A stretch of DNA of 64,000 nucleotides. It comes from Crocinitomicaceae bacterium. Lineage in GTDB: Bacteria; Bacteroidota; Bacteroidia; Flavobacteriales_D; Parvicellaceae. Numbering within the stretch: position 1 is the first letter of the stretch; each line of letters begins with the position of its first letter. Of the stretch, positions 1 to 64,000 are shown one piece after another. The notes under the pieces are model-generated. The model was not told where the DNA came from. It did not search any database and was given only the letters and a program-made list of their open reading frames with translations. The position numbers and the translations under genes were made by a program. The DNA lies in the NCBI GenBank assembly GCA_002716065.1, contig PAZE01000006.1:53499-117498 (forward strand), written 5' to 3'.

Positions 1-534
1 AGCAGGATAAACATTTAATGATGTTCCCGTTATTAGTAAATAGTCCGCTTTTCGAATAGTTTTGTTAGCAATTTCTAAATTAGGAACCTCTTCCCCAAAC
101 CATACAACATGTGGCCGTAACTGAAATCCATTGGGGCAAACACTACCTAGAAAAAGAGGTTTGGATCCATAGTCAAACAGTTCATTAGTCCCCGTACTTC
201 TAACTTTTTTCACTTCACCATGAAGATGAATAACGTCAGTAGATCCAGCCCTTTCATGAAGATCGTCTATGTTTTGAGTTACCACAGAAACAGCTAAGTG
301 TTTTTCGAGCTCTGCAATAGCTATATGAGCAGTATTTGGTTGGGCTTCAAAAGCATTTTTTCTTCTTAAATTGTAAAAGTCTAATACTAATTTTGGATTT
401 GCGGCCCATGCTTGAGGAGTAGCCACTTCACTTATGTTGTAATTTTCCCATAGACCATTATTATCCCTAAAGGTACTTAAGCCACTTTCAGCACTTATTC
501 CAGCTCCAGAAAAAACAACTAATTTTTTTTTCAT
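1..534 (-). CDS. NAD-dependent deacylase, Sir2 family (C-terminus cut by window edge)
   Basis: Minus-strand translation from the ATG at 534 reads MKKKLVVFSGAGISAESGLSTFRD..., the Sir2 GAGxSxxSG(I/L) signature; open to the window start. Confidence 0.85.
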   Translation of the reverse strand, partial: MKKKLVVFSGAGISAESGLSTFRDNNGLWENYNISEVATPQAWAANPKLVLDFYNLRRKNAFEAQPNTAHIAIAELEKHLAVSVVTQNIDDLHERAGSTDVIHLHGEVKKVRSTGTNELFDYGSKPLFLGSVCPNGFQLRPHVVWFGEEVPNLEIANKTIRKADYLLITGTSLNVYPA

Positions 535-639
535 TTACTTAAAAATATAAAAATCATTTCTTTTGATGAATTATAAACTGATAATATAGAGCAGTTTGTG
601 TCATATTTTTACCTTTACTTTCTTGAAATTTATTTTTAG

Positions 640-2904
640 ATGAAATCACTGAAAAAAGAAGCACTCGATTATCACTCTAATGGCAGAAAGGGAAAGATAG
701 AAGTAGTACCTACAAAACCCTATACGACACAAAGAGATTTATCTTTAGCTTATTCTCCTGGTGTTGCTGAACCTTGTTTAGAAATTAGCGAGAATAAATC
801 AGACGTATATAAATATACTTCAAAGGGAAACTTAGTAGCTGTTATTTCCAATGGAACAGCAGTTTTAGGGCTGGGAGATATTGGGCCAGAGGCATCAAAA
901 CCAGTCATGGAGGGCAAGGGATTGTTGTTTAAAATTTTTGCTGATATTGATGTTTTTGACATTGAAATTGATTCATCTAATGTAGACGAATTTGTTAATA
1001 CCGTTAAGGCAATAGCGCCAACATTTGGAGGTATAAATCTTGAAGATATAAAAGCCCCTGAAGCTTTTGAAATTGAAAATAGGTTAAAAGAAGAATTGGA
1101 TATTCCTATTATGCATGATGATCAGCACGGTACGGCTATTATTTCATCTGCTGCTTTAGTAAATGCTCTTTTAATTGCTAAAAAGAAAATCAATAAAGTA
1201 AAAGTAATTATTAGTGGAGCCGGTGCTTCAGCAATTTCCTGCGCTAAATTGTACATGTCGTTGGGGGTGAAAAGAGAACATATTTTCATGTTTGACTCAA
1301 AAGGATTAATTACTAAAAGTAGAAAAGAGCTTGATGAAAATAAAAGCCTTTTTGCTCAGCCTTTAAATGATATTTCCTTGGAACAAGCAATGAAAGGGGC
1401 CGATGTTTTTTTAGGTCTTTCTAAAGGAAACATTGTTTCTGAAAAAATGATTAAATCAATGTCGAAAAATCCTATTGTTTTTGCGCTTGCCAATCCTGAT
1501 CCAGAAATTGCCTATAAAAAAGCTATTCAAGCTAGGGAAGATGTAATTATGGCAACAGGAAGGTCCGATCATCCTAATCAAGTAAATAACGTACTAGGAT
1601 TTCCCTATATTTTTAGAGGAGCACTTGATGTAAGAGCTACTTGCATAAATGAACAGATGAAGCTTGCAGCTGTAGAGGCTATTGCCGCTTTAGCAAAAGA
1701 ACCTGTTCCTGATGAGGTAAACGAGGCCTATGACGCCAAAAACATTACATTCGGAAGAACACAATTAATACCAAAACCTGTTGATCCAAGGCTACTATAC
1801 TATGTAGCTCCAGCAGTTGCAAAAGCAGCCATGGATTCTGGTGTGGCAAAAATAAATATTGAGGATTGGGAGGCCTATGAATTAGAATTAAAAACTAGAT
1901 TAGGACTTGACAATAAGTTAATAAGGAACATCACTGAAAAGGCAAAAAGAAACCCAAAAAAGGTTGTTTTTGCTGAAGCTGATCACTATAAGATTTTAAA
2001 AGCTGCTCAAGTAGCCTACGATGAAGGTATTGCTATTCCAATTCTTTTGGGGAAAAAAGAAAAGATTGTAAATCTTATTGAAGAGTATAAATTGGATTTT
2101 GGATCTTGTGAGATAATAGATCCTAGGGAAGATTCACAGGAGAAACGTAGATTTGAATTTGCCGATATTTTATTTGAAAAACGTAAACGAAGAGGGCTAA
2201 CCCTTTACGAATGTAGAAAAATGATGCGTGAAAGAAATTATTTTGCTTCTGCTATGGTAGAAACAGGTCTTGCAGATGTAATGATTTCCGGTCTAACAAG
2301 AAATTACAAAGATACTATCCGACCAGCACTTCAAGTAATTGGTGTGGATGATGGAGTAAATAAGATTGCTGGCATGTACATTTTGATTACCAAGGAAGGA
2401 CCCTATTTTTTCGCTGATACTACTGTTAATCCAAACCCTACAGTAGACGAAATAGTGGATATTACTTTATTAGTGAATAAAATAGTAAAACGATTTAAAA
2501 TTCAGCCTAAAATAGCTATGCTTAGCTATTCAAATTTTGGATCTAACGAAGGTGCTGATGCGGTAAAAATGAGAGAAGCAGTTCAGAAATTACATTCAGA
2601 TTACCCAGACATTATTGTTGATGGGGAGGTGCAAGCAAATGTTGCTTTAAATAAGGAAATGATAAGGGATTATTTCCCTTTTTCTACGCTTTCAAATAAA
2701 AAACCCAATACTTTGATATTCCCCAATTTAAGTGCGGGAAATATCGCTTATAAATTGGTTAAGGAGATGAATCAATTAGAGGCCGTAGGCCCCATTCTTT
2801 TAGGAATGAAAAAACCCTGTCATATTTTACAAATTGGATCTTCAGTTAGAGAAATTTTAAACATGATTACTGTAGCAGTTGTTGATGTTCAAACAAGAAA
2901 ATAA
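640..2904 (+). CDS. maeB: NADP-dependent malic enzyme with C-terminal phosphotransacetylase-like domain
   Basis: 754 aa; malic enzyme motifs (YSPGVAEPC, HDDQHGTAI) followed by a PTA-like C-terminal half. Confidence 0.95.
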   Translation: MKSLKKEALDYHSNGRKGKIEVVPTKPYTTQRDLSLAYSPGVAEPCLEISENKSDVYKYTSKGNLVAVISNGTAVLGLGDIGPEASKPVMEGKGLLFKIFADIDVFDIEIDSSNVDEFVNTVKAIAPTFGGINLEDIKAPEAFEIENRLKEELDIPIMHDDQHGTAIISSAALVNALLIAKKKINKVKVIISGAGASAISCAKLYMSLGVKREHIFMFDSKGLITKSRKELDENKSLFAQPLNDISLEQAMKGADVFLGLSKGNIVSEKMIKSMSKNPIVFALANPDPEIAYKKAIQAREDVIMATGRSDHPNQVNNVLGFPYIFRGALDVRATCINEQMKLAAVEAIAALAKEPVPDEVNEAYDAKNITFGRTQLIPKPVDPRLLYYVAPAVAKAAMDSGVAKINIEDWEAYELELKTRLGLDNKLIRNITEKAKRNPKKVVFAEADHYKILKAAQVAYDEGIAIPILLGKKEKIVNLIEEYKLDFGSCEIIDPREDSQEKRRFEFADILFEKRKRRGLTLYECRKMMRERNYFASAMVETGLADVMISGLTRNYKDTIRPALQVIGVDDGVNKIAGMYILITKEGPYFFADTTVNPNPTVDEIVDITLLVNKIVKRFKIQPKIAMLSYSNFGSNEGADAVKMREAVQKLHSDYPDIIVDGEVQANVALNKEMIRDYFPFSTLSNKKPNTLIFPNLSAGNIAYKLVKEMNQLEAVGPILLGMKKPCHILQIGSSVREILNMITVAVVDVQTRK

Positions 2905-2910
2905 AGTAAG

Positions 2911-3495
2911 ATGATTACACATATTGATGGAATATTAGAAGAAAAAAATCCAGCATACGTTATTATTGATGTTAATGGAATAGGTTACCTACTTTACATT
3001 ACACTAAATACTTACAGTGAAGTTCCTGAAAAGGGAAGAGTGAGATTGCTTACACAATTTGTTGTTCGAGAAGATGCCCAATTGCTCTATGGATTTTCTT
3101 CTGACCAAGAAAGAAAAATGTTTAAGGCATTAATTAATGTTTCAGGTGTTGGAGCAAGCACAGCAATGCTTATTTTATCATCATTAAAACCTGAAGAACT
3201 GGTTTCTGCAATTCTCACTGAAGATGTTGAATTGCTTAAAAAAATTAAAGGAATTGGATCAAAATCTGCTCAAAGAATTATAATTGATTTGAAAGATAAA
3301 GTGAGTAAGTTTGATATTAAGCATCAAATTTCTCATTCTCAAGACAATACAATAAAGAATGAGGCGTTATCAGCATTAGCAGTTTTAGGAGTCGAAAAAA
3401 AGAAAGCTGAAAAAATTATTGACACTATCTTAAACAAGGGGGAAATGGAAATAACTGTAGAGAGTTTGATTAAGAAAACACTAAAGAGTCTTTAG
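2911..3495 (+). CDS. ruvA: Holliday junction branch migration protein RuvA
   Basis: 194 aa; N-terminal OB fold and HhH motifs (VSGVGASTAM, IKGIGSKSAQRIIIDLKDK). Confidence 0.95.
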   Translation: MITHIDGILEEKNPAYVIIDVNGIGYLLYITLNTYSEVPEKGRVRLLTQFVVREDAQLLYGFSSDQERKMFKALINVSGVGASTAMLILSSLKPEELVSAILTEDVELLKKIKGIGSKSAQRIIIDLKDKVSKFDIKHQISHSQDNTIKNEALSALAVLGVEKKKAEKIIDTILNKGEMEITVESLIKKTLKSL

Positions 3496-3517
3496 TTATT
3501 GTTGATTTTGTATTGAA

Positions 3518-6500
3518 TTGGGCCACTTTATTAGATTGAAATATAGGTTAATAACTGCTTTTATAGCAGTTTTTTTTAGTATTGGGAGTATCTTATCAAA
3601 TTCTCCTACTGAAATTGTTTTGCAGTTGGATTCACCTGAAGTAGATCTACAGTATCCAATTGACGACACCTATAGCCCAACTGGGAATAGCGGTGGTCAA
3701 ATTGATTTTGAAGACCCTTTAAACATTCACAACGAAGTTGAGTACGACCCTATCTCTCAACAGTATATTTTCAGTTCTTACATTGGAGACTCACTTATTT
3801 ACAGATACTCTAGCACAATGACAATGGAAGAGTATTTTGAGTATCAAAATAATCAACAGATAGATGATTTCTGGCAAAATAAAATGGACGAACAAACCGA
3901 TGCTTATCGTCAAACGGAGAGTACTATTCCTAAGTTGAATATTCCTGGTGCTCGAAAATTATTTGGAAGTGATTTTGTTGAAATTCGTCCTCAAGGTTCA
4001 GCTGAACTAAGTTTTGGAATAAACTCTTCAAGAACTGACAACCCTGTTTTACCTGAAAAGCAACGAAGAATAACCACTTTTGATTTCGATCAAAAAATAC
4101 AAATGAACCTTACAGGAAAAATAGGTGATTTAATGCAAATAGGCTTCAATTACAATACTGAAGCTACTTTTGATTTTGAAAATCAGCTTAAACTAGACTA
4201 CTCTGGTGAGGAGGATGACATTATTCAAAAGCTGGAAGCGGGAAATGTTAGCATGCCGCTTAATAGTTCATTAATTTCTGGAAGTCAAAGTTTATTTGGT
4301 ATTAAATCAGAATTAAAGTTTGGCCGATTAACGGCAACTACCGTTTTGTCTCAGCAAAAAGGACAGAAAAAGGAGATTGAGGTTGCGGGAGGCGCTCAAG
4401 TCAATGATTTTGAAATTTATGCCGATAATTATGAAGAAAATCGTCACTTTTTCTTGAGCTATTATTTTAGAGACAGTTACGACAATTCCATGAAAACACT
4501 TCCTGTTGTAATGTCTGGTGTTCAAATTCAACGAATTGAGGTATGGGTTACCAACAGAACAAACGACTTTAATGAAACAAGAAACGTTATTGCTTTTTCA
4601 GATTTAGGGGAAGTTAATCCAAATGTTCTTGAACAACCTTTTTGGCAATCGGGTTCATACAATTTACCTGACAACAATCATAACTCACTTTATCAGACAT
4701 TTCAAAACAACAGTAACATAAGAAATTATGTCAATGCAAGTAATGAACTCTCAGGGCCTAATTACAACATGGTTCAAAGTGTTGAATATGAGAAGTTAGA
4801 AAACGCTAGGCTATTGAGTTCAAATGAGTATACTTATAACTCAGTTTTAGGTTTTATTTCTTTAAATCAATCTCTTAACAATGACGAGGTGCTGGGTGTG
4901 GCTTATCAGTATACCTATAATGGTCAAACCTATCAGGTTGGAGAGCTGTCAACCGATGGTATTTCAGGTCAAAATGCGCTATACTTAAAGCTGTTAAAAT
5001 CAACAGTTCGTAATCCTGTTAAAAAGCTTTGGGATTTGATGATGAAGAATGTATATTCCTTAGGAGCTTATCAAATTGACGCAACCAATTTTAGACTAGA
5101 CATTTGGTACAACAATCCTTCAACTTCTGTTGATATCAACTACATCCCTAAACCTGGTGTTGATGATAAATTACTTATTCAAATGGTGGATTTAGATCGA
5201 TTAAATCAACAGCAAGCAACATATGCCGATGGGTTATTTGATTTCCTTCCTATTGTTGAAAGTCAAGGTCGTATTTCTAATGGAGGAACCATAAATCCTA
5301 GAAATGGAAGATTATACTTCACAACTATTGAGCCTTTTGGCGCTACTATGGATAAAAAATTAGCTGACAAGGGGATTTCACAGGCAGTAAGAAATACAGT
5401 TGTTTTCCAACAATTGTACGACAGTACTAAAACTGCAGCACAACAGATTCCAGAACTGAATAGGTACAAAATAAAAGGGGTTTACCAATCTTCAGTAAGC
5501 TCAGAAATTTCTCTTAACGCCATGAACATTCCACAAGGATCAGTGGTGGTTACTGCAGGGGGTCAGGTACTTGTTGAAGGTTCTCAATATACGGTTGATT
5601 ACAACTTGGGAAGAGTTAAAATTTTAGATGATGGTATATTAAGCTCAGGAACCCCTATCAAAATTTCCTTAGAAAGTAATTCACTTTTTAGTATCCAGGT
5701 AAAATCGCTTATGGGTACACATCTGGATTACAAGATTAGTAAAGATGCAAATATTGGCGCAACGGTGCTACGTCTAACAGAAAAACCATTAACTCAAAAA
5801 GTAAATATTGGAGATGAACCTATTGCCAATACAATGCTTGGTTTAGATGGTGGATTTAGAAAAGAGGTGCCTTTTTTAACCAAGTTGGTAGATAAGCTTC
5901 CTTTTATTGAAACAAAAGAAAAATCTATTGTTAATTTTTCTGGTGAGGTTGCTACCCTAATTCCGGGTCATAATAGAGCGATTAATATTAGTGGTGAAGA
6001 CGGTACTTCTTACATTGATGATTTTGAAGGTAGTCAGAGTGCAATTGACATTAGAACATTTAATACTTGGGTGCTTTCATCAGTTCCTCAAGGTCAACCA
6101 GATTTATTTCCTGAAGCTGATTTGTATGACGACATCAATTATGGAAAAAATAGAGCGAAAATTGCATGGTATGTTATTGACCCTCTTTTTCATAACGATA
6201 ACAATTTAACACCAAGTCACATTAGAGGATCTTTAATGCAAGAAGACCACACAATGAGACAAGTTTTAGTAAATGAGGTATTCCCAAATAAGCAACTTAG
6301 TACTGGTCAATTGCAGAATATACCAGTATTTGATATTGCTTTCTATCCTAAGGAAAAAGGACCATATAATTTCGATGCATTTTCTTCTAGTTATTCTTCT
6401 GGAGTCGATAATTTTGGAGAATTGGTTAATCCTTCTAGCAGATGGGGAGGAATCATGAGGACATTAACCACCAATGATTTTGAGGCAGCAAATATTGAGT

Positions 6501-9500
6501 TTATTCAGTTTTGGATGATGGATCCTTTCAATTCTTCTACTTCAAACAGTATTGGAGAGCCAGCTTCTAATGACGATTCACCAAATAGTACGGGTGGTCA
6601 GTTGTATTTTAACCTGGGAAATGTTTCTGAAGACATACTTAGAGACGGAAGAAAAGCATTTGAGAATGGATTGCCTACTGATGGAGACTATTCAACTGGA
6701 GATTGGACCACCACTGATTGGGGATATATTCCTACTACACAGGTAATTGTAAATGCTTTTGACAATAATTTGGACTCTAGAATATATCAAGATGTTGGAT
6801 TAGACGGTATGGGAGATAATTTAGAAAGCTCTTTTTACAATAATTACATTTCAGATATTCAATCGATAGTTACTGATCCAACTGCTCTGGCTTCAATTGA
6901 GGAGGATCCATCTTCCGATAATTACAATTATTTTAGAGATGATAATTACGATAACGATGAAGTAAGTATCAGGGGCAGGTATAAAAACTACAATAATCCG
7001 GATGGAAATTCACCCACCTCTGAAATGTCTCAAAATTACAATGCTGATGGTTATGCTACTTCAGCATCTACTTTGCCCAATGTAGAGGATATCAATCAAG
7101 ACAACAACCTTAATGAAACGGAAAGTTATTTCCAATATAAGGTTGAGCTAAAACCTCAAAATATGGTTGTCGGAACCAATTATATTACCGATAGAATTTT
7201 GGCTACTGATGAAAGAACAGGAAAGCAAGTGTATTGGTATCAATTTAGAGTTCCACTTAGAGAATTTTCAAAACGTATAAACGGTATTCAGGATTTTAGA
7301 TCGATACGGTTTATTCGCTTATTTATGCAAGGTTGGAGTGAAGAAGTTGTTCTTCGATTTGCTAGAATGGAATTGATAAGAGGAGAATGGAGAGCATACT
7401 TAGGATCTCTACTAACAGATGGTGAATACCTTCAGCCAGAAGAGTCTAACACTACTTTTAACATTAGTGCTGTAAACATTGAAGATAATGGTAATAGAGA
7501 GCCCATTCATTATGTTTTGCCAGATGGAATTATTCGAGAAACTAATTTTCAGACCGCTAACTTAGCTCAACAAAATGAGCAGAGTTTAGTGCTAGATGTA
7601 TGCGGATTACAGGACGGTGATGCTAGAGCAGCATATAGAAATGTGAATTTTGATGTTCGTAATTACAATAAGATTCAGATGTTTGTTCATGCAGAATCTA
7701 ATGATGATTTAAATCCTGTTTATGATGATGAGGCAACCGTGTTTGTTCGATTAGGGACAGACTTTATTTCAAATTATTATGAATACGAAATGCCTTTAAA
7801 AATTTCCCCTTGGAATGAACATGCATCTTCATCAGTATGGCCTGAAGCAAACAATATGGTTATTAATCTTAACAGCCTAAAGCAGGTTAAGGTTACTAGA
7901 AATGGTGCTGGGATAAATGTATTGGAAAGATATACTGAGATTGATCCTGAAGACCCCACTAGAAACATTACTGTTATTGGAAATCCCAACTTACAAGGCA
8001 TGAAGACCATTATGATAGGAATTCGAAACCCAAAAAATGACGATCCTTCCAACCAATGGCAACCAGATGATGGTTTAGAGAAATGTATTGAAGTATGGGT
8101 TAACGAATTGCGTTTAAGTGATTTTAATGAAAGTGGAGGATGGGCAGCAATAGGAAGGGTTAATGCTAATCTTGCTGATTTTGCAGATGTTTCTCTTTCT
8201 GGAAACTACTCAACTCCTGGATTTGGAAGTATTGAAAAAAGGGTTAGCGAGCGTCAGCAAGAATTTATGTATGGAGTTGATGCTTCAAGTACTATACGAT
8301 TGGGTAAATTTTTTGGTGAAAAATCTGGTGTTAGGTTACCAATGTTTGTAGGGTATTCCAAGAATGTAATTAAACCGCTTTATGATCCATTAAGTCCTGA
8401 TTTAATTTTTCAGCAAGAGGCAGATGAACAGGATGTTGATTGGAAAAATAGGCTTGGTGATGGAATTGATTTAACAGAAAGAAGATCGATTAATTTTACC
8501 AATGTTAGAATTGATAAATCAGGAAATAAAAAAGACAAGAAGCCTAGGTTTTGGAACATCTCTAATTTTAGTGTTTCTTACTCATTTAACGAGTTTTATC
8601 ATAGAGACATTAACACTAGAATGGATTTACAAAGAAATTATTTGGCTAGTGTAAATTATGGCTTCAACAATAATCCAAAACCTATTGAACCTTTTAAAAA
8701 GATAAAATTCATACGAAAATCTAAATGGTTAAGGCCTATAAGAGATATAAATTTCTTTTTAGCCCCAAAGCAAATTGCAGTTCGTTCATCCATCAATAGA
8801 ACCTATAATATTTTTTCAACTCGTTACAACTTCCCTGGAGGAGAAAATTTTGAAGTTCCTCAATACAGCAAAACATTCAATTGGGATAGAGATTATGATT
8901 TTAAATATGATATTACCAAAAGTCTTCAGATCGACTTAAAGTCTATGAATAGAGCTTTTATAAATGAATCTCCTGGTCAGGTAGATTATGGTATTTTTGG
9001 TTACGAAAGAGAGTCCGCTTCAGATTCACTAAATACAAGTTTTTCCAATTTTGGAGAAACCATGAGCTACAATCATATTGCAAATGTTACTTTTAAGTGG
9101 CCCTTTAAAACATTCCCTCTTACCGATTGGATAACGCTTTCTACCAGATATACAGGGAATTTTGATTGGACAAGAGCTCCACTTGCTTTAGTCAATGATA
9201 CGTTAAATGTTGGAAATGTTGTTCAGAATTCAAGAGCTGTTGTCTGGAATGGAAAGTTAAATTTTACTACACTTTATAATAAAGTCCCGTATCTTAAAAA
9301 AGTAAATAAAAAGTACGGTGGAGGTAGAGGAAGAAATAGTAGAAGCCGGGCCGTTAGTAGATCTGCAGGTGGAAGGAATTCTAAATCAAAAGACTCTAAA
9401 GAAGAGGATGAGAAAGAAGGGGGGGAGAAAAATAAGAAGGGGAAAAATAAAGACGACAAAGACGATGATAAATTCAATATTCTTGAGCAGTTAGCAAGAG

Positions 9501-10894
9501 TAATCATGTCTTTAAAAAATGTTTCAGGAACTTTCACCACTAATGATGGAATAATGCTTCCCGGATATGCTAATTATACCAATGTTTTAGGGATGGATAA
9601 CCAGTGGGGTGGCCCAAGCTGGGAGTTTATTGCAGGAGGCTATCAAGAAAGAGATTTAATAGGTCAACGTACAGGAATGATTTTCGCTAATCATGCTTAC
9701 AATAATAATTGGATGGTTGATACTTCTAATTATGGTTTAATTAGCACTCAGTATGTAGTTAATCATACTGAGAACATGAATTTTAAAGCCTCTATAAAAC
9801 CAATTAATAGTTTAAGAATAGACATTACAGCAGATAGAAATTTCATGGAAAATAGAAATTCTAATTTGGGATGGGATGATGAATTTGATGCTTTTGCATT
9901 AGTTAATAATCAGTATACGGGATCTTTTAGTAGCTCTATAATAACTTGGGGAACCGCTTTTGCTGCTGATAAGGGTTCAGACTCAACATTAACTAATGCT
10001 ATTTTTGATAATTTATTGGCAATAAGATCTGAAGTTTCTAATCTTCTAGGTGGTCAGAATCCTTATTCAGATACATCTTTAAGTGAATCTGGATATGCTG
10101 GAGGTTACGGTAGTGCTCAACAAGATGTTATTATTGGAGCTTTTTTATGTGCATATAAAGGAGTTGATCCTTCACTGCAGAATATCAATCCATTTGGTCA
10201 AAAAATTCCGCTTCCCAATTGGAGAATAACTTTTGATGGACTTGCAAAAATCAAGTTTTTAAAGAAATACATTAAAAATTTGTCTTTCTCTCATGCTTAT
10301 CGATCTAATTTCACCCTTTCCAATTATACCACAAATTTAAATGGGAGGTTTGACAATCAGGGCAATGCTACCGAGCTAGATATGGCTGGTAATTTCATTA
10401 GTGAAAAACAAATTATGAGCATGTCTATTTTAGAACAATTTTCTCCTTTGTTGGGAATGGACTTAACCCTTAAAAATGAAATTATGGTTAAGCTTGAAAT
10501 GAAAAAAGATAGAAATATCTCATTAAGTCTTTCAAATAATCAAATTACTGAAATAAAGGGAAGTGAGTTTGTTCTTGGTTCTGGATATACATGGAGAAAA
10601 TTACAACTTCCTTTTAAGTTTGGAAACAAACCTATTGAACCAAGTGATTTAAGGTTGCGACTTGATGTTTCTGTGAGAGATAACAAAACGATTACTCGAA
10701 AAATTATCGAAAATCAAAATCAAGCAACTGCCGGTCAGCGAATGGTTTCGATTAAATTCTCAGGTGATTATAACTTAAGTAAGCAGCTGATGGTTCGTTT
10801 GTACTTTGATAGAATTGTAAATACTCCTTTTGTTTCCACTTCATTTCCAACAGCGAATACCAATGCTGGATTTGCATTGAGATTTCAGTTATAG
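3518..10894 (+). CDS. sprA: Cell surface protein SprA/Sov (type IX secretion translocon, gliding motility)
   Basis: 2458 aa giant outer-membrane protein with SprA-type sequence, located directly after ruvA and before gcvH, a common Bacteroidota order. The start appears to be TTG. Confidence 0.93.
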   Translation: MGHFIRLKYRLITAFIAVFFSIGSILSNSPTEIVLQLDSPEVDLQYPIDDTYSPTGNSGGQIDFEDPLNIHNEVEYDPISQQYIFSSYIGDSLIYRYSSTMTMEEYFEYQNNQQIDDFWQNKMDEQTDAYRQTESTIPKLNIPGARKLFGSDFVEIRPQGSAELSFGINSSRTDNPVLPEKQRRITTFDFDQKIQMNLTGKIGDLMQIGFNYNTEATFDFENQLKLDYSGEEDDIIQKLEAGNVSMPLNSSLISGSQSLFGIKSELKFGRLTATTVLSQQKGQKKEIEVAGGAQVNDFEIYADNYEENRHFFLSYYFRDSYDNSMKTLPVVMSGVQIQRIEVWVTNRTNDFNETRNVIAFSDLGEVNPNVLEQPFWQSGSYNLPDNNHNSLYQTFQNNSNIRNYVNASNELSGPNYNMVQSVEYEKLENARLLSSNEYTYNSVLGFISLNQSLNNDEVLGVAYQYTYNGQTYQVGELSTDGISGQNALYLKLLKSTVRNPVKKLWDLMMKNVYSLGAYQIDATNFRLDIWYNNPSTSVDINYIPKPGVDDKLLIQMVDLDRLNQQQATYADGLFDFLPIVESQGRISNGGTINPRNGRLYFTTIEPFGATMDKKLADKGISQAVRNTVVFQQLYDSTKTAAQQIPELNRYKIKGVYQSSVSSEISLNAMNIPQGSVVVTAGGQVLVEGSQYTVDYNLGRVKILDDGILSSGTPIKISLESNSLFSIQVKSLMGTHLDYKISKDANIGATVLRLTEKPLTQKVNIGDEPIANTMLGLDGGFRKEVPFLTKLVDKLPFIETKEKSIVNFSGEVATLIPGHNRAINISGEDGTSYIDDFEGSQSAIDIRTFNTWVLSSVPQGQPDLFPEADLYDDINYGKNRAKIAWYVIDPLFHNDNNLTPSHIRGSLMQEDHTMRQVLVNEVFPNKQLSTGQLQNIPVFDIAFYPKEKGPYNFDAFSSSYSSGVDNFGELVNPSSRWGGIMRTLTTNDFEAANIEFIQFWMMDPFNSSTSNSIGEPASNDDSPNSTGGQLYFNLGNVSEDILRDGRKAFENGLPTDGDYSTGDWTTTDWGYIPTTQVIVNAFDNNLDSRIYQDVGLDGMGDNLESSFYNNYISDIQSIVTDPTALASIEEDPSSDNYNYFRDDNYDNDEVSIRGRYKNYNNPDGNSPTSEMSQNYNADGYATSASTLPNVEDINQDNNLNETESYFQYKVELKPQNMVVGTNYITDRILATDERTGKQVYWYQFRVPLREFSKRINGIQDFRSIRFIRLFMQGWSEEVVLRFARMELIRGEWRAYLGSLLTDGEYLQPEESNTTFNISAVNIEDNGNREPIHYVLPDGIIRETNFQTANLAQQNEQSLVLDVCGLQDGDARAAYRNVNFDVRNYNKIQMFVHAESNDDLNPVYDDEATVFVRLGTDFISNYYEYEMPLKISPWNEHASSSVWPEANNMVINLNSLKQVKVTRNGAGINVLERYTEIDPEDPTRNITVIGNPNLQGMKTIMIGIRNPKNDDPSNQWQPDDGLEKCIEVWVNELRLSDFNESGGWAAIGRVNANLADFADVSLSGNYSTPGFGSIEKRVSERQQEFMYGVDASSTIRLGKFFGEKSGVRLPMFVGYSKNVIKPLYDPLSPDLIFQQEADEQDVDWKNRLGDGIDLTERRSINFTNVRIDKSGNKKDKKPRFWNISNFSVSYSFNEFYHRDINTRMDLQRNYLASVNYGFNNNPKPIEPFKKIKFIRKSKWLRPIRDINFFLAPKQIAVRSSINRTYNIFSTRYNFPGGENFEVPQYSKTFNWDRDYDFKYDITKSLQIDLKSMNRAFINESPGQVDYGIFGYERESASDSLNTSFSNFGETMSYNHIANVTFKWPFKTFPLTDWITLSTRYTGNFDWTRAPLALVNDTLNVGNVVQNSRAVVWNGKLNFTTLYNKVPYLKKVNKKYGGGRGRNSRSRAVSRSAGGRNSKSKDSKEEDEKEGGEKNKKGKNKDDKDDDKFNILEQLARVIMSLKNVSGTFTTNDGIMLPGYANYTNVLGMDNQWGGPSWEFIAGGYQERDLIGQRTGMIFANHAYNNNWMVDTSNYGLISTQYVVNHTENMNFKASIKPINSLRIDITADRNFMENRNSNLGWDDEFDAFALVNNQYTGSFSSSIITWGTAFAADKGSDSTLTNAIFDNLLAIRSEVSNLLGGQNPYSDTSLSESGYAGGYGSAQQDVIIGAFLCAYKGVDPSLQNINPFGQKIPLPNWRITFDGLAKIKFLKKYIKNLSFSHAYRSNFTLSNYTTNLNGRFDNQGNATELDMAGNFISEKQIMSMSILEQFSPLLGMDLTLKNEIMVKLEMKKDRNISLSLSNNQITEIKGSEFVLGSGYTWRKLQLPFKFGNKPIEPSDLRLRLDVSVRDNKTITRKIIENQNQATAGQRMVSIKFSGDYNLSKQLMVRLYFDRIVNTPFVSTSFPTANTNAGFALRFQL

Positions 10895-10911
10895 AGCTTG
10901 AATTAATTTAA

Positions 10912-10940
10912 AAAAAGAGCTGTAAAATCTAGTTCTTTTT
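10912..10940 (+). terminator. Putative intrinsic terminator downstream of sprA
   Basis: AAAAAGAGCT (10912-10921) - loop - AGTTCTTTTT (10931-10940): 10-bp stem with one G-U pair, ending in a T-run. Confidence 0.6.
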
Positions 10941-10977
10941 GTATGTTCGTAAAGTTTTAATTATTAATTTTCTTAGC

Positions 10978-11355
10978 ATGAGTGTACCAACTGAATTAAA
11001 GTATACAAAAGACCATGAATGGATTCGTATTGACGGAGATGTGGCAACTATTGGAATAACTGATTTTGCCCAAGGTGAATTGGGAGATATTGTATATGTT
11101 GAAGTTGAAACTGTTGAAGAAGAATTAGATGCTGAAGAGGTTTTTGGCACGGTTGAAGCAGTAAAAACAGTTTCAGATTTATTTATGCCTATTGCCGGAG
11201 AAGTTCTAGAGTTTAATGAACTATTAGAAGCTAATCCTGAAAAGGTAAATGAAGACCCTTATGGTGATGGGTGGATGATTAAGGTTAAAATAGCGGATTC
11301 AAGTGAAATTGACGATTTACTTGGTTCTGATGAATATGCGGATTTAATTGGTTAG
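10978..11355 (+). CDS. gcvH: Glycine cleavage system H protein
   Basis: [21 protein letters not shown]... with lipoyl-site region [20 protein letters not shown] at 10978 is preferred over the ORF-track start at 10939. Confidence 0.95.
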
Positions 11356-11734
11356 ATTTAAGCCGAATTTCTTCTTGGCTATTTTTTGGTCGTTTTTTAT
11401 TTTATTGGTTTGTTTTGCCCCTTCAAAAGGTATTCCAAAGTTTTCTTTTTTTGCAAACTGGCATATTGATAAGTGTATTCATTTTTTTCTCTTTTTTATT
11501 CAAGCACTATTATTTTTATTAATCAAAGATGATAAAAAGCGATTTTATAGAGAAAACACCTTTAATTACATACTATTTGTTGTTTTTTACTGTTTATTTC
11601 TTGGGTTAAGTGTTGAATTAATTCAACATTTTTTTATTGAAACTAGAGCAGGTGATTTTATAGATTTTACTGCAGATGTTTTAGGAGCTATAACAGCATT
11701 GATTTTATTTAGGAATAAAAAAGTAGTAGTTTAA
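11348..11734 (+). CDS. VanZ-like family membrane protein
   Basis: 128 aa, several TM helices, [10 protein letters not shown]...[28 protein letters not shown] typical of VanZ-like proteins; overlaps the gcvH end. Confidence 0.75.
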
Positions 11735-11801
11735 TTGAACCAATTTTAATTTGTAGTTTATCATTATATAAAATCTTTTAACTTTACTAAAAATTATTTT
11801 C

Positions 11802-12485
11802 ATGGAATCTAAAAAAAATAGCAATGTTGATAGTGATGATTCTATCACTAGAACAGGTTATGTGCTAACAGGTCTAGTTGTTATCATGGCAACGATGTTT
11901 TGTTTAGTTGAGTACAACAATGTTGATATCGCAGGTGCGACTATTGATTCTAAATTATCGGATATTCAAGATGAAGAGGTTATTGAAGTGAATCCAAATA
12001 CGCCACCTCCACCACCTCCACCACCTCCACCACCAGCTCCACCTGAAGAGGTGGAAATCCTTGAAGAAGAAGATGAGCGTGAGGAAACTCAAGTAATAAT
12101 TGTTGACCAAGAATCCACTGAAAACATTGTCTTAGATATTCCTGAGGAAGAAGAAGAGCCTGAAGTAGAAGAAATTTTTGATGTTGTTGAAGAACAAGCT
12201 TCATTTCCTGGAGGCTTACAAGCGATGATGGAGTTTTTGGGCAAGAACACCAAATATCCTGAAATGGCTCGAGAGAACGGCATTCAGGGTAGGGTATATG
12301 TTCAGTTCGTAGTTTACAAAGATGGTTCAATTAAGGATGTTAAGGTTATGAAGGGTAGACACGCAACTTTGGATAAAGAAGCCGTTAGAGTAGTTAAATC
12401 TATGCCCAAATGGGTTCCCGGAAAACAAAGAGGCAAGTCTGTTAACTCAAGGTTTACTCTTCCTGTTAAATTTAAAATTCAGTAA
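11802..12485 (+). CDS. tonB: Energy transducer TonB
   Basis: One N-terminal TM, a proline-rich stretch (PPPPPPPPPPPAPP), and C-terminal TonB domain (YPEMARENGIQGRVYVQFVVYKDGSIKDVKVMKG). Confidence 0.92.
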   Translation: MESKKNSNVDSDDSITRTGYVLTGLVVIMATMFCLVEYNNVDIAGATIDSKLSDIQDEEVIEVNPNTPPPPPPPPPPPAPPEEVEILEEEDEREETQVIIVDQESTENIVLDIPEEEEEPEVEEIFDVVEEQASFPGGLQAMMEFLGKNTKYPEMARENGIQGRVYVQFVVYKDGSIKDVKVMKGRHATLDKEAVRVVKSMPKWVPGKQRGKSVNSRFTLPVKFKIQ

Positions 12486-12493
12486 TAAGGTTT

Positions 12494-13756
12494 TTAGATA
12501 ATCATTCCAGCTCCAACTGTGTTGTTGGTAGCCTCATCAATGATAATAATACTCCCTGTAGCTTTATTACTACTATATGAATCAATAAATAAAGGTTGAG
12601 TTATTCGTAATGATACTCTTGCTATATCGTTAGCTTCAATTTTCTTATCCTCTTCTATTCTATGCAGTGTATTAATATCTACTTTGTATAGTATGTTTTT
12701 AATCATGCATCTAGCATCTTTAGAAGTATGTTTAATGGCGTATTTTCCACCTGGTTGTAAGGGCGTAGTGCTTAGCCAGCAAAGCATAACATCAATATTT
12801 TGCTCAGGGCTGGGGCTGTTGTTTTTACGTACAATCATATCACCTCTGCTTATGTCAATATCGTCTTCAAGCGTTAGTGCAACAGACATTGGCGAATAAG
12901 CTTCTTCAATTTCACCATTGAAGGTGTCTATCGACTTGATTTTGGAAGAAAAACCAGAGGGGAGCACCATAACTTGATCTCCTTTTTTAAAAACCCCACC
13001 TTCTATTCTGCCAGCATATCCTCTATAGTCATGAAATTTATCATTTTGAGGTCGAATTACATATTGAACAGGAAACCTGCAATCAATTAGATTTCTATCA
13101 GATGCAATGTGGATGTTTTCTAAGGTGTGTAAAAGTGTACTTCCTTCATACCATTCCATATTTTTTCCTCTATTCACAACATTATCACCTTTTAAGGCGC
13201 TTATTGGAATAAATGATATGTCTTTTGTTCTAAGCTTCGAGCTAAATGTTTTTAATTCCTCTTTAATAGAACTAAAAGTTTGCTGGGAATAATTAACTAA
13301 GTCCATTTTATTTACACAGTAAACAATATGATCAATACCCAAAAGTGATGCAATAAATGAATGACGTCTAGTTTGTTCTACAATGCCGTTTCTAGCATCA
13401 ACTAAAATAATAGCTAGATTAGCTGTACTTGCTCCCGTAACCATATTTCTAGTATATTCAATATGACCAGGTGTATCGGCAATTATGAATTTTCTTTTTG
13501 GAGTTGCAAAATACCTGTAGGCAACATCAATGGTAATACCTTGTTCTCTTTCTGCTCTTAATCCATCAGTTAAAAGAGCTAAATTTACATTTTCCTCACC
13601 CTTCTGTTTGCTTGCCTTTTCAATTGCTTCCATTTGATCCTCAAAAATGGATTTACTATCGTAAAGCAATCTTCCAATTAATGTGCTTTTGCCATCGTCT
13701 ACGCTTCCTGCAGTAGTGAACCTAAGAAGGTCCATAGTTAGGTAATTATCTTCCAT
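12494..13756 (-). CDS. cysN: Sulfate adenylyltransferase subunit 1 (GTPase)
   Basis: 420 aa; GTPase motifs (TTAGSVDDGKSTLIGRLLYD, DTPGHIEYTRNM, NKMD). Confidence 0.95.
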   Translation of the reverse strand: MEDNYLTMDLLRFTTAGSVDDGKSTLIGRLLYDSKSIFEDQMEAIEKASKQKGEENVNLALLTDGLRAEREQGITIDVAYRYFATPKRKFIIADTPGHIEYTRNMVTGASTANLAIILVDARNGIVEQTRRHSFIASLLGIDHIVYCVNKMDLVNYSQQTFSSIKEELKTFSSKLRTKDISFIPISALKGDNVVNRGKNMEWYEGSTLLHTLENIHIASDRNLIDCRFPVQYVIRPQNDKFHDYRGYAGRIEGGVFKKGDQVMVLPSGFSSKIKSIDTFNGEIEEAYSPMSVALTLEDDIDISRGDMIVRKNNSPSPEQNIDVMLCWLSTTPLQPGGKYAIKHTSKDARCMIKNILYKVDINTLHRIEEDKKIEANDIARVSLRITQPLFIDSYSSNKATGSIIIIDEATNNTVGAGMII

Positions 13757-13759
13757 AGT

Positions 13760-14665
13760 TTAAAAGTAACCTTCTTTTTTTCTGTCTTCCATCGCAGCTT
13801 CAGATCTTTTGTCATCCGATCGACCACCTCTTTCAGTAATTCTAGTTGCAGAAACTTCTTGAATAATTTCATCTATGTTTTTAGCCGATGATAAAACTGC
13901 ACCAGTACAGGTAGCATCTCCAATTGTTCTAAAACGCACTTGCATTTTAGAAATAGTTTCTGATTATTTTGTTTGAACAAAGTCTGTTTTAGCCATTATA
14001 ACACCATCCCTTTCAAAGCAATCCCTGTTATGAGATAAGTATAAAGTAGGAATGGCAATGTTTTCTTTTTTGATGTATTGCCAAACATCCATTTCAGTCC
14101 AGTTGCTTATTGGAAAAACTCTAAAATGTTCGCCAAAGTGTTTTTTGCCGTTAAAGATGTTCCAAAGTTCTGGCCGCTGGTTTTTTGGATCCCACTGGCC
14201 AAAATCATCTCTGTGAGAAAAAAAGCGTTCTTTAGCTCTGGCTTTTTCTTCATCTCTTCTTGCTCCACCCATAGCACAATCAAATTTGTTCTCTTCAATT
14301 GCATCTAATAGGGTTGTTGTTTGTAGTTTATTTCTACTAGCGTTTATTCCTTTTTCTTCAACTACTTTTCCCTTATCAATTGAGTTTTGAACAGAAGCTA
14401 TAATTAGACGGCCGTTTGTGTCTTTCATCAATTGATCTCTAAATTGATATAACTCATCAAAATTATGCCCAGTGTCTACATGCATCAAAGGAAAAGGCAC
14501 ACTAGAGGGGTAAAATGCTTTTCTTGCCAAGTGATAACAAACAATAGAATCTTTACCTCCTGAAAACAACAATACTGGTCGTTCAAATTGAGCAGCAACT
14601 TCTCTTATCACGTAGATGGATTCGGATTCTAACTCCTCTAGGTGAGATAGGTTATAGTTTTTCAT
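13760..14665 (-). pseudogene. cysD: Sulfate adenylyltransferase subunit 2, CysD, interrupted by an in-frame TAA
   Basis: ORF 13964..14665 (233 aa, FSGGKDS / GGARRDEEKARAKER) and ORF 13760..13945 (MQVRFRTIGDATCTGAV...KEGYF) are in the same frame and separated only by one TAA plus six codons (TAA TCA GAA ACT ATT TCT AAA ATG CAA). Together they make one CysD-length protein. Called pseudogene provisionally; see findings. Confidence 0.75.
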
Positions 14666-15303
14666 TTTTTAGCTTTAATCTTTGGTAAAATATAATTAAA
14701 AAGTTCATCTCCACTTTCTTTAGCTGTTTTTCCTAAAGTCGAAATAGTGAAATCAGGATTAATCGGAGTTTCAAATGAAGAAGAAATTCCAGTAAAATTC
14801 TTTATTTCTCCTGCTCTTGCTTTTTTATATAATCCTTTTACATCTCTTTTTTCACATTCTTCAATAGAAGTGTCAACAAAAACTTCAAAAAAGTTTTCTC
14901 TTCCAATTATTTCTTTAGCTAAATCTCTTGAGTATTGAAAAGGACTAACAAAGCAATTTATGGAAACAATTCCAGAAAGGTTAAACAATTTAGAAACTTC
15001 AGCAATTCTTCTTATGTTTTCAATTCTGTCTTTATCTGAAAAAGATAAGTTATTGTTGATTCCAGTTCTAATGTTATCTCCATCAAGTAGCGTAGTGATA
15101 ATGTTGTTTTGGAATAGTTTTTTTTCTAAAAAGGCGCCAATGGTAGTTTTACCTGACCCGGATAGACCAGTTAACCATATGGTTATTCCTTTTTGATTTA
15201 AAGCAGCTTCTTTCTGTTTTTTGGAAAGAATTTTATCAAATGTTGTAAATAGGTTATTTTTTTCTGCTTTCAATTCTAGTATATTTGTAACAACAGATAA
15301 CAA
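14662..15303 (-). CDS. cysC: Adenylylsulfate kinase
   Basis: P-loop WLTGLSGSGKTTIGAFLEKKL, DGDNIRTGIN...FSDKDRIENIRRIAEVSKL. True start uncertain (no ATG near the N-terminus; TTG likely). Confidence 0.92.
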   Translation of the reverse strand: MLSVVTNILELKAEKNNLFTTFDKILSKKQKEAALNQKGITIWLTGLSGSGKTTIGAFLEKKLFQNNIITTLLDGDNIRTGINNNLSFSDKDRIENIRRIAEVSKLFNLSGIVSINCFVSPFQYSRDLAKEIIGRENFFEVFVDTSIEECEKRDVKGLYKKARAGEIKNFTGISSSFETPINPDFTISTLGKTAKESGDELFNYILPKIKAKK

Positions 15304-15369
15304 AAGTAAAAATATATATCTACTTATAAAGGGTTTGTTATTTATATACTTTTTAAAAATCTATAAATT

Positions 15370-16272
15370 ATGAATTTAAGCTTTAATACATTAGACTCTC
15401 CATCTGTAGATAAGGTTGGGATTGAAGATAGGATAGCTCGTGTAAAGGCTAGAAGTATAAAAAAAGAAGCTAAAATTAAGGGTTTGAAACTTGCCCTAAA
15501 TATGATAGATTTAACTACTCTTGAAGGAATTGATACAGAGAATAAGGTAAAGCAAATGTGCTATAAGGCTAGACATCTTCATGATGTATATGCTGATTTG
15601 CCCTCTGTTGCTGCAGTCTGTGTATACCCTAATTTTGTTAAAACAGCGGTAAATGAATTAAAAGGGTCAGCTGTTAAGGTGGCTAGTGTTGCTACTGCAT
15701 TTCCGAGTGGTCATTCTTCTTTAAATATAAAGCTAGAAGACACTAAAATTGCAGTTGACAGTGGTGCTGATGAGGTGGATATGGTCATTAGTAGAGGGCG
15801 TTTTCACAAAGGCGATTATGGTTATGTTTTTGATGAAATTGCAGCTGTAAAAGCTGCTTGTGGTAAAGCTAGATTAAAGGTTATTCTTGAAACTGGAGAA
15901 TTAGGAAATTACGATAAAGTAAGAAAGGCAAGTGATATTGCTATTTATGCTGGAGCAGATTTTATCAAAACATCTACCGGAAAAATTCAACCTGCTGCTA
16001 CTTTGCCAGTTACTTTAGTAATGCTTGAAGCAATTAAGGATTATTATTATAAAACGGGTAAGATGATTGGAATGAAACCGGCTGGTGGTATTTCTAATGC
16101 AAAGCTTGCACTTCATTATCTAATTATGGTAAAAGAAACACTTGGCAACAAATGGTTGACAAACAAATGGTTTCGATTTGGGGCAAGTAGCTTAGCAAAT
16201 GATTTACTAATGCAGTTGATGAAACAAAAAACAGGGGTTTATCAATCCACAGATTATTTTTCAAAAGATTAA
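15370..16272 (+). CDS. deoC: Deoxyribose-phosphate aldolase
   Basis: DLTTLEG..., SVAAVCVYPNFVKTA, KVILETGEL, DFIKTSTGK. Confidence 0.95.
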   Translation: MNLSFNTLDSPSVDKVGIEDRIARVKARSIKKEAKIKGLKLALNMIDLTTLEGIDTENKVKQMCYKARHLHDVYADLPSVAAVCVYPNFVKTAVNELKGSAVKVASVATAFPSGHSSLNIKLEDTKIAVDSGADEVDMVISRGRFHKGDYGYVFDEIAAVKAACGKARLKVILETGELGNYDKVRKASDIAIYAGADFIKTSTGKIQPAATLPVTLVMLEAIKDYYYKTGKMIGMKPAGGISNAKLALHYLIMVKETLGNKWLTNKWFRFGASSLANDLLMQLMKQKTGVYQSTDYFSKD

Positions 16273-16275
16273 AAG

Positions 16276-17742
16276 ATGAGTAAAAAGATAGAAGAATTAA
16301 AATTTTCTGGAGAATGGGATTTGGCTCCAGCTCCTGAAAGCACTAATCATATTTCAGTTAAAAAAGAATATCAATTGTTTATCGGTGGTAAATTTGTAAA
16401 GCCAAAAAAAGGAAAATATTTTTCTACCATAAATCCTGCTACAGAAAAAAAGCTATCTTCTATAGCTGAGGCTTCAAAAGAGGATGTTGATCGTGCGGTA
16501 AAAGCAGCTAGAAAAGCACATAGTGGGGTATGGTCATCAACTAGTGCCAAAGAAAGAGGGAAATACATTTACCGAATAGCGCGACTAATACAAGAAAAAT
16601 CTAGAGAATTTGCTGTTATTGAGTCTTTGGATGGTGGTAAGCCAATTCGTGAGTCCAGAGATGTGGATATTCCAATTGCAGCAGCGCACTTTTTTTATTA
16701 TGCTGGATGGGCGGATAAATTAAATTATGCCTTCCCCAATCAAAATCCTTCATCTTTAGGTGTTGCGGGTCAGATTATTCCTTGGAATTTTCCGTTAATG
16801 ATGGCAGCGTGGAAAATTGCACCTGCATTAGCTACTGGAAATACTGTTGTTCTAAAACCTGCAGAAACTACTTCATTAACGGCACTTAAATTGGCTGAAG
16901 TTATTCAAGAGGCGGATTTACCCCCAGGAGTTGTTAATATAATTACAGGTGCAGGAGCTACTGGTTCGGATATAGTTAACCACAAAGATATTGATAAAAT
17001 TGCTTTTACTGGTTCAACAGGTGTTGGGAAAATTATTATGAAATCTATTGCTGGGACTGCAAAAAAGTCAACTATGGAGCTTGGAGGAAAAGCAGCAAAT
17101 ATTGTTTTTGAAGATGCTCCTTTAGATCAGGCTGTTGAAGGTATTATTAATGGAATTTATTTCAATCAAGGCCATGTTTGTTGTGCGGGGTCTAGATTAT
17201 TTGTTCAGGAGTCAATTTATGATACGCTGTTAAGAAAGCTAAAAGATAGAATGCAATCCTTAATTGTTGGAAATCCACTTGATAAAAACACAGATATAGG
17301 AGCCATTAATTCAAAAGAACAGCTTGGAGTAATCAACAAATACTTATCCCTGGGCAAGAAAGAAGGTGCAGATATGTTTCAACCTAGTTGTGATATTCCT
17401 TCTAAAGGATTTTGGTGTGCTCCAACGTTATTTACCAATGTTTCTCAATCTCATGCCATTGCTAAGGAAGAAATTTTTGGACCTGTACTAGCTGTGCAGA
17501 CTTTTAGAACAATTGATGAAGTTATAACAAAAGCCAATAACACTCCATTTGGCTTGTCTGCTGGTGTATGGACTGATAAAGGTTCAAAAGTATTTAATTT
17601 AACTTCTAAAATGCGAGCTGGAGTAGTTTGGGCTAACACCTACAACAAATTTGACCCCACTTCTCCTTTTGGCGGATACAAGGAAAGCGGTCACGGAAGA
17701 GAAGGTGGGTTGCATGGTTTAGCTCCTTATTTAAAGTTTTAA
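16276..17742 (+). CDS. Aldehyde dehydrogenase family protein
   Basis: 488 aa; full ALDH fold with PWNFPLMMAAWKIAPALATGN, FTGSTGVGK, MELGGKAANIVFEDA and catalytic-Cys region FNQGHVCCAGSRLFV. Confidence 0.95.
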   Translation: MSKKIEELKFSGEWDLAPAPESTNHISVKKEYQLFIGGKFVKPKKGKYFSTINPATEKKLSSIAEASKEDVDRAVKAARKAHSGVWSSTSAKERGKYIYRIARLIQEKSREFAVIESLDGGKPIRESRDVDIPIAAAHFFYYAGWADKLNYAFPNQNPSSLGVAGQIIPWNFPLMMAAWKIAPALATGNTVVLKPAETTSLTALKLAEVIQEADLPPGVVNIITGAGATGSDIVNHKDIDKIAFTGSTGVGKIIMKSIAGTAKKSTMELGGKAANIVFEDAPLDQAVEGIINGIYFNQGHVCCAGSRLFVQESIYDTLLRKLKDRMQSLIVGNPLDKNTDIGAINSKEQLGVINKYLSLGKKEGADMFQPSCDIPSKGFWCAPTLFTNVSQSHAIAKEEIFGPVLAVQTFRTIDEVITKANNTPFGLSAGVWTDKGSKVFNLTSKMRAGVVWANTYNKFDPTSPFGGYKESGHGREGGLHGLAPYLKF

Positions 17743-17744
17743 TT

Positions 17745-18629
17745 ATGACAAAAAGAATAGATGTACTAAAGACATATAAGATTTTTATTGATGGTAAATT
17801 TCCAAGAACAGAATCTGGAAGGTATTACACGCTTTCCAATAACGGAAAAGGCATTGCCAATATTTGTCTTTCATCAAGAAAAGATGTTAGAAATGCAGTT
17901 GTAGCCTCTAGAAAAGCATTTGGAAGTTGGTCTGGAAGATCAGCATATAATAGAGCTCAAGTTTTATACCGAATAGCTGAGATGATTGAAGGTCGAAGAG
18001 ATCAATTTGTTGCCGAAATTATTTCTATGGGGGGTAGTAAAAATGCAGCCGAAAATGAAGTTAATAATTCAATTGATAGACTTATTTATTATGCTGGATG
18101 GTGTGATAAAATCAACCAAGTTTTTGGTGCTGTTAACCCAGTAGCGTCTAGTCATTTTAATTTTTCACTTTTAGAGCCAATGGGGGTTGTAGGAATTATA
18201 GCTCCGGCCGATTATTCTTTGCTTGGAATAGTTTCTGCAATGCTTCCTGCACTAGCAGCAGGAAATCCTGTTGTTGTACTTGCATCTGAGCAAAAACCAT
18301 TGTGTTCAGTTACTTTGGCTGAAGTTCTTGCCACATCAGATGTTCCTTCAGGGGTAGTAAATATTCTAACGGGTAATACCAGTGAGTTGATTCCTCATCT
18401 TTCAGCTCATATGGATGTAAATGCAATTTTCTATTGCAAGAACAACCCAAAAGAGATTAATCAAATTCAATTAGCTGCTGTTGATAACTTAAAAAGAATA
18501 GTTTTGTCCAAAAATTCAGACTGGAATAATTCAGCACATGAAACGCCTTATTATATTTCAGATTTTATGGAAACTAAAACTACTTGGCATCCAATTGAGC
18601 AAATTGCAGGATCTGGATCTGGATATTAA
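17745..18629 (+). CDS. Truncated aldehyde dehydrogenase-like protein (apparently non-catalytic)
   Basis: 294 aa; N-terminal ALDH similarity to its upstream neighbour (IFIDGKFPRTESGRYY, RAQVLYRIAEMIE, GVVGIIAPADYSLLGIVSAMLPALAAGN) but no GQxCC catalytic segment. Confidence 0.85.
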   Translation: MTKRIDVLKTYKIFIDGKFPRTESGRYYTLSNNGKGIANICLSSRKDVRNAVVASRKAFGSWSGRSAYNRAQVLYRIAEMIEGRRDQFVAEIISMGGSKNAAENEVNNSIDRLIYYAGWCDKINQVFGAVNPVASSHFNFSLLEPMGVVGIIAPADYSLLGIVSAMLPALAAGNPVVVLASEQKPLCSVTLAEVLATSDVPSGVVNILTGNTSELIPHLSAHMDVNAIFYCKNNPKEINQIQLAAVDNLKRIVLSKNSDWNNSAHETPYYISDFMETKTTWHPIEQIAGSGSGY

Positions 18630-18638
18630 TTTTACTGT

Positions 18639-18860
18639 ATGAATGTTTCAAAAAAAAGACATGTGGCAAAAACCATTACCTGGAGAATTTTAGCCACTTT
18701 AACAACAACAATAATTGCATGGATTATTTCTGGAGATCCCAAAACTGGTTTTGCTGTTGGTGGAATAGAGTTTTTTGTTAAAATGCCGGTGTATTATTTT
18801 CATGAACGTCTTTGGTATAGGTCAAATTTTGGTTTAAATAATAGAAAAAGTGAAAAGTAA
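18639..18860 (+). CDS. DUF2061 family small membrane protein
   Basis: 73 aa; KRHVAKTITWRILATLTTTIIAWIISGDPKTGFAVGGIEFFVKMPVYYFHERLWY matches the DUF2061 pattern. Confidence 0.85.
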   Translation: MNVSKKRHVAKTITWRILATLTTTIIAWIISGDPKTGFAVGGIEFFVKMPVYYFHERLWYRSNFGLNNRKSEK

Positions 18861-19605
18861 TCAGCTGCTGCAATTAGCAAAAAGTGCTGCTATTTTGGCA
18901 GGAGAAGAAATTTTAAAGGTTTACAATAAAGATTTTGACGTTTCTTACAAGGAAGATGAATCGCCTTTGACAATAGCAGATAAAAATGCAAATACTGTTA
19001 TTGAAAAGATGCTTTTGGAATCAAAAATCCCTATTCTAAGTGAGGAGGGAAGGCAAGTTCCATTTGAAGAAAGAAAAAATTGGGATAAACTTTGGATAGT
19101 AGACCCGCTTGATGGAACTAAAGAATTTGTAAAAAGAAATGGTGAATTTACCGTTAATATTGCTTTAATAGAAAATGGTTCTCCAGTAATGGGAGTTATT
19201 TATGTTCCTGTAACAAATGTGTTGTATTATGCATCTGAAGAAGGAGCATTTAAAGAGAGCAAAAATAGTATAGATAAACTACCTATTGTGACAGATAGGC
19301 AAAGTTTTATTGCTGTAGGTAGTAGGTCCCATCAATCTCCAGAAACAAAGGCTTATTTTGATTCTTTGATCAATAAGCATGGTAAAGTTGAAGTAATTTC
19401 CATGGGTAGCTCACTGAAAATTTGCTTAGTAGCTGAAGGTAAAGCTGATGTTTATCCAAGGTTTGCCCCCACAATGGAATGGGATACCGCAGCAGGTCAT
19501 GCGATTGCAAATTATGCTAATAAAAAGTTAATTGATTACAAAACAAAAAATGAAATGAAATACAACAGAGAACAGTTACTAAATAACTGGTTCATTGTTT
19601 CTTAA
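18850..19605 (+). CDS. cysQ: 3'(2'),5'-bisphosphate nucleotidase CysQ
   Basis: Inositol monophosphatase-family motifs (SEEGRQVPFEERKNWDKLWIVDPLDGTKEFVKRNGEFTVNIALIE, MEWDTAAGHAI); GTG start overlapping the DUF2061 gene. Confidence 0.93.
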   Translation: MKSNQLLQLAKSAAILAGEEILKVYNKDFDVSYKEDESPLTIADKNANTVIEKMLLESKIPILSEEGRQVPFEERKNWDKLWIVDPLDGTKEFVKRNGEFTVNIALIENGSPVMGVIYVPVTNVLYYASEEGAFKESKNSIDKLPIVTDRQSFIAVGSRSHQSPETKAYFDSLINKHGKVEVISMGSSLKICLVAEGKADVYPRFAPTMEWDTAAGHAIANYANKKLIDYKTKNEMKYNREQLLNNWFIVS

Positions 19606-19615
19606 ATTTTTTTAA

Positions 19616-20704
19616 ATGAATAAGAGGGCGTTAATTACAGGTATTACTGGTCAAGATGGAGCCTATTTGGCAGAGTTTTTATTAGAAAAAGGCTATGAAG
19701 TTCATGGTATTAAACGAAGATCTTCCTCATTAAATACAGATCGAATTAACCACCTTTATGTTGATTTACATGAAAAAGATGTTCGTTTAAAATTACATTA
19801 TGGTGATTTAACTGATTCTACCAATTTGATTCGTATTGTTCAAGAAGTTCAACCAGACGAGATATATAATTTAGCTGCTCAATCTCACGTAAAGGTTTCT
19901 TTTGATTCTCCTGAATATACCGCCAATACTGATGCAATAGGTACACTAAGAATTTTAGAAGCCATTCGTATTTTAAAGATGTCCGAAAGAGTTAAATTTT
20001 ATCAAGCATCTACTTCAGAATTGTATGGATTAGCACAGGAGGTTCCTCAAAATGAACAAACACCATTTTATCCTAGAAGCCCTTACGGAGTTGCTAAATT
20101 GTATGCTTTTTGGATTGTGAAAAATTATAGAGAAGCATACAATATGTTTGCCTGTAACGGTATTTTATTTAACCATGAAAGTCCAATAAGAGGAGAGACA
20201 TTTGTAACACGCAAAATAACACGCGCAGTTGCTCGAATTTCTCTTGGGTTACAACAAAAAATATACATTGGAAATTTAGATGCCAAAAGAGACTGGGGAC
20301 ACGCAAAAGATTACATTGAAGGTATGTGGTTAATGTTACAGCAAGATGTTCCAGATGATTTTGTTTTGGCAACTGGAAAAACTAACACGGTAAGGTATTT
20401 TTGCGAATTGGCATTTAAAGAAGTTGGTATAGAGATTGAATGGAAAGGAGAAGGAGATAATGAAAAAGGGCTAAATTCCAAAGATGGTTCTGTTTTAATA
20501 GAGGTAGATAAAAATTATTATCGTCCTACAGAAGTAGATTTACTTATAGGTGACCCGTCAAAAGCAAATAAGGAGTTAGGATGGAAACATACATATAGTT
20601 TAGAATCTATGGTTGCTGAAATGGTTAAATCGGATATAGAAATCTTCAAAAAAGAGCAAATCCTAAAAGAGAAAGGATTTAAAGTCGATAATTGTTTAGA
20701 TTGA
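19616..20704 (+). CDS. gmd: GDP-mannose 4,6-dehydratase
   Basis: [34 protein letters not shown]; YxxxK at [10 protein letters not shown]. Confidence 0.96.
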
Positions 20705-21639
20705 TGCTTCCAAATGATAAAATATATGTAGCGGGTCACAATGGAATGGTGGGTTCTGCAATAGTTAGAAAGCTGTCTTCACAAGGATATAATAATGTTA
20801 TTGTTAAAAATTCTTCAGAGCTAGATTTAAGAAATCAGCATCAAGTACGTTTATTTTTTGAAAAAAATAGACCGAGCTATGTTTTTCTTGCTGCGGCAAA
20901 AGTTGGTGGTATTATAGCTAATAACTCTTTTAAGGCAGATTTTATCTATGATAATTTGATGATTCAAACAAATGTCCTTAATTCTAGCCATCAAACAGGA
21001 GTTGATAAAGTTTTGTTTTTAGGTTCCTCTTGTATTTATCCAAAATTTGCGCGCCAACCTATTTCTGAATCTGAATTATTATCTGGAAGTCTTGAATCAA
21101 CTAATGATGCCTATGCAATTGCAAAAATTGCCGGTATTAAAATGTGTCAATCCTACAGAGAACAACATGGATTTAATTGTATTAGCGTTATGCCTACTAA
21201 TTTATATGGTCCAAATGATAATTACGATTTAAAAAATTCTCATGTTCTGCCCGCTTTAATTAGAAAGTTTCATGAAGCAAAAATTAACAAATTACCGTCT
21301 GTTGAGGTCTGGGGCTCCGGAAATCCTAAAAGAGAATTCCTTCATGTAGATGATTTGGCTGATGCTTGTTTGTTTTTAATGAATAAATACAATTCAAGTG
21401 AAATTATTAATGTTGGTACAGGACAAGATTTATCAATTAATGAATTAGCTTTACTTATTAAGAAGGTGACTGGTTACAAAGGTGAAATTTCTTATAACAC
21501 CAATAAACCTGATGGGACACCAAGAAAACTTTTAGATGTTTCCAAGTTGCAAGCTCTTGGATGGGAGCATAAAATAAATCTTTTAAAAGGAGTTAATAGT
21601 GTTTATGAAGAGTATAGTAAATTATACAAAGCTCAATAG
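20704..21639 (+). CDS. fcl: GDP-L-fucose synthase
   Basis: VAGHNGMVGSAIVRKL, GSSCIYPKFARQPI, YAIAKIAGIKMCQSYREQHG; ATG at 20704 overlaps the gmd stop. Confidence 0.95.
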   Translation: MLPNDKIYVAGHNGMVGSAIVRKLSSQGYNNVIVKNSSELDLRNQHQVRLFFEKNRPSYVFLAAAKVGGIIANNSFKADFIYDNLMIQTNVLNSSHQTGVDKVLFLGSSCIYPKFARQPISESELLSGSLESTNDAYAIAKIAGIKMCQSYREQHGFNCISVMPTNLYGPNDNYDLKNSHVLPALIRKFHEAKINKLPSVEVWGSGNPKREFLHVDDLADACLFLMNKYNSSEIINVGTGQDLSINELALLIKKVTGYKGEISYNTNKPDGTPRKLLDVSKLQALGWEHKINLLKGVNSVYEEYSKLYKAQ

Positions 21640-23179
21640 TAGAGGCTTAGTTTTATGTTGCTTCTTACTTTTTGTTGGAGCCTTTTTTGGTTCTACTTTT
21701 TGTCAAAACAAGAACTTCCCTTTCGAATTTAATTTTCAGCAACGTTTAACAAGTTCTATTAAGCATCGATCCATAAGGCCATATAATGAAGGTATTAATC
21801 AAATAAAGTACACCAACTTTTATGTTGATAGCGCTGAACGAGACTCCAGGTTTTATCGATTTGTTTTTAAAAAAAGCGTTTTAGATGTAGTCGATAACGA
21901 TGTAACTCTAAAAGCAGATCCGCTATTTAATTTTGCAGTTGGCAATTTATCTAACAGTAATCTTTATAGATATTTTACCAACTCTAGAGGTTTTAGGGTG
22001 CTTGCTGATTTAGGAAAAAAGGTTTCGTTTGAAACTAGATTTTACGAAAACCAGATGATTTATCCTGAGTATCTAGATGCTATAGCTGATCAAAGAGGCA
22101 TAGGAATTGGAATAGGTAGGTCAAAACCATTTAAAGATTATGGGCTTGATGCTGCAACAGCATCAGGATATATTTCATATTCACCAAATCAATTAATAAA
22201 TTTTCAATTTGGTCATGGAAGGCACTTTTTTGGAAATGGATATCGTTCTTTATTACTTAGTGATTATGCTCCTAATTACCCTTATTTTTCTGGACAATAT
22301 CTCTTTTTAAATGGTAAAATAGCCTATAAGCATATCACCGCATGGATGCACAGCAGAGATAGAACACCTGGTTCAGGAATTTCTGCCGAAACAATCTATA
22401 AAAGAAAAGCATCTTCTTTTAACCTACTTTCTTTTTCATTAAATGAGAATTTAGAGTTTAGTTTTTTTGAAGGTGTTATTCATAAATCATACGATGAAAA
22501 TTTAGGAACTATACATCCAGATTTTTCATTTTACTTGCCAGTTTTTGGATCATCTATTTTAGTTAATTACCAGGATTCAAAAATCAATCGTGTTTATGGA
22601 GCTTCTTTCTCATCATTATTTGTTAAAAAAATTGAGTTGTATGGACAGACAATGCTACATGAATCCGCAAATTTGGCCTTTCAATCTGGTATTAAATGGC
22701 TTGCACCATTTCAAATAAAAAATAGTTATTTGTTAATAGAATACAATTATATAAAAACATTTTCATATACTGTAGATAGCTCAAGAATTCTTCAAACCTA
22801 CACCCACAATGGGCATGAGCTTGCACATCCTTTAGGAAGTGGAGTGTCTGAGCTAATTATTAAAGGATATTTTGAGCACAAGAAATTTCTTCTTAATGTG
22901 CAATTTTCCAATTTTATAACTGAGTTTTCAGATGATAATCAAGGGGCTGATATTTTTCTACCCCATTCTTCATTAGCTACAGATTTGGTAAAACACAACA
23001 ATACATACTCTTTCATTGAATTAGGGTATTTATTGAATGTTCAAACGCAAATGAAAGTCTTTGTTAGCTTTACTAATAGAACAAATTTATCTGTAATTCA
23101 ACCTACTCAAAACTACCCATCAAAGTTCTTTTTTGTTGGCTTTAGAACCAACTTAATAAATAATTATTATGATCAATAA
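21605..23179 (+). CDS. Capsule assembly Wzi-like outer-membrane protein, paralogue 1
   Basis: ~524 aa with signal peptide, beta-barrel-like sequence and GHGRHFFGNGYRSLLLSDYAPNYPYF, shared with the protein at 24289..25809. Confidence 0.75.
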   Translation: MKSIVNYTKLNSRGLVLCCFLLFVGAFFGSTFCQNKNFPFEFNFQQRLTSSIKHRSIRPYNEGINQIKYTNFYVDSAERDSRFYRFVFKKSVLDVVDNDVTLKADPLFNFAVGNLSNSNLYRYFTNSRGFRVLADLGKKVSFETRFYENQMIYPEYLDAIADQRGIGIGIGRSKPFKDYGLDAATASGYISYSPNQLINFQFGHGRHFFGNGYRSLLLSDYAPNYPYFSGQYLFLNGKIAYKHITAWMHSRDRTPGSGISAETIYKRKASSFNLLSFSLNENLEFSFFEGVIHKSYDENLGTIHPDFSFYLPVFGSSILVNYQDSKINRVYGASFSSLFVKKIELYGQTMLHESANLAFQSGIKWLAPFQIKNSYLLIEYNYIKTFSYTVDSSRILQTYTHNGHELAHPLGSGVSELIIKGYFEHKKFLLNVQFSNFITEFSDDNQGADIFLPHSSLATDLVKHNNTYSFIELGYLLNVQTQMKVFVSFTNRTNLSVIQPTQNYPSKFFFVGFRTNLINNYYDQ

Positions 23180-23188
23180 CAATAAGAT

Positions 23189-24289
23189 ATGACAGGTAGT
23201 TTAATTCTTTTTTTGGGTTTTATAAGTGCATTTGTTGTTGTTTTTTTAGCAACACCATCTTTGATTAAAGTAGCTAAGCTTAAACACTTAGTGGATGAGC
23301 CAAAGGAACAGAGAAAGATGCATGGTTGGAGTATTCCTACAATTGGAGGAATAGTTATTTTTGGATCTGTTATTTTTTCTTACTCTCTTTGGTTCCCTGA
23401 AAAGTATAATCACATTCCTCATATGCTAACCAACTTTAAAGCCCTTACTGCTTGTTTAATCATTTTATTTTTTGTTGGAATAAAAGATGATATAATAGGA
23501 ACTGCTCCTGCAAAAAAGCTAATTGCACATTTTGTAGTTGGGTTTATTTTAGTAATAATGGCAGACATTAGAATTTATGATATGCATGGAATTTTTGGTG
23601 TTTATCAAAAATTGGATCTTTGGCAAAGTTATTTACTGTCCTTTTTTGTGTATATAGTTATAATTAATGCGGTTAATTTAATAGATGGGTTAGATGGGTT
23701 GGCTGCCGGAATAGGGTTGTTGGCTTCTGTTGCCTTTGGATTTATTTTTTACTATTCAGAAAATGTTCCGCTTTCCTTATTGGCATTTGTTCTTTCAGGT
23801 TCATTATTAGGGTTTTTAATTTTCAATTTTTCTCCAGCAAGAATATTTATGGGAGATTCTGGTTCTTTGCTAATTGGTTTGGTGCTTTGTGTTTTGGCTA
23901 TAAACTCTATAAGTGAAGATTATTCTAATTCACCTGATTGGTTGAGTTTGCTTAATAAACCTGTTCTTGCCATGTCTATTTTGGTTTATCCTTTAGTTGA
24001 TACAATTAGAGTTTTTAGTTTAAGGGTAATGAGAGGAAAATCTCCTCTTGTTGCAGATAAAAATCATATTCACCATCATCTTTCAAGAAGGGGGTTAGGT
24101 CACATAGGCTCAGATTTGTTACTTTATTTATACACCTTATTGATCGTTTCATCACAGGTGATATTGCAATTGTATTTTGAAGTTCAACAGCCAACTATTG
24201 TTTTTTTAGTTCAGCTTTTTATTTCTATTTCTATAATGTTACTTGTATTTATACTTATAAAACCTAAAGGAAAAAAGCTTGAAAATTAA
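23189..24289 (+). CDS. MraY/WecA-like undecaprenyl-phosphate glycosyltransferase
   Basis: 366 aa multi-TM; NAVNLIDGLDGLAAG, FMGDSGSLLIG, HIHHHLSRRGL. Confidence 0.93.
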   Translation: MTGSLILFLGFISAFVVVFLATPSLIKVAKLKHLVDEPKEQRKMHGWSIPTIGGIVIFGSVIFSYSLWFPEKYNHIPHMLTNFKALTACLIILFFVGIKDDIIGTAPAKKLIAHFVVGFILVIMADIRIYDMHGIFGVYQKLDLWQSYLLSFFVYIVIINAVNLIDGLDGLAAGIGLLASVAFGFIFYYSENVPLSLLAFVLSGSLLGFLIFNFSPARIFMGDSGSLLIGLVLCVLAINSISEDYSNSPDWLSLLNKPVLAMSILVYPLVDTIRVFSLRVMRGKSPLVADKNHIHHHLSRRGLGHIGSDLLLYLYTLLIVSSQVILQLYFEVQQPTIVFLVQLFISISIMLLVFILIKPKGKKLEN

Positions 24290-25809
24290 TGTTTAGAGTC
24301 TGTTTAAATATCGCTTTGTTATTATTGTTTTTTTCAATTAAAGGGCAGCATTATTTTTATGGCAATACTCAGCGTTTATATTCATTAGAGGCTATTGCAT
24401 ATCAGTCTGGTAACAATGCTCATTCAATAACAAAACCATATAATTTTCATGTTGAAAATAAGTGTTCTTTTTCTGATTCTATTTTTCAATTAGGTGTTTT
24501 TGGATATGGGTCAGACACCAATTCTTCAAGGGCGGTTATTCTTCCTGTTTTTGATATTGATTTTCAACTATCTCCAACAACCAACAACACATATTTGTCT
24601 AGTGGTTTTGGTGTTCAATGTGAGTTAAATTTTCATCCTAAGGTTTCATTTTTTTCACGTTATAGTTATCGTTCTGGGCAAGCTTCTGAATATATTCTAG
24701 CTTCAATTAATAATAGAGGAACTATTCAGGGATTAGGCTTTTTAGAAGATTCAAGTAATCAATTTAAAATTCATGAATTGGATTTGAATTTATCTGCGGC
24801 TTTAAATGATTATTTTTTAGTTTCTATCGGAAGAGGAAAAAATTTTTGGGGTGATGGTCATCGTTCTCTTTTGCTTTCAGACTTTGCTCCGTCTTATCCT
24901 TATTTAAGAATAGAGTCTGAGTTTTGGAAGGTTAAATACATTAATTTGTATTCTGTTCATAGAGACCATTTTTACAGTTCAGATAAACAAAATAAATTCT
25001 CTTCTTCACACTTATTAAGTTGGAATATTATTGACGGTCTTAATTTGTCTGTTTTTGAATCTGTTGTATGGTCTGGTAAAGACTCTCTAAACAGAAGAAA
25101 TTTTGACGTAAATTATCTTAACCCTATCATCTTTTTTAGACCTGTAGAATACAATATAGGTTCAGCAGATAATTCTTTTCTGGGAATGAATCTGAAAGCT
25201 ACTATTTTTAAAAAGCATGTTCTTTACTCCCAACTTATTTTAGATGAATTTTTACTTAAAGAAATAAGAGCTTCACAGGGATGGTGGGCTAATAAATATG
25301 GATTTCAGCTGGGATATAAATGTTTTGATATTTTTAAGCTAAAAGGATTGGGGGTTCAATTGGAGTACAACAGAGTAAGACCTTTTACTTATTCTCACGT
25401 TAGCTCTTTACAAAATTATGGCAACGCCAATCAATCATTAGCTCACCCATTGGAGTCAAATTTCAGTGAGATTTTAACTAGATTACTCTTTCAAAAAGAT
25501 AATTTTTCATGCCAATTGACCTATGCTTATCAACAGCATGGAGGCAACACTTTTGGCAATTACGGAGGAGATATGTTTTCCAGTTATTCTACTAGAATGG
25601 GTGATTACAATCATTCTGTTTTACAGGGAGATTTAATCCAACAACATTACTTAGGTTTAAACTTGTCCTATTTACTTATTGCTAAGTCGAACACTGCTTT
25701 TTTTAGCAGATTGGATTTTAGAAATTATTTAACTCTTCAAAAAGAAAACAATTTACTTTTTTCAATGGGGATAAGGTCTAATATTTGGAACACCTACTTA
25801 GATTATTAA
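24289..25809 (+). CDS. Capsule assembly Wzi-like outer-membrane protein, paralogue 2
   Basis: 506 aa; SIGRGKNFWGDGHRSLLLSDFAPSYPYL and LAHPLESNFSEIL parallel paralogue 1. Confidence 0.75.
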   Translation: MFRVCLNIALLLLFFSIKGQHYFYGNTQRLYSLEAIAYQSGNNAHSITKPYNFHVENKCSFSDSIFQLGVFGYGSDTNSSRAVILPVFDIDFQLSPTTNNTYLSSGFGVQCELNFHPKVSFFSRYSYRSGQASEYILASINNRGTIQGLGFLEDSSNQFKIHELDLNLSAALNDYFLVSIGRGKNFWGDGHRSLLLSDFAPSYPYLRIESEFWKVKYINLYSVHRDHFYSSDKQNKFSSSHLLSWNIIDGLNLSVFESVVWSGKDSLNRRNFDVNYLNPIIFFRPVEYNIGSADNSFLGMNLKATIFKKHVLYSQLILDEFLLKEIRASQGWWANKYGFQLGYKCFDIFKLKGLGVQLEYNRVRPFTYSHVSSLQNYGNANQSLAHPLESNFSEILTRLLFQKDNFSCQLTYAYQQHGGNTFGNYGGDMFSSYSTRMGDYNHSVLQGDLIQQHYLGLNLSYLLIAKSNTAFFSRLDFRNYLTLQKENNLLFSMGIRSNIWNTYLDY

Positions 25810-25812
25810 TTA

Positions 25813-26733
25813 TTGTTGAAAAAAATTATTTTTGCACCGCATATGCAAAAAGAAGTTAAAGAATCATCTTCAGCTCAATTTTCTGTTAAGCTTAAAGTTA
25901 AAGGTTATGCTGACCTTCTTAAGCTCAGACTTTCTGCATTGGTAGTGGTAAGCGCAATTTTAGGTTATTTTATTGCACCTGGCGAAGCTGATTTAACTGC
26001 TGTTGTTTATCTTTTTCTAGGGGGGTTTCTTGTTACAGGAGCTTCAAACGCATTAAATCAAGTTTGGGAAAGGGATTTAGATAAGTTAATGTCTAGAACT
26101 CAAAATCGACCTATTCCCACTGGAGTTCTTAGCGTTAAAGAAAGCTTATTTTTTGCTGTTTGCTGTTTTTTAATTGGAATTTTCTTGCTTTGGAAAATAA
26201 ATTTTTCATGTGCTGTTTTAGGGGCTTTTGCCTTAGGATCATATGTATTTGTGTATACTCCCTTAAAAACAGTAAGCCCAATTGCTGTACTAGTTGGTGC
26301 TTTTCCAGGAAGTATTCCTCCAATGCTTGGTTATGTTGCAGCATCAGGTACATTTGGTTTGGAGCCAGGTATTTTATTTTTTATTCAGTTTTTTTGGCAA
26401 TTTCCTCATTTTTGGTCCATAGCCTGGAGCCTTGATGAGGATTATAAAAAGGCGGGTTTTAAAATGTTGCCATCAGGATTTAGAGATAAAAAAAGTGCGT
26501 TTCAAATTATGCTCTATACAGCTTTTTTAATTCCTGTTTCTATGCTTCCATGGGTTGTTGAAATTAGTGGTGTTTTTTCTATGTTTCTAGCAATAATTTT
26601 TGGGATATTAATTTTAATTCCTGCTGTAAGATTACATCAAAGTTTAAAAATGAAATACGCTAAACAAGTAATGTTTTATTCTTTTGCCTATTTACCTTTG
26701 TTGTTGTTAATATTTTTTCTTGATAAAGTTTAA
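25813..26733 (+). CDS. cyoE: Protoheme IX farnesyltransferase (heme O synthase)
   Basis: UbiA-family multi-TM; ASNALNQVWERDLDKLMSRTQNRPIPTG, FPHFWSIAWSLDEDYKKAGFKMLP. ATG at 25843 may be the true start. Confidence 0.93.
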   Translation: MLKKIIFAPHMQKEVKESSSAQFSVKLKVKGYADLLKLRLSALVVVSAILGYFIAPGEADLTAVVYLFLGGFLVTGASNALNQVWERDLDKLMSRTQNRPIPTGVLSVKESLFFAVCCFLIGIFLLWKINFSCAVLGAFALGSYVFVYTPLKTVSPIAVLVGAFPGSIPPMLGYVAASGTFGLEPGILFFIQFFWQFPHFWSIAWSLDEDYKKAGFKMLPSGFRDKKSAFQIMLYTAFLIPVSMLPWVVEISGVFSMFLAIIFGILILIPAVRLHQSLKMKYAKQVMFYSFAYLPLLLLIFFLDKV

Positions 26734-26736
26734 TTC

Positions 26737-27996
26737 ATGAGTTTTTCTTCAAATACGAAGCCTAAAAGAACAGATAAAATAAATGTATACTCAAGCCTAG
26801 TATATGTTGGTGTTGTTTCAAGTATTATGTTTTTTGCTGGTTTAAGTAGTGCAGTATTGGTTAGAAAAATGGATAAGTTTTGGGTAAACATCCATCTCCC
26901 CGAATTTTTTATGTACAGCACATTGGTTATTTTAATTAGTAGTCTTACCCTAATTATTTCTTTTCGTGCCGCAAAAAAAGGAAATTTAAAACAGCTTAAA
27001 GGGTATCTTATTCTTTCATTAATCTTGGGGTTTAGTTTTTGTGTATTTCAATATTTTGGCTGGAAACAGTACTACAACAGTGGGAATGCTGTAAAATCTT
27101 TTATTACTTATGTATACGGTCAGTACGGTCAAACATATTATTTGACTAAAGATGGAGATAATATTTCCTACAATGGTAACAACTACGAGATTGATGGTGT
27201 TGAGTTGTCTTCCAAGGAGGTTGAACAAATGCAACGTTTTGCTTATCAAATCTGTGGGGATGATTATGGGTATAAGTCAAAAAAAATTGCGGTTAAAAAT
27301 TACAACAAACCTTTTGCTGTTCATAGATCTACTGATAACAAGCAAGTTCAGTTCAATAATGGTAGTCCTTTTATAGATAATGTTAATTTATCTGAAGTTG
27401 ATAGAGATGAACTTTTCAAGTTCGCTTTTGGAATTTATCAGAACAAACCTTTTTTCATGTTGGAGGGAGAATATGGAAAAGACTTTTCTTTTTCATTAAA
27501 TGGTGAGGATTTATATTACGATAAGAAGAGATTATTTTTCCCTGAAAGAAGACTTAATGATCAGGAAATAAAATCAATTGAAAAGACCGTATTTCAGGGA
27601 GGGCAGGAGTACATTGTTCGAAATGGAGAGGTAACAATAAATGGAGAAACTGTAGATCTTGCAGAGTTTGAAACTTATTTTATGCTAAATAATGGCATTG
27701 AAATTGAGCTTAAAAATGGTGTTTGGACTCAGCTTAGGCAAGAATTAAACTCTACACAGTATGGAGAGTTTTTTCAAACCACTAATGTTTCAAGTAGTTT
27801 TGTTTGGGTTTTAACGGTGGCACATTTTTTACATATTCTTCTAGGATTAACAATCTTGTTGGTAGTTTTTATTAGATCAACAATGAATAAATACAACGAA
27901 AATAATCAGGCTGGTCTAAAAGCAGGAAGTATATTTTGGCATTTTATTGGGCTTTTGTGGGTCTATTTATATGTATTTTTAGAATATATTAACTAA
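26737..27996 (+). CDS. Heme-copper oxidase subunit III-like protein with large soluble insertion
   Basis: Subunit III-like TM segments at both ends (YFGWKQYYNSGNAV ... SSSFVWVLTVAHFLHILLGLTILL...FWHFIGLLWVYLYVFLEYIN) separated by ~220 hydrophilic residues. Confidence 0.85.
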   Translation: MSFSSNTKPKRTDKINVYSSLVYVGVVSSIMFFAGLSSAVLVRKMDKFWVNIHLPEFFMYSTLVILISSLTLIISFRAAKKGNLKQLKGYLILSLILGFSFCVFQYFGWKQYYNSGNAVKSFITYVYGQYGQTYYLTKDGDNISYNGNNYEIDGVELSSKEVEQMQRFAYQICGDDYGYKSKKIAVKNYNKPFAVHRSTDNKQVQFNNGSPFIDNVNLSEVDRDELFKFAFGIYQNKPFFMLEGEYGKDFSFSLNGEDLYYDKKRLFFPERRLNDQEIKSIEKTVFQGGQEYIVRNGEVTINGETVDLAEFETYFMLNNGIEIELKNGVWTQLRQELNSTQYGEFFQTTNVSSSFVWVLTVAHFLHILLGLTILLVVFIRSTMNKYNENNQAGLKAGSIFWHFIGLLWVYLYVFLEYIN

Positions 27997-28020
27997 ACTT
28001 GTAGTCGAAAAGTAAGTCAT

Positions 28021-28836
28021 ATGGCACAGCACGCAGAAAATATTACCAAAGAAGAACTTTGGGGGGGGAATGGATCTCCATTTAGAATTTCTTATGGGAA
28101 ACAATGGATGTGGATGTTTTTGGTCTCCGATGCTCTAACTTTTGGATCCTTATTAACTGCCTATGGTTTTGCTCGTCATCAGGCTGATGCTTGGCCAATT
28201 GGGGAGGAAACATTTAATGCTATGCCTTTTTTAGGTAATGGCTATCCTTTGCTTTATGTGGCTTTAATGACTTTTATCCTTATTGTGAGTTCTGTAACAA
28301 TGGTACTTGCTGTTGAAGCAGGTCATCGATTAGATAAAAAGGGAGTAACTAAGTGGCTGCTGTTAACCGTAGTTGGTGGATTGTTTTTTGTTGGTTCTCA
28401 AGCTTGGGAATGGTATCACTTTATTCATGGTACTCACTATGGTAGTGTGTTAACTGCTGATGGTTGGGCTGTTGTAGATTATGTTAATGAAGGTAAAGAC
28501 TTAATTCTAAAGTTTGGTAGAGGTGTCATTGTTGATGGTGCTGCTGCGCAGTCCTTATTCGATGGTGCTACTGCAACAATGCAGGGAGCTAATTTAATTG
28601 AAAATGAATATGCTCCTGAGGTTCCTCAGTATGCAAATTTCTTTTTCTTCATTACAGGGTTTCATGGTTTTCACGTTTTCTCAGGTGTTGTTTTTAACTT
28701 GATTATTTTAATCAACGTTATTCGTGGTGTTTACGATAAAAGAGGACATTTTGAAATGGTTGAAAAAGTAGGGTTATACTGGCACTTTGTAGATTTAGTT
28801 TGGGTATTTGTGTTTACTTTTTTCTACCTTGTATAA
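28021..28836 (+). CDS. ctaE: Cytochrome c oxidase subunit III
   Basis: WMWMFLVSDALTFGSLL, QAWEWYHFIHG, TGFHGFHVFSGVVFNLI, GLYWHFVDLVWVFVFTFFYL. Confidence 0.93.
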   Translation: MAQHAENITKEELWGGNGSPFRISYGKQWMWMFLVSDALTFGSLLTAYGFARHQADAWPIGEETFNAMPFLGNGYPLLYVALMTFILIVSSVTMVLAVEAGHRLDKKGVTKWLLLTVVGGLFFVGSQAWEWYHFIHGTHYGSVLTADGWAVVDYVNEGKDLILKFGRGVIVDGAAAQSLFDGATATMQGANLIENEYAPEVPQYANFFFFITGFHGFHVFSGVVFNLIILINVIRGVYDKRGHFEMVEKVGLYWHFVDLVWVFVFTFFYLV

Positions 28837-28845
28837 TACGTTATT

Positions 28846-29247
28846 ATGGAAAGAGACGATTTAATTCACGACAATTTATACTCTTTATCAGCAAATCATG
28901 ATGAGGAACACGGTAAAGCAATTCGTAAAAAAATATGGCAAGTAACAGCCATTTTGACGGCAATTACTATTGTTGAGGTATGTACAGGTGCATTTATAAA
29001 GCAATATTATGAGGGTGTTGCCAATGAGTTTTGGTGGATAATTAAATGGTCTTTTATTATCCTAACTGTTGTTAAGGCCGCGTATATTGTTCTTGTTTTC
29101 ATGCACTTGGGTGATGAAAGAAAGAACTTTAAATGGGTTATACTAGGGCCATATATTTTATTTATTGCATATTTAATTTTCATTTGTCTTTCTGAAGCCT
29201 CCTATTGGAACGAAGTATTTAATGGTCCGGGCAGTATAACTCCATGA
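28846..29247 (+). CDS. Cytochrome c oxidase subunit IV-like family protein
   Basis: 133 aa with 3 TM segments; IWQVTAILTAITIVEVCTGAF...VFMHLGDERKNFKWVIL. Confidence 0.85.
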   Translation: MERDDLIHDNLYSLSANHDEEHGKAIRKKIWQVTAILTAITIVEVCTGAFIKQYYEGVANEFWWIIKWSFIILTVVKAAYIVLVFMHLGDERKNFKWVILGPYILFIAYLIFICLSEASYWNEVFNGPGSITP

Positions 29248-29909
29248 TAAATAATTTAAAATTTCTTATCCCCAAGAAAGGTGCAATAATACTTTCTTCA
29301 ATATTAATTTTTTTTCTTGCGCTTATTTTTTTCTTAACCAAAGGAGATCCTGTATTTCCTCCTTTACCAACGTTTGCTAAAGTTGAAAAAGAAGTTTCTT
29401 TTAAAAATGAAAATGGAAAAATTATTACTAAAAAAGATTTAGAGGGTAAAATACTCTTGGTAAATTATTTATCTACAACCTGTCCTTTAAATTTTCCAAA
29501 AGAATGCCCTATTAGTTTTGGAGTGTTTAAATTTTTCATTTACAATCAGCTAGTAGATAATACGGGGTTTAAAGACGTTAGAGTAGTTTCTGTTTTTTTA
29601 GACTCAACTGATTCAGAAACCTTTTCAAAAAAAATTAAAGAATTTAGAGCATATCATCAGTTAGATTCTGAAAAATGGATCTTTGTTCAAGGAAATGAAA
29701 ACCCATTTTTTGACGTGAATCTATCTCAGGGAAATCCATGGAATAAAAAGGACACTATTTATGGATACGAAAAAGAGGCCTACATTATGACCTTAATGAT
29801 TGATAAAGAATTTAACGTAAGAGGAAAATACATGACTATATTGGCTCCTGAAGTTAGAAGAATTACTAAGGAGATTAGCTTACTTATAAGGGAGGAAAAT
29901 GAAAATTAG
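29244..29909 (+). CDS. Divergent SCO/thioredoxin-fold membrane-anchored protein
   Basis: N-terminal TM then ILLVNYLSTTCPLNFPKECPISF...VSVFLDSTDS; resembles SCO but lacks the CxxxC spacing. Confidence 0.65.
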   Translation: MINNLKFLIPKKGAIILSSILIFFLALIFFLTKGDPVFPPLPTFAKVEKEVSFKNENGKIITKKDLEGKILLVNYLSTTCPLNFPKECPISFGVFKFFIYNQLVDNTGFKDVRVVSVFLDSTDSETFSKKIKEFRAYHQLDSEKWIFVQGNENPFFDVNLSQGNPWNKKDTIYGYEKEAYIMTLMIDKEFNVRGKYMTILAPEVRRITKEISLLIREENEN

Positions 29910-30513
29910 CGGCTTATTTTTTCTAATGCTTTTTTGTTTTTCGAGTTGTGTTTCAATTACTGAAAAACCGTTACCTATTTATGGATATAAAGAGTTTGAT
30001 GATCTTCAAGAAAACGACACCTTATATCACACTATACCAAAATGGTCCTTTGTAAATCAATATGGAGAACAGGTTAACTCTTCATTTTACGAAGGAGAAA
30101 TTTACGTTGTTTATTTCTTTTTTAGCCATTGTCCTACTATCTGTCCAGCTATGACCATGAACATGGTTAAGCTACAGCAACAAACCACAGCATTGGATAT
30201 TAAATTTCTGTCTTTTACTGTAGACCCCAAAAAAGATTCTTCTGAAAGGCTGTTCTGGTATCAGGACGCTTTTGGAATTAATGGTGAAAATTGGAATTTG
30301 CTAACTGGAAATCAAAACGCTATATATTCTCTAGGAGTTAATGGTTTTTTAGTTCCTAATCAAGAGGATGCTCTTGCTCCTGGGGGGTTTTTACATTCAG
30401 AAAAAATTATGCTTATTGATTCTAAGGGAAGAATTAGAGGATATTACGATGGAACTGATGAAGATCAAGTAGCAGTTATCTTAAATGATATTTCAAGGTT
30501 AAAACAAGAATAA
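29899..30513 (+). CDS. SCO1/SenC family copper chaperone
   Basis: YVVYFFFSHCPTICPAMTMNM, FLSFTVDPKKDS, FLHSEKIMLIDSKGRIRGYYDG. Confidence 0.93.
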   Translation: MKISGLFFLMLFCFSSCVSITEKPLPIYGYKEFDDLQENDTLYHTIPKWSFVNQYGEQVNSSFYEGEIYVVYFFFSHCPTICPAMTMNMVKLQQQTTALDIKFLSFTVDPKKDSSERLFWYQDAFGINGENWNLLTGNQNAIYSLGVNGFLVPNQEDALAPGGFLHSEKIMLIDSKGRIRGYYDGTDEDQVAVILNDISRLKQE

Positions 30514-30555
30514 ACACTTTTTTATTTATTTGTAATAATCAATTAAATTTGAAGT

Positions 30556-31104
30556 ATGAACTTACCAGAACCATCTTTTACTAAGAATGACAAACTAGCC
30601 AATATTCTTATTTGGACTGTTTCTGCTGTTGTTTTTGCGGTAGTAGTTTTATTGCACGAACTCAAATTTGACGTGGATCTTGGTTTTGATGTGCATATAT
30701 TTGCTCAGCTAAACGCTTTTATTAATGGAGTTGTTGCTTTTCTTTTAATTTTAGGATTGTATCTTATAAAAGTAAAAAAATACCTTTTACACAAGAAAGT
30801 AATGAATTTATCCATTCTTCTTTCTTTGTTGTTTTTGCTTTCTTATATCGCTCATCATATTCTCGCAGATAGCACTTCCTATGGAGGTCAAGGGTTGGCC
30901 AAAACAGTATATTATTTCATTTTAATTACCCATATTTTACTTGCTGGGCTTTCTTTGCCATTTATTTTGTTTTCTGCATATAGAGCTTCTATTTCAGAGT
31001 TTTCTGCCCACAAAAAGCTCACTAAATATGTTTATCCAGTATGGTTGTATGTTGCCATTACTGGAGTTGTTGTTTTTCTAATGATTTCACCTTATTACAA
31101 TTGA
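30556..31104 (+). CDS. DUF420 domain-containing membrane protein
   Basis: 182 aa multi-TM protein in the oxidase-assembly cluster; KVMNLSILLSLLFLLSYIAHH pattern. Confidence 0.8.
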   Translation: MNLPEPSFTKNDKLANILIWTVSAVVFAVVVLLHELKFDVDLGFDVHIFAQLNAFINGVVAFLLILGLYLIKVKKYLLHKKVMNLSILLSLLFLLSYIAHHILADSTSYGGQGLAKTVYYFILITHILLAGLSLPFILFSAYRASISEFSAHKKLTKYVYPVWLYVAITGVVVFLMISPYYN

Positions 31105-31343
31105 ATAGGATTATTAAAATAGCGTTTTTTTTAGTCTTTATTTGTACTGAATTTGCAACCTATTCTCAAGGTTGTTCAACTTGTAGAGCCCAAATAATTA
31201 CAAGTAATAAAGACGATCTTTCTGTAGGAAATGGAATTAATATTGGGATTCTTTTTCTTATGGTTGTTCCATACATTATACTTTTCTTTTTGTTTAGGAA
31301 AAAAATAATTTCGGTATATAATCAGCTATTTAGGTCTAAATAA
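31101..31343 (+). CDS. Small membrane protein with CxxC motif
   Basis: TTG at 31101 overlaps the DUF420 stop (TTGA); translation is signal-like segment, GCSTCRAQI, then one TM. The ORF-track start at 31041 lies inside the upstream gene. Confidence 0.7.
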   Translation: MNRIIKIAFFLVFICTEFATYSQGCSTCRAQIITSNKDDLSVGNGINIGILFLMVVPYIILFFLFRKKIISVYNQLFRSK

Positions 31344-31378
31344 TTAGACTATAAAATCAATTGAATAGGTTTCTCTGT

Positions 31379-31386
31379 TATATTTG
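31379..31386 (+). promoter_or_regulatory. Candidate Bacteroidota -7 box (TATATTTG) for the SAM riboswitch/metH transcript
   Basis: TAnnTTTG match ending ~7 nt before the P1 helix of the riboswitch; the -33 element is not clear. Confidence 0.45.
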
Positions 31387-31392
31387 TTATAG

Positions 31393-31508
31393 TTCTTTAA
31401 GTTTATCAAGAAAGGTGGAGGGATTAGGCCCATTGAAACCTTAGCAACCCCCTATAAGGGTAGGTGCTAATTCCAGTTACGTAAGTAATAAAGATAAGTG
31501 ATAAAGAA
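31393..31508 (+). ncRNA. SAM-I (S-box) riboswitch
   Basis: TTATCAAGAAAGGTGGAGGGATTAGGCCCATTGAAACCTTAGCAACC...AGGTGCTAATTCC core, closed by complementary P1 strands TTCTTTAAGTTTATC / GATAAGTGATAAAGAA. Confidence 0.93.
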
Positions 31509-31525
31509 AAGTTTAAACTAATATT

Positions 31526-31560
31526 ATCTCTATCGATTCTTTTCGTTAGAGATTTTTTTT
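31526..31560 (+). terminator. Intrinsic terminator of the SAM riboswitch
   Basis: ATCTCTA (31526-31532) / TAGAGAT (31547-31553) hairpin, inner CGA/TCG pairs, followed by T8; ends 13 nt before the metH start. Confidence 0.85.
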
Positions 31561-31573
31561 AATACCACTTGAA

Positions 31574-32575
31574 TTGAAAAAAAGTATAGAAGATGTAGTT
31601 AAAGATAGAATTTTGATTCTTGATGGAGCAATGGGGACCATGATTCAGCAGTACTCTTTATCTGAAGAGGATTTTAGAAAAGAGTGGTTTGAAGAGCATA
31701 ATCAACCATTAAAAGGAAATAATGATTTACTTTCATTAACAAGGCCAGATATTATTAAGGCTATTCATCGTGCATATTTTGAAGCAGGGGCAGACATTGT
31801 TGAAACCAACACTTTTTCAGGAACTTCCATTGCTCAGGCAGATTATGCATTAGAAAAATATGCGTATGAAATTAATTTTCATGGAGCAAAGATTGCAGCT
31901 GAAGTTGCAGCTGAATTTTCTGCCAATGAGCCTGATAAACCTAGATATGTAGCTGGATCTATTGGACCTACAAACAGAACTTCCTCAATATCTCCTGATG
32001 TTAATGATCCTGGTTATAGAAATGTTACTTTTGATGAGCTAAATCTTGCTTATCAACAGCAAATTAAAGGACTAATTGAAGGAGGTTCAGATTTATTATT
32101 AATTGAAACCATTTTTGATACTTTAAATGCCAAGGCTGCACTTTTTGCTATTCAGGAAGTATTTAATGAGTTGAATACTAAGCTACCCGTCATGGTTTCA
32201 GGAACCATTACTGATGCTAGCGGAAGAACACTTACGGGACAAACAACTGAAGCTTTTCTTGTTTCTTTATCTCATTATTCACTGTTTAGTATTGGCTTAA
32301 ATTGTGCTTTAGGGGCTGATGATATGCGACCATACTTAAAAACGCTTTCTAAAAGAAGTGAATTTTTAACAAGTGCTCATCCTAATGCAGGCCTGCCAAA
32401 TGAGTTTGGAGAGTATGATGAAACACCTGAAATGATGGTTGCTCAAATAAAGAAATTTTTAGATGATGGGTTAATTAATATTGTTGGGGGGTGTTGTGGG
32501 ACTACACCTGATCATATTCGTGCTATTGCAGCTATTGCCAAGGATTATTCTCCAAGAAAATTAAAAAATAATTAA
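31574..32575 (+). CDS. metH: Homocysteine S-methyltransferase domain (N-terminal module of split MetH)
   Basis: [21 protein letters not shown]...; [28 protein letters not shown] zinc-site motif; TTG start. Confidence 0.93.
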
Positions 32576-32580
32576 TTTAT

Positions 32581-35298
32581 ATGAGTCTTCATCCAGAATA
32601 TTCAGGCAATTACATCTATAAGTGGACTGCTCTTCCTCCAATGAAACTGAGTGGTTTGGAACCATTGGTCGTTTCTGCCGATGTTAATTTTATAAATATT
32701 GGGGAAAGAACAAATGTTACTGGTTCTAAAAAGTTTTTGCGATTAATCAAGGAGGGAAGCTTTGAAGAAGCATTAGACGTTGCTAGAAATCAGGTTGAGG
32801 GAGGAGCACAGATTATTGACATTAACATGGATGAAGGCCTTTTGGATGGTGTTGAGTCGATAAAAAAGTTTTTAAACTTAATTGCTGCTGAACCTGACAT
32901 TTCCAGAGTTCCTGTAATGATAGATTCATCTAAATGGGAGATTATTGAAGCTGGATTGCAATGCATTCAGGGGAAGGGAGTGGTGAATTCTATTTCTTTG
33001 AAATCTGGTGAGGAAGAATTTATTTTTCAAGCTAAAAAAATTAAGCAATATGGTGCAGCTGTTATAATTATGGCCTTTGATGAAAATGGGCAGGCAGATA
33101 CCTATAAAAGGAGAATTGATATTTGTAAAAGATCCTATGATATTCTAGTAGAAAAAGTAAACTTCCCTAAACAAGATATTATTTTTGATCCTAATATTTT
33201 TCCTGTTGCTACTGGAATTGAAGAGCACAATAACAATGCAATGGATTTTTTCTTGGCCACAAGATGGATTAGAGAAAATCTACCAGGAGCACATGTTAGT
33301 GGTGGAGTGAGTAACGTATCTTTTTCTTTTAGGGGAAATAATGCTGTTCGTGAGGCAATGCACTCTGCCTTTTTATATCATGCTATTAACGAAGGAATGG
33401 ATATGGGTATAGTTAATCCTACTATGCTTGAAGTTTACGATAGTATTCCTAAAGATTTACTGGATAAAGTAGAGGATGTGCTTTTAAATAGAAGGGATGA
33501 TGCAACAGAGCGGTTGTTGGATTTTGCTGAGTCGGTTAAAGGTGAATCTAAAAAGGAGGATAAAGTTTTAGAGTGGAGAGCATTTTCATTAGAAAAAAAG
33601 ATAGAGCATGCACTTGTTAAAGGAATTACGGAATTCATTGAAGAGGATACTGAAGAGGCTAGAATAAATAGTGCCAAGCCATTAGAAGTTATTGAGGGCC
33701 CTCTTATGAGTGGAATGAATGTGGTAGGTGACTTATTTGGTTCTGGTAAAATGTTTCTTCCACAAGTTGTTAAATCTGCCAGGGTAATGAAAAAAGCTGT
33801 TGCTTACTTAACCCCTTTTATTGAAAAGGAAAAGGGAGGGGGCAAAGTTCAAAGTAATGGTAAAATTATTATGGCTACTGTGAAGGGTGATGTTCACGAT
33901 ATTGGTAAAAATATTGTTGGTGTTGTTTTAGGTTGTAATAATTTTGAAATTATTGATTTGGGTGTTATGGTTCCTGCCAATAAAATTATTGATGCAGCTG
34001 TTCAAGAGAATGCAGATATTATTGGTCTTAGCGGTTTAATAACACCCTCATTAGACGAAATGATTGATGTTGCTCGAGAAATGACCAAAAGAAAGGTGCA
34101 TTTGCCTTTGCTGATTGGTGGGGCTACAACGTCTAAAGTTCATACAGCTGTTAAAATTGAACAAGAGCTTACCGGAAGTCAGGCTGTTCATGTATTAGAC
34201 GCTTCTAGATCAGTTACAGTAGTTAATAGTTTATTAGGCGATAAAAAGCTTAATTACCAGAATGAAATAAAACAGGACTACCAACGCATAAGAGATCAGT
34301 ATGTTGGCAGAAATAAGCAAAAACCATTTTTGAGCATAAAAAAGGCAAGAGAGAATAGGTTACAATTGCAGTGGGAAAATTACTCTCCAGTTGTCCCATT
34401 AAAAATGGGAATACATTTAATCGATAAATTGGATTTAAATATCCTTTCCAATTATATTGATTGGACTCCTTTTTTTCTTACTTGGGAGCTTCACGGAAGG
34501 TTTCCAAAACTATTAAAGGATAAAGTGATTGGAGAAGAAGCCACAAATTTATATGCTGACGCTACTCAAATGCTTAGTAAAATAATCAATGAAGGTTGGC
34601 TTGAAGCGAAAGCAGTATATGGCTTTTGGAAAGCCAATTCAACAGCTAAAGATGAAATAAATATCTATGATTCTGATGATAAATTACTTGCTGTTTCTCA
34701 AAGTTTACGTCAGCAAAATAAAAAAGCTACTGGAACTTTTAACCTTAGTCTTTCAGATTATATTGCACCAGAGGCTTCTAAAAAAGAGGATTATATTGGT
34801 GCTTTTGCTGTTACTGCAGGATTAAAAATTGAAAAGAAAATCACTGAATTTGAAGAGGCTTTAGATGATTATAATTCTATACTGCTTAAAGCTTTAGCTG
34901 ATCGATTAGCTGAGGCTGCTGCCGAATATCTTCATGAAAAAGTTCGAAAAGAATACTGGGGGTATTCTAAAAATGAAAAGTTTGACAATCAAGAGCTTAT
35001 AAGAGAAAAGTACAAAGGTATTCGGCCTGCCCCTGGATATCCTGCATGTCCTGATCATACGGAAAAGCAAACTATTTTTAAGCTATTAAATGTAACTCAA
35101 CTCACAGGAATTTCACTTACTGAATCTTTAGCAATGCTTCCTGCAGCATCTGTTTCTGGATGGTATTTTGCTCATCCTGAAGCTAAGTATTTTGGACTAG
35201 GTAAAATAAAAATGGACCAGGTAGAAGATATTGCCAAAAGAAAGGGAGTAAGCCTAGATCAAATGAAAAAGTGGCTATCACCAAATATTATTGATTAG
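32581..35298 (+). CDS. metH: Methionine synthase, pterin-, B12- and activation-domain module (split MetH)
   Basis: [17 protein letters not shown]; cobalamin motif [18 protein letters not shown]-terminal activation domain ([15 protein letters not shown]). Confidence 0.95.
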
Positions 35299-35732
35299 TT
35301 TTTAAGATTGATGGTAAAAAAATCATTAAATGGAATACACATAGATTCATTACATACCATGTAAGCAATTTCAAGTTTTAATTCAACATTATCAGAAAAT
35401 ATTTTTATCTCCTGCTCAAAGCTTGCCTTTTTTTCAAAATAGCTAACCTGAACACCAAAATTATGATCATATAAAGAAATGGGGTTGCCCTCTTTAATTT
35501 CCCCAACAAGTTGGTAGTTTGAGTTTTCGGAGAAATGAAACTCAGTAGGTAAGGGGCCTTCATTTGGATTGGGAACGTTTACTGCATATAAGTGCCAAGT
35601 ACTATCAATGGTAGCATTAATTTCAATGCTAGAGTTATTGTTGTTTTGCTTAATGTCCCAAGTAACTGGAGTCTGGGAAAAAGAAATCAAACAACAAAAG
35701 CAAAAGGAAAGTGTAACAAATAAAGCTTTCAT
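35295..35732 (-). CDS. DsbD N-terminal (alpha)-like domain protein, secreted
   Basis: 145 aa, signal peptide; [22 protein letters not shown]...[13 protein letters not shown]. Confidence 0.75.
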
Positions 35733-37715
35733 TTATTTTGCTTTATTGTAAAGCGCTAATCCTTCAGATAACCAGGAGCTAAAGTCTTCAGCATTACCAT
35801 GATGCTCGTAATCAGCAGATCCATTTTCTAAATCTTCTCCATTTGGACCTAACATTCTATAGTAAGGTTGTGTATTGGCTTTATAGGTTGTTGCTTGGTA
35901 ATGGCTCCATTTATTGCCAATTGTTTTTAATTTTTTCATTTTACCTTCATACACTTCTACTTCAATTTGCTCATTTTTAGGGAGTTCTCTTTTGTCATCA
36001 ACATATAGAGATATAACAACCACATCATTTGTTAACATTTCAATAACACCAGGCTCTCCCCAAACGTTTTCTTCCATTTTTCTGCAATTAACACAAGCAT
36101 GACCTGTGAAATCTAAAAACGCAGGTTTGTTGTTTTGTTTTGCAAAAGCCAATCCTTTATCTAAATCGTGAAATACAGGAAGACCTTGAGGACCTATATG
36201 AGTGTCAGTTCCGTGATGATCTGAATTAGCTACTGAACCACCTCCTTTTGAAGAGCCTACGCCATATGGAGATTCACTATAAGCCATAGGTGGTGGAAAT
36301 CCACTAATTAGCTTTAATGGCGCACCCCACAAACCGGGGATAAGATAGATTACAAAAATAACAGTACTAATTCCTAAAATAGTTCTTCCAACAGAGAGTC
36401 TTTCTATTGGGCTATCGTGTGGTAAAGAAATAAATCCAAATAAATAAAGTGCAAGTACTGCAAAAACACCAATCCATATGGCTAAAAATAATTCACGTTC
36501 TAAATAGTGCCCCTGCACCACTAAGTCAGCGTTTGATAAAAACTTAAAGGCTAGAGCAAGTTCTAAAAATCCTAAGAAAACCTTAACGGTATTTAACCAT
36601 CCACCAGATTTTGGAAGTGAATTTAACCAACCAGGAAAAGCAGCAAATAAACCAAATGGCAATGCAAGAGCTAAAGAAAAACCAAACATACCTACAAATG
36701 GACCAATTCCTCCAATTGTGGCAGCTTCAACAAGAAGAGTTCCAACAATTGGGCCAGTGCATGAAAAGGAAACTAAAGCAAGGGTGAAAGCCATAAAAAA
36801 GATTCCTATTAATCCTCCTTTATCTGAAGCAGAGTCAGCTTTATTTATCCAGGAGTTTGGAAGTGTTATTTCAAATGCACCCATAAAAGAGATCGCAAAA
36901 ACAACTAAAAGAACAAAGAAAAAGATGTTAAACCATACATTGGTAGATAAAGCGTTTAAGGCGTCTGAACCAAAAATTGCGGTAACTAAGGTGCCTAAAA
37001 AAACATAAATAATAATTATGGATAGTCCATAGAAAATAGCATTTCTAATTCCGGCAGACTTATTTTGACTTTGCTTGGTGAAGAAGCTTACCGTCATGGG
37101 AATCATTGGAAATACACAAGGGGTTAACAAAGCAGCAAAACCACTTATAAATGATAAAAAGAAAATAACTATAAGAGATTTATTAGTTGATTTTTTTTCT
37201 TGACTATCATTTTTTTCAGTTAAAGCAACAGCAGATTCGTCACCAGAACACCCTTTTACAGAAATTTCGAAATCTTCATCATAAGGAGGGAGGCAGTGCG
37301 TATCATCGCATGTCTGAAAAGAATAATAACCCTTAATTGTAATGTCATCTTTATTTTTCAGGATTATCTTTTTTCGCATTTCGATTGTTCCCGAATGCCA
37401 GTAAAGATGTTCATCGATTAATGAATCATATAGATGAACAGGATCTGGTTCATATATCGAATCCTCTACATCATAATCTGGGTTATCATTAATGTTAATT
37501 GATGTTGGAATAGAGAAACAGTCTAGTGGTAAATTGGCTGCACTTATATGCCAATGGTCATCCATAGTGATTTTAGCTATTAGCGTAACCTCACAATCAA
37601 CTTGTTCATAACTGATTTCCCAAATTACTTTTTCACTTGGATCTTCAATTTGCCCAAATGAAATCAATAAGCTTAAAACAAAGAATAGAGAAAGATTAAT
37701 TTTTTTAAACATCAC
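35733..37715 (-). CDS. dsbD: Thiol:disulfide interchange protein DsbD
   Basis: 660 aa; N-terminal domain with CDDTHCLPP, multi-TM core (LLTPCVFPMIPMTV), C-terminal thioredoxin-like domain (DFTGHACVNCRKME). Confidence 0.93.
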   Translation of the reverse strand: MMFKKINLSLFFVLSLLISFGQIEDPSEKVIWEISYEQVDCEVTLIAKITMDDHWHISAANLPLDCFSIPTSININDNPDYDVEDSIYEPDPVHLYDSLIDEHLYWHSGTIEMRKKIILKNKDDITIKGYYSFQTCDDTHCLPPYDEDFEISVKGCSGDESAVALTEKNDSQEKKSTNKSLIVIFFLSFISGFAALLTPCVFPMIPMTVSFFTKQSQNKSAGIRNAIFYGLSIIIIYVFLGTLVTAIFGSDALNALSTNVWFNIFFFVLLVVFAISFMGAFEITLPNSWINKADSASDKGGLIGIFFMAFTLALVSFSCTGPIVGTLLVEAATIGGIGPFVGMFGFSLALALPFGLFAAFPGWLNSLPKSGGWLNTVKVFLGFLELALAFKFLSNADLVVQGHYLERELFLAIWIGVFAVLALYLFGFISLPHDSPIERLSVGRTILGISTVIFVIYLIPGLWGAPLKLISGFPPPMAYSESPYGVGSSKGGGSVANSDHHGTDTHIGPQGLPVFHDLDKGLAFAKQNNKPAFLDFTGHACVNCRKMEENVWGEPGVIEMLTNDVVVISLYVDDKRELPKNEQIEVEVYEGKMKKLKTIGNKWSHYQATTYKANTQPYYRMLGPNGEDLENGSADYEHHGNAEDFSSWLSEGLALYNKAK

Positions 37716-37806
37716 AAATAAAATTTATATCTCCAAAGTTAACAGATTAACTTAACGAAGGTTAGAAAAAGTATGATCTATAATTGGAATCTTAAGACAA
37801 GATAAT

Positions 37807-38097
37807 TTAGAGAATAACATCAACTAAACGGTGAATTGGAATGGTAACACCCTTTTTGAGTACTATGTTTTTATCACCAACTGCCCAAATGGTGGTTTGC
37901 ACCTCTTTTACACCTTCCTGGTCTTCAAAAATGATTCTCATCTTTGTTCGATGAACATTTCCTAAAATCATAGAGCGTTTTAACTTCTTTTTAAGAAGAA
38001 CAAGTTGCTCTTTAGATTTATTTAAAGGTTTAGAGGGAAAGTTTAAACCAGGAATAGTTTCCTTTTCAATGAGTACAGTTTTATAGGTAGTAACCAT
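37807..38097 (-). CDS. Conserved-looking hypothetical protein (96 aa)
   Basis: Complete ORF in an otherwise empty minus-strand interval; basic N-half, no TM. Family not recognised. Confidence 0.65.
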   Translation of the reverse strand: MVTTYKTVLIEKETIPGLNFPSKPLNKSKEQLVLLKKKLKRSMILGNVHRTKMRIIFEDQEGVKEVQTTIWAVGDKNIVLKKGVTIPIHRLVDVIL

Positions 38098-38175
38098 GTA
38101 AAATTAGTTTTAGTAAAGTGGTGCCAAAATATATCTTACGAAAAAAAAATAAATATGTTACAATTTTTCCGTTTT

Positions 38176-39477
38176 TTAAGCCTTTAGTATAAGACAACTT
38201 TTTGATGTAGAAGTAATTTTATATTGTTCACTAATGCGATGCTTAACAACCCAAATAATTTCGTTATCACTTTCAACAATCCAAGTATTTTCTTTTTGAT
38301 TTAAGGGGATTTTTTCGTCAATAAGAAAGTCACTTATTTTCTTCTTATTTTTCATTCCAATTGGAGTAAAAAAATCTCCCTTTTCCCATCTTCTTATTTT
38401 TAAAGGAAAAACAAGTTTGTCTATATCCAAATAGGCTGAATTATTATTTTTAGAAAAGCTATCAGGAATAGTGGTTTTAACAGCTTTTAAATTAAATGGA
38501 GCATTACAACTTAAGTTCTCGTTAATAAAATACAATTGATTATTGTAAACTTGTTTTTTTTGAACAATCCATTTTCCTCTATCTATAAACAGTTCGTATG
38601 AAGAAGAAATGAACTTTTTACCTGTTTGATGTTCTTTGCTTACAAGGGAGCAAACCTGTGAATGATTAAACCCATAAGGTTTTAAAAACTGGTACCAAAT
38701 TCCCAATTCCAAATGTGCTGGGGGAGTAATGTAAATCACATCATCTTTATGCTCTAAAAATGGAGCTAACCGCTCATTTATTAAGGATTTTAAAAGCTGA
38801 TTTTCAGTGGATATGTTTTCTAATGTTAACTCCATTCCTGCTAAAAAATTTGGAAACCTTTTTTCAAGTAAAGGAGTAATGTTGTTTCGAATAAAATTCC
38901 TATCGTATTTAGAATCTAAATTGCTGCTGTCATTTAAGTAAGGGATGTTATTTTGCTTAGCATAAGTAATCATCTCTTTCTTGGGAGTTAATAAAAATGG
39001 GCGAATGTAATTTTTTCTTTTAGTTGGAATCCCAGATAACCCAGTTGTTCCAGATCCCCGAATAGCATTTAAAAAGAAAGTTTCAATATTATCTTCTTTT
39101 TGATGGGCGGTTACAACATAATCAAAGTGGTGTTCAAAGATGAGTTTATCAAAAAAACAATAGCGTATTTCTCTAGCTGCCTCTTGAATGGAAAGCTGAT
39201 GTTTGTTGGCGTAGTTTTCAGCATTTTCATGAATAATAAAGCAGTTAATCTTGTGCTTATTGCAATACTTTTGCACCAAAGCTGTTTCCTTTTCGCTTTC
39301 TTTTGCCCTTAGAGAATAATTTACATGTGCAGCGCAAACGTTTAATCCTTGTTCTTTTGCTATAGCTAAGGCAGTCATTGAATCTACCCCACCAGAAACA
39401 GCAATTAGAAATTTTGATTGCTTATTAATAGCATGTTTTTTAAAAAATGTTTGATATGTGTTTTCAATAGCGCTCAT
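38176..39477 (-). CDS. tilS: tRNA(Ile)-lysidine synthase
   Basis: PP-loop FLIAVSGGVDSMTALAIA; HQKEDNIETFFLNAIRGSGTTGLSGI; C-terminal TilS domain. Confidence 0.95.
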   Translation of the reverse strand: MSAIENTYQTFFKKHAINKQSKFLIAVSGGVDSMTALAIAKEQGLNVCAAHVNYSLRAKESEKETALVQKYCNKHKINCFIIHENAENYANKHQLSIQEAAREIRYCFFDKLIFEHHFDYVVTAHQKEDNIETFFLNAIRGSGTTGLSGIPTKRKNYIRPFLLTPKKEMITYAKQNNIPYLNDSSNLDSKYDRNFIRNNITPLLEKRFPNFLAGMELTLENISTENQLLKSLINERLAPFLEHKDDVIYITPPAHLELGIWYQFLKPYGFNHSQVCSLVSKEHQTGKKFISSSYELFIDRGKWIVQKKQVYNNQLYFINENLSCNAPFNLKAVKTTIPDSFSKNNNSAYLDIDKLVFPLKIRRWEKGDFFTPIGMKNKKKISDFLIDEKIPLNQKENTWIVESDNEIIWVVKHRISEQYKITSTSKSCLILKA

Positions 39478-40580
39478 TCGCAGGCTTTTATTAACGCATC
39501 TGCCTTTACTAAAGTTTCTTCGTACTCCTTTTCAGGGTTACTATCTATAGTAATTGCCCCACCCACATTAAAACAAAGCGTTTGATTTATTTTATTGTAA
39601 ATAAGTGTTCTTATAACCACATTTAAATCAAAATCTCCTCCAGGATGAATTATTCCAATAGAACCTGAATATAAACCTCTTTTAGTGGTTTCGTAGTGTT
39701 CCATTAATTCCATGGCTTTTATTTTTGGAACACCAGTCATAGATCCCATAGGAAATAAAGCTTTAAGTATAGTAGAGAAGGAAATGTTTTTATGGATTTT
39801 GCAACTAACGGTAGAGATAAGCTGATGAATGTTTTCAAATGAATAAACCTTACATAATTCATCTACTGAAACAGAATTTTTAGTTGCGATTTTGCTTAAA
39901 TCGTTTCTTACAAGATCAACAATCATGATATTTTCAGTTCTCTCTTTTGGGTCTGCTTTAAGTTGCTTTATAATTTTTTTGTCTAAATCCTTGTTTGCTA
40001 CTTTTTTAGCAGTTCCCTTTATGGGCTGAGAAATTAGTTTGTCCCCTCTTTTTTTGATAAACCTTTCAGGACTTGCACAAAGAATAACATGATTTTTTAA
40101 ATCTGCATATACAGAAAAAGGTGCTTTTGTTAGAGCGTTTAGCTTTTGAAATAGCTCGTGGGGATTTAAAAGTTTGTTTTTTGAAGTCCAACCATAGCAA
40201 AAATTTGTTTCGTAGATGTCTCCAAGTTGAATGTGCTCTTTTATTTTATTAACTCTGTTGAGGTATTCTTTTTTGTCTATTTCAGGGTTAAATAAAAAAG
40301 TGTTGTTGTTGGAAATAGATGAAATTGGAAAAGACTTTTTGTTTGCTATTTTTTCAGGAACAATACAATGTAAAATTGGGAATTGAACTGGGTCTGTATT
40401 GTTTGAAGCTAAATTTTCAATATTGTTTTTTAATTCATAGGACAGGAAAATAAGCTTCGTTTCTAAATCGTGTTTTTCAAGAAAAGCATCGAGTTTTAAA
40501 AATAAACCTGTAGTATTAGAAGTGATAATTAGTTCATCTTTAATTCCGCTATAATGGTATTGTCCAATAATTGTATTCAT
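39474..40580 (-). CDS. pabB: Aminodeoxychorismate synthase component I / chorismate-binding protein
   Basis: QLGDIYETNFCYGW, SPERFIKKRGDKLISQPIKGTAKK, ENIMIVDLVRNDLSKIA, LFPMGSMTGVPKIKAMELM. Confidence 0.92.
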   Translation of the reverse strand: MNTIIGQYHYSGIKDELIITSNTTGLFLKLDAFLEKHDLETKLIFLSYELKNNIENLASNNTDPVQFPILHCIVPEKIANKKSFPISSISNNNTFLFNPEIDKKEYLNRVNKIKEHIQLGDIYETNFCYGWTSKNKLLNPHELFQKLNALTKAPFSVYADLKNHVILCASPERFIKKRGDKLISQPIKGTAKKVANKDLDKKIIKQLKADPKERTENIMIVDLVRNDLSKIATKNSVSVDELCKVYSFENIHQLISTVSCKIHKNISFSTILKALFPMGSMTGVPKIKAMELMEHYETTKRGLYSGSIGIIHPGGDFDLNVVIRTLIYNKINQTLCFNVGGAITIDSNPEKEYEETLVKADALIKACE

Positions 40581-40607
40581 AGAAATTAAGCTATTGAGTA
40601 CTTAATT

Positions 40608-41636
40608 TTAAAAAGATTCTCTTATGATAAGATCCAGACTTTTAGCCCAATCATCATTGTCATTTAAAGAAGGTACAAGGTCCAGTTTATCGCCTCCGTT
40701 TTCTTTAAATAGATTTAAATATTCCTCAGAAATTTCAATGGTAGTTTCCAAACAATCGGCAACAAATGCAGGAGAGAAAACCAATAATTTTTTTGAGCCT
40801 TTTTTCCCAAGATTTTCAATAACATGATCGGTGTAAGGCATTAACCAGGGGTCTTTTCCTAACCTTGATTGAAAGCAGGTTGAATATTTTCCTGGTTCAA
40901 GCTTTAATTTATCCACAATAATTCTAGTGGTTGCATAACATGCCGCCTTGTAACAATGCGTATTGTCGTCATTAATTTCTGTCTCACAGGAGTGATCGGA
41001 ACAAGGTTTTCCATCAAGATATACTTTATCTACATGTCTTTCAGGGATACCATGGTATGAAAAAACAACATGATCGTAATCGTTTAAATTGAATTTATTG
41101 GCTCTATTTAAAATGCATTGAATAAATTCTGGATGACTGTAAAACTGACCAATGACACGGACTTCTGGAATAACCCACCATTTATTTATAATCTTAAATG
41201 CTTTCTCAATAGTTGACCCGCTTGAAGCGGAAGCATATTGGGGATATAAGGGAAAAAGATATAGCTGATCATAATTTTCTAATCTCATCTTCCCAAGAAC
41301 ATCTTCCATACTTGGAGATCCATACCTCATGGCTAATTCAATAGAATAGTCAGTATTAGAAATAGCGTTAAGCTTCTTGGTTAGGTTTTTACCATAGGTA
41401 AGTAGAGGAGACTTACCATGACCAATTTTAAATAATTTTTTGTATTCTTTAGCCGATTTTGGAGCACGAAATGGAACAATAATTAAGTTTACTAAAAGTA
41501 GTCTAGCGAGTTTACCTATATCAATTACTCTTGGATCATTTAAAAACTCCCTCAAATAAACTCTTACATCTTTAACAGATGGGCTATCGGGAGTTCCCAA
41601 ATTTAAAATTAGTACACCTATTTTTTTCCTTTTCAT
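40608..41636 (-). CDS. hemH: Ferrochelatase
   Basis: GVLILNLGTPDSPSVKDVRVYLREFLNDPRVID; FSYHGIPERHV; TCFQSRLGKDPWLMPYTD; FSPAFVADCLETTIEI. Confidence 0.96.
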   Translation of the reverse strand: MKRKKIGVLILNLGTPDSPSVKDVRVYLREFLNDPRVIDIGKLARLLLVNLIIVPFRAPKSAKEYKKLFKIGHGKSPLLTYGKNLTKKLNAISNTDYSIELAMRYGSPSMEDVLGKMRLENYDQLYLFPLYPQYASASSGSTIEKAFKIINKWWVIPEVRVIGQFYSHPEFIQCILNRANKFNLNDYDHVVFSYHGIPERHVDKVYLDGKPCSDHSCETEINDDNTHCYKAACYATTRIIVDKLKLEPGKYSTCFQSRLGKDPWLMPYTDHVIENLGKKGSKKLLVFSPAFVADCLETTIEISEEYLNLFKENGGDKLDLVPSLNDNDDWAKSLDLIIRESF

Positions 41637-41641
41637 GGTTT

Positions 41642-43039
41642 TTAAATGTGAAGAGGACGCTCTGCAGTAGCAGATAAAGCAGCCTCTTTCACAGCTTCGC
41701 TATAGGTAGGATGTGGATGGCAAATCCTAGCAATATCTTCTGCACTTGCTCTATATTCCATTGCAACAACAGCCTCCATAATCAAATCAGCAGCCCTAGG
41801 AGCAACCATATGTACGCCAAGAACCTCATCTGTTTTTTTATCGGAGATGATCTTAATGACACCTTGAATATCCATTGAAGCTCTAGCTCTTCCAAGAGCT
41901 CTAATCGGGAATTGACCAACTTTATAATTAGCACCACTCTCTTTTAGTTGCTCTTCAGTTTTGCCAACAGCAGCAACTTCTGGCCAGGTGTAAACTACGC
42001 CTGGAATTAAATTGTGGTTAATATGGGGCCTTTGACCAGCTATAAGCTCAGCAACAAACACACCTTCTTCTTCTGCCTTATGAGCAAGCATTGCCCCTTT
42101 AACGACATCTCCAATAGCATAAACATTGGAAACAGAAGTTTGAAGGTTTTCATTCACTTCAATTCTGCCAGCTTTATCTGTTGATGCTCCAATGGCCTCT
42201 AAATTAAGACCGTCAGTGTAGGGTTTTCTGCCAACAGATACTAAGCAATAGTCCCCTGAAAAAGAAACCTGCTGGCCTTTTTTGTTTTTGGCTTTTACCT
42301 CTACTTCTTTGCCGTTGTTTTTAACGCTTTCTACAGCATGATTAAAATTAAATTTAAAGCCTTCTCTTTTTAATACCTTCATTAATTCCTTCCCTAAGGT
42401 TTTATCCATAGAAGGAATAAGTGAGTCTGCATATTCAAGAACTGTTACTTGAGACCCTAAACGAGCATAAACAGAACCTAATTCTAGTCCAATAACTCCA
42501 CCACCAATAACAATTAAATTTTTCGGAATTTCTTTAAGACTCAACGCTTCAGTTGATGTAATTATTCTTTTTTTATCGAGTTCCATTCCAGGAAAAAAAT
42601 TTGGCTTTGATCCTGTAGCGACAATTACATTGGTAGTTTCAATTTTTGATTCTTTCTTTCCTTTAATTTGAATAGTAGTAGGGTTTATAAATGATCCAAC
42701 GCCTTGAATAACATCTATTTTATTTTTATCCATTAGGAATTTAACTCCATCGCAAGTTTGGCTGATAACTTCTTTTTTTCTTTCCATCATCTGAGCCAAA
42801 TCTACTTTGGGTTCATCTATTACAATACCATGTTTCTGAAAGTCTTTTTTAGCAGTGTGAAAATGCTCACTTGAATCCAACAATGCCTTTGAAGGAATGC
42901 ATCCAACATTTAAACAAGTCCCTCCAAGGGTATCGTATTTTTCAACTAAAGCAGTTTTTAATCCAAGTTGTGCGCAACGAATGGCAGCAACATATCCACC
43001 TGGACCAGAACCTATAACAGTAACATCGTATTTACTCAT
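41642..43039 (-). CDS. lpdA: Dihydrolipoyl dehydrogenase
   Basis: MSKYDVTVIGSGPGGYVAAIRCAQLG; GGTCLNVGCIPSKALL; HPHPTYSEAVKEAAL. Start moved from 43063 to the ATG at 43039. Confidence 0.95.
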   Translation of the reverse strand: MSKYDVTVIGSGPGGYVAAIRCAQLGLKTALVEKYDTLGGTCLNVGCIPSKALLDSSEHFHTAKKDFQKHGIVIDEPKVDLAQMMERKKEVISQTCDGVKFLMDKNKIDVIQGVGSFINPTTIQIKGKKESKIETTNVIVATGSKPNFFPGMELDKKRIITSTEALSLKEIPKNLIVIGGGVIGLELGSVYARLGSQVTVLEYADSLIPSMDKTLGKELMKVLKREGFKFNFNHAVESVKNNGKEVEVKAKNKKGQQVSFSGDYCLVSVGRKPYTDGLNLEAIGASTDKAGRIEVNENLQTSVSNVYAIGDVVKGAMLAHKAEEEGVFVAELIAGQRPHINHNLIPGVVYTWPEVAAVGKTEEQLKESGANYKVGQFPIRALGRARASMDIQGVIKIISDKKTDEVLGVHMVAPRAADLIMEAVVAMEYRASAEDIARICHPHPTYSEAVKEAALSATAERPLHI

Positions 43040-43097
43040 TTTCTTAAATTTATTAGCATACAAATGTAATTATTCTCTTAAAAAACAGACTTATTTG

Positions 43098-44284
43098 TTA
43101 AAGCCTATTCGCAAGTTTTTTTGAATTGTTAAAAAGAAAGTAATGAATTAATGCAAAAGCAATAATTAGCGGCCGAATAGCAGTATTAAATTCTTGAGGG
43201 GAAATAATCCAAAAAAGAATTAGTATAAAAAATAAAATGGTCATTATAAGGTAAAAATAGGTAAGCTTTGATTGAAGTTTTGTAGAAAAGATGGAAATAA
43301 GAGAAATACAAAGAAGTGGGTTTGCCCATAAAAGATTTAAATTATCTTTCGTTGCTCCATGATCTGTACCTATCCACATAAATAGTAAGATAGCCCCTAA
43401 CTGTGTCCCTAAAAACAGCAGAGATCCAAACCAAATTTTTGAAAATAAACGTACACTTATAATTCCCGCCAACAAAGTGATAATTAACATTGCCCAGAAG
43501 TAAGTGCTTATATTTATTTTTTCTTTTGGAAGATCGAGCTCGTTGGTAAGCAATTCTGAGTTGTTTTTAACAAGGGGTATTTTTCCCCAGAGGAATCAAT
43601 AATATAGCTCATGTTTAAAATCTCTTCCATGTATGAGGGTAAAAACATAAGGTGGTGGTTGCTAACTTTAACATCAATCTTTTTACCCAAAACAAGATCA
43701 ATTCCTAAATCGAGCCAAGGCATTTTATTTAGTCGTAGGTCAATAATTTCTCTAAAACTGTATTTATCTGCATCAGGATGATTAGCCAGAATTAGACTAT
43801 CGCCAATACTTGAAATTAGCAAGTCTCTAATTCGTGAAGAGCAATTGTCGTAAAAAAAGTCGTATTTGTAGCTTCTGTTTTCAGGTAAATAATTTTCTTT
43901 AATTGCATCGTACAGCCTTTGCTTTTGCTGTAAATTAAGGTTAAGCTGTTGTTCTCTTACTCCTCTTTTAAAATAGATGTACTCATAGATGAAATTTTGA
44001 AACTTTTGTTTGCCTAATTTATACACCAATTTTCCTTTAGCAAAATCATAACCAAATTCAGCTTGGTTTTCTGAAAATTCAAACATTCCCCAATTGTAAA
44101 TCTCATCCAATGTGTTATTTCGGTCTTGTACTCGAATAGCACTATGACCAAATAAAGAATAGATTTCATTCCCTTCATCGCAAGTAAGTAAACTTATTGT
44201 GCTGCTATTGGTTAGTGTTGTTGCAAAACTTAAAAAAGGAGCAAACAAAAAAATGATTAGTAAAGACTTAAAGTTTAAAAACAT
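43098..44284 (-). pseudogene. DUF4105 (Lnb-type N-terminal) membrane protein, split by an apparent -1 frameshift
   Basis: ORF 43514..44284 (SLFGHSAIRVQD, NCSSRIRDLL) stops after ...KYPLLKTTQNCLPTSSIFQKKK; ORF 43098..43553 supplies the expected multi-TM tail. Inserting one C into the CCCC run (GGGG on +, 43574-43577) gives continuous ...EKYPLVKNNSELLTNELDLPKEKINISTYFWAM.... Confidence 0.7.
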
Positions 44285-45044
44285 CTATGGTATTTTTAGT
44301 GGTTGTCGAAGCTATATTTTCTAGGCTGCATTGGTATATGGTTGCTAGTTTTTCAGCTATTAAGATAACGTTAGTGCTACAGTTTTGTTTTCCTCTGTAT
44401 GGGTGAGGGGCTAAATAAGGAGCATCTGTTTCTAGTATTAGGTGTTCAAGGCTAATGTTAGAAAGGGTTTTGTCTAACCCCGCATTTTTAAATGTAACCA
44501 CCCCTCCAACGCCTAATTTAAAGCCGCCATAATCAATAATTTTATTGGCTTGATGCACATCTCCTGTAAAGCAATGAAATACTCCGGTGAGATTGTCATC
44601 ATTATGGAAATCAAGCACTTCAAACAACTCATTAAATGAATCTCTTGCATGAATAACAATTGGAAGACTGTATTTTTTAGCCCAATTTAGTTGAGTAATA
44701 AATGCCTCTTTCTGAATTTCTAGTGATGTTTTATCCCAATATAAATCAATTCCAATTTCCCCAATGGCAATTATGTTGTGGTTTTTCAAATAGGACTCAA
44801 TTATTGTTAGTTCGGCTAAGTAATTTTCTTTCACAGAACAAGGGTGTAATCCTATCATAGGGTAGCATATATCAGGGAAAGTTGCACAAAGATGTAATAA
44901 TGGTTGAATTGACAAACTATCTATATTGGGCAAGAGAAGTTTTTGGATGTTTAAATCTTTACAAGACGAAATGGTTTTTTCAATATTTGCTGAAAATTCC
45001 GGTAAGTACAAATGAGTATGTGAGTCTATAAAGAAATTATTCAT
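44268..45044 (-). CDS. tatD: TatD family hydrolase
   Basis: FIDSHTHLYLPEF; IGEIGIDLYWD; HARDSFNELFEVL; LILETDAPYLAPHPYRGKQN. Confidence 0.94.
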   Translation of the reverse strand: MNNFFIDSHTHLYLPEFSANIEKTISSCKDLNIQKLLLPNIDSLSIQPLLHLCATFPDICYPMIGLHPCSVKENYLAELTIIESYLKNHNIIAIGEIGIDLYWDKTSLEIQKEAFITQLNWAKKYSLPIVIHARDSFNELFEVLDFHNDDNLTGVFHCFTGDVHQANKIIDYGGFKLGVGGVVTFKNAGLDKTLSNISLEHLILETDAPYLAPHPYRGKQNCSTNVILIAEKLATIYQCSLENIASTTTKNTIDVFKL

Positions 45045-46545
45045 TGATTAAGTATGAAAATGAATGGTTTTTTGGATTATAGTTTACTTCTTTGAAATTA
45101 GAATTACAGTAAATTAAAAGTTTATCAAAAGTAACAAACCTAGCTTGATTCATTGATAAAATTAGATTCCTGTTGGTTGAAGAATTTTCATAATCAATTT
45201 TTTCAGTGTTGTGGTTAACTAAATTTCCGTTTACAATTTTTGAGCCACCATTAATAGAATTAAACTTTTGAAACTCCAAGACTTTTGATTTTACGTTAAC
45301 ACCTTTATTTTTTAAAAAATCTTCCACCCCATTTCTAAGAACATAAACTCCTTTAAAATTATCAGGCGTATTAATTAATAAAACTGATTGGGTTTTAACA
45401 CAAATAGCAGATAATTTATTCAGGTATGAAGAACAAAGAAAAGAGGCATTTTTCCATTTATAAGTATCTTGAATTGTAAGAGAACAAAAAACTGTGGCTA
45501 AAATAATAGACAAAAATGGAACGTATTGACTCTTCCAATGAGAAATAAAAAAACTTATTGAAATGCAAAATATCAGCGTATTAAAGTAGCCGTATCTATC
45601 GGATTCAATTGAGTGAAAAGAAGAAGTCTCAAGAGTTATTACCGGTAAAAGGGTGATTAGGAATAAAAGTAAAATTAAAGTAAATGACCTTTTAAATTTA
45701 TTTAAAGAGTAGTTTCTAAGAAAAGGAATGGTCAAACCTGCCAGCGAAATTACAACGCAAATTGCAATATATGGACTATTTGAAAATCGAAAAAAGGTGA
45801 TATACTTTAAAATATAGACCCCTATAGATTTTAAAATTAAAAACAAATCAAAAGACAGGTGCCTGTCTATTCCATAGCCACCAACAAAACTGTCAAGAAC
45901 AAAATATCTTGTTAAGATGTTTCCAATAACCAAAAGTGTGGTTGGTAAAAGAGTTTTTCGTATTCTTTTAAAATTGTAGTTATACCAGTCTAATGCTATA
46001 ACAACAAAAGGAATAATGTAGCCCATCTCTTTACATAGAATAGAAAGTGTTAGTAACAGGTAGAAAAGAAAGTATCTGCTGTTTATGTAACACCTAATGC
46101 TGAGCAAAGCAAAAAACATACATATGGGGTAACTAATTGCTGACAACCATACCACACTTTCAGTATGATAGGGAAGTATTAAAAAAAACAATCCACAAAG
46201 GATCGGAAAAAAAACTGATAGTGAATTTTTTTGAACTTTAACAAGTAAAAAAATTTGCCAGCTCACAGCTATGTGAATAGTTAATTGTAACAAGTGAAAA
46301 GCAACGAAGTTTTCACCAAAAACTTTATACACTACAAGTTGAAATAGGTGAGTTAAGGGCAAGAAAAACGGATCATTAAAATTTTCTAGAATTAAGTCCC
46401 ATCCCTTTTCTTTAGCGTTAAAAAAGAAACAAAAATCGTCAGATAACAAACCTACATAAACGCAGTTAAAGTAAGCAGTTAAGCCGATAATAGTAAAACA
46501 AAATAATATGAAATAGTTATTTGAAATTAATGTATTTAGCCTCAT
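45037..46545 (-). CDS. Multi-TM membrane protein, GT-C glycosyltransferase-like
   Basis: 502 aa, many TM helices, LLSDDFCFF loop-1 acidic motif and PYHTESVVWLSAISYPICMFFALLSI / SILCKEMGY; 4-nt ATGA overlap with the upstream gene. Confidence 0.6.
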   Translation of the reverse strand: MRLNTLISNNYFILFCFTIIGLTAYFNCVYVGLLSDDFCFFFNAKEKGWDLILENFNDPFFLPLTHLFQLVVYKVFGENFVAFHLLQLTIHIAVSWQIFLLVKVQKNSLSVFFPILCGLFFLILPYHTESVVWLSAISYPICMFFALLSIRCYINSRYFLFYLLLTLSILCKEMGYIIPFVVIALDWYNYNFKRIRKTLLPTTLLVIGNILTRYFVLDSFVGGYGIDRHLSFDLFLILKSIGVYILKYITFFRFSNSPYIAICVVISLAGLTIPFLRNYSLNKFKRSFTLILLLFLITLLPVITLETSSFHSIESDRYGYFNTLIFCISISFFISHWKSQYVPFLSIILATVFCSLTIQDTYKWKNASFLCSSYLNKLSAICVKTQSVLLINTPDNFKGVYVLRNGVEDFLKNKGVNVKSKVLEFQKFNSINGGSKIVNGNLVNHNTEKIDYENSSTNRNLILSMNQARFVTFDKLLIYCNSNFKEVNYNPKNHSFSYLINE

Positions 46546-49500
46546 CTCATTAAATACATTTTACCAAAGCCTTTTTTAAAAGCATGATCTCCGCTTGTAT
46601 TTCTGTGCTCAATATTTTCACCATTTATTTTAGCGGTTACTTTATAAAAGTAGATGCCGTTTGCTAATAAATCTCCAAACTGATCTCTTCCATCCCAAAA
46701 GTAATCTGTTTTATTGTGCCCAATTTTGATGTTACCTAAATCAGCCATAGTTATCTCCTTGACAACTTTACCAGAAACAGAAAAAATTTGAATTAAAATA
46801 TCATCTGGAAAAACACTACCTGTTAAAGTAAATACAAAGTGAGTTTTGGTGCTAAATGGATTGGGATAATTGTAGATGTTCGTAATTTTTGAGGCTGTGA
46901 TAACTTCAAAATTTATTTGATATTCGTTGTCTCCAGAATAATTGTTTTTTTTGTCTCTTGCTTGAACTTTTATTGAGTAATTTCCATCTAAAGTAAACGT
47001 TGGGTTATATTCAATTCTACAAGTGTTTTTTGAATTGTTTGCAGGAAAAAAATTCATTATATCTTCGCCATTGGAATTCTTAAAATGTATTCTTTCCCAA
47101 TTATTTGATGATGGGTATAAGATAAATACACTAAAATTTGAGGTGTCTGTTTGTTCATTTAGCAGCAGAAATTCGTTTTCATCATCAAGAGAAATTACAA
47201 TACTAGGAGTTGGACTAATGATATCGTTATTTAAGATGTGAATACCATCAAATGTAACATCTAACAATGGATTTGTAACATCTTCCAAAACATTGAAATT
47301 TGTTTGAAGGATATTATTGAAATAAAATTGTTCGGGTTGATCTTGCTTGCCTGTTGTAAAGTTCATTGGGTTGGCAGTAATCCACAGATTGTTATCTCCT
47401 GGAAGATTTGTAGTTGAAAAGACAATAGTGTCCATAAGAATATCTCCAGCCTTTAAAGAGTCTTGTCTTGGGTAGCTAATTGTATTTGCTGTAAAAGTTT
47501 CATCATAAATATCGTATTTAACCAATAAGCTGTCCATGTCAAATTTTGATATGTTTTCAATAACAACAGCAAATCTAATAGAGTCTCCCTCTTGAATCCC
47601 ATTGTTGTTTAAATTTATAAAATATCCCTTTTTGGGATTCACAGCAAGCTCAGGGGCAGGGTCATATAATATCTGCCACCTATCAATTTGAACAGGAGTA
47701 GAATTAGCTGAATCAATGGTGTAAGCTTCCAATTGAATTTTTGGATATATGAGTGGGTCAATAGTTGATATATCTACTTGATCAAGAGTAGTGAAAAGTT
47801 CGTCAAGCAACAGGGTTTTGGTATTATTGAAAGACAATCCGTAAACTTTTAATCTTGAACTATCTTCAGTAATAGTTTCTAAAGCGTGTTGCTCCCAATA
47901 TATTTTTTCCCAGTTTAGTGCGGGGCCAGCTGTACTTGATGATATATAGCCAGAGACATCGTTGCCATAAATATTAGCTTCAAAGCTTAACAATTCAACA
48001 GGATCAGCAGGATTAGCAACACCAGCCGCAACAGGGTTACTATACAGTTCAATTATGGAACTTGGATTGCCCTTTTGTGAAAACAATGCAAAGCCTACAT
48101 CATCCATTCCTGGCTGAAATCCAGTAGCACCTAGATTACTAAAAGCTGTATAAAGGTTACTAGGCCATTGGTTGTATAATTGTAAAGGAGAATTGAAATT
48201 ATCAGGTATATATGAATAGGCAACAACATATGATGAGTCAGGAATGTTGTTTAAAAAAGTGGCAAGATTATCCAATTGTTGAGCATTATTAAAGTGGAAA
48301 ATAAAATATTTTTGGCACCTATTTCTTCCCATAGAGTTGATGCCACATGGCGAAGGACCTGGACCATTGAACTGGCCAGCACAATGAAAGCTATGACAGT
48401 CCTCGCAATTTACTCCACTTGGATGATCTACACACCATGGTTTTAGAGTGTTGTTGTCAACTACTCCAACAATTATACTTGGCCACAACCAGCCACCATA
48501 ATCCATTCTCTCTCCTGATAAAGACCAGCTTGTTCCTTCCCACTGAGGACCGGTAGAAAAATTAATATTTGTTTCTACTTTAATTTTAGATATTGATGGA
48601 GAAAAATCAAAAGTTCTAGCAGGTCTATTGTATTCTATATTAATTAGAGAGTTGTTTTTAAACTGAAAGAAATGGCTTTGCCCCCAACCCCATTTATTAG
48701 GGATATATTGAAAAGAATGCTCCTTCCAATCTAATACAGAGCTGTCTGGAGAGCATCTCCAAAAATATACAGTGGAATCTGTAAAATACAATGGGTCGGA
48801 AGAGTTAATATTTGAGTTCAACCAATTATTTGGTAGCGCTTCAACAACTCCACCTGGACTATTGACTTGCTGATATTTTTTGAAGGGAGAATTAAATTCA
48901 TCAGTTGTGTCAATTTCGAAAATGTAATTTTTTGCTGGTTCAAATGGATTCATTGTTGAACCTTTGAGAGTGTCAATTTGAGTTCCCACAATTGCAAAAT
49001 CATAAGGCCATACGGGTTGAATTGCGTTGGATAATATTATAATGTTTTTGGTTAAAGTATTGTTGCCAAACTCATCATATTGCTCTTCAACAGCAGATAG
49101 TGGTAAGTCAATGCTAATTTCAAATTGATTGAACCCTACTGAAATTAGTGGGTTTACAGGGATTGACAAAACTACAGTATCTAAATAGTTGGTTCCTGAA
49201 ATATTTCGAGAAATAATTTCACTACTTCCATCAGGATAGTAACGAATGAGCTCCAAACGAACTGAGTCTTTATAGGCTCTTCCAATATTTGTGATTACCA
49301 AATTTAATTCAAAGGTGTCAATGGATAAATTGATAGCGCTAGGGCTTTGCCATATGCGAGATGAGTCAAGAACTATCTCAGGCTTATTGTGATGATTGGT
49401 TTTTATGGCTGGGTCTCCTTGAAGAGAAAATCCGTTGTAAGTACTTTGGTAAATTGGATTCCAATCAATTCCAAATGTAAATTGATCGATTGAATCGACA

Positions 49501-51752
49501 GTCATTTTCATTTGCTGACCAATAGTTTTTCCATATCCTTTTGAGGCTATAAAGTCATAAAGAAAATTTACGTACTGATTGGTAAATGGTGTTATTCCTT
49601 GTTTAATTGTAGACAAAAAAGCAATAGCACCCTCATTGTCAGGAGACACTAAAGATTGTGAAAAATTCGTTGTGTCTGGATTATGTACATCACCACTATA
49701 GCAACCAATTCCGATAACCAATGGATATTTATCTTCATTATTCCAATTATCAGGTGAATCTATATTCTGACTAAAACCAATTGCTGATCCTGAATGCCCA
49801 AAAAATGTTATAATGGAAACCCCGTCTTCTAATAATTCTGCAACTTCTTGAAAATCATTATTGTTCAATGAATTGGAAAAGGGGTCTTTGGAAAAGTTAT
49901 GGACATAACCTCCAAAGAGTGTGTCTTCAATAGTATTTTCAAAATAGGAAAGCCATGTAGTTATGTAATTTTGTTCTGATGTATCAGCACCTCCTCCAAA
50001 GTGGAGGATGTTTTTTTGCCATTCTTTATTGGCTAAGTTGTAAATGTCAAAAGGATTTTGTTGAAGTTCGTAGCTTATGGTCTTATTTAGGTATGAATTT
50101 AGTTCACTTGCAGAAGAACAACTTAATCTTCCAATTGGAATACTAAATCCTTTGGAATTTAAATCTAGGCCAACAGCAAAATGATTGTCAGATGATGGAT
50201 ATCCATAAGATGGGACCAAACATTGATTGTAAAGTGTGTTGCTATTTCTGGGATGTAAATTAGTAAAAGGTTGGGGGGCAATAGTTATGGATTTGCCAAT
50301 TAAAAATAAATGTGATGGCCATGAATTCCATTCATTCATTGTCATCTTTAAAAAGCGCTTTATGGAAAGAGGGTGAAGATATATCCCTGCTCCATATTGG
50401 TGGTAAAGCTCTTCAATGTCAACAACAACAGTGTCGTAGTCTGTTGATCTATAGGCCCCATAGTTTATTGCTTCGGTCATCAATTTTTTGTGCGTAACAA
50501 TAATATAGGCGTCATTTAAATTTAAAGACTCAAAATCTCTAAAAAAACCGTTTGTACCAACTGGAGAAAAATCGTTTATAGTAAAGAAATTTAAGGAGTC
50601 TGTGATATAACAAATGGAGCTATCTCCGATAGTTGAATTGGGGATTAAAACACTTCCGTTGGAGCCATTGTAAACAACTTTAATTCTTTTTATTTCGTTG
50701 TTAATTACATACAAAATGGGGTTGTTAACAGAGGAGTTTAGATTGGTGAAGTCAACTCTTGATTTTAAAGAATTAGGATTATTTGCTAAACCAAAAGTAA
50801 AAGTAGAATCACCATTGAAATTAAAATTATGGGGATACCAAAGGGTGATTTCAGAAATATGTTGTCTGTCAGTACCCTGGCCAATAGCTCCAATTTCATG
50901 AGTTATTGAAGAAGTTGATGAGTTAACGTTAACAGGAAATGAAAAATTAATTTTATCATATCCATAATAGGAGGTATCCATAATAGGTGAGTTGTTAAAA
51001 TACAACTTGGTATTATGATTTGGCGGTGGTGGAGTTACTGGTGGTAATACTTCAGCAGAATTAGAGCTGATAATAGTGACCCTTGCTTTAGAAGATGGCC
51101 CTGAGCTATATACATTTTCAGAAGAAATGATTTCAGAATTGCTGTTTCCTTTTGTTAAAACAGGACCCACCCAACCTTCTCCTTTTTCAAAAAGCGGACT
51201 TGATAAACCTTCTTCCTGTTCCCCAAAAGTATAATTAGAAAAGAACTTAACATAGTTTTTATTCCAACAATAATTCCTAGGACTAAAGGAATTGAAATTG
51301 ATGGAGTCTTCTTTTATCATTCTTTGGGCTCCCCCTTGAGAGGTCCATGTTAAATAATAGCGAATAGTATCGTTAAAAAGACTGTAATAAGGGTCGGTTA
51401 CATATTCAGGTGAAGTATATACCAAACTGTCTAGCCAGCTAGTATTTTTTTCAGCATAAAACTCTATATAATCATCTCCGTTTAAAAATCCGTTTCCATC
51501 TTCATCCTCAATGTGAATTGCCACTTCTTTTTCTTTTCCAAATACTTGAAATTCATTGGTTGTGATTGTAGAAATGTCCACTCCGGACTGAAATAGGGTG
51601 ATTTTAATAGTGTTGTATTCTAATCGGTGAATGCCAGTTTTATAAATTGGAAATTTAAAATATTGTTGAGAGTAGTTAATCCATTCATTCCCATATTGTT
51701 GACTATGATGTAATAAGGGGATTAATAGAAATATGAGTAAAATTTTTCTCAA
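46542..51752 (-). CDS. Gingipain-family (peptidase C25) T9SS protein, PorU2-like putative sortase
   Basis: 1736 aa with signal peptide; C25 His and Cys regions (VSIITFFGHSGSAIGF; YPLVIGIGCYSGDVHNPD); C-terminal FlgD/CTD-like region (NYPNPFSTKTHFVFTL...ANGIYFYKV). Confidence 0.85.
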   Translation of the reverse strand: MRKILLIFLLIPLLHHSQQYGNEWINYSQQYFKFPIYKTGIHRLEYNTIKITLFQSGVDISTITTNEFQVFGKEKEVAIHIEDEDGNGFLNGDDYIEFYAEKNTSWLDSLVYTSPEYVTDPYYSLFNDTIRYYLTWTSQGGAQRMIKEDSINFNSFSPRNYCWNKNYVKFFSNYTFGEQEEGLSSPLFEKGEGWVGPVLTKGNSNSEIISSENVYSSGPSSKARVTIISSNSAEVLPPVTPPPPNHNTKLYFNNSPIMDTSYYGYDKINFSFPVNVNSSTSSITHEIGAIGQGTDRQHISEITLWYPHNFNFNGDSTFTFGLANNPNSLKSRVDFTNLNSSVNNPILYVINNEIKRIKVVYNGSNGSVLIPNSTIGDSSICYITDSLNFFTINDFSPVGTNGFFRDFESLNLNDAYIIVTHKKLMTEAINYGAYRSTDYDTVVVDIEELYHQYGAGIYLHPLSIKRFLKMTMNEWNSWPSHLFLIGKSITIAPQPFTNLHPRNSNTLYNQCLVPSYGYPSSDNHFAVGLDLNSKGFSIPIGRLSCSSASELNSYLNKTISYELQQNPFDIYNLANKEWQKNILHFGGGADTSEQNYITTWLSYFENTIEDTLFGGYVHNFSKDPFSNSLNNNDFQEVAELLEDGVSIITFFGHSGSAIGFSQNIDSPDNWNNEDKYPLVIGIGCYSGDVHNPDTTNFSQSLVSPDNEGAIAFLSTIKQGITPFTNQYVNFLYDFIASKGYGKTIGQQMKMTVDSIDQFTFGIDWNPIYQSTYNGFSLQGDPAIKTNHHNKPEIVLDSSRIWQSPSAINLSIDTFELNLVITNIGRAYKDSVRLELIRYYPDGSSEIISRNISGTNYLDTVVLSIPVNPLISVGFNQFEISIDLPLSAVEEQYDEFGNNTLTKNIIILSNAIQPVWPYDFAIVGTQIDTLKGSTMNPFEPAKNYIFEIDTTDEFNSPFKKYQQVNSPGGVVEALPNNWLNSNINSSDPLYFTDSTVYFWRCSPDSSVLDWKEHSFQYIPNKWGWGQSHFFQFKNNSLINIEYNRPARTFDFSPSISKIKVETNINFSTGPQWEGTSWSLSGERMDYGGWLWPSIIVGVVDNNTLKPWCVDHPSGVNCEDCHSFHCAGQFNGPGPSPCGINSMGRNRCQKYFIFHFNNAQQLDNLATFLNNIPDSSYVVAYSYIPDNFNSPLQLYNQWPSNLYTAFSNLGATGFQPGMDDVGFALFSQKGNPSSIIELYSNPVAAGVANPADPVELLSFEANIYGNDVSGYISSSTAGPALNWEKIYWEQHALETITEDSSRLKVYGLSFNNTKTLLLDELFTTLDQVDISTIDPLIYPKIQLEAYTIDSANSTPVQIDRWQILYDPAPELAVNPKKGYFINLNNNGIQEGDSIRFAVVIENISKFDMDSLLVKYDIYDETFTANTISYPRQDSLKAGDILMDTIVFSTTNLPGDNNLWITANPMNFTTGKQDQPEQFYFNNILQTNFNVLEDVTNPLLDVTFDGIHILNNDIISPTPSIVISLDDENEFLLLNEQTDTSNFSVFILYPSSNNWERIHFKNSNGEDIMNFFPANNSKNTCRIEYNPTFTLDGNYSIKVQARDKKNNYSGDNEYQINFEVITASKITNIYNYPNPFSTKTHFVFTLTGSVFPDDILIQIFSVSGKVVKEITMADLGNIKIGHNKTDYFWDGRDQFGDLLANGIYFYKVTAKINGENIEHRNTSGDHAFKKGFGKMYLMR

Positions 51753-52834
51753 TTAGAAATTGATTTAGGGTTTAAATTAAAACGTAAGGAGAAAATATTA
51801 CTATATAAAGCAACTGAGGCATCACCAATATCAGTAAGGGCATAGTCAATAGAAAGGCCTTTAATTTTAATTCCAAGTCCAATATTTGGTTGAACAGTAG
51901 TAATCTCTTTTCCGTTAAATTCAGTGGATTGCTGAATATTTCCAACTCCACTTCTTAGGAAAATAATGTTTTTAAATCCAAGCTCCATTCCAAAATGAGG
52001 ATCTATAGAAAAGGGACTTGCTGAAATGAGTACATTTCTCATCCCGTCAGATGTTACATCCGCATCTAGTTCAGTAATAAGGTTGAAATTCTCTCCAATA
52101 TCAAACGTTCTTGACGCACCTATAATGATTCTAGGAAGAGTAATTTCAAGACCATTTTCGGGAATTTCATTTCCAGTTAAGGTGAATGTTTCTAGCATTT
52201 CATCCGAAAGGTTGTAGCTCCAAGCATTAAAGGTGGTAGTGATATCTCTTGCTAATGCAGCAAATCGCCATTTTTTATATTGATATGAGGCGGAAAAATC
52301 CAATCCAAACCCCCATGCTTTTGCAAAATCCCCAACTTGCCTGTGAATAATTTTTGCAGACCCTCCAAGTGAAAGCCCACCTTTGAGTTTTTTCCCGTAG
52401 CTTAATAAAAAAGCCATGTCAGCAGCACTGAAATAAGAAATTCTATCGTAATTGATGTTTCCTTGTGCATCAATTAATTCTGTGGTATTGGGAATATTAT
52501 CTACTCCAAAACGAATAAAGGAAACTGCGAAGGCACTTGTTGAGTCAATTCTTTTGGCAATTGCTCCATAATCGTACTTAGCTATTCCAGCAAAATATTC
52601 TGCATGCATTAAGCCTACTTGAAGATCAGAAGCTAAATTTGTAAGCCCTGTTGGGTTCCAATATCCCGAATGAACATCATTTGTTGAAGCAATAATAGAG
52701 TTAGACATTCCTAATGCTCTAGCGCCAACACCAATATTTAAAAATTCATTACTGTATTTTGGTGTGCTAGATGAACTTTGTCCATAAAAGTTGGAAACAA
52801 ACAGAGTTAATAATATAAATATTGACAATCGCAT
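51749..52834 (-). CDS. PorV/PorQ-family T9SS outer-membrane protein (PorV2-like)
   Basis: 361 aa with signal peptide; EFLNIGVGARALGMSNSIIASTNDVHSGYWNPTGLTNL; overlaps the C25 gene start by 4 nt. Confidence 0.85.
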   Translation of the reverse strand: MRLSIFILLTLFVSNFYGQSSSSTPKYSNEFLNIGVGARALGMSNSIIASTNDVHSGYWNPTGLTNLASDLQVGLMHAEYFAGIAKYDYGAIAKRIDSTSAFAVSFIRFGVDNIPNTTELIDAQGNINYDRISYFSAADMAFLLSYGKKLKGGLSLGGSAKIIHRQVGDFAKAWGFGLDFSASYQYKKWRFAALARDITTTFNAWSYNLSDEMLETFTLTGNEIPENGLEITLPRIIIGASRTFDIGENFNLITELDADVTSDGMRNVLISASPFSIDPHFGMELGFKNIIFLRSGVGNIQQSTEFNGKEITTVQPNIGLGIKIKGLSIDYALTDIGDASVALYSNIFSLRFNLNPKSISN

Positions 52835-53052
52835 AGCATAAAATTAAGGATATTGTTAGAAAAACATAAGGCGAGTATATATCTATAACCCTTATTTTAC
52901 GAGTAAATTGTTTATTTGTTTGCTTTTGTTTACTGAAAAATCACTTATATGTGTTTAATTATGCAATTTAAACTACCAAAGAGTTAATTAAAATGAGATG
53001 TAATTAGATTTCTTTGTTTGTTTATTTTTGTGTTAAACAAGCGTCTTATATT

Positions 53053-53766
53053 ATGCTAAAGCAACTGCCAAATTTTTTTACATTAATTAATCTTTCTTTG
53101 GGGTTCTTTTCCATATTGCTTTCTTCAATGGGATTCTTAACTCAAGGAGCGATTTTAATTTTAGTAGCTTCAGTTTTTGATTTTTTGGATGGATTCTTAG
53201 CAAAAAAGTTAAATGCAAGTAGTGAATTAGGTAAGCAATTGGATTCTCTTGCAGATATGGTAACATTTGGAGTTTCACCTGCAATTCTAGTTTATTTTTT
53301 ATTAGCAAGTCTTCCTCAGATTATTTCACCGTATTCCAATTATATAGTTGTGTTAATACCTATATTTTCTGCTTTACGATTAGCAAAATTTAATATTGAT
53401 GAAAATCAAACCAATAATTTCATTGGTTTACCAACTCCTGCCAATGCCTTGTTTTTTGTTTCTATTGTACTTTTTTTAGAAAACTCTGAACCACTTCTAA
53501 GTAAAGAAGTTACTTATAAGGCGCTACTTTTTTTAATTCTTGTTTTTTCGTATTTACTTACTTCAAAAGTTTCGTTTTTTTCATTAAAATTCACTGACTT
53601 TAATTGGAAAACAAATCAGCTTAGATATGTTTTTTTAGGGCTTTCGTTAAATCTGCTTTTTTGGTCATTTTTTCTAAATATACAGGTGCTTACTTTATCA
53701 ATTATAATACTTTTGTACATCATTCTATCATTGTTAAACAACATAAAAATTAAAAATGAAATTTAA
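53053..53766 (+). CDS. pssA: CDP-diacylglycerol--serine O-phosphatidyltransferase
   Basis: CDP-alcohol phosphatidyltransferase motif DFLDGFLAKKLNASSELGKQLDSLADMVTFGVSPA; ATG at 53053 preferred. Confidence 0.93.
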   Translation: MLKQLPNFFTLINLSLGFFSILLSSMGFLTQGAILILVASVFDFLDGFLAKKLNASSELGKQLDSLADMVTFGVSPAILVYFLLASLPQIISPYSNYIVVLIPIFSALRLAKFNIDENQTNNFIGLPTPANALFFVSIVLFLENSEPLLSKEVTYKALLFLILVFSYLLTSKVSFFSLKFTDFNWKTNQLRYVFLGLSLNLLFWSFFLNIQVLTLSIIILLYIILSLLNNIKIKNEI

Positions 53767-54007
53767 AGCGGATATTGATATTATGCCTTTAGAGGCTCTA
53801 CTAGATCCTCAAGGTAAAGCAGTTTCTAAAAGCATGGGAAATCTAGGGCTTGATGAAATTTCAAATGTTAGAATAGGAAAGCACATTACTTTACAAGTTG
53901 AAGCTGGATCTGAAGCTGAAGCTTCCCAAAAGGTATCTCAGGCTTGTGACAAGCTGTTGTGTAATAAAATTATGGAAAGTTATAAATTTGAATTGTCTGA
54001 AGTTTAG
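53756..54007 (+). CDS. purS: Phosphoribosylformylglycinamidine synthase subunit PurS
   Basis: 83 aa; ADIDIMPLEALLDPQGKAVSKSMGNLGLDEISNVRIGKHITLQVEAGSEAEA...MESYKFEL. Confidence 0.9.
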   Translation: MKFKADIDIMPLEALLDPQGKAVSKSMGNLGLDEISNVRIGKHITLQVEAGSEAEASQKVSQACDKLLCNKIMESYKFELSEV

Positions 54008-54008
54008 A

Positions 54009-55028
54009 CTATCGCTGATTTAAAACATTTAGTGCTTTTTCTAGCACTTGTTCAACGGATATTAATTGCATTGATTTTTCAGCACACTTTTGTTGATCAG
54101 AATTGTTTATTTTACCGTAGATACTACATGGTCTGCATGGAAGTTCAGCCCTTGATTTTTCAATAATAAGCTGTTCGTTATTTAGTGGGCCAAATCCAAA
54201 ATAGTGATGAGTAGGACCCCAAATAGAGATAACTTTAGTGCCTACAAGAGAAGCAAGGTGCATATTGGCACTATCCATACTTATCATAAGATCTAACTCA
54301 GCTATAATTTCTAATTCTTTTTCAAGAGAATATTTTCCTGCAATCAAAGTGCAGTGGGTGAATTTATTAGAAAGCTCTTTTAATTGATTAACCTCATTTT
54401 CACCTCCGCCAAACAAAAGGATGGTGCAATGCGATAAACTTTCAATAAGTGAAGATATTTTAGTTAACCCCCACTCTTTGCTTTTATGGGCAGCAAAAGG
54501 AGCAATTCCAATGTGTTTCACCCCATTTTGTTTATCAATAAGCTTACTTTTCTTAGTTTTTAACCAGCTTTTTTTATTGAGATTCGCAGAAAATCCCAAT
54601 TTTTCAAACGAATTTAAATACCGCTCAGTACTATGAGGAAGCCTCTCAAAAGCTGATTTCTTTTTTAAAAGCTTATTTTTTTGTTTTCTTCCCTTATTAA
54701 AACAGATGGTTTTTAGGCCGTTAAATCGAAAAAGAAGTAAAAGAAATTTTGATCTTATCACATCGTGTAGGTCAACAACTCCATCAAACTTTGCAAGCGA
54801 TAAGCTATGTCTAAATAGCTTAATTAGACCAATTACTCCTTTATGTTCACCCTTTAAGTCTGCTGCAATAAAATGAAATCTTGGGTTTTTGTTAAAAAGC
54901 GGTTGATGAATTGATTTAGAAATAAACCAAATAGATAAATTGGGATTTGCTTCTAAAAGAGCATCTACAACAACAGCACTTAAGGTAACATCACCTAGAG
55001 CAGAAAACCGTATAACAAGTAGATTCAA
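54009..55028 (-). CDS. Glycosyltransferase family 9 (heptosyltransferase-like)
   Basis: LLVIRFSALGDVTLSAVVVDALLEANP; GIAPFAAHKSKEWGL; MISMDSANMHLASLVGTKVISIWGPTHHYFGFGP. Confidence 0.92.
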   Translation of the reverse strand: MNLLVIRFSALGDVTLSAVVVDALLEANPNLSIWFISKSIHQPLFNKNPRFHFIAADLKGEHKGVIGLIKLFRHSLSLAKFDGVVDLHDVIRSKFLLLLFRFNGLKTICFNKGRKQKNKLLKKKSAFERLPHSTERYLNSFEKLGFSANLNKKSWLKTKKSKLIDKQNGVKHIGIAPFAAHKSKEWGLTKISSLIESLSHCTILLFGGGENEVNQLKELSNKFTHCTLIAGKYSLEKELEIIAELDLMISMDSANMHLASLVGTKVISIWGPTHHYFGFGPLNNEQLIIEKSRAELPCRPCSIYGKINNSDQQKCAEKSMQLISVEQVLEKALNVLNQR

Positions 55029-55633
55029 GAATTTTGTTTTTTATATAAAATCGGATTAAGTGAATCGTCATTGTACATTTTCATTTGACGATAAACTTTA
55101 ATTATTTTACTTCCATTTTTATAGTCATCAAGAAGTTGGTCGAAAGCTAAGGATAGATCATTTTGTTGTTCAAGTAATATTGAAAGTTTATGTTGGCATT
55201 TGTTTTTATGATTGGTGTCTATGTCTTTTCTTTCCACTTGCTCTTGCATGTGGTAAATTTTTAGACATAAAATAGATAATCGATCTATCACCCAGCCAGG
55301 ACTTTCTGTATTTAGTGTTGCTTTTTCTGAAGGATCAGAACTTGAAAAAAGTTCAATATAGTAGTCGTCAATTCTTTCTACTAAATCGGTTCTATCTTGA
55401 TTAGATTTATCTATTCTTCTTTTTAGAGCGATACCGTTTATAGGGTCAATATTAGGATCCCTAATAATATCCTCCAAATGCCACTGTACTGTGTCAATCC
55501 AATTTTTTTTGTACAATAAATCCTGAAATTCTCCAATAGGATAAGGGGATGTTAACGGGGTGTCAATATTATCGGTTTTGTGATAATCATTAATACAGTT
55601 GTTGAATACATCAATACAGTCTTTTGCCTTCAT
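55025..55633 (-). CDS. DUF4254 domain-containing protein
   Basis: 202 aa; NWIDTVQWHLEDIIRDPNIDPINGIALKRRIDKSNQDRTDLVERID typical of DUF4254, next to a GT9 gene. Confidence 0.85.
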   Translation of the reverse strand: MKAKDCIDVFNNCINDYHKTDNIDTPLTSPYPIGEFQDLLYKKNWIDTVQWHLEDIIRDPNIDPINGIALKRRIDKSNQDRTDLVERIDDYYIELFSSSDPSEKATLNTESPGWVIDRLSILCLKIYHMQEQVERKDIDTNHKNKCQHKLSILLEQQNDLSLAFDQLLDDYKNGSKIIKVYRQMKMYNDDSLNPILYKKQNS

Positions 55634-55635
55634 AA

Positions 55636-56148
55636 TTATAATTTAGGAAATAATGCAGCTTTTAATTCTACAGCATCTTCAGGGCTCATTCGCCCCGCTA
55701 AAACTAAACTTAATTGTTTTCGTCTTAATGCTGAATCAAATCGTTCTTTCTCTTCCATGCTTTCGGGAATCAAAGCAGGAATATTTATTGGATTTCGGTT
55801 TTGATCAATTGCTACAAAAACAAAAATGGCTTCATTGCATTTTTCTCTGGTTCCATTGGAATTCTCAACATATACATCTACAAAAACTTCCATAGATGAG
55901 GAAAAAGCACGACTTACTTTTGCTTCTAAGGTTACAATTTCCCCAGAAGAAATAGGTCTATCAAATGAAACATTATTTATGGATGCGGTAACTACAACTC
56001 TACCACAATGTCTATGAGCAGAAATACTAGCTATTTCATCCATCCAAGCAAGAAGGCTTCCTCCAAAAAGGGTGTTTAATGTGTTGGTATCATGTGGAAG
56101 TACAACTTTTGTTTGTACAGATAGTGATTCAATGGCTTTCTTTTTCAT
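55636..56148 (-). CDS. Acyl-CoA thioesterase (hotdog fold)
   Basis: DTNTLNTLFGGSLLAWMDEIASISAHRHCGRVVVTASINNVSFDRPISSGEIVTLEAKV. Confidence 0.92.
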   Translation of the reverse strand: MKKKAIESLSVQTKVVLPHDTNTLNTLFGGSLLAWMDEIASISAHRHCGRVVVTASINNVSFDRPISSGEIVTLEAKVSRAFSSSMEVFVDVYVENSNGTREKCNEAIFVFVAIDQNRNPINIPALIPESMEEKERFDSALRRKQLSLVLAGRMSPEDAVELKAALFPKL

Positions 56149-56158
56149 AAATTACTTT

Positions 56159-56920
56159 TTATTCCATAAAATGCTGATCTTGTTTTGCCTTTTCTCCAGG
56201 ATTAACATAAACTGGAGGACAATTTGCCCTTGAAGGACTTTTAAGCCAGGCAAATCTACAAGAAAAGACAATGGGTCGATATCTACTGTTGTTAAATATT
56301 CCATAAGTAGACTTTCCTTTTTCCCATTGACGAAGATTAATAATAGGTGTTTCTAAAGTTGGAATTACAAATAATTTTTCCGTTAATTTAATTCCATAAC
56401 CTATTCTATAATGAATACAAAACAATAGTTTTTTAGTGTTAACAGGACTTGGTGTTCCGTTTTCCCAAAGCTGATAATCTATATTTACACCTATACTATT
56501 TTGTAAAAAATGACGATCTCCAAGTTGGTAGATGTTGTTTATGTTAAAATTTCCGGAAACGTAATTTTTTTTGAATTTAGATTTGAGATCAATAATTTCT
56601 TCACTTCCACTTAATCTTTTGTAGGCAATAGAGTAGTCCATGTAGTTAAAAAAAGCACCTCCTTCAGGAAAGATGTGGTAACGACCAATTTCAAGATAAA
56701 GCCCTATTCTTCCTCTAGCAACAGTGTCTTCTTTTCTTTGACCACCAAGCCAGCTAATTTTATTTGGCCACATGTAAGTTAACCCTGGAGACAATATCCA
56801 TCCATTCATGCTGTAATTGCCATTTAAATCCATTAATGGTCGGTTCTTTCTTTCGTAAAACTGACATTTGGCGGAGAAGCAAAATAGTACTATAAATAAA
56901 CTAGATGCTATTGTTCGCAT
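56159..56920 (-). CDS. Putative outer-membrane beta-barrel protein
   Basis: 253 aa, signal peptide, alternating aromatic/hydrophobic strands; TAATG overlap with the kmo stop. Confidence 0.6.
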   Translation of the reverse strand: MRTIASSLFIVLFCFSAKCQFYERKNRPLMDLNGNYSMNGWILSPGLTYMWPNKISWLGGQRKEDTVARGRIGLYLEIGRYHIFPEGGAFFNYMDYSIAYKRLSGSEEIIDLKSKFKKNYVSGNFNINNIYQLGDRHFLQNSIGVNIDYQLWENGTPSPVNTKKLLFCIHYRIGYGIKLTEKLFVIPTLETPIINLRQWEKGKSTYGIFNNSRYRPIVFSCRFAWLKSPSRANCPPVYVNPGEKAKQDQHFME

Positions 56921-58260
56921 TAGAGAGAATTTAAAATTTTATTTTCAATAGCTTCAGAGTCCCAAATTTCTTCAATATTTGGAGTTTTCAAAACTTCCTT
57001 CATTATGTTATCTTGTTTTCTGCCAATAGCAATTGCCTCAGAATAAGGGATATGACTAAATGTTACCTGACTATACAACGGCATCCATTTGTCAGGGTGT
57101 TTTTCAAAAATGTGGGCTTCTATTTTTTTCTGTAATAAAAATTTAGGATCAGCAACATAATCTCTCATAACATGGTAATTGTGCAGAGAAAGATCTTGTA
57201 GAGCATCTCCATTGGGTTTATGTGTTTGTTGATATTCACTAAAAACTTCTTGCCAATTTTCATTATGTTTTTTCATTAACTCCCATAAGACTGTACAATC
57301 TTCAAATCCAGCATTCATTCCTTGGCCATAAAACGGTACAGTTGCGTGAGCAGAGTCACCCATTAATGCAGTTTTACCATGTGTCCATGGGTAACATCTT
57401 ACAATTGCAAGAGAAGAAAGGGGGTGCATGTGCCAGTTTTCAATTAGATTGGGCATTATTGCATGAAAATCGGGGAATACATTTTTGAAAAAATCATCTA
57501 CTAGTTTATCATCGGTTAATTTATTAAATGCATATTCATGATTATCGTACGGCATAAAAAGCGTGCATGTAAAAGAGCCATCTTCATTAGGAAGTGCAAT
57601 TAACATGAAACGACCTCTTGGCCAAATATGAAGTGCTGTTTTGTCTAGTTTGTATGAACCGTCTTCATTTGCAGGAAGAAGAAGTTCTTTATATCCATCT
57701 TCAATAAAATTCTGACTATAATTGAATCGGTTTAATTTTTGCATTGCGTTGTATCTCACAGCAGAGAAGGCTCCGTCAGCAGCAAATACTAAATCTGCTT
57801 GATCTTGTTTTTTTTCACCTGTTTGAGAATCTTCAAAATAAACAATACCATTTTCTAAATCTGCATCGTAGCATTTATGGTTGTAATGAATGGTAGCATT
57901 ACCTTTATTTTCAGCCATAGTCATCATAATGGAGTTAAGCAAGCCTCTAGAAACCGAATAAATCGCTTGGTCTTTTTTACCGTATGCTTGAGTAGTAAGG
58001 TTGCCTTCTAAATCGTGCATAATTCTATTGTACATGGGTAGCGCAATTTTCTTAACTTCTTCTGCAACCCCGGCTTCTTTTAATGCTTTCCATCCTCTGT
58101 AGGAGAGGGCTAGATTGATTGATTTTCCAGCAGAAATCTCAGCGTTTCTTATGTCAGATCTTCTTTCATAAATGGTTACTTTGTATCCAGCTTTTGACAT
58201 GTATATCGCCCATAGACTTCCAACAAGACCTGCGCCAACAATAATTACTTTCTTCTCCAT
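56920..58260 (-). CDS. kmo: Kynurenine 3-monooxygenase
   Basis: KVIIVGAGLVGSLWAIYMSKAGYKVTIYERRSDIR; SINLALSYRGWKAL; ALMGDSAHATVPFYGQGMNAGFEDC. Confidence 0.95.
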   Translation of the reverse strand: MEKKVIIVGAGLVGSLWAIYMSKAGYKVTIYERRSDIRNAEISAGKSINLALSYRGWKALKEAGVAEEVKKIALPMYNRIMHDLEGNLTTQAYGKKDQAIYSVSRGLLNSIMMTMAENKGNATIHYNHKCYDADLENGIVYFEDSQTGEKKQDQADLVFAADGAFSAVRYNAMQKLNRFNYSQNFIEDGYKELLLPANEDGSYKLDKTALHIWPRGRFMLIALPNEDGSFTCTLFMPYDNHEYAFNKLTDDKLVDDFFKNVFPDFHAIMPNLIENWHMHPLSSLAIVRCYPWTHGKTALMGDSAHATVPFYGQGMNAGFEDCTVLWELMKKHNENWQEVFSEYQQTHKPNGDALQDLSLHNYHVMRDYVADPKFLLQKKIEAHIFEKHPDKWMPLYSQVTFSHIPYSEAIAIGRKQDNIMKEVLKTPNIEEIWDSEAIENKILNSL

Positions 58261-58418
58261 TTCTTTTTGTATTTTGTATCAAAATATGTGCTTCCTTTTG
58301 GCTGATTGTTTTTTCTTGAATATCTAGCCATAATTCTCCATAACACTAAACCAATTACTAAAATTAGTAACGACTCAAGGGCTAAGTCCATTATATTTTG
58401 TTCAGTTATATTACTCAT
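58245..58418 (-). CDS. Small single-TM protein (57 aa), not in the supplied ORF track
   Basis: Minus translation MSNITEQNIMDLALESLLILVIGLVLWRIMARYSRKNNQPKGSTYFDTKYKKKWRRK*; ATG overlaps the kynU stop (ATGAGTAA), stop lies inside the kmo start region, filling the kynU-kmo gap. Confidence 0.7.
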   Translation of the reverse strand: MSNITEQNIMDLALESLLILVIGLVLWRIMARYSRKNNQPKGSTYFDTKYKKKWRRK

Positions 58419-59691
58419 TTATGCAAGCTTCAATAATTTTACCAAAGTTATATGCGTCTTCAAAGCTGTTGTATAAAGGAACTGGCGCAATACGAATAAC
58501 ATTAGGCTCTCTCCAATCCGCAACAACTCCTTTGTTGGAAATTTTTTCAAACATTGCTTTCCCTTGACCATGAGCAACAATAGAAAGCTGACAACCTCTT
58601 TTATTAGGATCTTTGGGGGTTATAATTTCTAGTTTAATATGTGGATTTCTTTCGTTTATGTCGTTAATAATGAATTCCTGATAGCCTGTTAGTTGAATGC
58701 TTTTTTCTCTCAAAGCTTCCATGCCTACTTGGTCAAAAATTTCAAGTGAAGCTAAATGTGCTGCTTGTGATAATACTGGAGCATTACTCAATTGCCATGC
58801 TTCGGCACTTTCAATTGGGTTAAACTGATCAGGCATTAAAAAACGATCGTTTTTGTCGTGCCCCCACCAACCTGCAAATCGAATTAAATCTTTGTTTGTA
58901 ACGTGTTTTTCATGAATGAAATATCCGCTAGAGCCACCTGGTCCTGAGTTTAAATATTTATATCCACACCATGCGGCAAAATCTACATTCCATTCGTGTA
59001 GAGAAACTGGAATATTTCCTGCGCCATGTGCCAAATCAAAACCAACAGTAGCGCCAACAGAATGACCCGCTTTGGTAATTTCTTTCATAGGGAAAACTTG
59101 TCCAGTAAAATAATTAACTCCACCAATCATAATCATTGCTAGAGAATCTCCCAGCTCGTTAATTTTATTAAAAACGTCTTCTTCTCTAATTAGATATTCA
59201 CCTTCTCTGGGTCCAACTTCTACAATAGCTTCTTTAGGATCAAACCCATGAAATTTTGCTTGACTTTGAAGTGCATACTGATCGCTTGGAAAAGCTTTTT
59301 TTTCACAAAGTATTTTGTACCTTTTTTTTGAAGGTCTGTAGAAAGAAACCATTAACAGGTGAAGATTAGTTGTTAGGCTGTGTGTTACAACAACCTCATT
59401 ATTTTTTCCTCCTACAATTTTGGCGGCTTTTTCAGTTAAAAATTCGTGGTAGGGCATCCAAGGTCTTTCAGCATGAAAGTGACCTTCAACCCCCCATTTT
59501 GCCCAGTCGTTTAATTCTTGATCTATGAAGCTTTTTGTAGATTTTGGTTGTAATCCAAGAGAATTTCCAGTAAAATAGGTGACTTTTTCCTTATGAAAAC
59601 TGGGCATAAAAAACTTATCCTTGTAATGCTTTAAAGGATCTTTATTATCTATTTCTTTAGCAAATTCTAAAGTGTTTTTCCAATTCTTCAA
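58411..59691 (-). CDS. kynU: Kynureninase
   Basis: VTYFTGNSLGLQPKST; VGATVGFDLAHGAGNIPVSLHEWNVDFAAWCGYKYLNSGPGG. Confidence 0.96.
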   Translation of the reverse strand: MKNWKNTLEFAKEIDNKDPLKHYKDKFFMPSFHKEKVTYFTGNSLGLQPKSTKSFIDQELNDWAKWGVEGHFHAERPWMPYHEFLTEKAAKIVGGKNNEVVVTHSLTTNLHLLMVSFYRPSKKRYKILCEKKAFPSDQYALQSQAKFHGFDPKEAIVEVGPREGEYLIREEDVFNKINELGDSLAMIMIGGVNYFTGQVFPMKEITKAGHSVGATVGFDLAHGAGNIPVSLHEWNVDFAAWCGYKYLNSGPGGSSGYFIHEKHVTNKDLIRFAGWWGHDKNDRFLMPDQFNPIESAEAWQLSNAPVLSQAAHLASLEIFDQVGMEALREKSIQLTGYQEFIINDINERNPHIKLEIITPKDPNKRGCQLSIVAHGQGKAMFEKISNKGVVADWREPNVIRIAPVPLYNSFEDAYNFGKIIEACINE

Positions 59692-59733
59692 CGTATTAAC
59701 TTTTTATTCAAATTTGTTCTTACTTTGCACCTG

Positions 59734-59741
59734 CAAATATA
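59734..59741 (-). promoter_or_regulatory. Candidate Bacteroidota -7 box (TATATTTG) upstream of kynU
   Basis: Minus-strand TATATTTGC in the kynU/hemL divergent intergenic region; -33 element not clear. Confidence 0.35.
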
Positions 59742-59776
59742 ACCTAATTAAGCATTGAACTATAAATTGTTTATCA

Positions 59777-61072
59777 ATGGAAATAAGTAAATCAATTCAA
59801 CTTTTTGAAAGGGCAAAAAAAGTAATTCCTGGAGGTGTAAATTCACCTGTTAGAGCATTTAAATCTGTTGGAGGAAATCCAATATTTGTAAAATCAGCAA
59901 AAGGAGCGTATATATTTGATGAAAATGACAATCGTTATATTGATTACATATCCTCATGGGGGCCTATGATTTTAGGACATGCTCATCCTAGTGTCGTAGA
60001 AGCAATTAGATCGATATCTTTAAAAGGAACATCATATGGTATACCCACTGAATTGGAAATTAAAATAGCTGAACTGGCAACTTCAATGATTCCAAATGCA
60101 GATAGTATTCGCTTTGTTAATTCAGGAACTGAAGCATGCATGAGTGCTGTGCGTTTAGCTAGAGGATTTACTGGAAAATCCAAGCTCATTAAGTTTGTAG
60201 GTTGTTACCATGGCCATGCAGATTGTTTTTTAATTGAAGCTGGTAGTGGGGCATTAACCTTTGGTGTTCCCAATAGTCCAGGTGTTACTTCAGGTACTGC
60301 AAAGGATACGCTTACCGCTCCATACAATAATATTGAAGCGGTTAAACAATTGTTTACAGAAAACAAAGATGATATAGCTGCTGTGATTATTGAGCCAGTG
60401 GCTGGAAATATGGGATGTGTTCTTCCTAATGATGGTTTTTTACAAAAGCTAAAACAGCTATGTGTTACCAATAAATCACTTCTGGTTTTTGATGAGGTAA
60501 TGACAGGATTTCGTTTAGCATTAGGTGGTGCTCAAGAAGTGTTGAATGTAGATGCTGATATTATGACTTTTGGAAAAGTAATTGGTGGTGGTTTGCCAGT
60601 TGGCGCATTTGCTGCAAGAAAAGAAATTATGGATTTTCTCTCCCCAAATGGTCCGGTATATCAGGCTGGGACATTAAGTGGTAACCCCTTGGCAATGACC
60701 GCTGGATATGCAACATTATCTTTTTTAAAAGAAAATCCAAGTATTTACAAGTCTTTGGAAGATAAAACAGCTTATTTACACAATGGGTTTGAAAATGCTT
60801 TGAGTGAAGCAATTATTCCATATACTATTAATAGGCTAGGCTCAATGATCTCGCTTCATTTTTCTAATGATAAAGTGGTAGATTTCACTTCCTCATCAAA
60901 AGGAGACAATGAGTACTTTAAAAAGTACTTCCATGGAATGCTCAAAAGAGGTGTTTATTTACCCCCAAGTGCTTATGAGAGCTACTTTTTAAACGATGCC
61001 ATTACCTATGAAGATTTGGATTTTACAATAGCTGCTTTCAAAGAGGTTGTTTTGGAAGAACTTTCTGCTTAA
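59777..61072 (+). CDS. hemL: Glutamate-1-semialdehyde 2,1-aminomutase
   Basis: [74 protein letters not shown]. Confidence 0.96.
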
Positions 61073-61127
61073 TAACTGTACGTAAATACTTTATGTTCAT
61101 TAGTAATTGCTTTGGATAAAAAAAGCA

Positions 61128-62651
61128 ATGATTGTAAAAGTATTCGGGTGTGCATTAATGGGTGTTGAAGCTCAATTGATAACAATTGAAGTGAATGTAT
61201 CTAGGGTGGCTAAAATTTATATGGTGGGACTTCCAGATAATGCCGTTAAAGAAAGTCATCAGAGAATTTCTTCTGCACTTAAAAATATAGGATGTAAAAT
61301 TCCTATTAAAGAAATCACTATAAATTTAGCTCCTGCAGATATTAAAAAGGAAGGTAGTGCATATGATTTACCAATTGCAGTAGGTATTTTGTCTGCTACA
61401 AATCAACTTAAATGCAAGAATCGATTAAAGGATTATTTAATAATGGGGGAGTTGGCTTTAGATGGAAAAATTCGACCCATTAAAGGAATTTTATCCATAG
61501 CTACTTTTGCAAAAAATAACGGATTTAAAGGATTAATTGTTTCTTCGGATAATGCAAAAGAAGCAGCATTAATTAAAGGCTTAGAAGTTTATGGAGCCTA
61601 TAATATAAAAGATATAAATAACCATTTTAATGGCTTTTTAAAAATAAAAAAAACCTACAATTATCCAGCCTTATCTTCTAGGACTGATTTTATGTTAGAC
61701 TTTAACGAGGTCAAGGGGCAGAATTACGTTAAAAGAGCTATTGAAATTGCTGCTGCAGGGAGTCACAACATATTGCTAATAGGACCACCAGGATCTGGGA
61801 AATCAATGCTAGCTAAGAGGATTCCATCAATTCTTCCTCCATTATCAATTGATGAAGCAATTGAAACGGCTAAGATTTATTCATGTATTGGCAAAGTAAA
61901 TTCGTTTTCAGGAATGGTAGATTACAGACCATTTAGAAGTCCTCATCATACGGTTTCAAATGTTGCACTTGCCGGAGGAGGAAGTAATCCAATTCCAGGT
62001 GAAATTTCACTAGCTCATAATGGGGTGTTATTTTTAGATGAACTTCCTGAGTTTAAAAGAGATGCTTTGGAGGTGCTCAGACAACCTCTTGAAGACAGAA
62101 AAATAGTTATTTCAAGAGCCATGAAAAGTGTTGAATATCCTGCAAATTTTATGTTAGTAGGAGCAATGAATCCATCCCCAAATGGTGGTTTTGAAGATTT
62201 AAATTCGATTAATCCAGAGAGAAAGAGTAGCGTTAAGAAATATCTTAGCAAATTAAGCGGACCATTAATGGATAGGATTGATATTCAAATTGAAGTGTTA
62301 CCGGTTTCCTATGAGGATATTTCCTCAAAAATAAAACAGGAATCAAGTCATGAAATTCAAAAAAGAGTTGTCAAAGCAAGAAAAATTCAGTTATCGAGGT
62401 ACAAAAAATATGCTCTATATAGCAATTCTGAATTGACACCAAAACTTATGGATAACTATTGTAAGTTAGATTTTGAATCAGAAAAACTAATAAAGCTGGC
62501 AGTGAAAAAAATGAGTCTTTCTGTTAGATCCTTTACAAGAATAAAAAAAGTTGCTAGAACGATAGCTGATCTAGAAGGTTCAGAACAAATTCAAAAGATT
62601 CATTTGTTTGAGGCTATTCAGTATAGAAAACTAGATAGAATAAAAATCTAA
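61128..62651 (+). CDS. comM: YifB/ComM family Mg chelatase-like AAA+ ATPase
   Basis: MIVKVFGCALMGVEAQLITIEVNVS; LIGPPGSGKSMLAKRIPSILPP; FRSPHHTVSNVALAGGG; ATG at 61128 preferred. Confidence 0.93.
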   Translation: MIVKVFGCALMGVEAQLITIEVNVSRVAKIYMVGLPDNAVKESHQRISSALKNIGCKIPIKEITINLAPADIKKEGSAYDLPIAVGILSATNQLKCKNRLKDYLIMGELALDGKIRPIKGILSIATFAKNNGFKGLIVSSDNAKEAALIKGLEVYGAYNIKDINNHFNGFLKIKKTYNYPALSSRTDFMLDFNEVKGQNYVKRAIEIAAAGSHNILLIGPPGSGKSMLAKRIPSILPPLSIDEAIETAKIYSCIGKVNSFSGMVDYRPFRSPHHTVSNVALAGGGSNPIPGEISLAHNGVLFLDELPEFKRDALEVLRQPLEDRKIVISRAMKSVEYPANFMLVGAMNPSPNGGFEDLNSINPERKSSVKKYLSKLSGPLMDRIDIQIEVLPVSYEDISSKIKQESSHEIQKRVVKARKIQLSRYKKYALYSNSELTPKLMDNYCKLDFESEKLIKLAVKKMSLSVRSFTRIKKVARTIADLEGSEQIQKIHLFEAIQYRKLDRIKI

Positions 62652-62681
62652 AAAGAAATATTATTGGATAATATTTCTTTT
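62651..62681. terminator. Bidirectional hairpin between convergent comM and PPIase genes
   Basis: Perfect 14-bp inverted repeat AAAAGAAATATTAT-TGG-ATAATATTTCTTTT (62651-62664 / 62668-62681), A/T-tract at both ends. Confidence 0.75.
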
Positions 62682-64000
62682 TAGTCTATTGTCTTTAGCT
62701 CCGTAAGATTTATAAAGAGAGTAGTAGTACCACTGCTCTACAATCCCTCTAAGAGTTTCTGTAGCTTCTTCGGTTTTTTGAGTTAAATCTCCTGCTTGGG
62801 CAGCTTCTGTTTTAGAATTAACTTGAAAAACATAAACTCCTTCGTTTCCTTCAATAACTCCTGAATTAACACCTTCCCTAATGTGAAAAATGTTGGCCAT
62901 AAGTTTAGGTTCAGCAACACTTTGATAGTTATTTTTGAGGTTAACATAAGAGTAGGAAACATCCGCAGTTTGTATCTCAGATTCCATTCCCTTTGCTGCT
63001 TCAGCAAGTGAACCAACAGAATCTAATTTTCTCTGCATGTATTTTGCCTTAAGCTCATTGATGAGTTTTGGCTTCATTAGAGACTTAATGTTATTAAATG
63101 TCATATCATTTTCATGAATTGATTCTGTTAAAGAACAAACTACCAATTGCTCATTATTGGAAATGTATTCAGGTTCCATAACTGATCCAATTGGACTGTT
63201 AAACGCCCATTTTACAATGTTTAAATTTCTATTAAGCTCAGCAGGCCCAAAAGCACCATTGTTCCCTTGGCCATCAGGATAAGTTAATGGAATATAACCT
63301 GATTTTTTTACTTGAAGACCAAATTCATTAGCAGCTTCTTCAAAAGAAGTTTCTTTGGCCTTGTTGTAAAAATCAACTGCAGTATTTGCGTAAAATTCTT
63401 CTTGTGTTTGCTCACTAACCTTGATGGCTAAATCAACAGCGGCAATTTTCTTAAAAGAACCAACTTCCTGATTAAGAACTTCAATAACGTGGTAACCAAA
63501 TTGAGTTTTAACTACTCCTTTAGCACCAACTTTTTTGTCAAAACTAAAGTCATTAAACTCTTTAACCATTTGATCTCTTGGGAATCCTTTGTAAACTCCA
63601 CCAGTTGCAGATGATCCGGGATCATCAGAATATTTTAGTACCAGTTCAGTAAACTTGCTGGTATCTCTTCTAATGGCAAATAGTATACTATCTGCTAATT
63701 TTTTCTTTTTAAGATCTTCAGCATCTCCATTTCCTGAAGACTTAATCAAAATGTGTCTAACGGTAGCTTCATCTTGCTCTCCAGTGTCAAATATTTTAAC
63801 AAGTTGTAAAACGTTTTGATTGGGAACTTTAAAAGGACCAATTACATCACCTTTATTCGCTGTGTCAATTTGAGCGTCAACATCTGAAGAATATTTCCCG
63901 CCAGAATAGGGTCTATCTGAATACATACCCGTTGGTTGATTCCCATAAGGAGTTACATTTACAGTAGGGGTTTCTGCATTATTAACTACAAACATGGAGT
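62661..64000 (-). CDS. Peptidylprolyl isomerase (PpiD/SurA-like, parvulin domain), N-terminus beyond window
   Basis: Parvulin-like VRHILIKSSGNGDAEDLKKKKLADSI...FTELVLKYSDDPGSSATGGVYKGFPRDQMVKEFNDFSFDKKVGAKGVVKTQFGYHVIEV. Confidence 0.85.
   Translation of the reverse strand, partial: SMFVVNNAETPTVNVTPYGNQPTGMYSDRPYSGGKYSSDVDAQIDTANKGDVIGPFKVPNQNVLQLVKIFDTGEQDEATVRHILIKSSGNGDAEDLKKKKLADSILFAIRRDTSKFTELVLKYSDDPGSSATGGVYKGFPRDQMVKEFNDFSFDKKVGAKGVVKTQFGYHVIEVLNQEVGSFKKIAAVDLAIKVSEQTQEEFYANTAVDFYNKAKETSFEEAANEFGLQVKKSGYIPLTYPDGQGNNGAFGPAELNRNLNIVKWAFNSPIGSVMEPEYISNNEQLVVCSLTESIHENDMTFNNIKSLMKPKLINELKAKYMQRKLDSVGSLAEAAKGMESEIQTADVSYSYVNLKNNYQSVAEPKLMANIFHIREGVNSGVIEGNEGVYVFQVNSKTEAAQAGDLTQKTEEATETLRGIVEQWYYYSLYKSYGAKDNRLKRNIIQ

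Follow-up and report, generated by a model that had tools for sequence, protein, structure and literature searches.

The window, which is the whole 64,000-nucleotide stretch of DNA analysed here, carries two adjacent genes of the cytochrome oxidase subunit III (CoxIII) family on its plus strand. Gene A (26737..27996, + strand) encodes a non-canonical CoxIII paralogue of 419 amino acids, recognised by Pfam COX3 and AlphaFold2, with five predicted transmembrane (TM) helices and a putatively periplasmic insert. Gene B (28021..28836, + strand) encodes a canonical five-helix subunit III with Asp37. The operon of gene A also includes ctaB and two SCO-like genes (29244-30513). Just upstream of ctaB, a gene for a WecA-like membrane glycosyltransferase (23189-24289) lies between the genes for two similar outer-membrane-type proteins (21599-23179 and 24289-25809), which have a common motif like GDGxRSLLLSDxAPxYPY. 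On the other side of the oxidase genes, a MetH-like methionine synthase is split into two adjacent genes (31574-32575 and 32581-35298), the homocysteine-binding part and the remainder.

Gene A passes the family cut-off of Pfam COX3 (PF00510) with 45.3 bits against a cut-off of 23.8. The match covers residues 348-417, which contain TM helices 4-5 (residues 351-417; 27787..27987, + strand), whereas TM helices 1-3 (residues 11-114; 26767..27078, + strand) are seen as helices in the AlphaFold2 model. Bacterial subunit III models match both TM parts, with scores below their equivalog cut-offs. The AlphaFold2 model, calculated from a 31-sequence alignment, has a mean pLDDT of 88.5 and places three TM helices before and two after residues 117-352, and its TM bundle resembles CtaE of C. 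glutamicum in Foldseek (TMt 0.72, probability 1.00, E only 0.022). Canonical subunit III has an acidic residue (Glu or Asp) in the first of the five core helices; this residue is missing in the relatives of gene A, which have Ile, Ser, Val or Met at position 29 and lack any acidic residue in positions 24-35. It is strongly supported that gene A is a diverged CoxIII paralogue that has kept the five-helix fold and lacks the canonical acidic TM residue. Its positive charges cluster at the N-terminus and in the helix 2-3 loop, and the helix 4-5 loop carries two more. Following the positive-inside rule, this distribution places the insert in the periplasm, and together with homology it predicts that the insert loop faces the electron-entry side of the oxidase.

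The insert is hydrophilic, lies between TM3 and TM4 and, as defined by alignment with insert-free and one-unit relatives, comprises the 236 residues 117-352 (27085..27792, + strand). The original prediction, made from the sequence, had correctly recognised the open reading frame, the TM flanks and the hydrophilic insert at this place in a CoxIII-like protein; it located the insert well and made it slightly too short, at about 220 residues (27100-27763). It had further proposed a soluble internal repeat, and here the family insert, aligned with itself profile against profile, shows off-diagonal matches at E 6.5e-7 to 1.2e-5, compared with E 0.25-0.84 in 20 column shuffles and E 0.086 for the forward against the reversed profile. 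The insert is confirmed as a true repeat, beyond chance. A profile built from one-unit relatives alone matches the window insert twice independently, at positions 7-48 (iE 3e-7) and 126-157 (iE 5e-9); the other unit positions are weakly matched too, and the register is identical across about 25 long-form relatives.

In the AlphaFold2 model, the insert folds into five successive modules, each with four strands followed by a helix, with block means of pLDDT between 78 and 96 except in the entry linker (residues 121-130). The four units described originally are the first four of these modules, U1-U4, and the fifth had been missed. The two strong hits of the one-unit profile belong to U1 (residues about 127-176; 27115..27264, + strand) and U3 (residues 243-281; 27463..27579, + strand), which also match each other (E 4.9e-9), and U3 is the counterpart of the single unit in one-unit relatives (E 2.7e-13). 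U2 (residues about 189-242; 27301..27462, + strand) matches U1 at E 6.1e-8. All three are modelled as strands and a helix, and by these profile comparisons U1-U3 are clearly homologous. The module generally measures about 45-55 amino acids; U4 (residues 282-311; 27580..27669, + strand) and U5 (residues 312-348; 27670..27780, + strand; sequence LNNGIEIELKNGVWTQLRQELNSTQYGEF) are short, with only 30-37 amino acids, and are linked to U1-U3 by the strand and helix order of the predicted fold and by weak profile scores (best unit comparisons of E 1.6e-4 and E 1.3e-3, respectively).

Of the two findings that the original prediction had named as refuting it, a lack of repeat signal and a described standard domain, neither came up: the repeat signal is present, and the module is undescribed in the Pfam, NCBIfam, PDB and fold searches made. 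A Pfam scan of 23 inserts returned isolated chance-level matches only, NCBIfam gave no match to the insert, a search of PDB sequences with the insert profile yielded nothing below E 0.26, and a fold search of the PDB and of viral models left the insert unmatched. Literature searches, the coverage of which excludes most subscription papers, found it described nowhere. A survey of 99 genomes from the class gave 20 unit matches, of which 19 fall in the gene A protein and the remaining one is marginal (E 0.0037). A redox or metal domain is ruled out for the insert, which has no CxxCH motif, one Cys and one His.

How did five modules arise? The gene A protein of named Bacteroidota genomes (Chitinophagales, Saprospirales, Cytophagales and one Flavobacteriaceae MAG) mostly has 188-208 amino acids and no insert. 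Among relatives of the same order, gene A sizes are discrete. Insert lengths over the insert-free baseline cluster at +47-67, +103-105, +159-172 and +225-234, giving size classes without insert and with one (+48 amino acids), two (+104), three (+160) or five modules (+227); L051, which lies in between (+137), and L179, which is half-length, are the exceptions. The shortest inserts, of 57-70 amino acids, contain just one unit, which follows the pattern GxYGxDFxIxYxGxxLxxxxGxYY. Within the family of the window, intact gene A copies have five units, except for genome G007 with three. Three units are found in Crocinitomicaceae and kin, including Lishizhenia tianjinensis, two in family f13 and one in many other families. 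An apparent 611-amino-acid form of gene A in genome G214 was rejected, as its extra length comes only from an open frame that runs on upstream of a normal one-unit protein. In genome G024 gene A (L054) is broken: a frame shift lies inside the insert and TM4-TM5 are in another frame, due to either an error or decay.

Mapped on the gene B tree, the unit-number states need 11 changes, compared with 63.4 when labels are shuffled; in this scoring, relatives without an automatic insert length were counted as insert-free, L132 was set by hand and the automatic length of L013 is off. Gain of the module in part of the Bacteroidota, followed by tandem multiplication to two, three and five copies by family, is strongly supported. 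Because several forks of the gene B tree are unsupported, the succession 0 to 1 to 3 to 5 should be taken as the simplest course and not as a proven order. The insert has a low dN/dS in close pairs (dN 0.025 and dS 0.43 for L002/L003; 0.035 and 0.48 for L012/L015), which indicates that it is under purifying selection, and the mean identity within the family is 0.555 for U3 versus 0.507-0.537 for the TM helices. We are highly confident of the anatomy of the insert and of its evolutionary series.

The canonical subunit III encoded by gene B (CyoC E 1.3e-27; Foldseek match to bo3 subunit III, E 6.8e-7) has relatives in which the acidic TM residue Asp37 is invariant. It was noted originally that this next gene has an extra segment at the corresponding position, and alignment and model indeed show 69 amino acids in the equivalent TM3-TM4 loop (28432..28638, + strand). 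In relatives of gene B this insert measures 25-226 amino acids; the longest one seen (L032:2777-4069, genome G046) includes a His-rich stretch, HHDAGHGHGHGEDH. The gene B insert is modelled with strands at 142-145, 148-155, 160-165 and 170-172 and a helix at 173-181 (pLDDT 85-95), which is the strand and helix order of the gene A module; homology of the two inserts was not detected by hhalign (probability at most 8%). As the inserts are on different subunits, the common accessory site that had been suggested holds only as an equivalent loop. A third use of this loop is found in a CoxIII paralogue of the Cytophagaceae MAG Prado077 (L100:3483-4484), which has a PA14 domain between TM3 and TM4 (Pfam E 5e-20), a domain to which the window protein is unmatched in Pfam. 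The TM3-TM4 loop is used repeatedly for extra segments, namely the gene A array, the gene B insert and the PA14 domain.

The genome also encodes alternative complex III (ACIII). The genes actA-F, coxM and coxN lie on the contig of gene A (G000:C6:25603-37903); ActA has six CxxCH motifs, and subunit II has a CuA motif but lacks heme c, as in the F. johnsoniae type. Of 158 cases, 144 have both CoxIII-like genes and ActD, 9 have neither and 5 are discordant, a co-occurrence that may reflect aerobic respiration only. In F. johnsoniae, published work attributes the ACIII-oxidase contact to oxidase subunit III (PMC8361435), which may be either the A-type or the B-type paralogue. ACIII is the sole electron source for that aa3 oxidase (PMC8552683), and the architecture of the supercomplex differs between F. 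johnsoniae and R. marinus (PMC5928083). Two of the contig's genes outside the window have peculiarities of their own: coxM (subunit II; L170:12855-14113, about G000:C6 34854-36112) is split over two overlapping frames, and the shift between them, near L170:13240, is probably an assembly error of one base; ActF (L170:10975-12834) contains, close to its N-terminus, an extended repetitive stretch rich in His, Asp, Glu and Ser that is possibly metal-binding.

What could such an array do on a subunit whose core is highly conserved? We propose that it would have no redox function and would serve as a surface for docking and spacing, keeping the aa3 oxidase attached to its partner within an electron-transfer supercomplex. 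This partner is most plausibly ACIII, whose ActA cytochrome domain is mobile. The number of modules would be fitted to the lineage-specific geometry of the supercomplex, and the smaller module on the canonical subunit III of gene B would act likewise. We assign a probability of about 0.4 to the docking role, and the same to the explanation as a whole, in which a multiplied periplasmic module array on a CoxIII paralogue docks the oxidase in a supercomplex with ACIII. In its favor we count the repeat statistics, the confident five-module model, the discrete sizes with few changes on the tree, the low dN/dS of the insert and the lack of a cofactor motif, as well as the ACIII genes on the contig, the co-occurrence with ActD, the contact described in the literature and the PA14 domain in the same loop. 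The occurrence of related families with none, one, two and three modules, versus five here, suggests that the array probably arose as a docking surface that can be adjusted. Most ACIII-bearing Bacteroidota are without an insert in gene A, so the array is unnecessary for the supercomplex as such. The weak sequence evidence for U4 and U5 likewise speaks against the explanation. A bolder version, in which module copy number (0, 1, 2, 3, 5) acts as a respiratory "ruler" that sets the geometry for the aa3 oxidase receiving mobile ActA, is at present speculative and in our view improbable; if it is true, supercomplex architecture evolves through module addition. An acidic cytochrome-binding face was considered as well and left out of the explanation, since the mild acidity of the window insert (25 K+R, 35 D+E) is not shared consistently by three-unit forms.

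The array could also dock a partner other than ACIII. Candidates are assembly factors, copper chaperones, to which the two SCO-like genes would point, soluble cytochromes and partners in the cell envelope. The ctaB gene and the two SCO-like genes that share the operon of gene A would fit such a role, CuA assembly also occurs on the periplasmic side, and a conserved and constrained insert is compatible with any of these partners. However, SCO-like genes are a general feature of such operons, and no partner gene that tracks module number was found, leaving this a serious but somewhat unlikely alternative. We find it unlikely that the array is partnerless, that is, a structural cap or stabilizer of the CoxIII paralogue or a lineage-specific decoration, kept because it must fold. 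A constrained fold by itself gives a low dN/dS, the same loop accommodates an unrelated PA14 domain, families differ greatly and most Bacteroidota do without the insert, all of which would suit such a decoration; nonetheless, copy number is stable within families and the conservation of U3 equals that of the TM helices, above the expectation for folding only. An illusory repeat or an assembly or annotation artefact, which the high degeneracy of the units by eye might suggest (17% identity between U1 and U3 of the window), is refuted by the shuffle and reversal controls, by dozens of independent genomes in which this frame is likewise uninterrupted and by the confident AlphaFold2 model.

Docking of the oxidase to ACIII remains our preferred reading. 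By family, the CoxIII paralogue forms a natural series in which the copy number of the undescribed periplasmic module ranges from 0 to 5. This makes the role of subunit III in oxidase-ACIII association, and that of array length in electron delivery, testable in native bacteria.

Finally, the array can be compared with known systems. Similar to five-helix subunit III proteins (CyoC, actinobacterial CtaE, PF00510), gene A has five TM helices, the conserved TM4-TM5 motifs and a position in a cox operon; it differs from them in its 236-amino-acid repeat insert, in the absent canonical acidic residue and in scores below the equivalog cut-offs. Mitochondrial Cox3 of the ciliate Tetrahymena (PDB 7w5z, 563 modelled residues) is likewise enlarged by lineage-specific sequence, but this is another organism, the enlargement is without a demonstrated tandem module, and the match to gene A runs through the TM part only. 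With the choline-binding-type beta-hairpin repeats at the C-terminus of clostridial toxins the module shares a local 20-residue hairpin likeness with I-Y-G-L-G-YY spacing; as the match covers 20 of 46 positions, leaves out the helix and gives single matches of i-E 0.11 or worse, and Pfam gives no match, we read this likeness as convergence. The PA14-bearing paralogue of Prado077 presents a soluble domain at the same loop of the same protein, although this domain is present only once and has a well-described fold unrelated to the module. The subunit III of the F. johnsoniae ACIII-aa3 supercomplex (PMC8361435) differs in that the sole Flavobacteriaceae relative seen (L116, gene A of 194 amino acids) is without the insert, but it belongs to the same phylum, has five helices and, as here, has as its partner an ACIII with a six-heme ActA.
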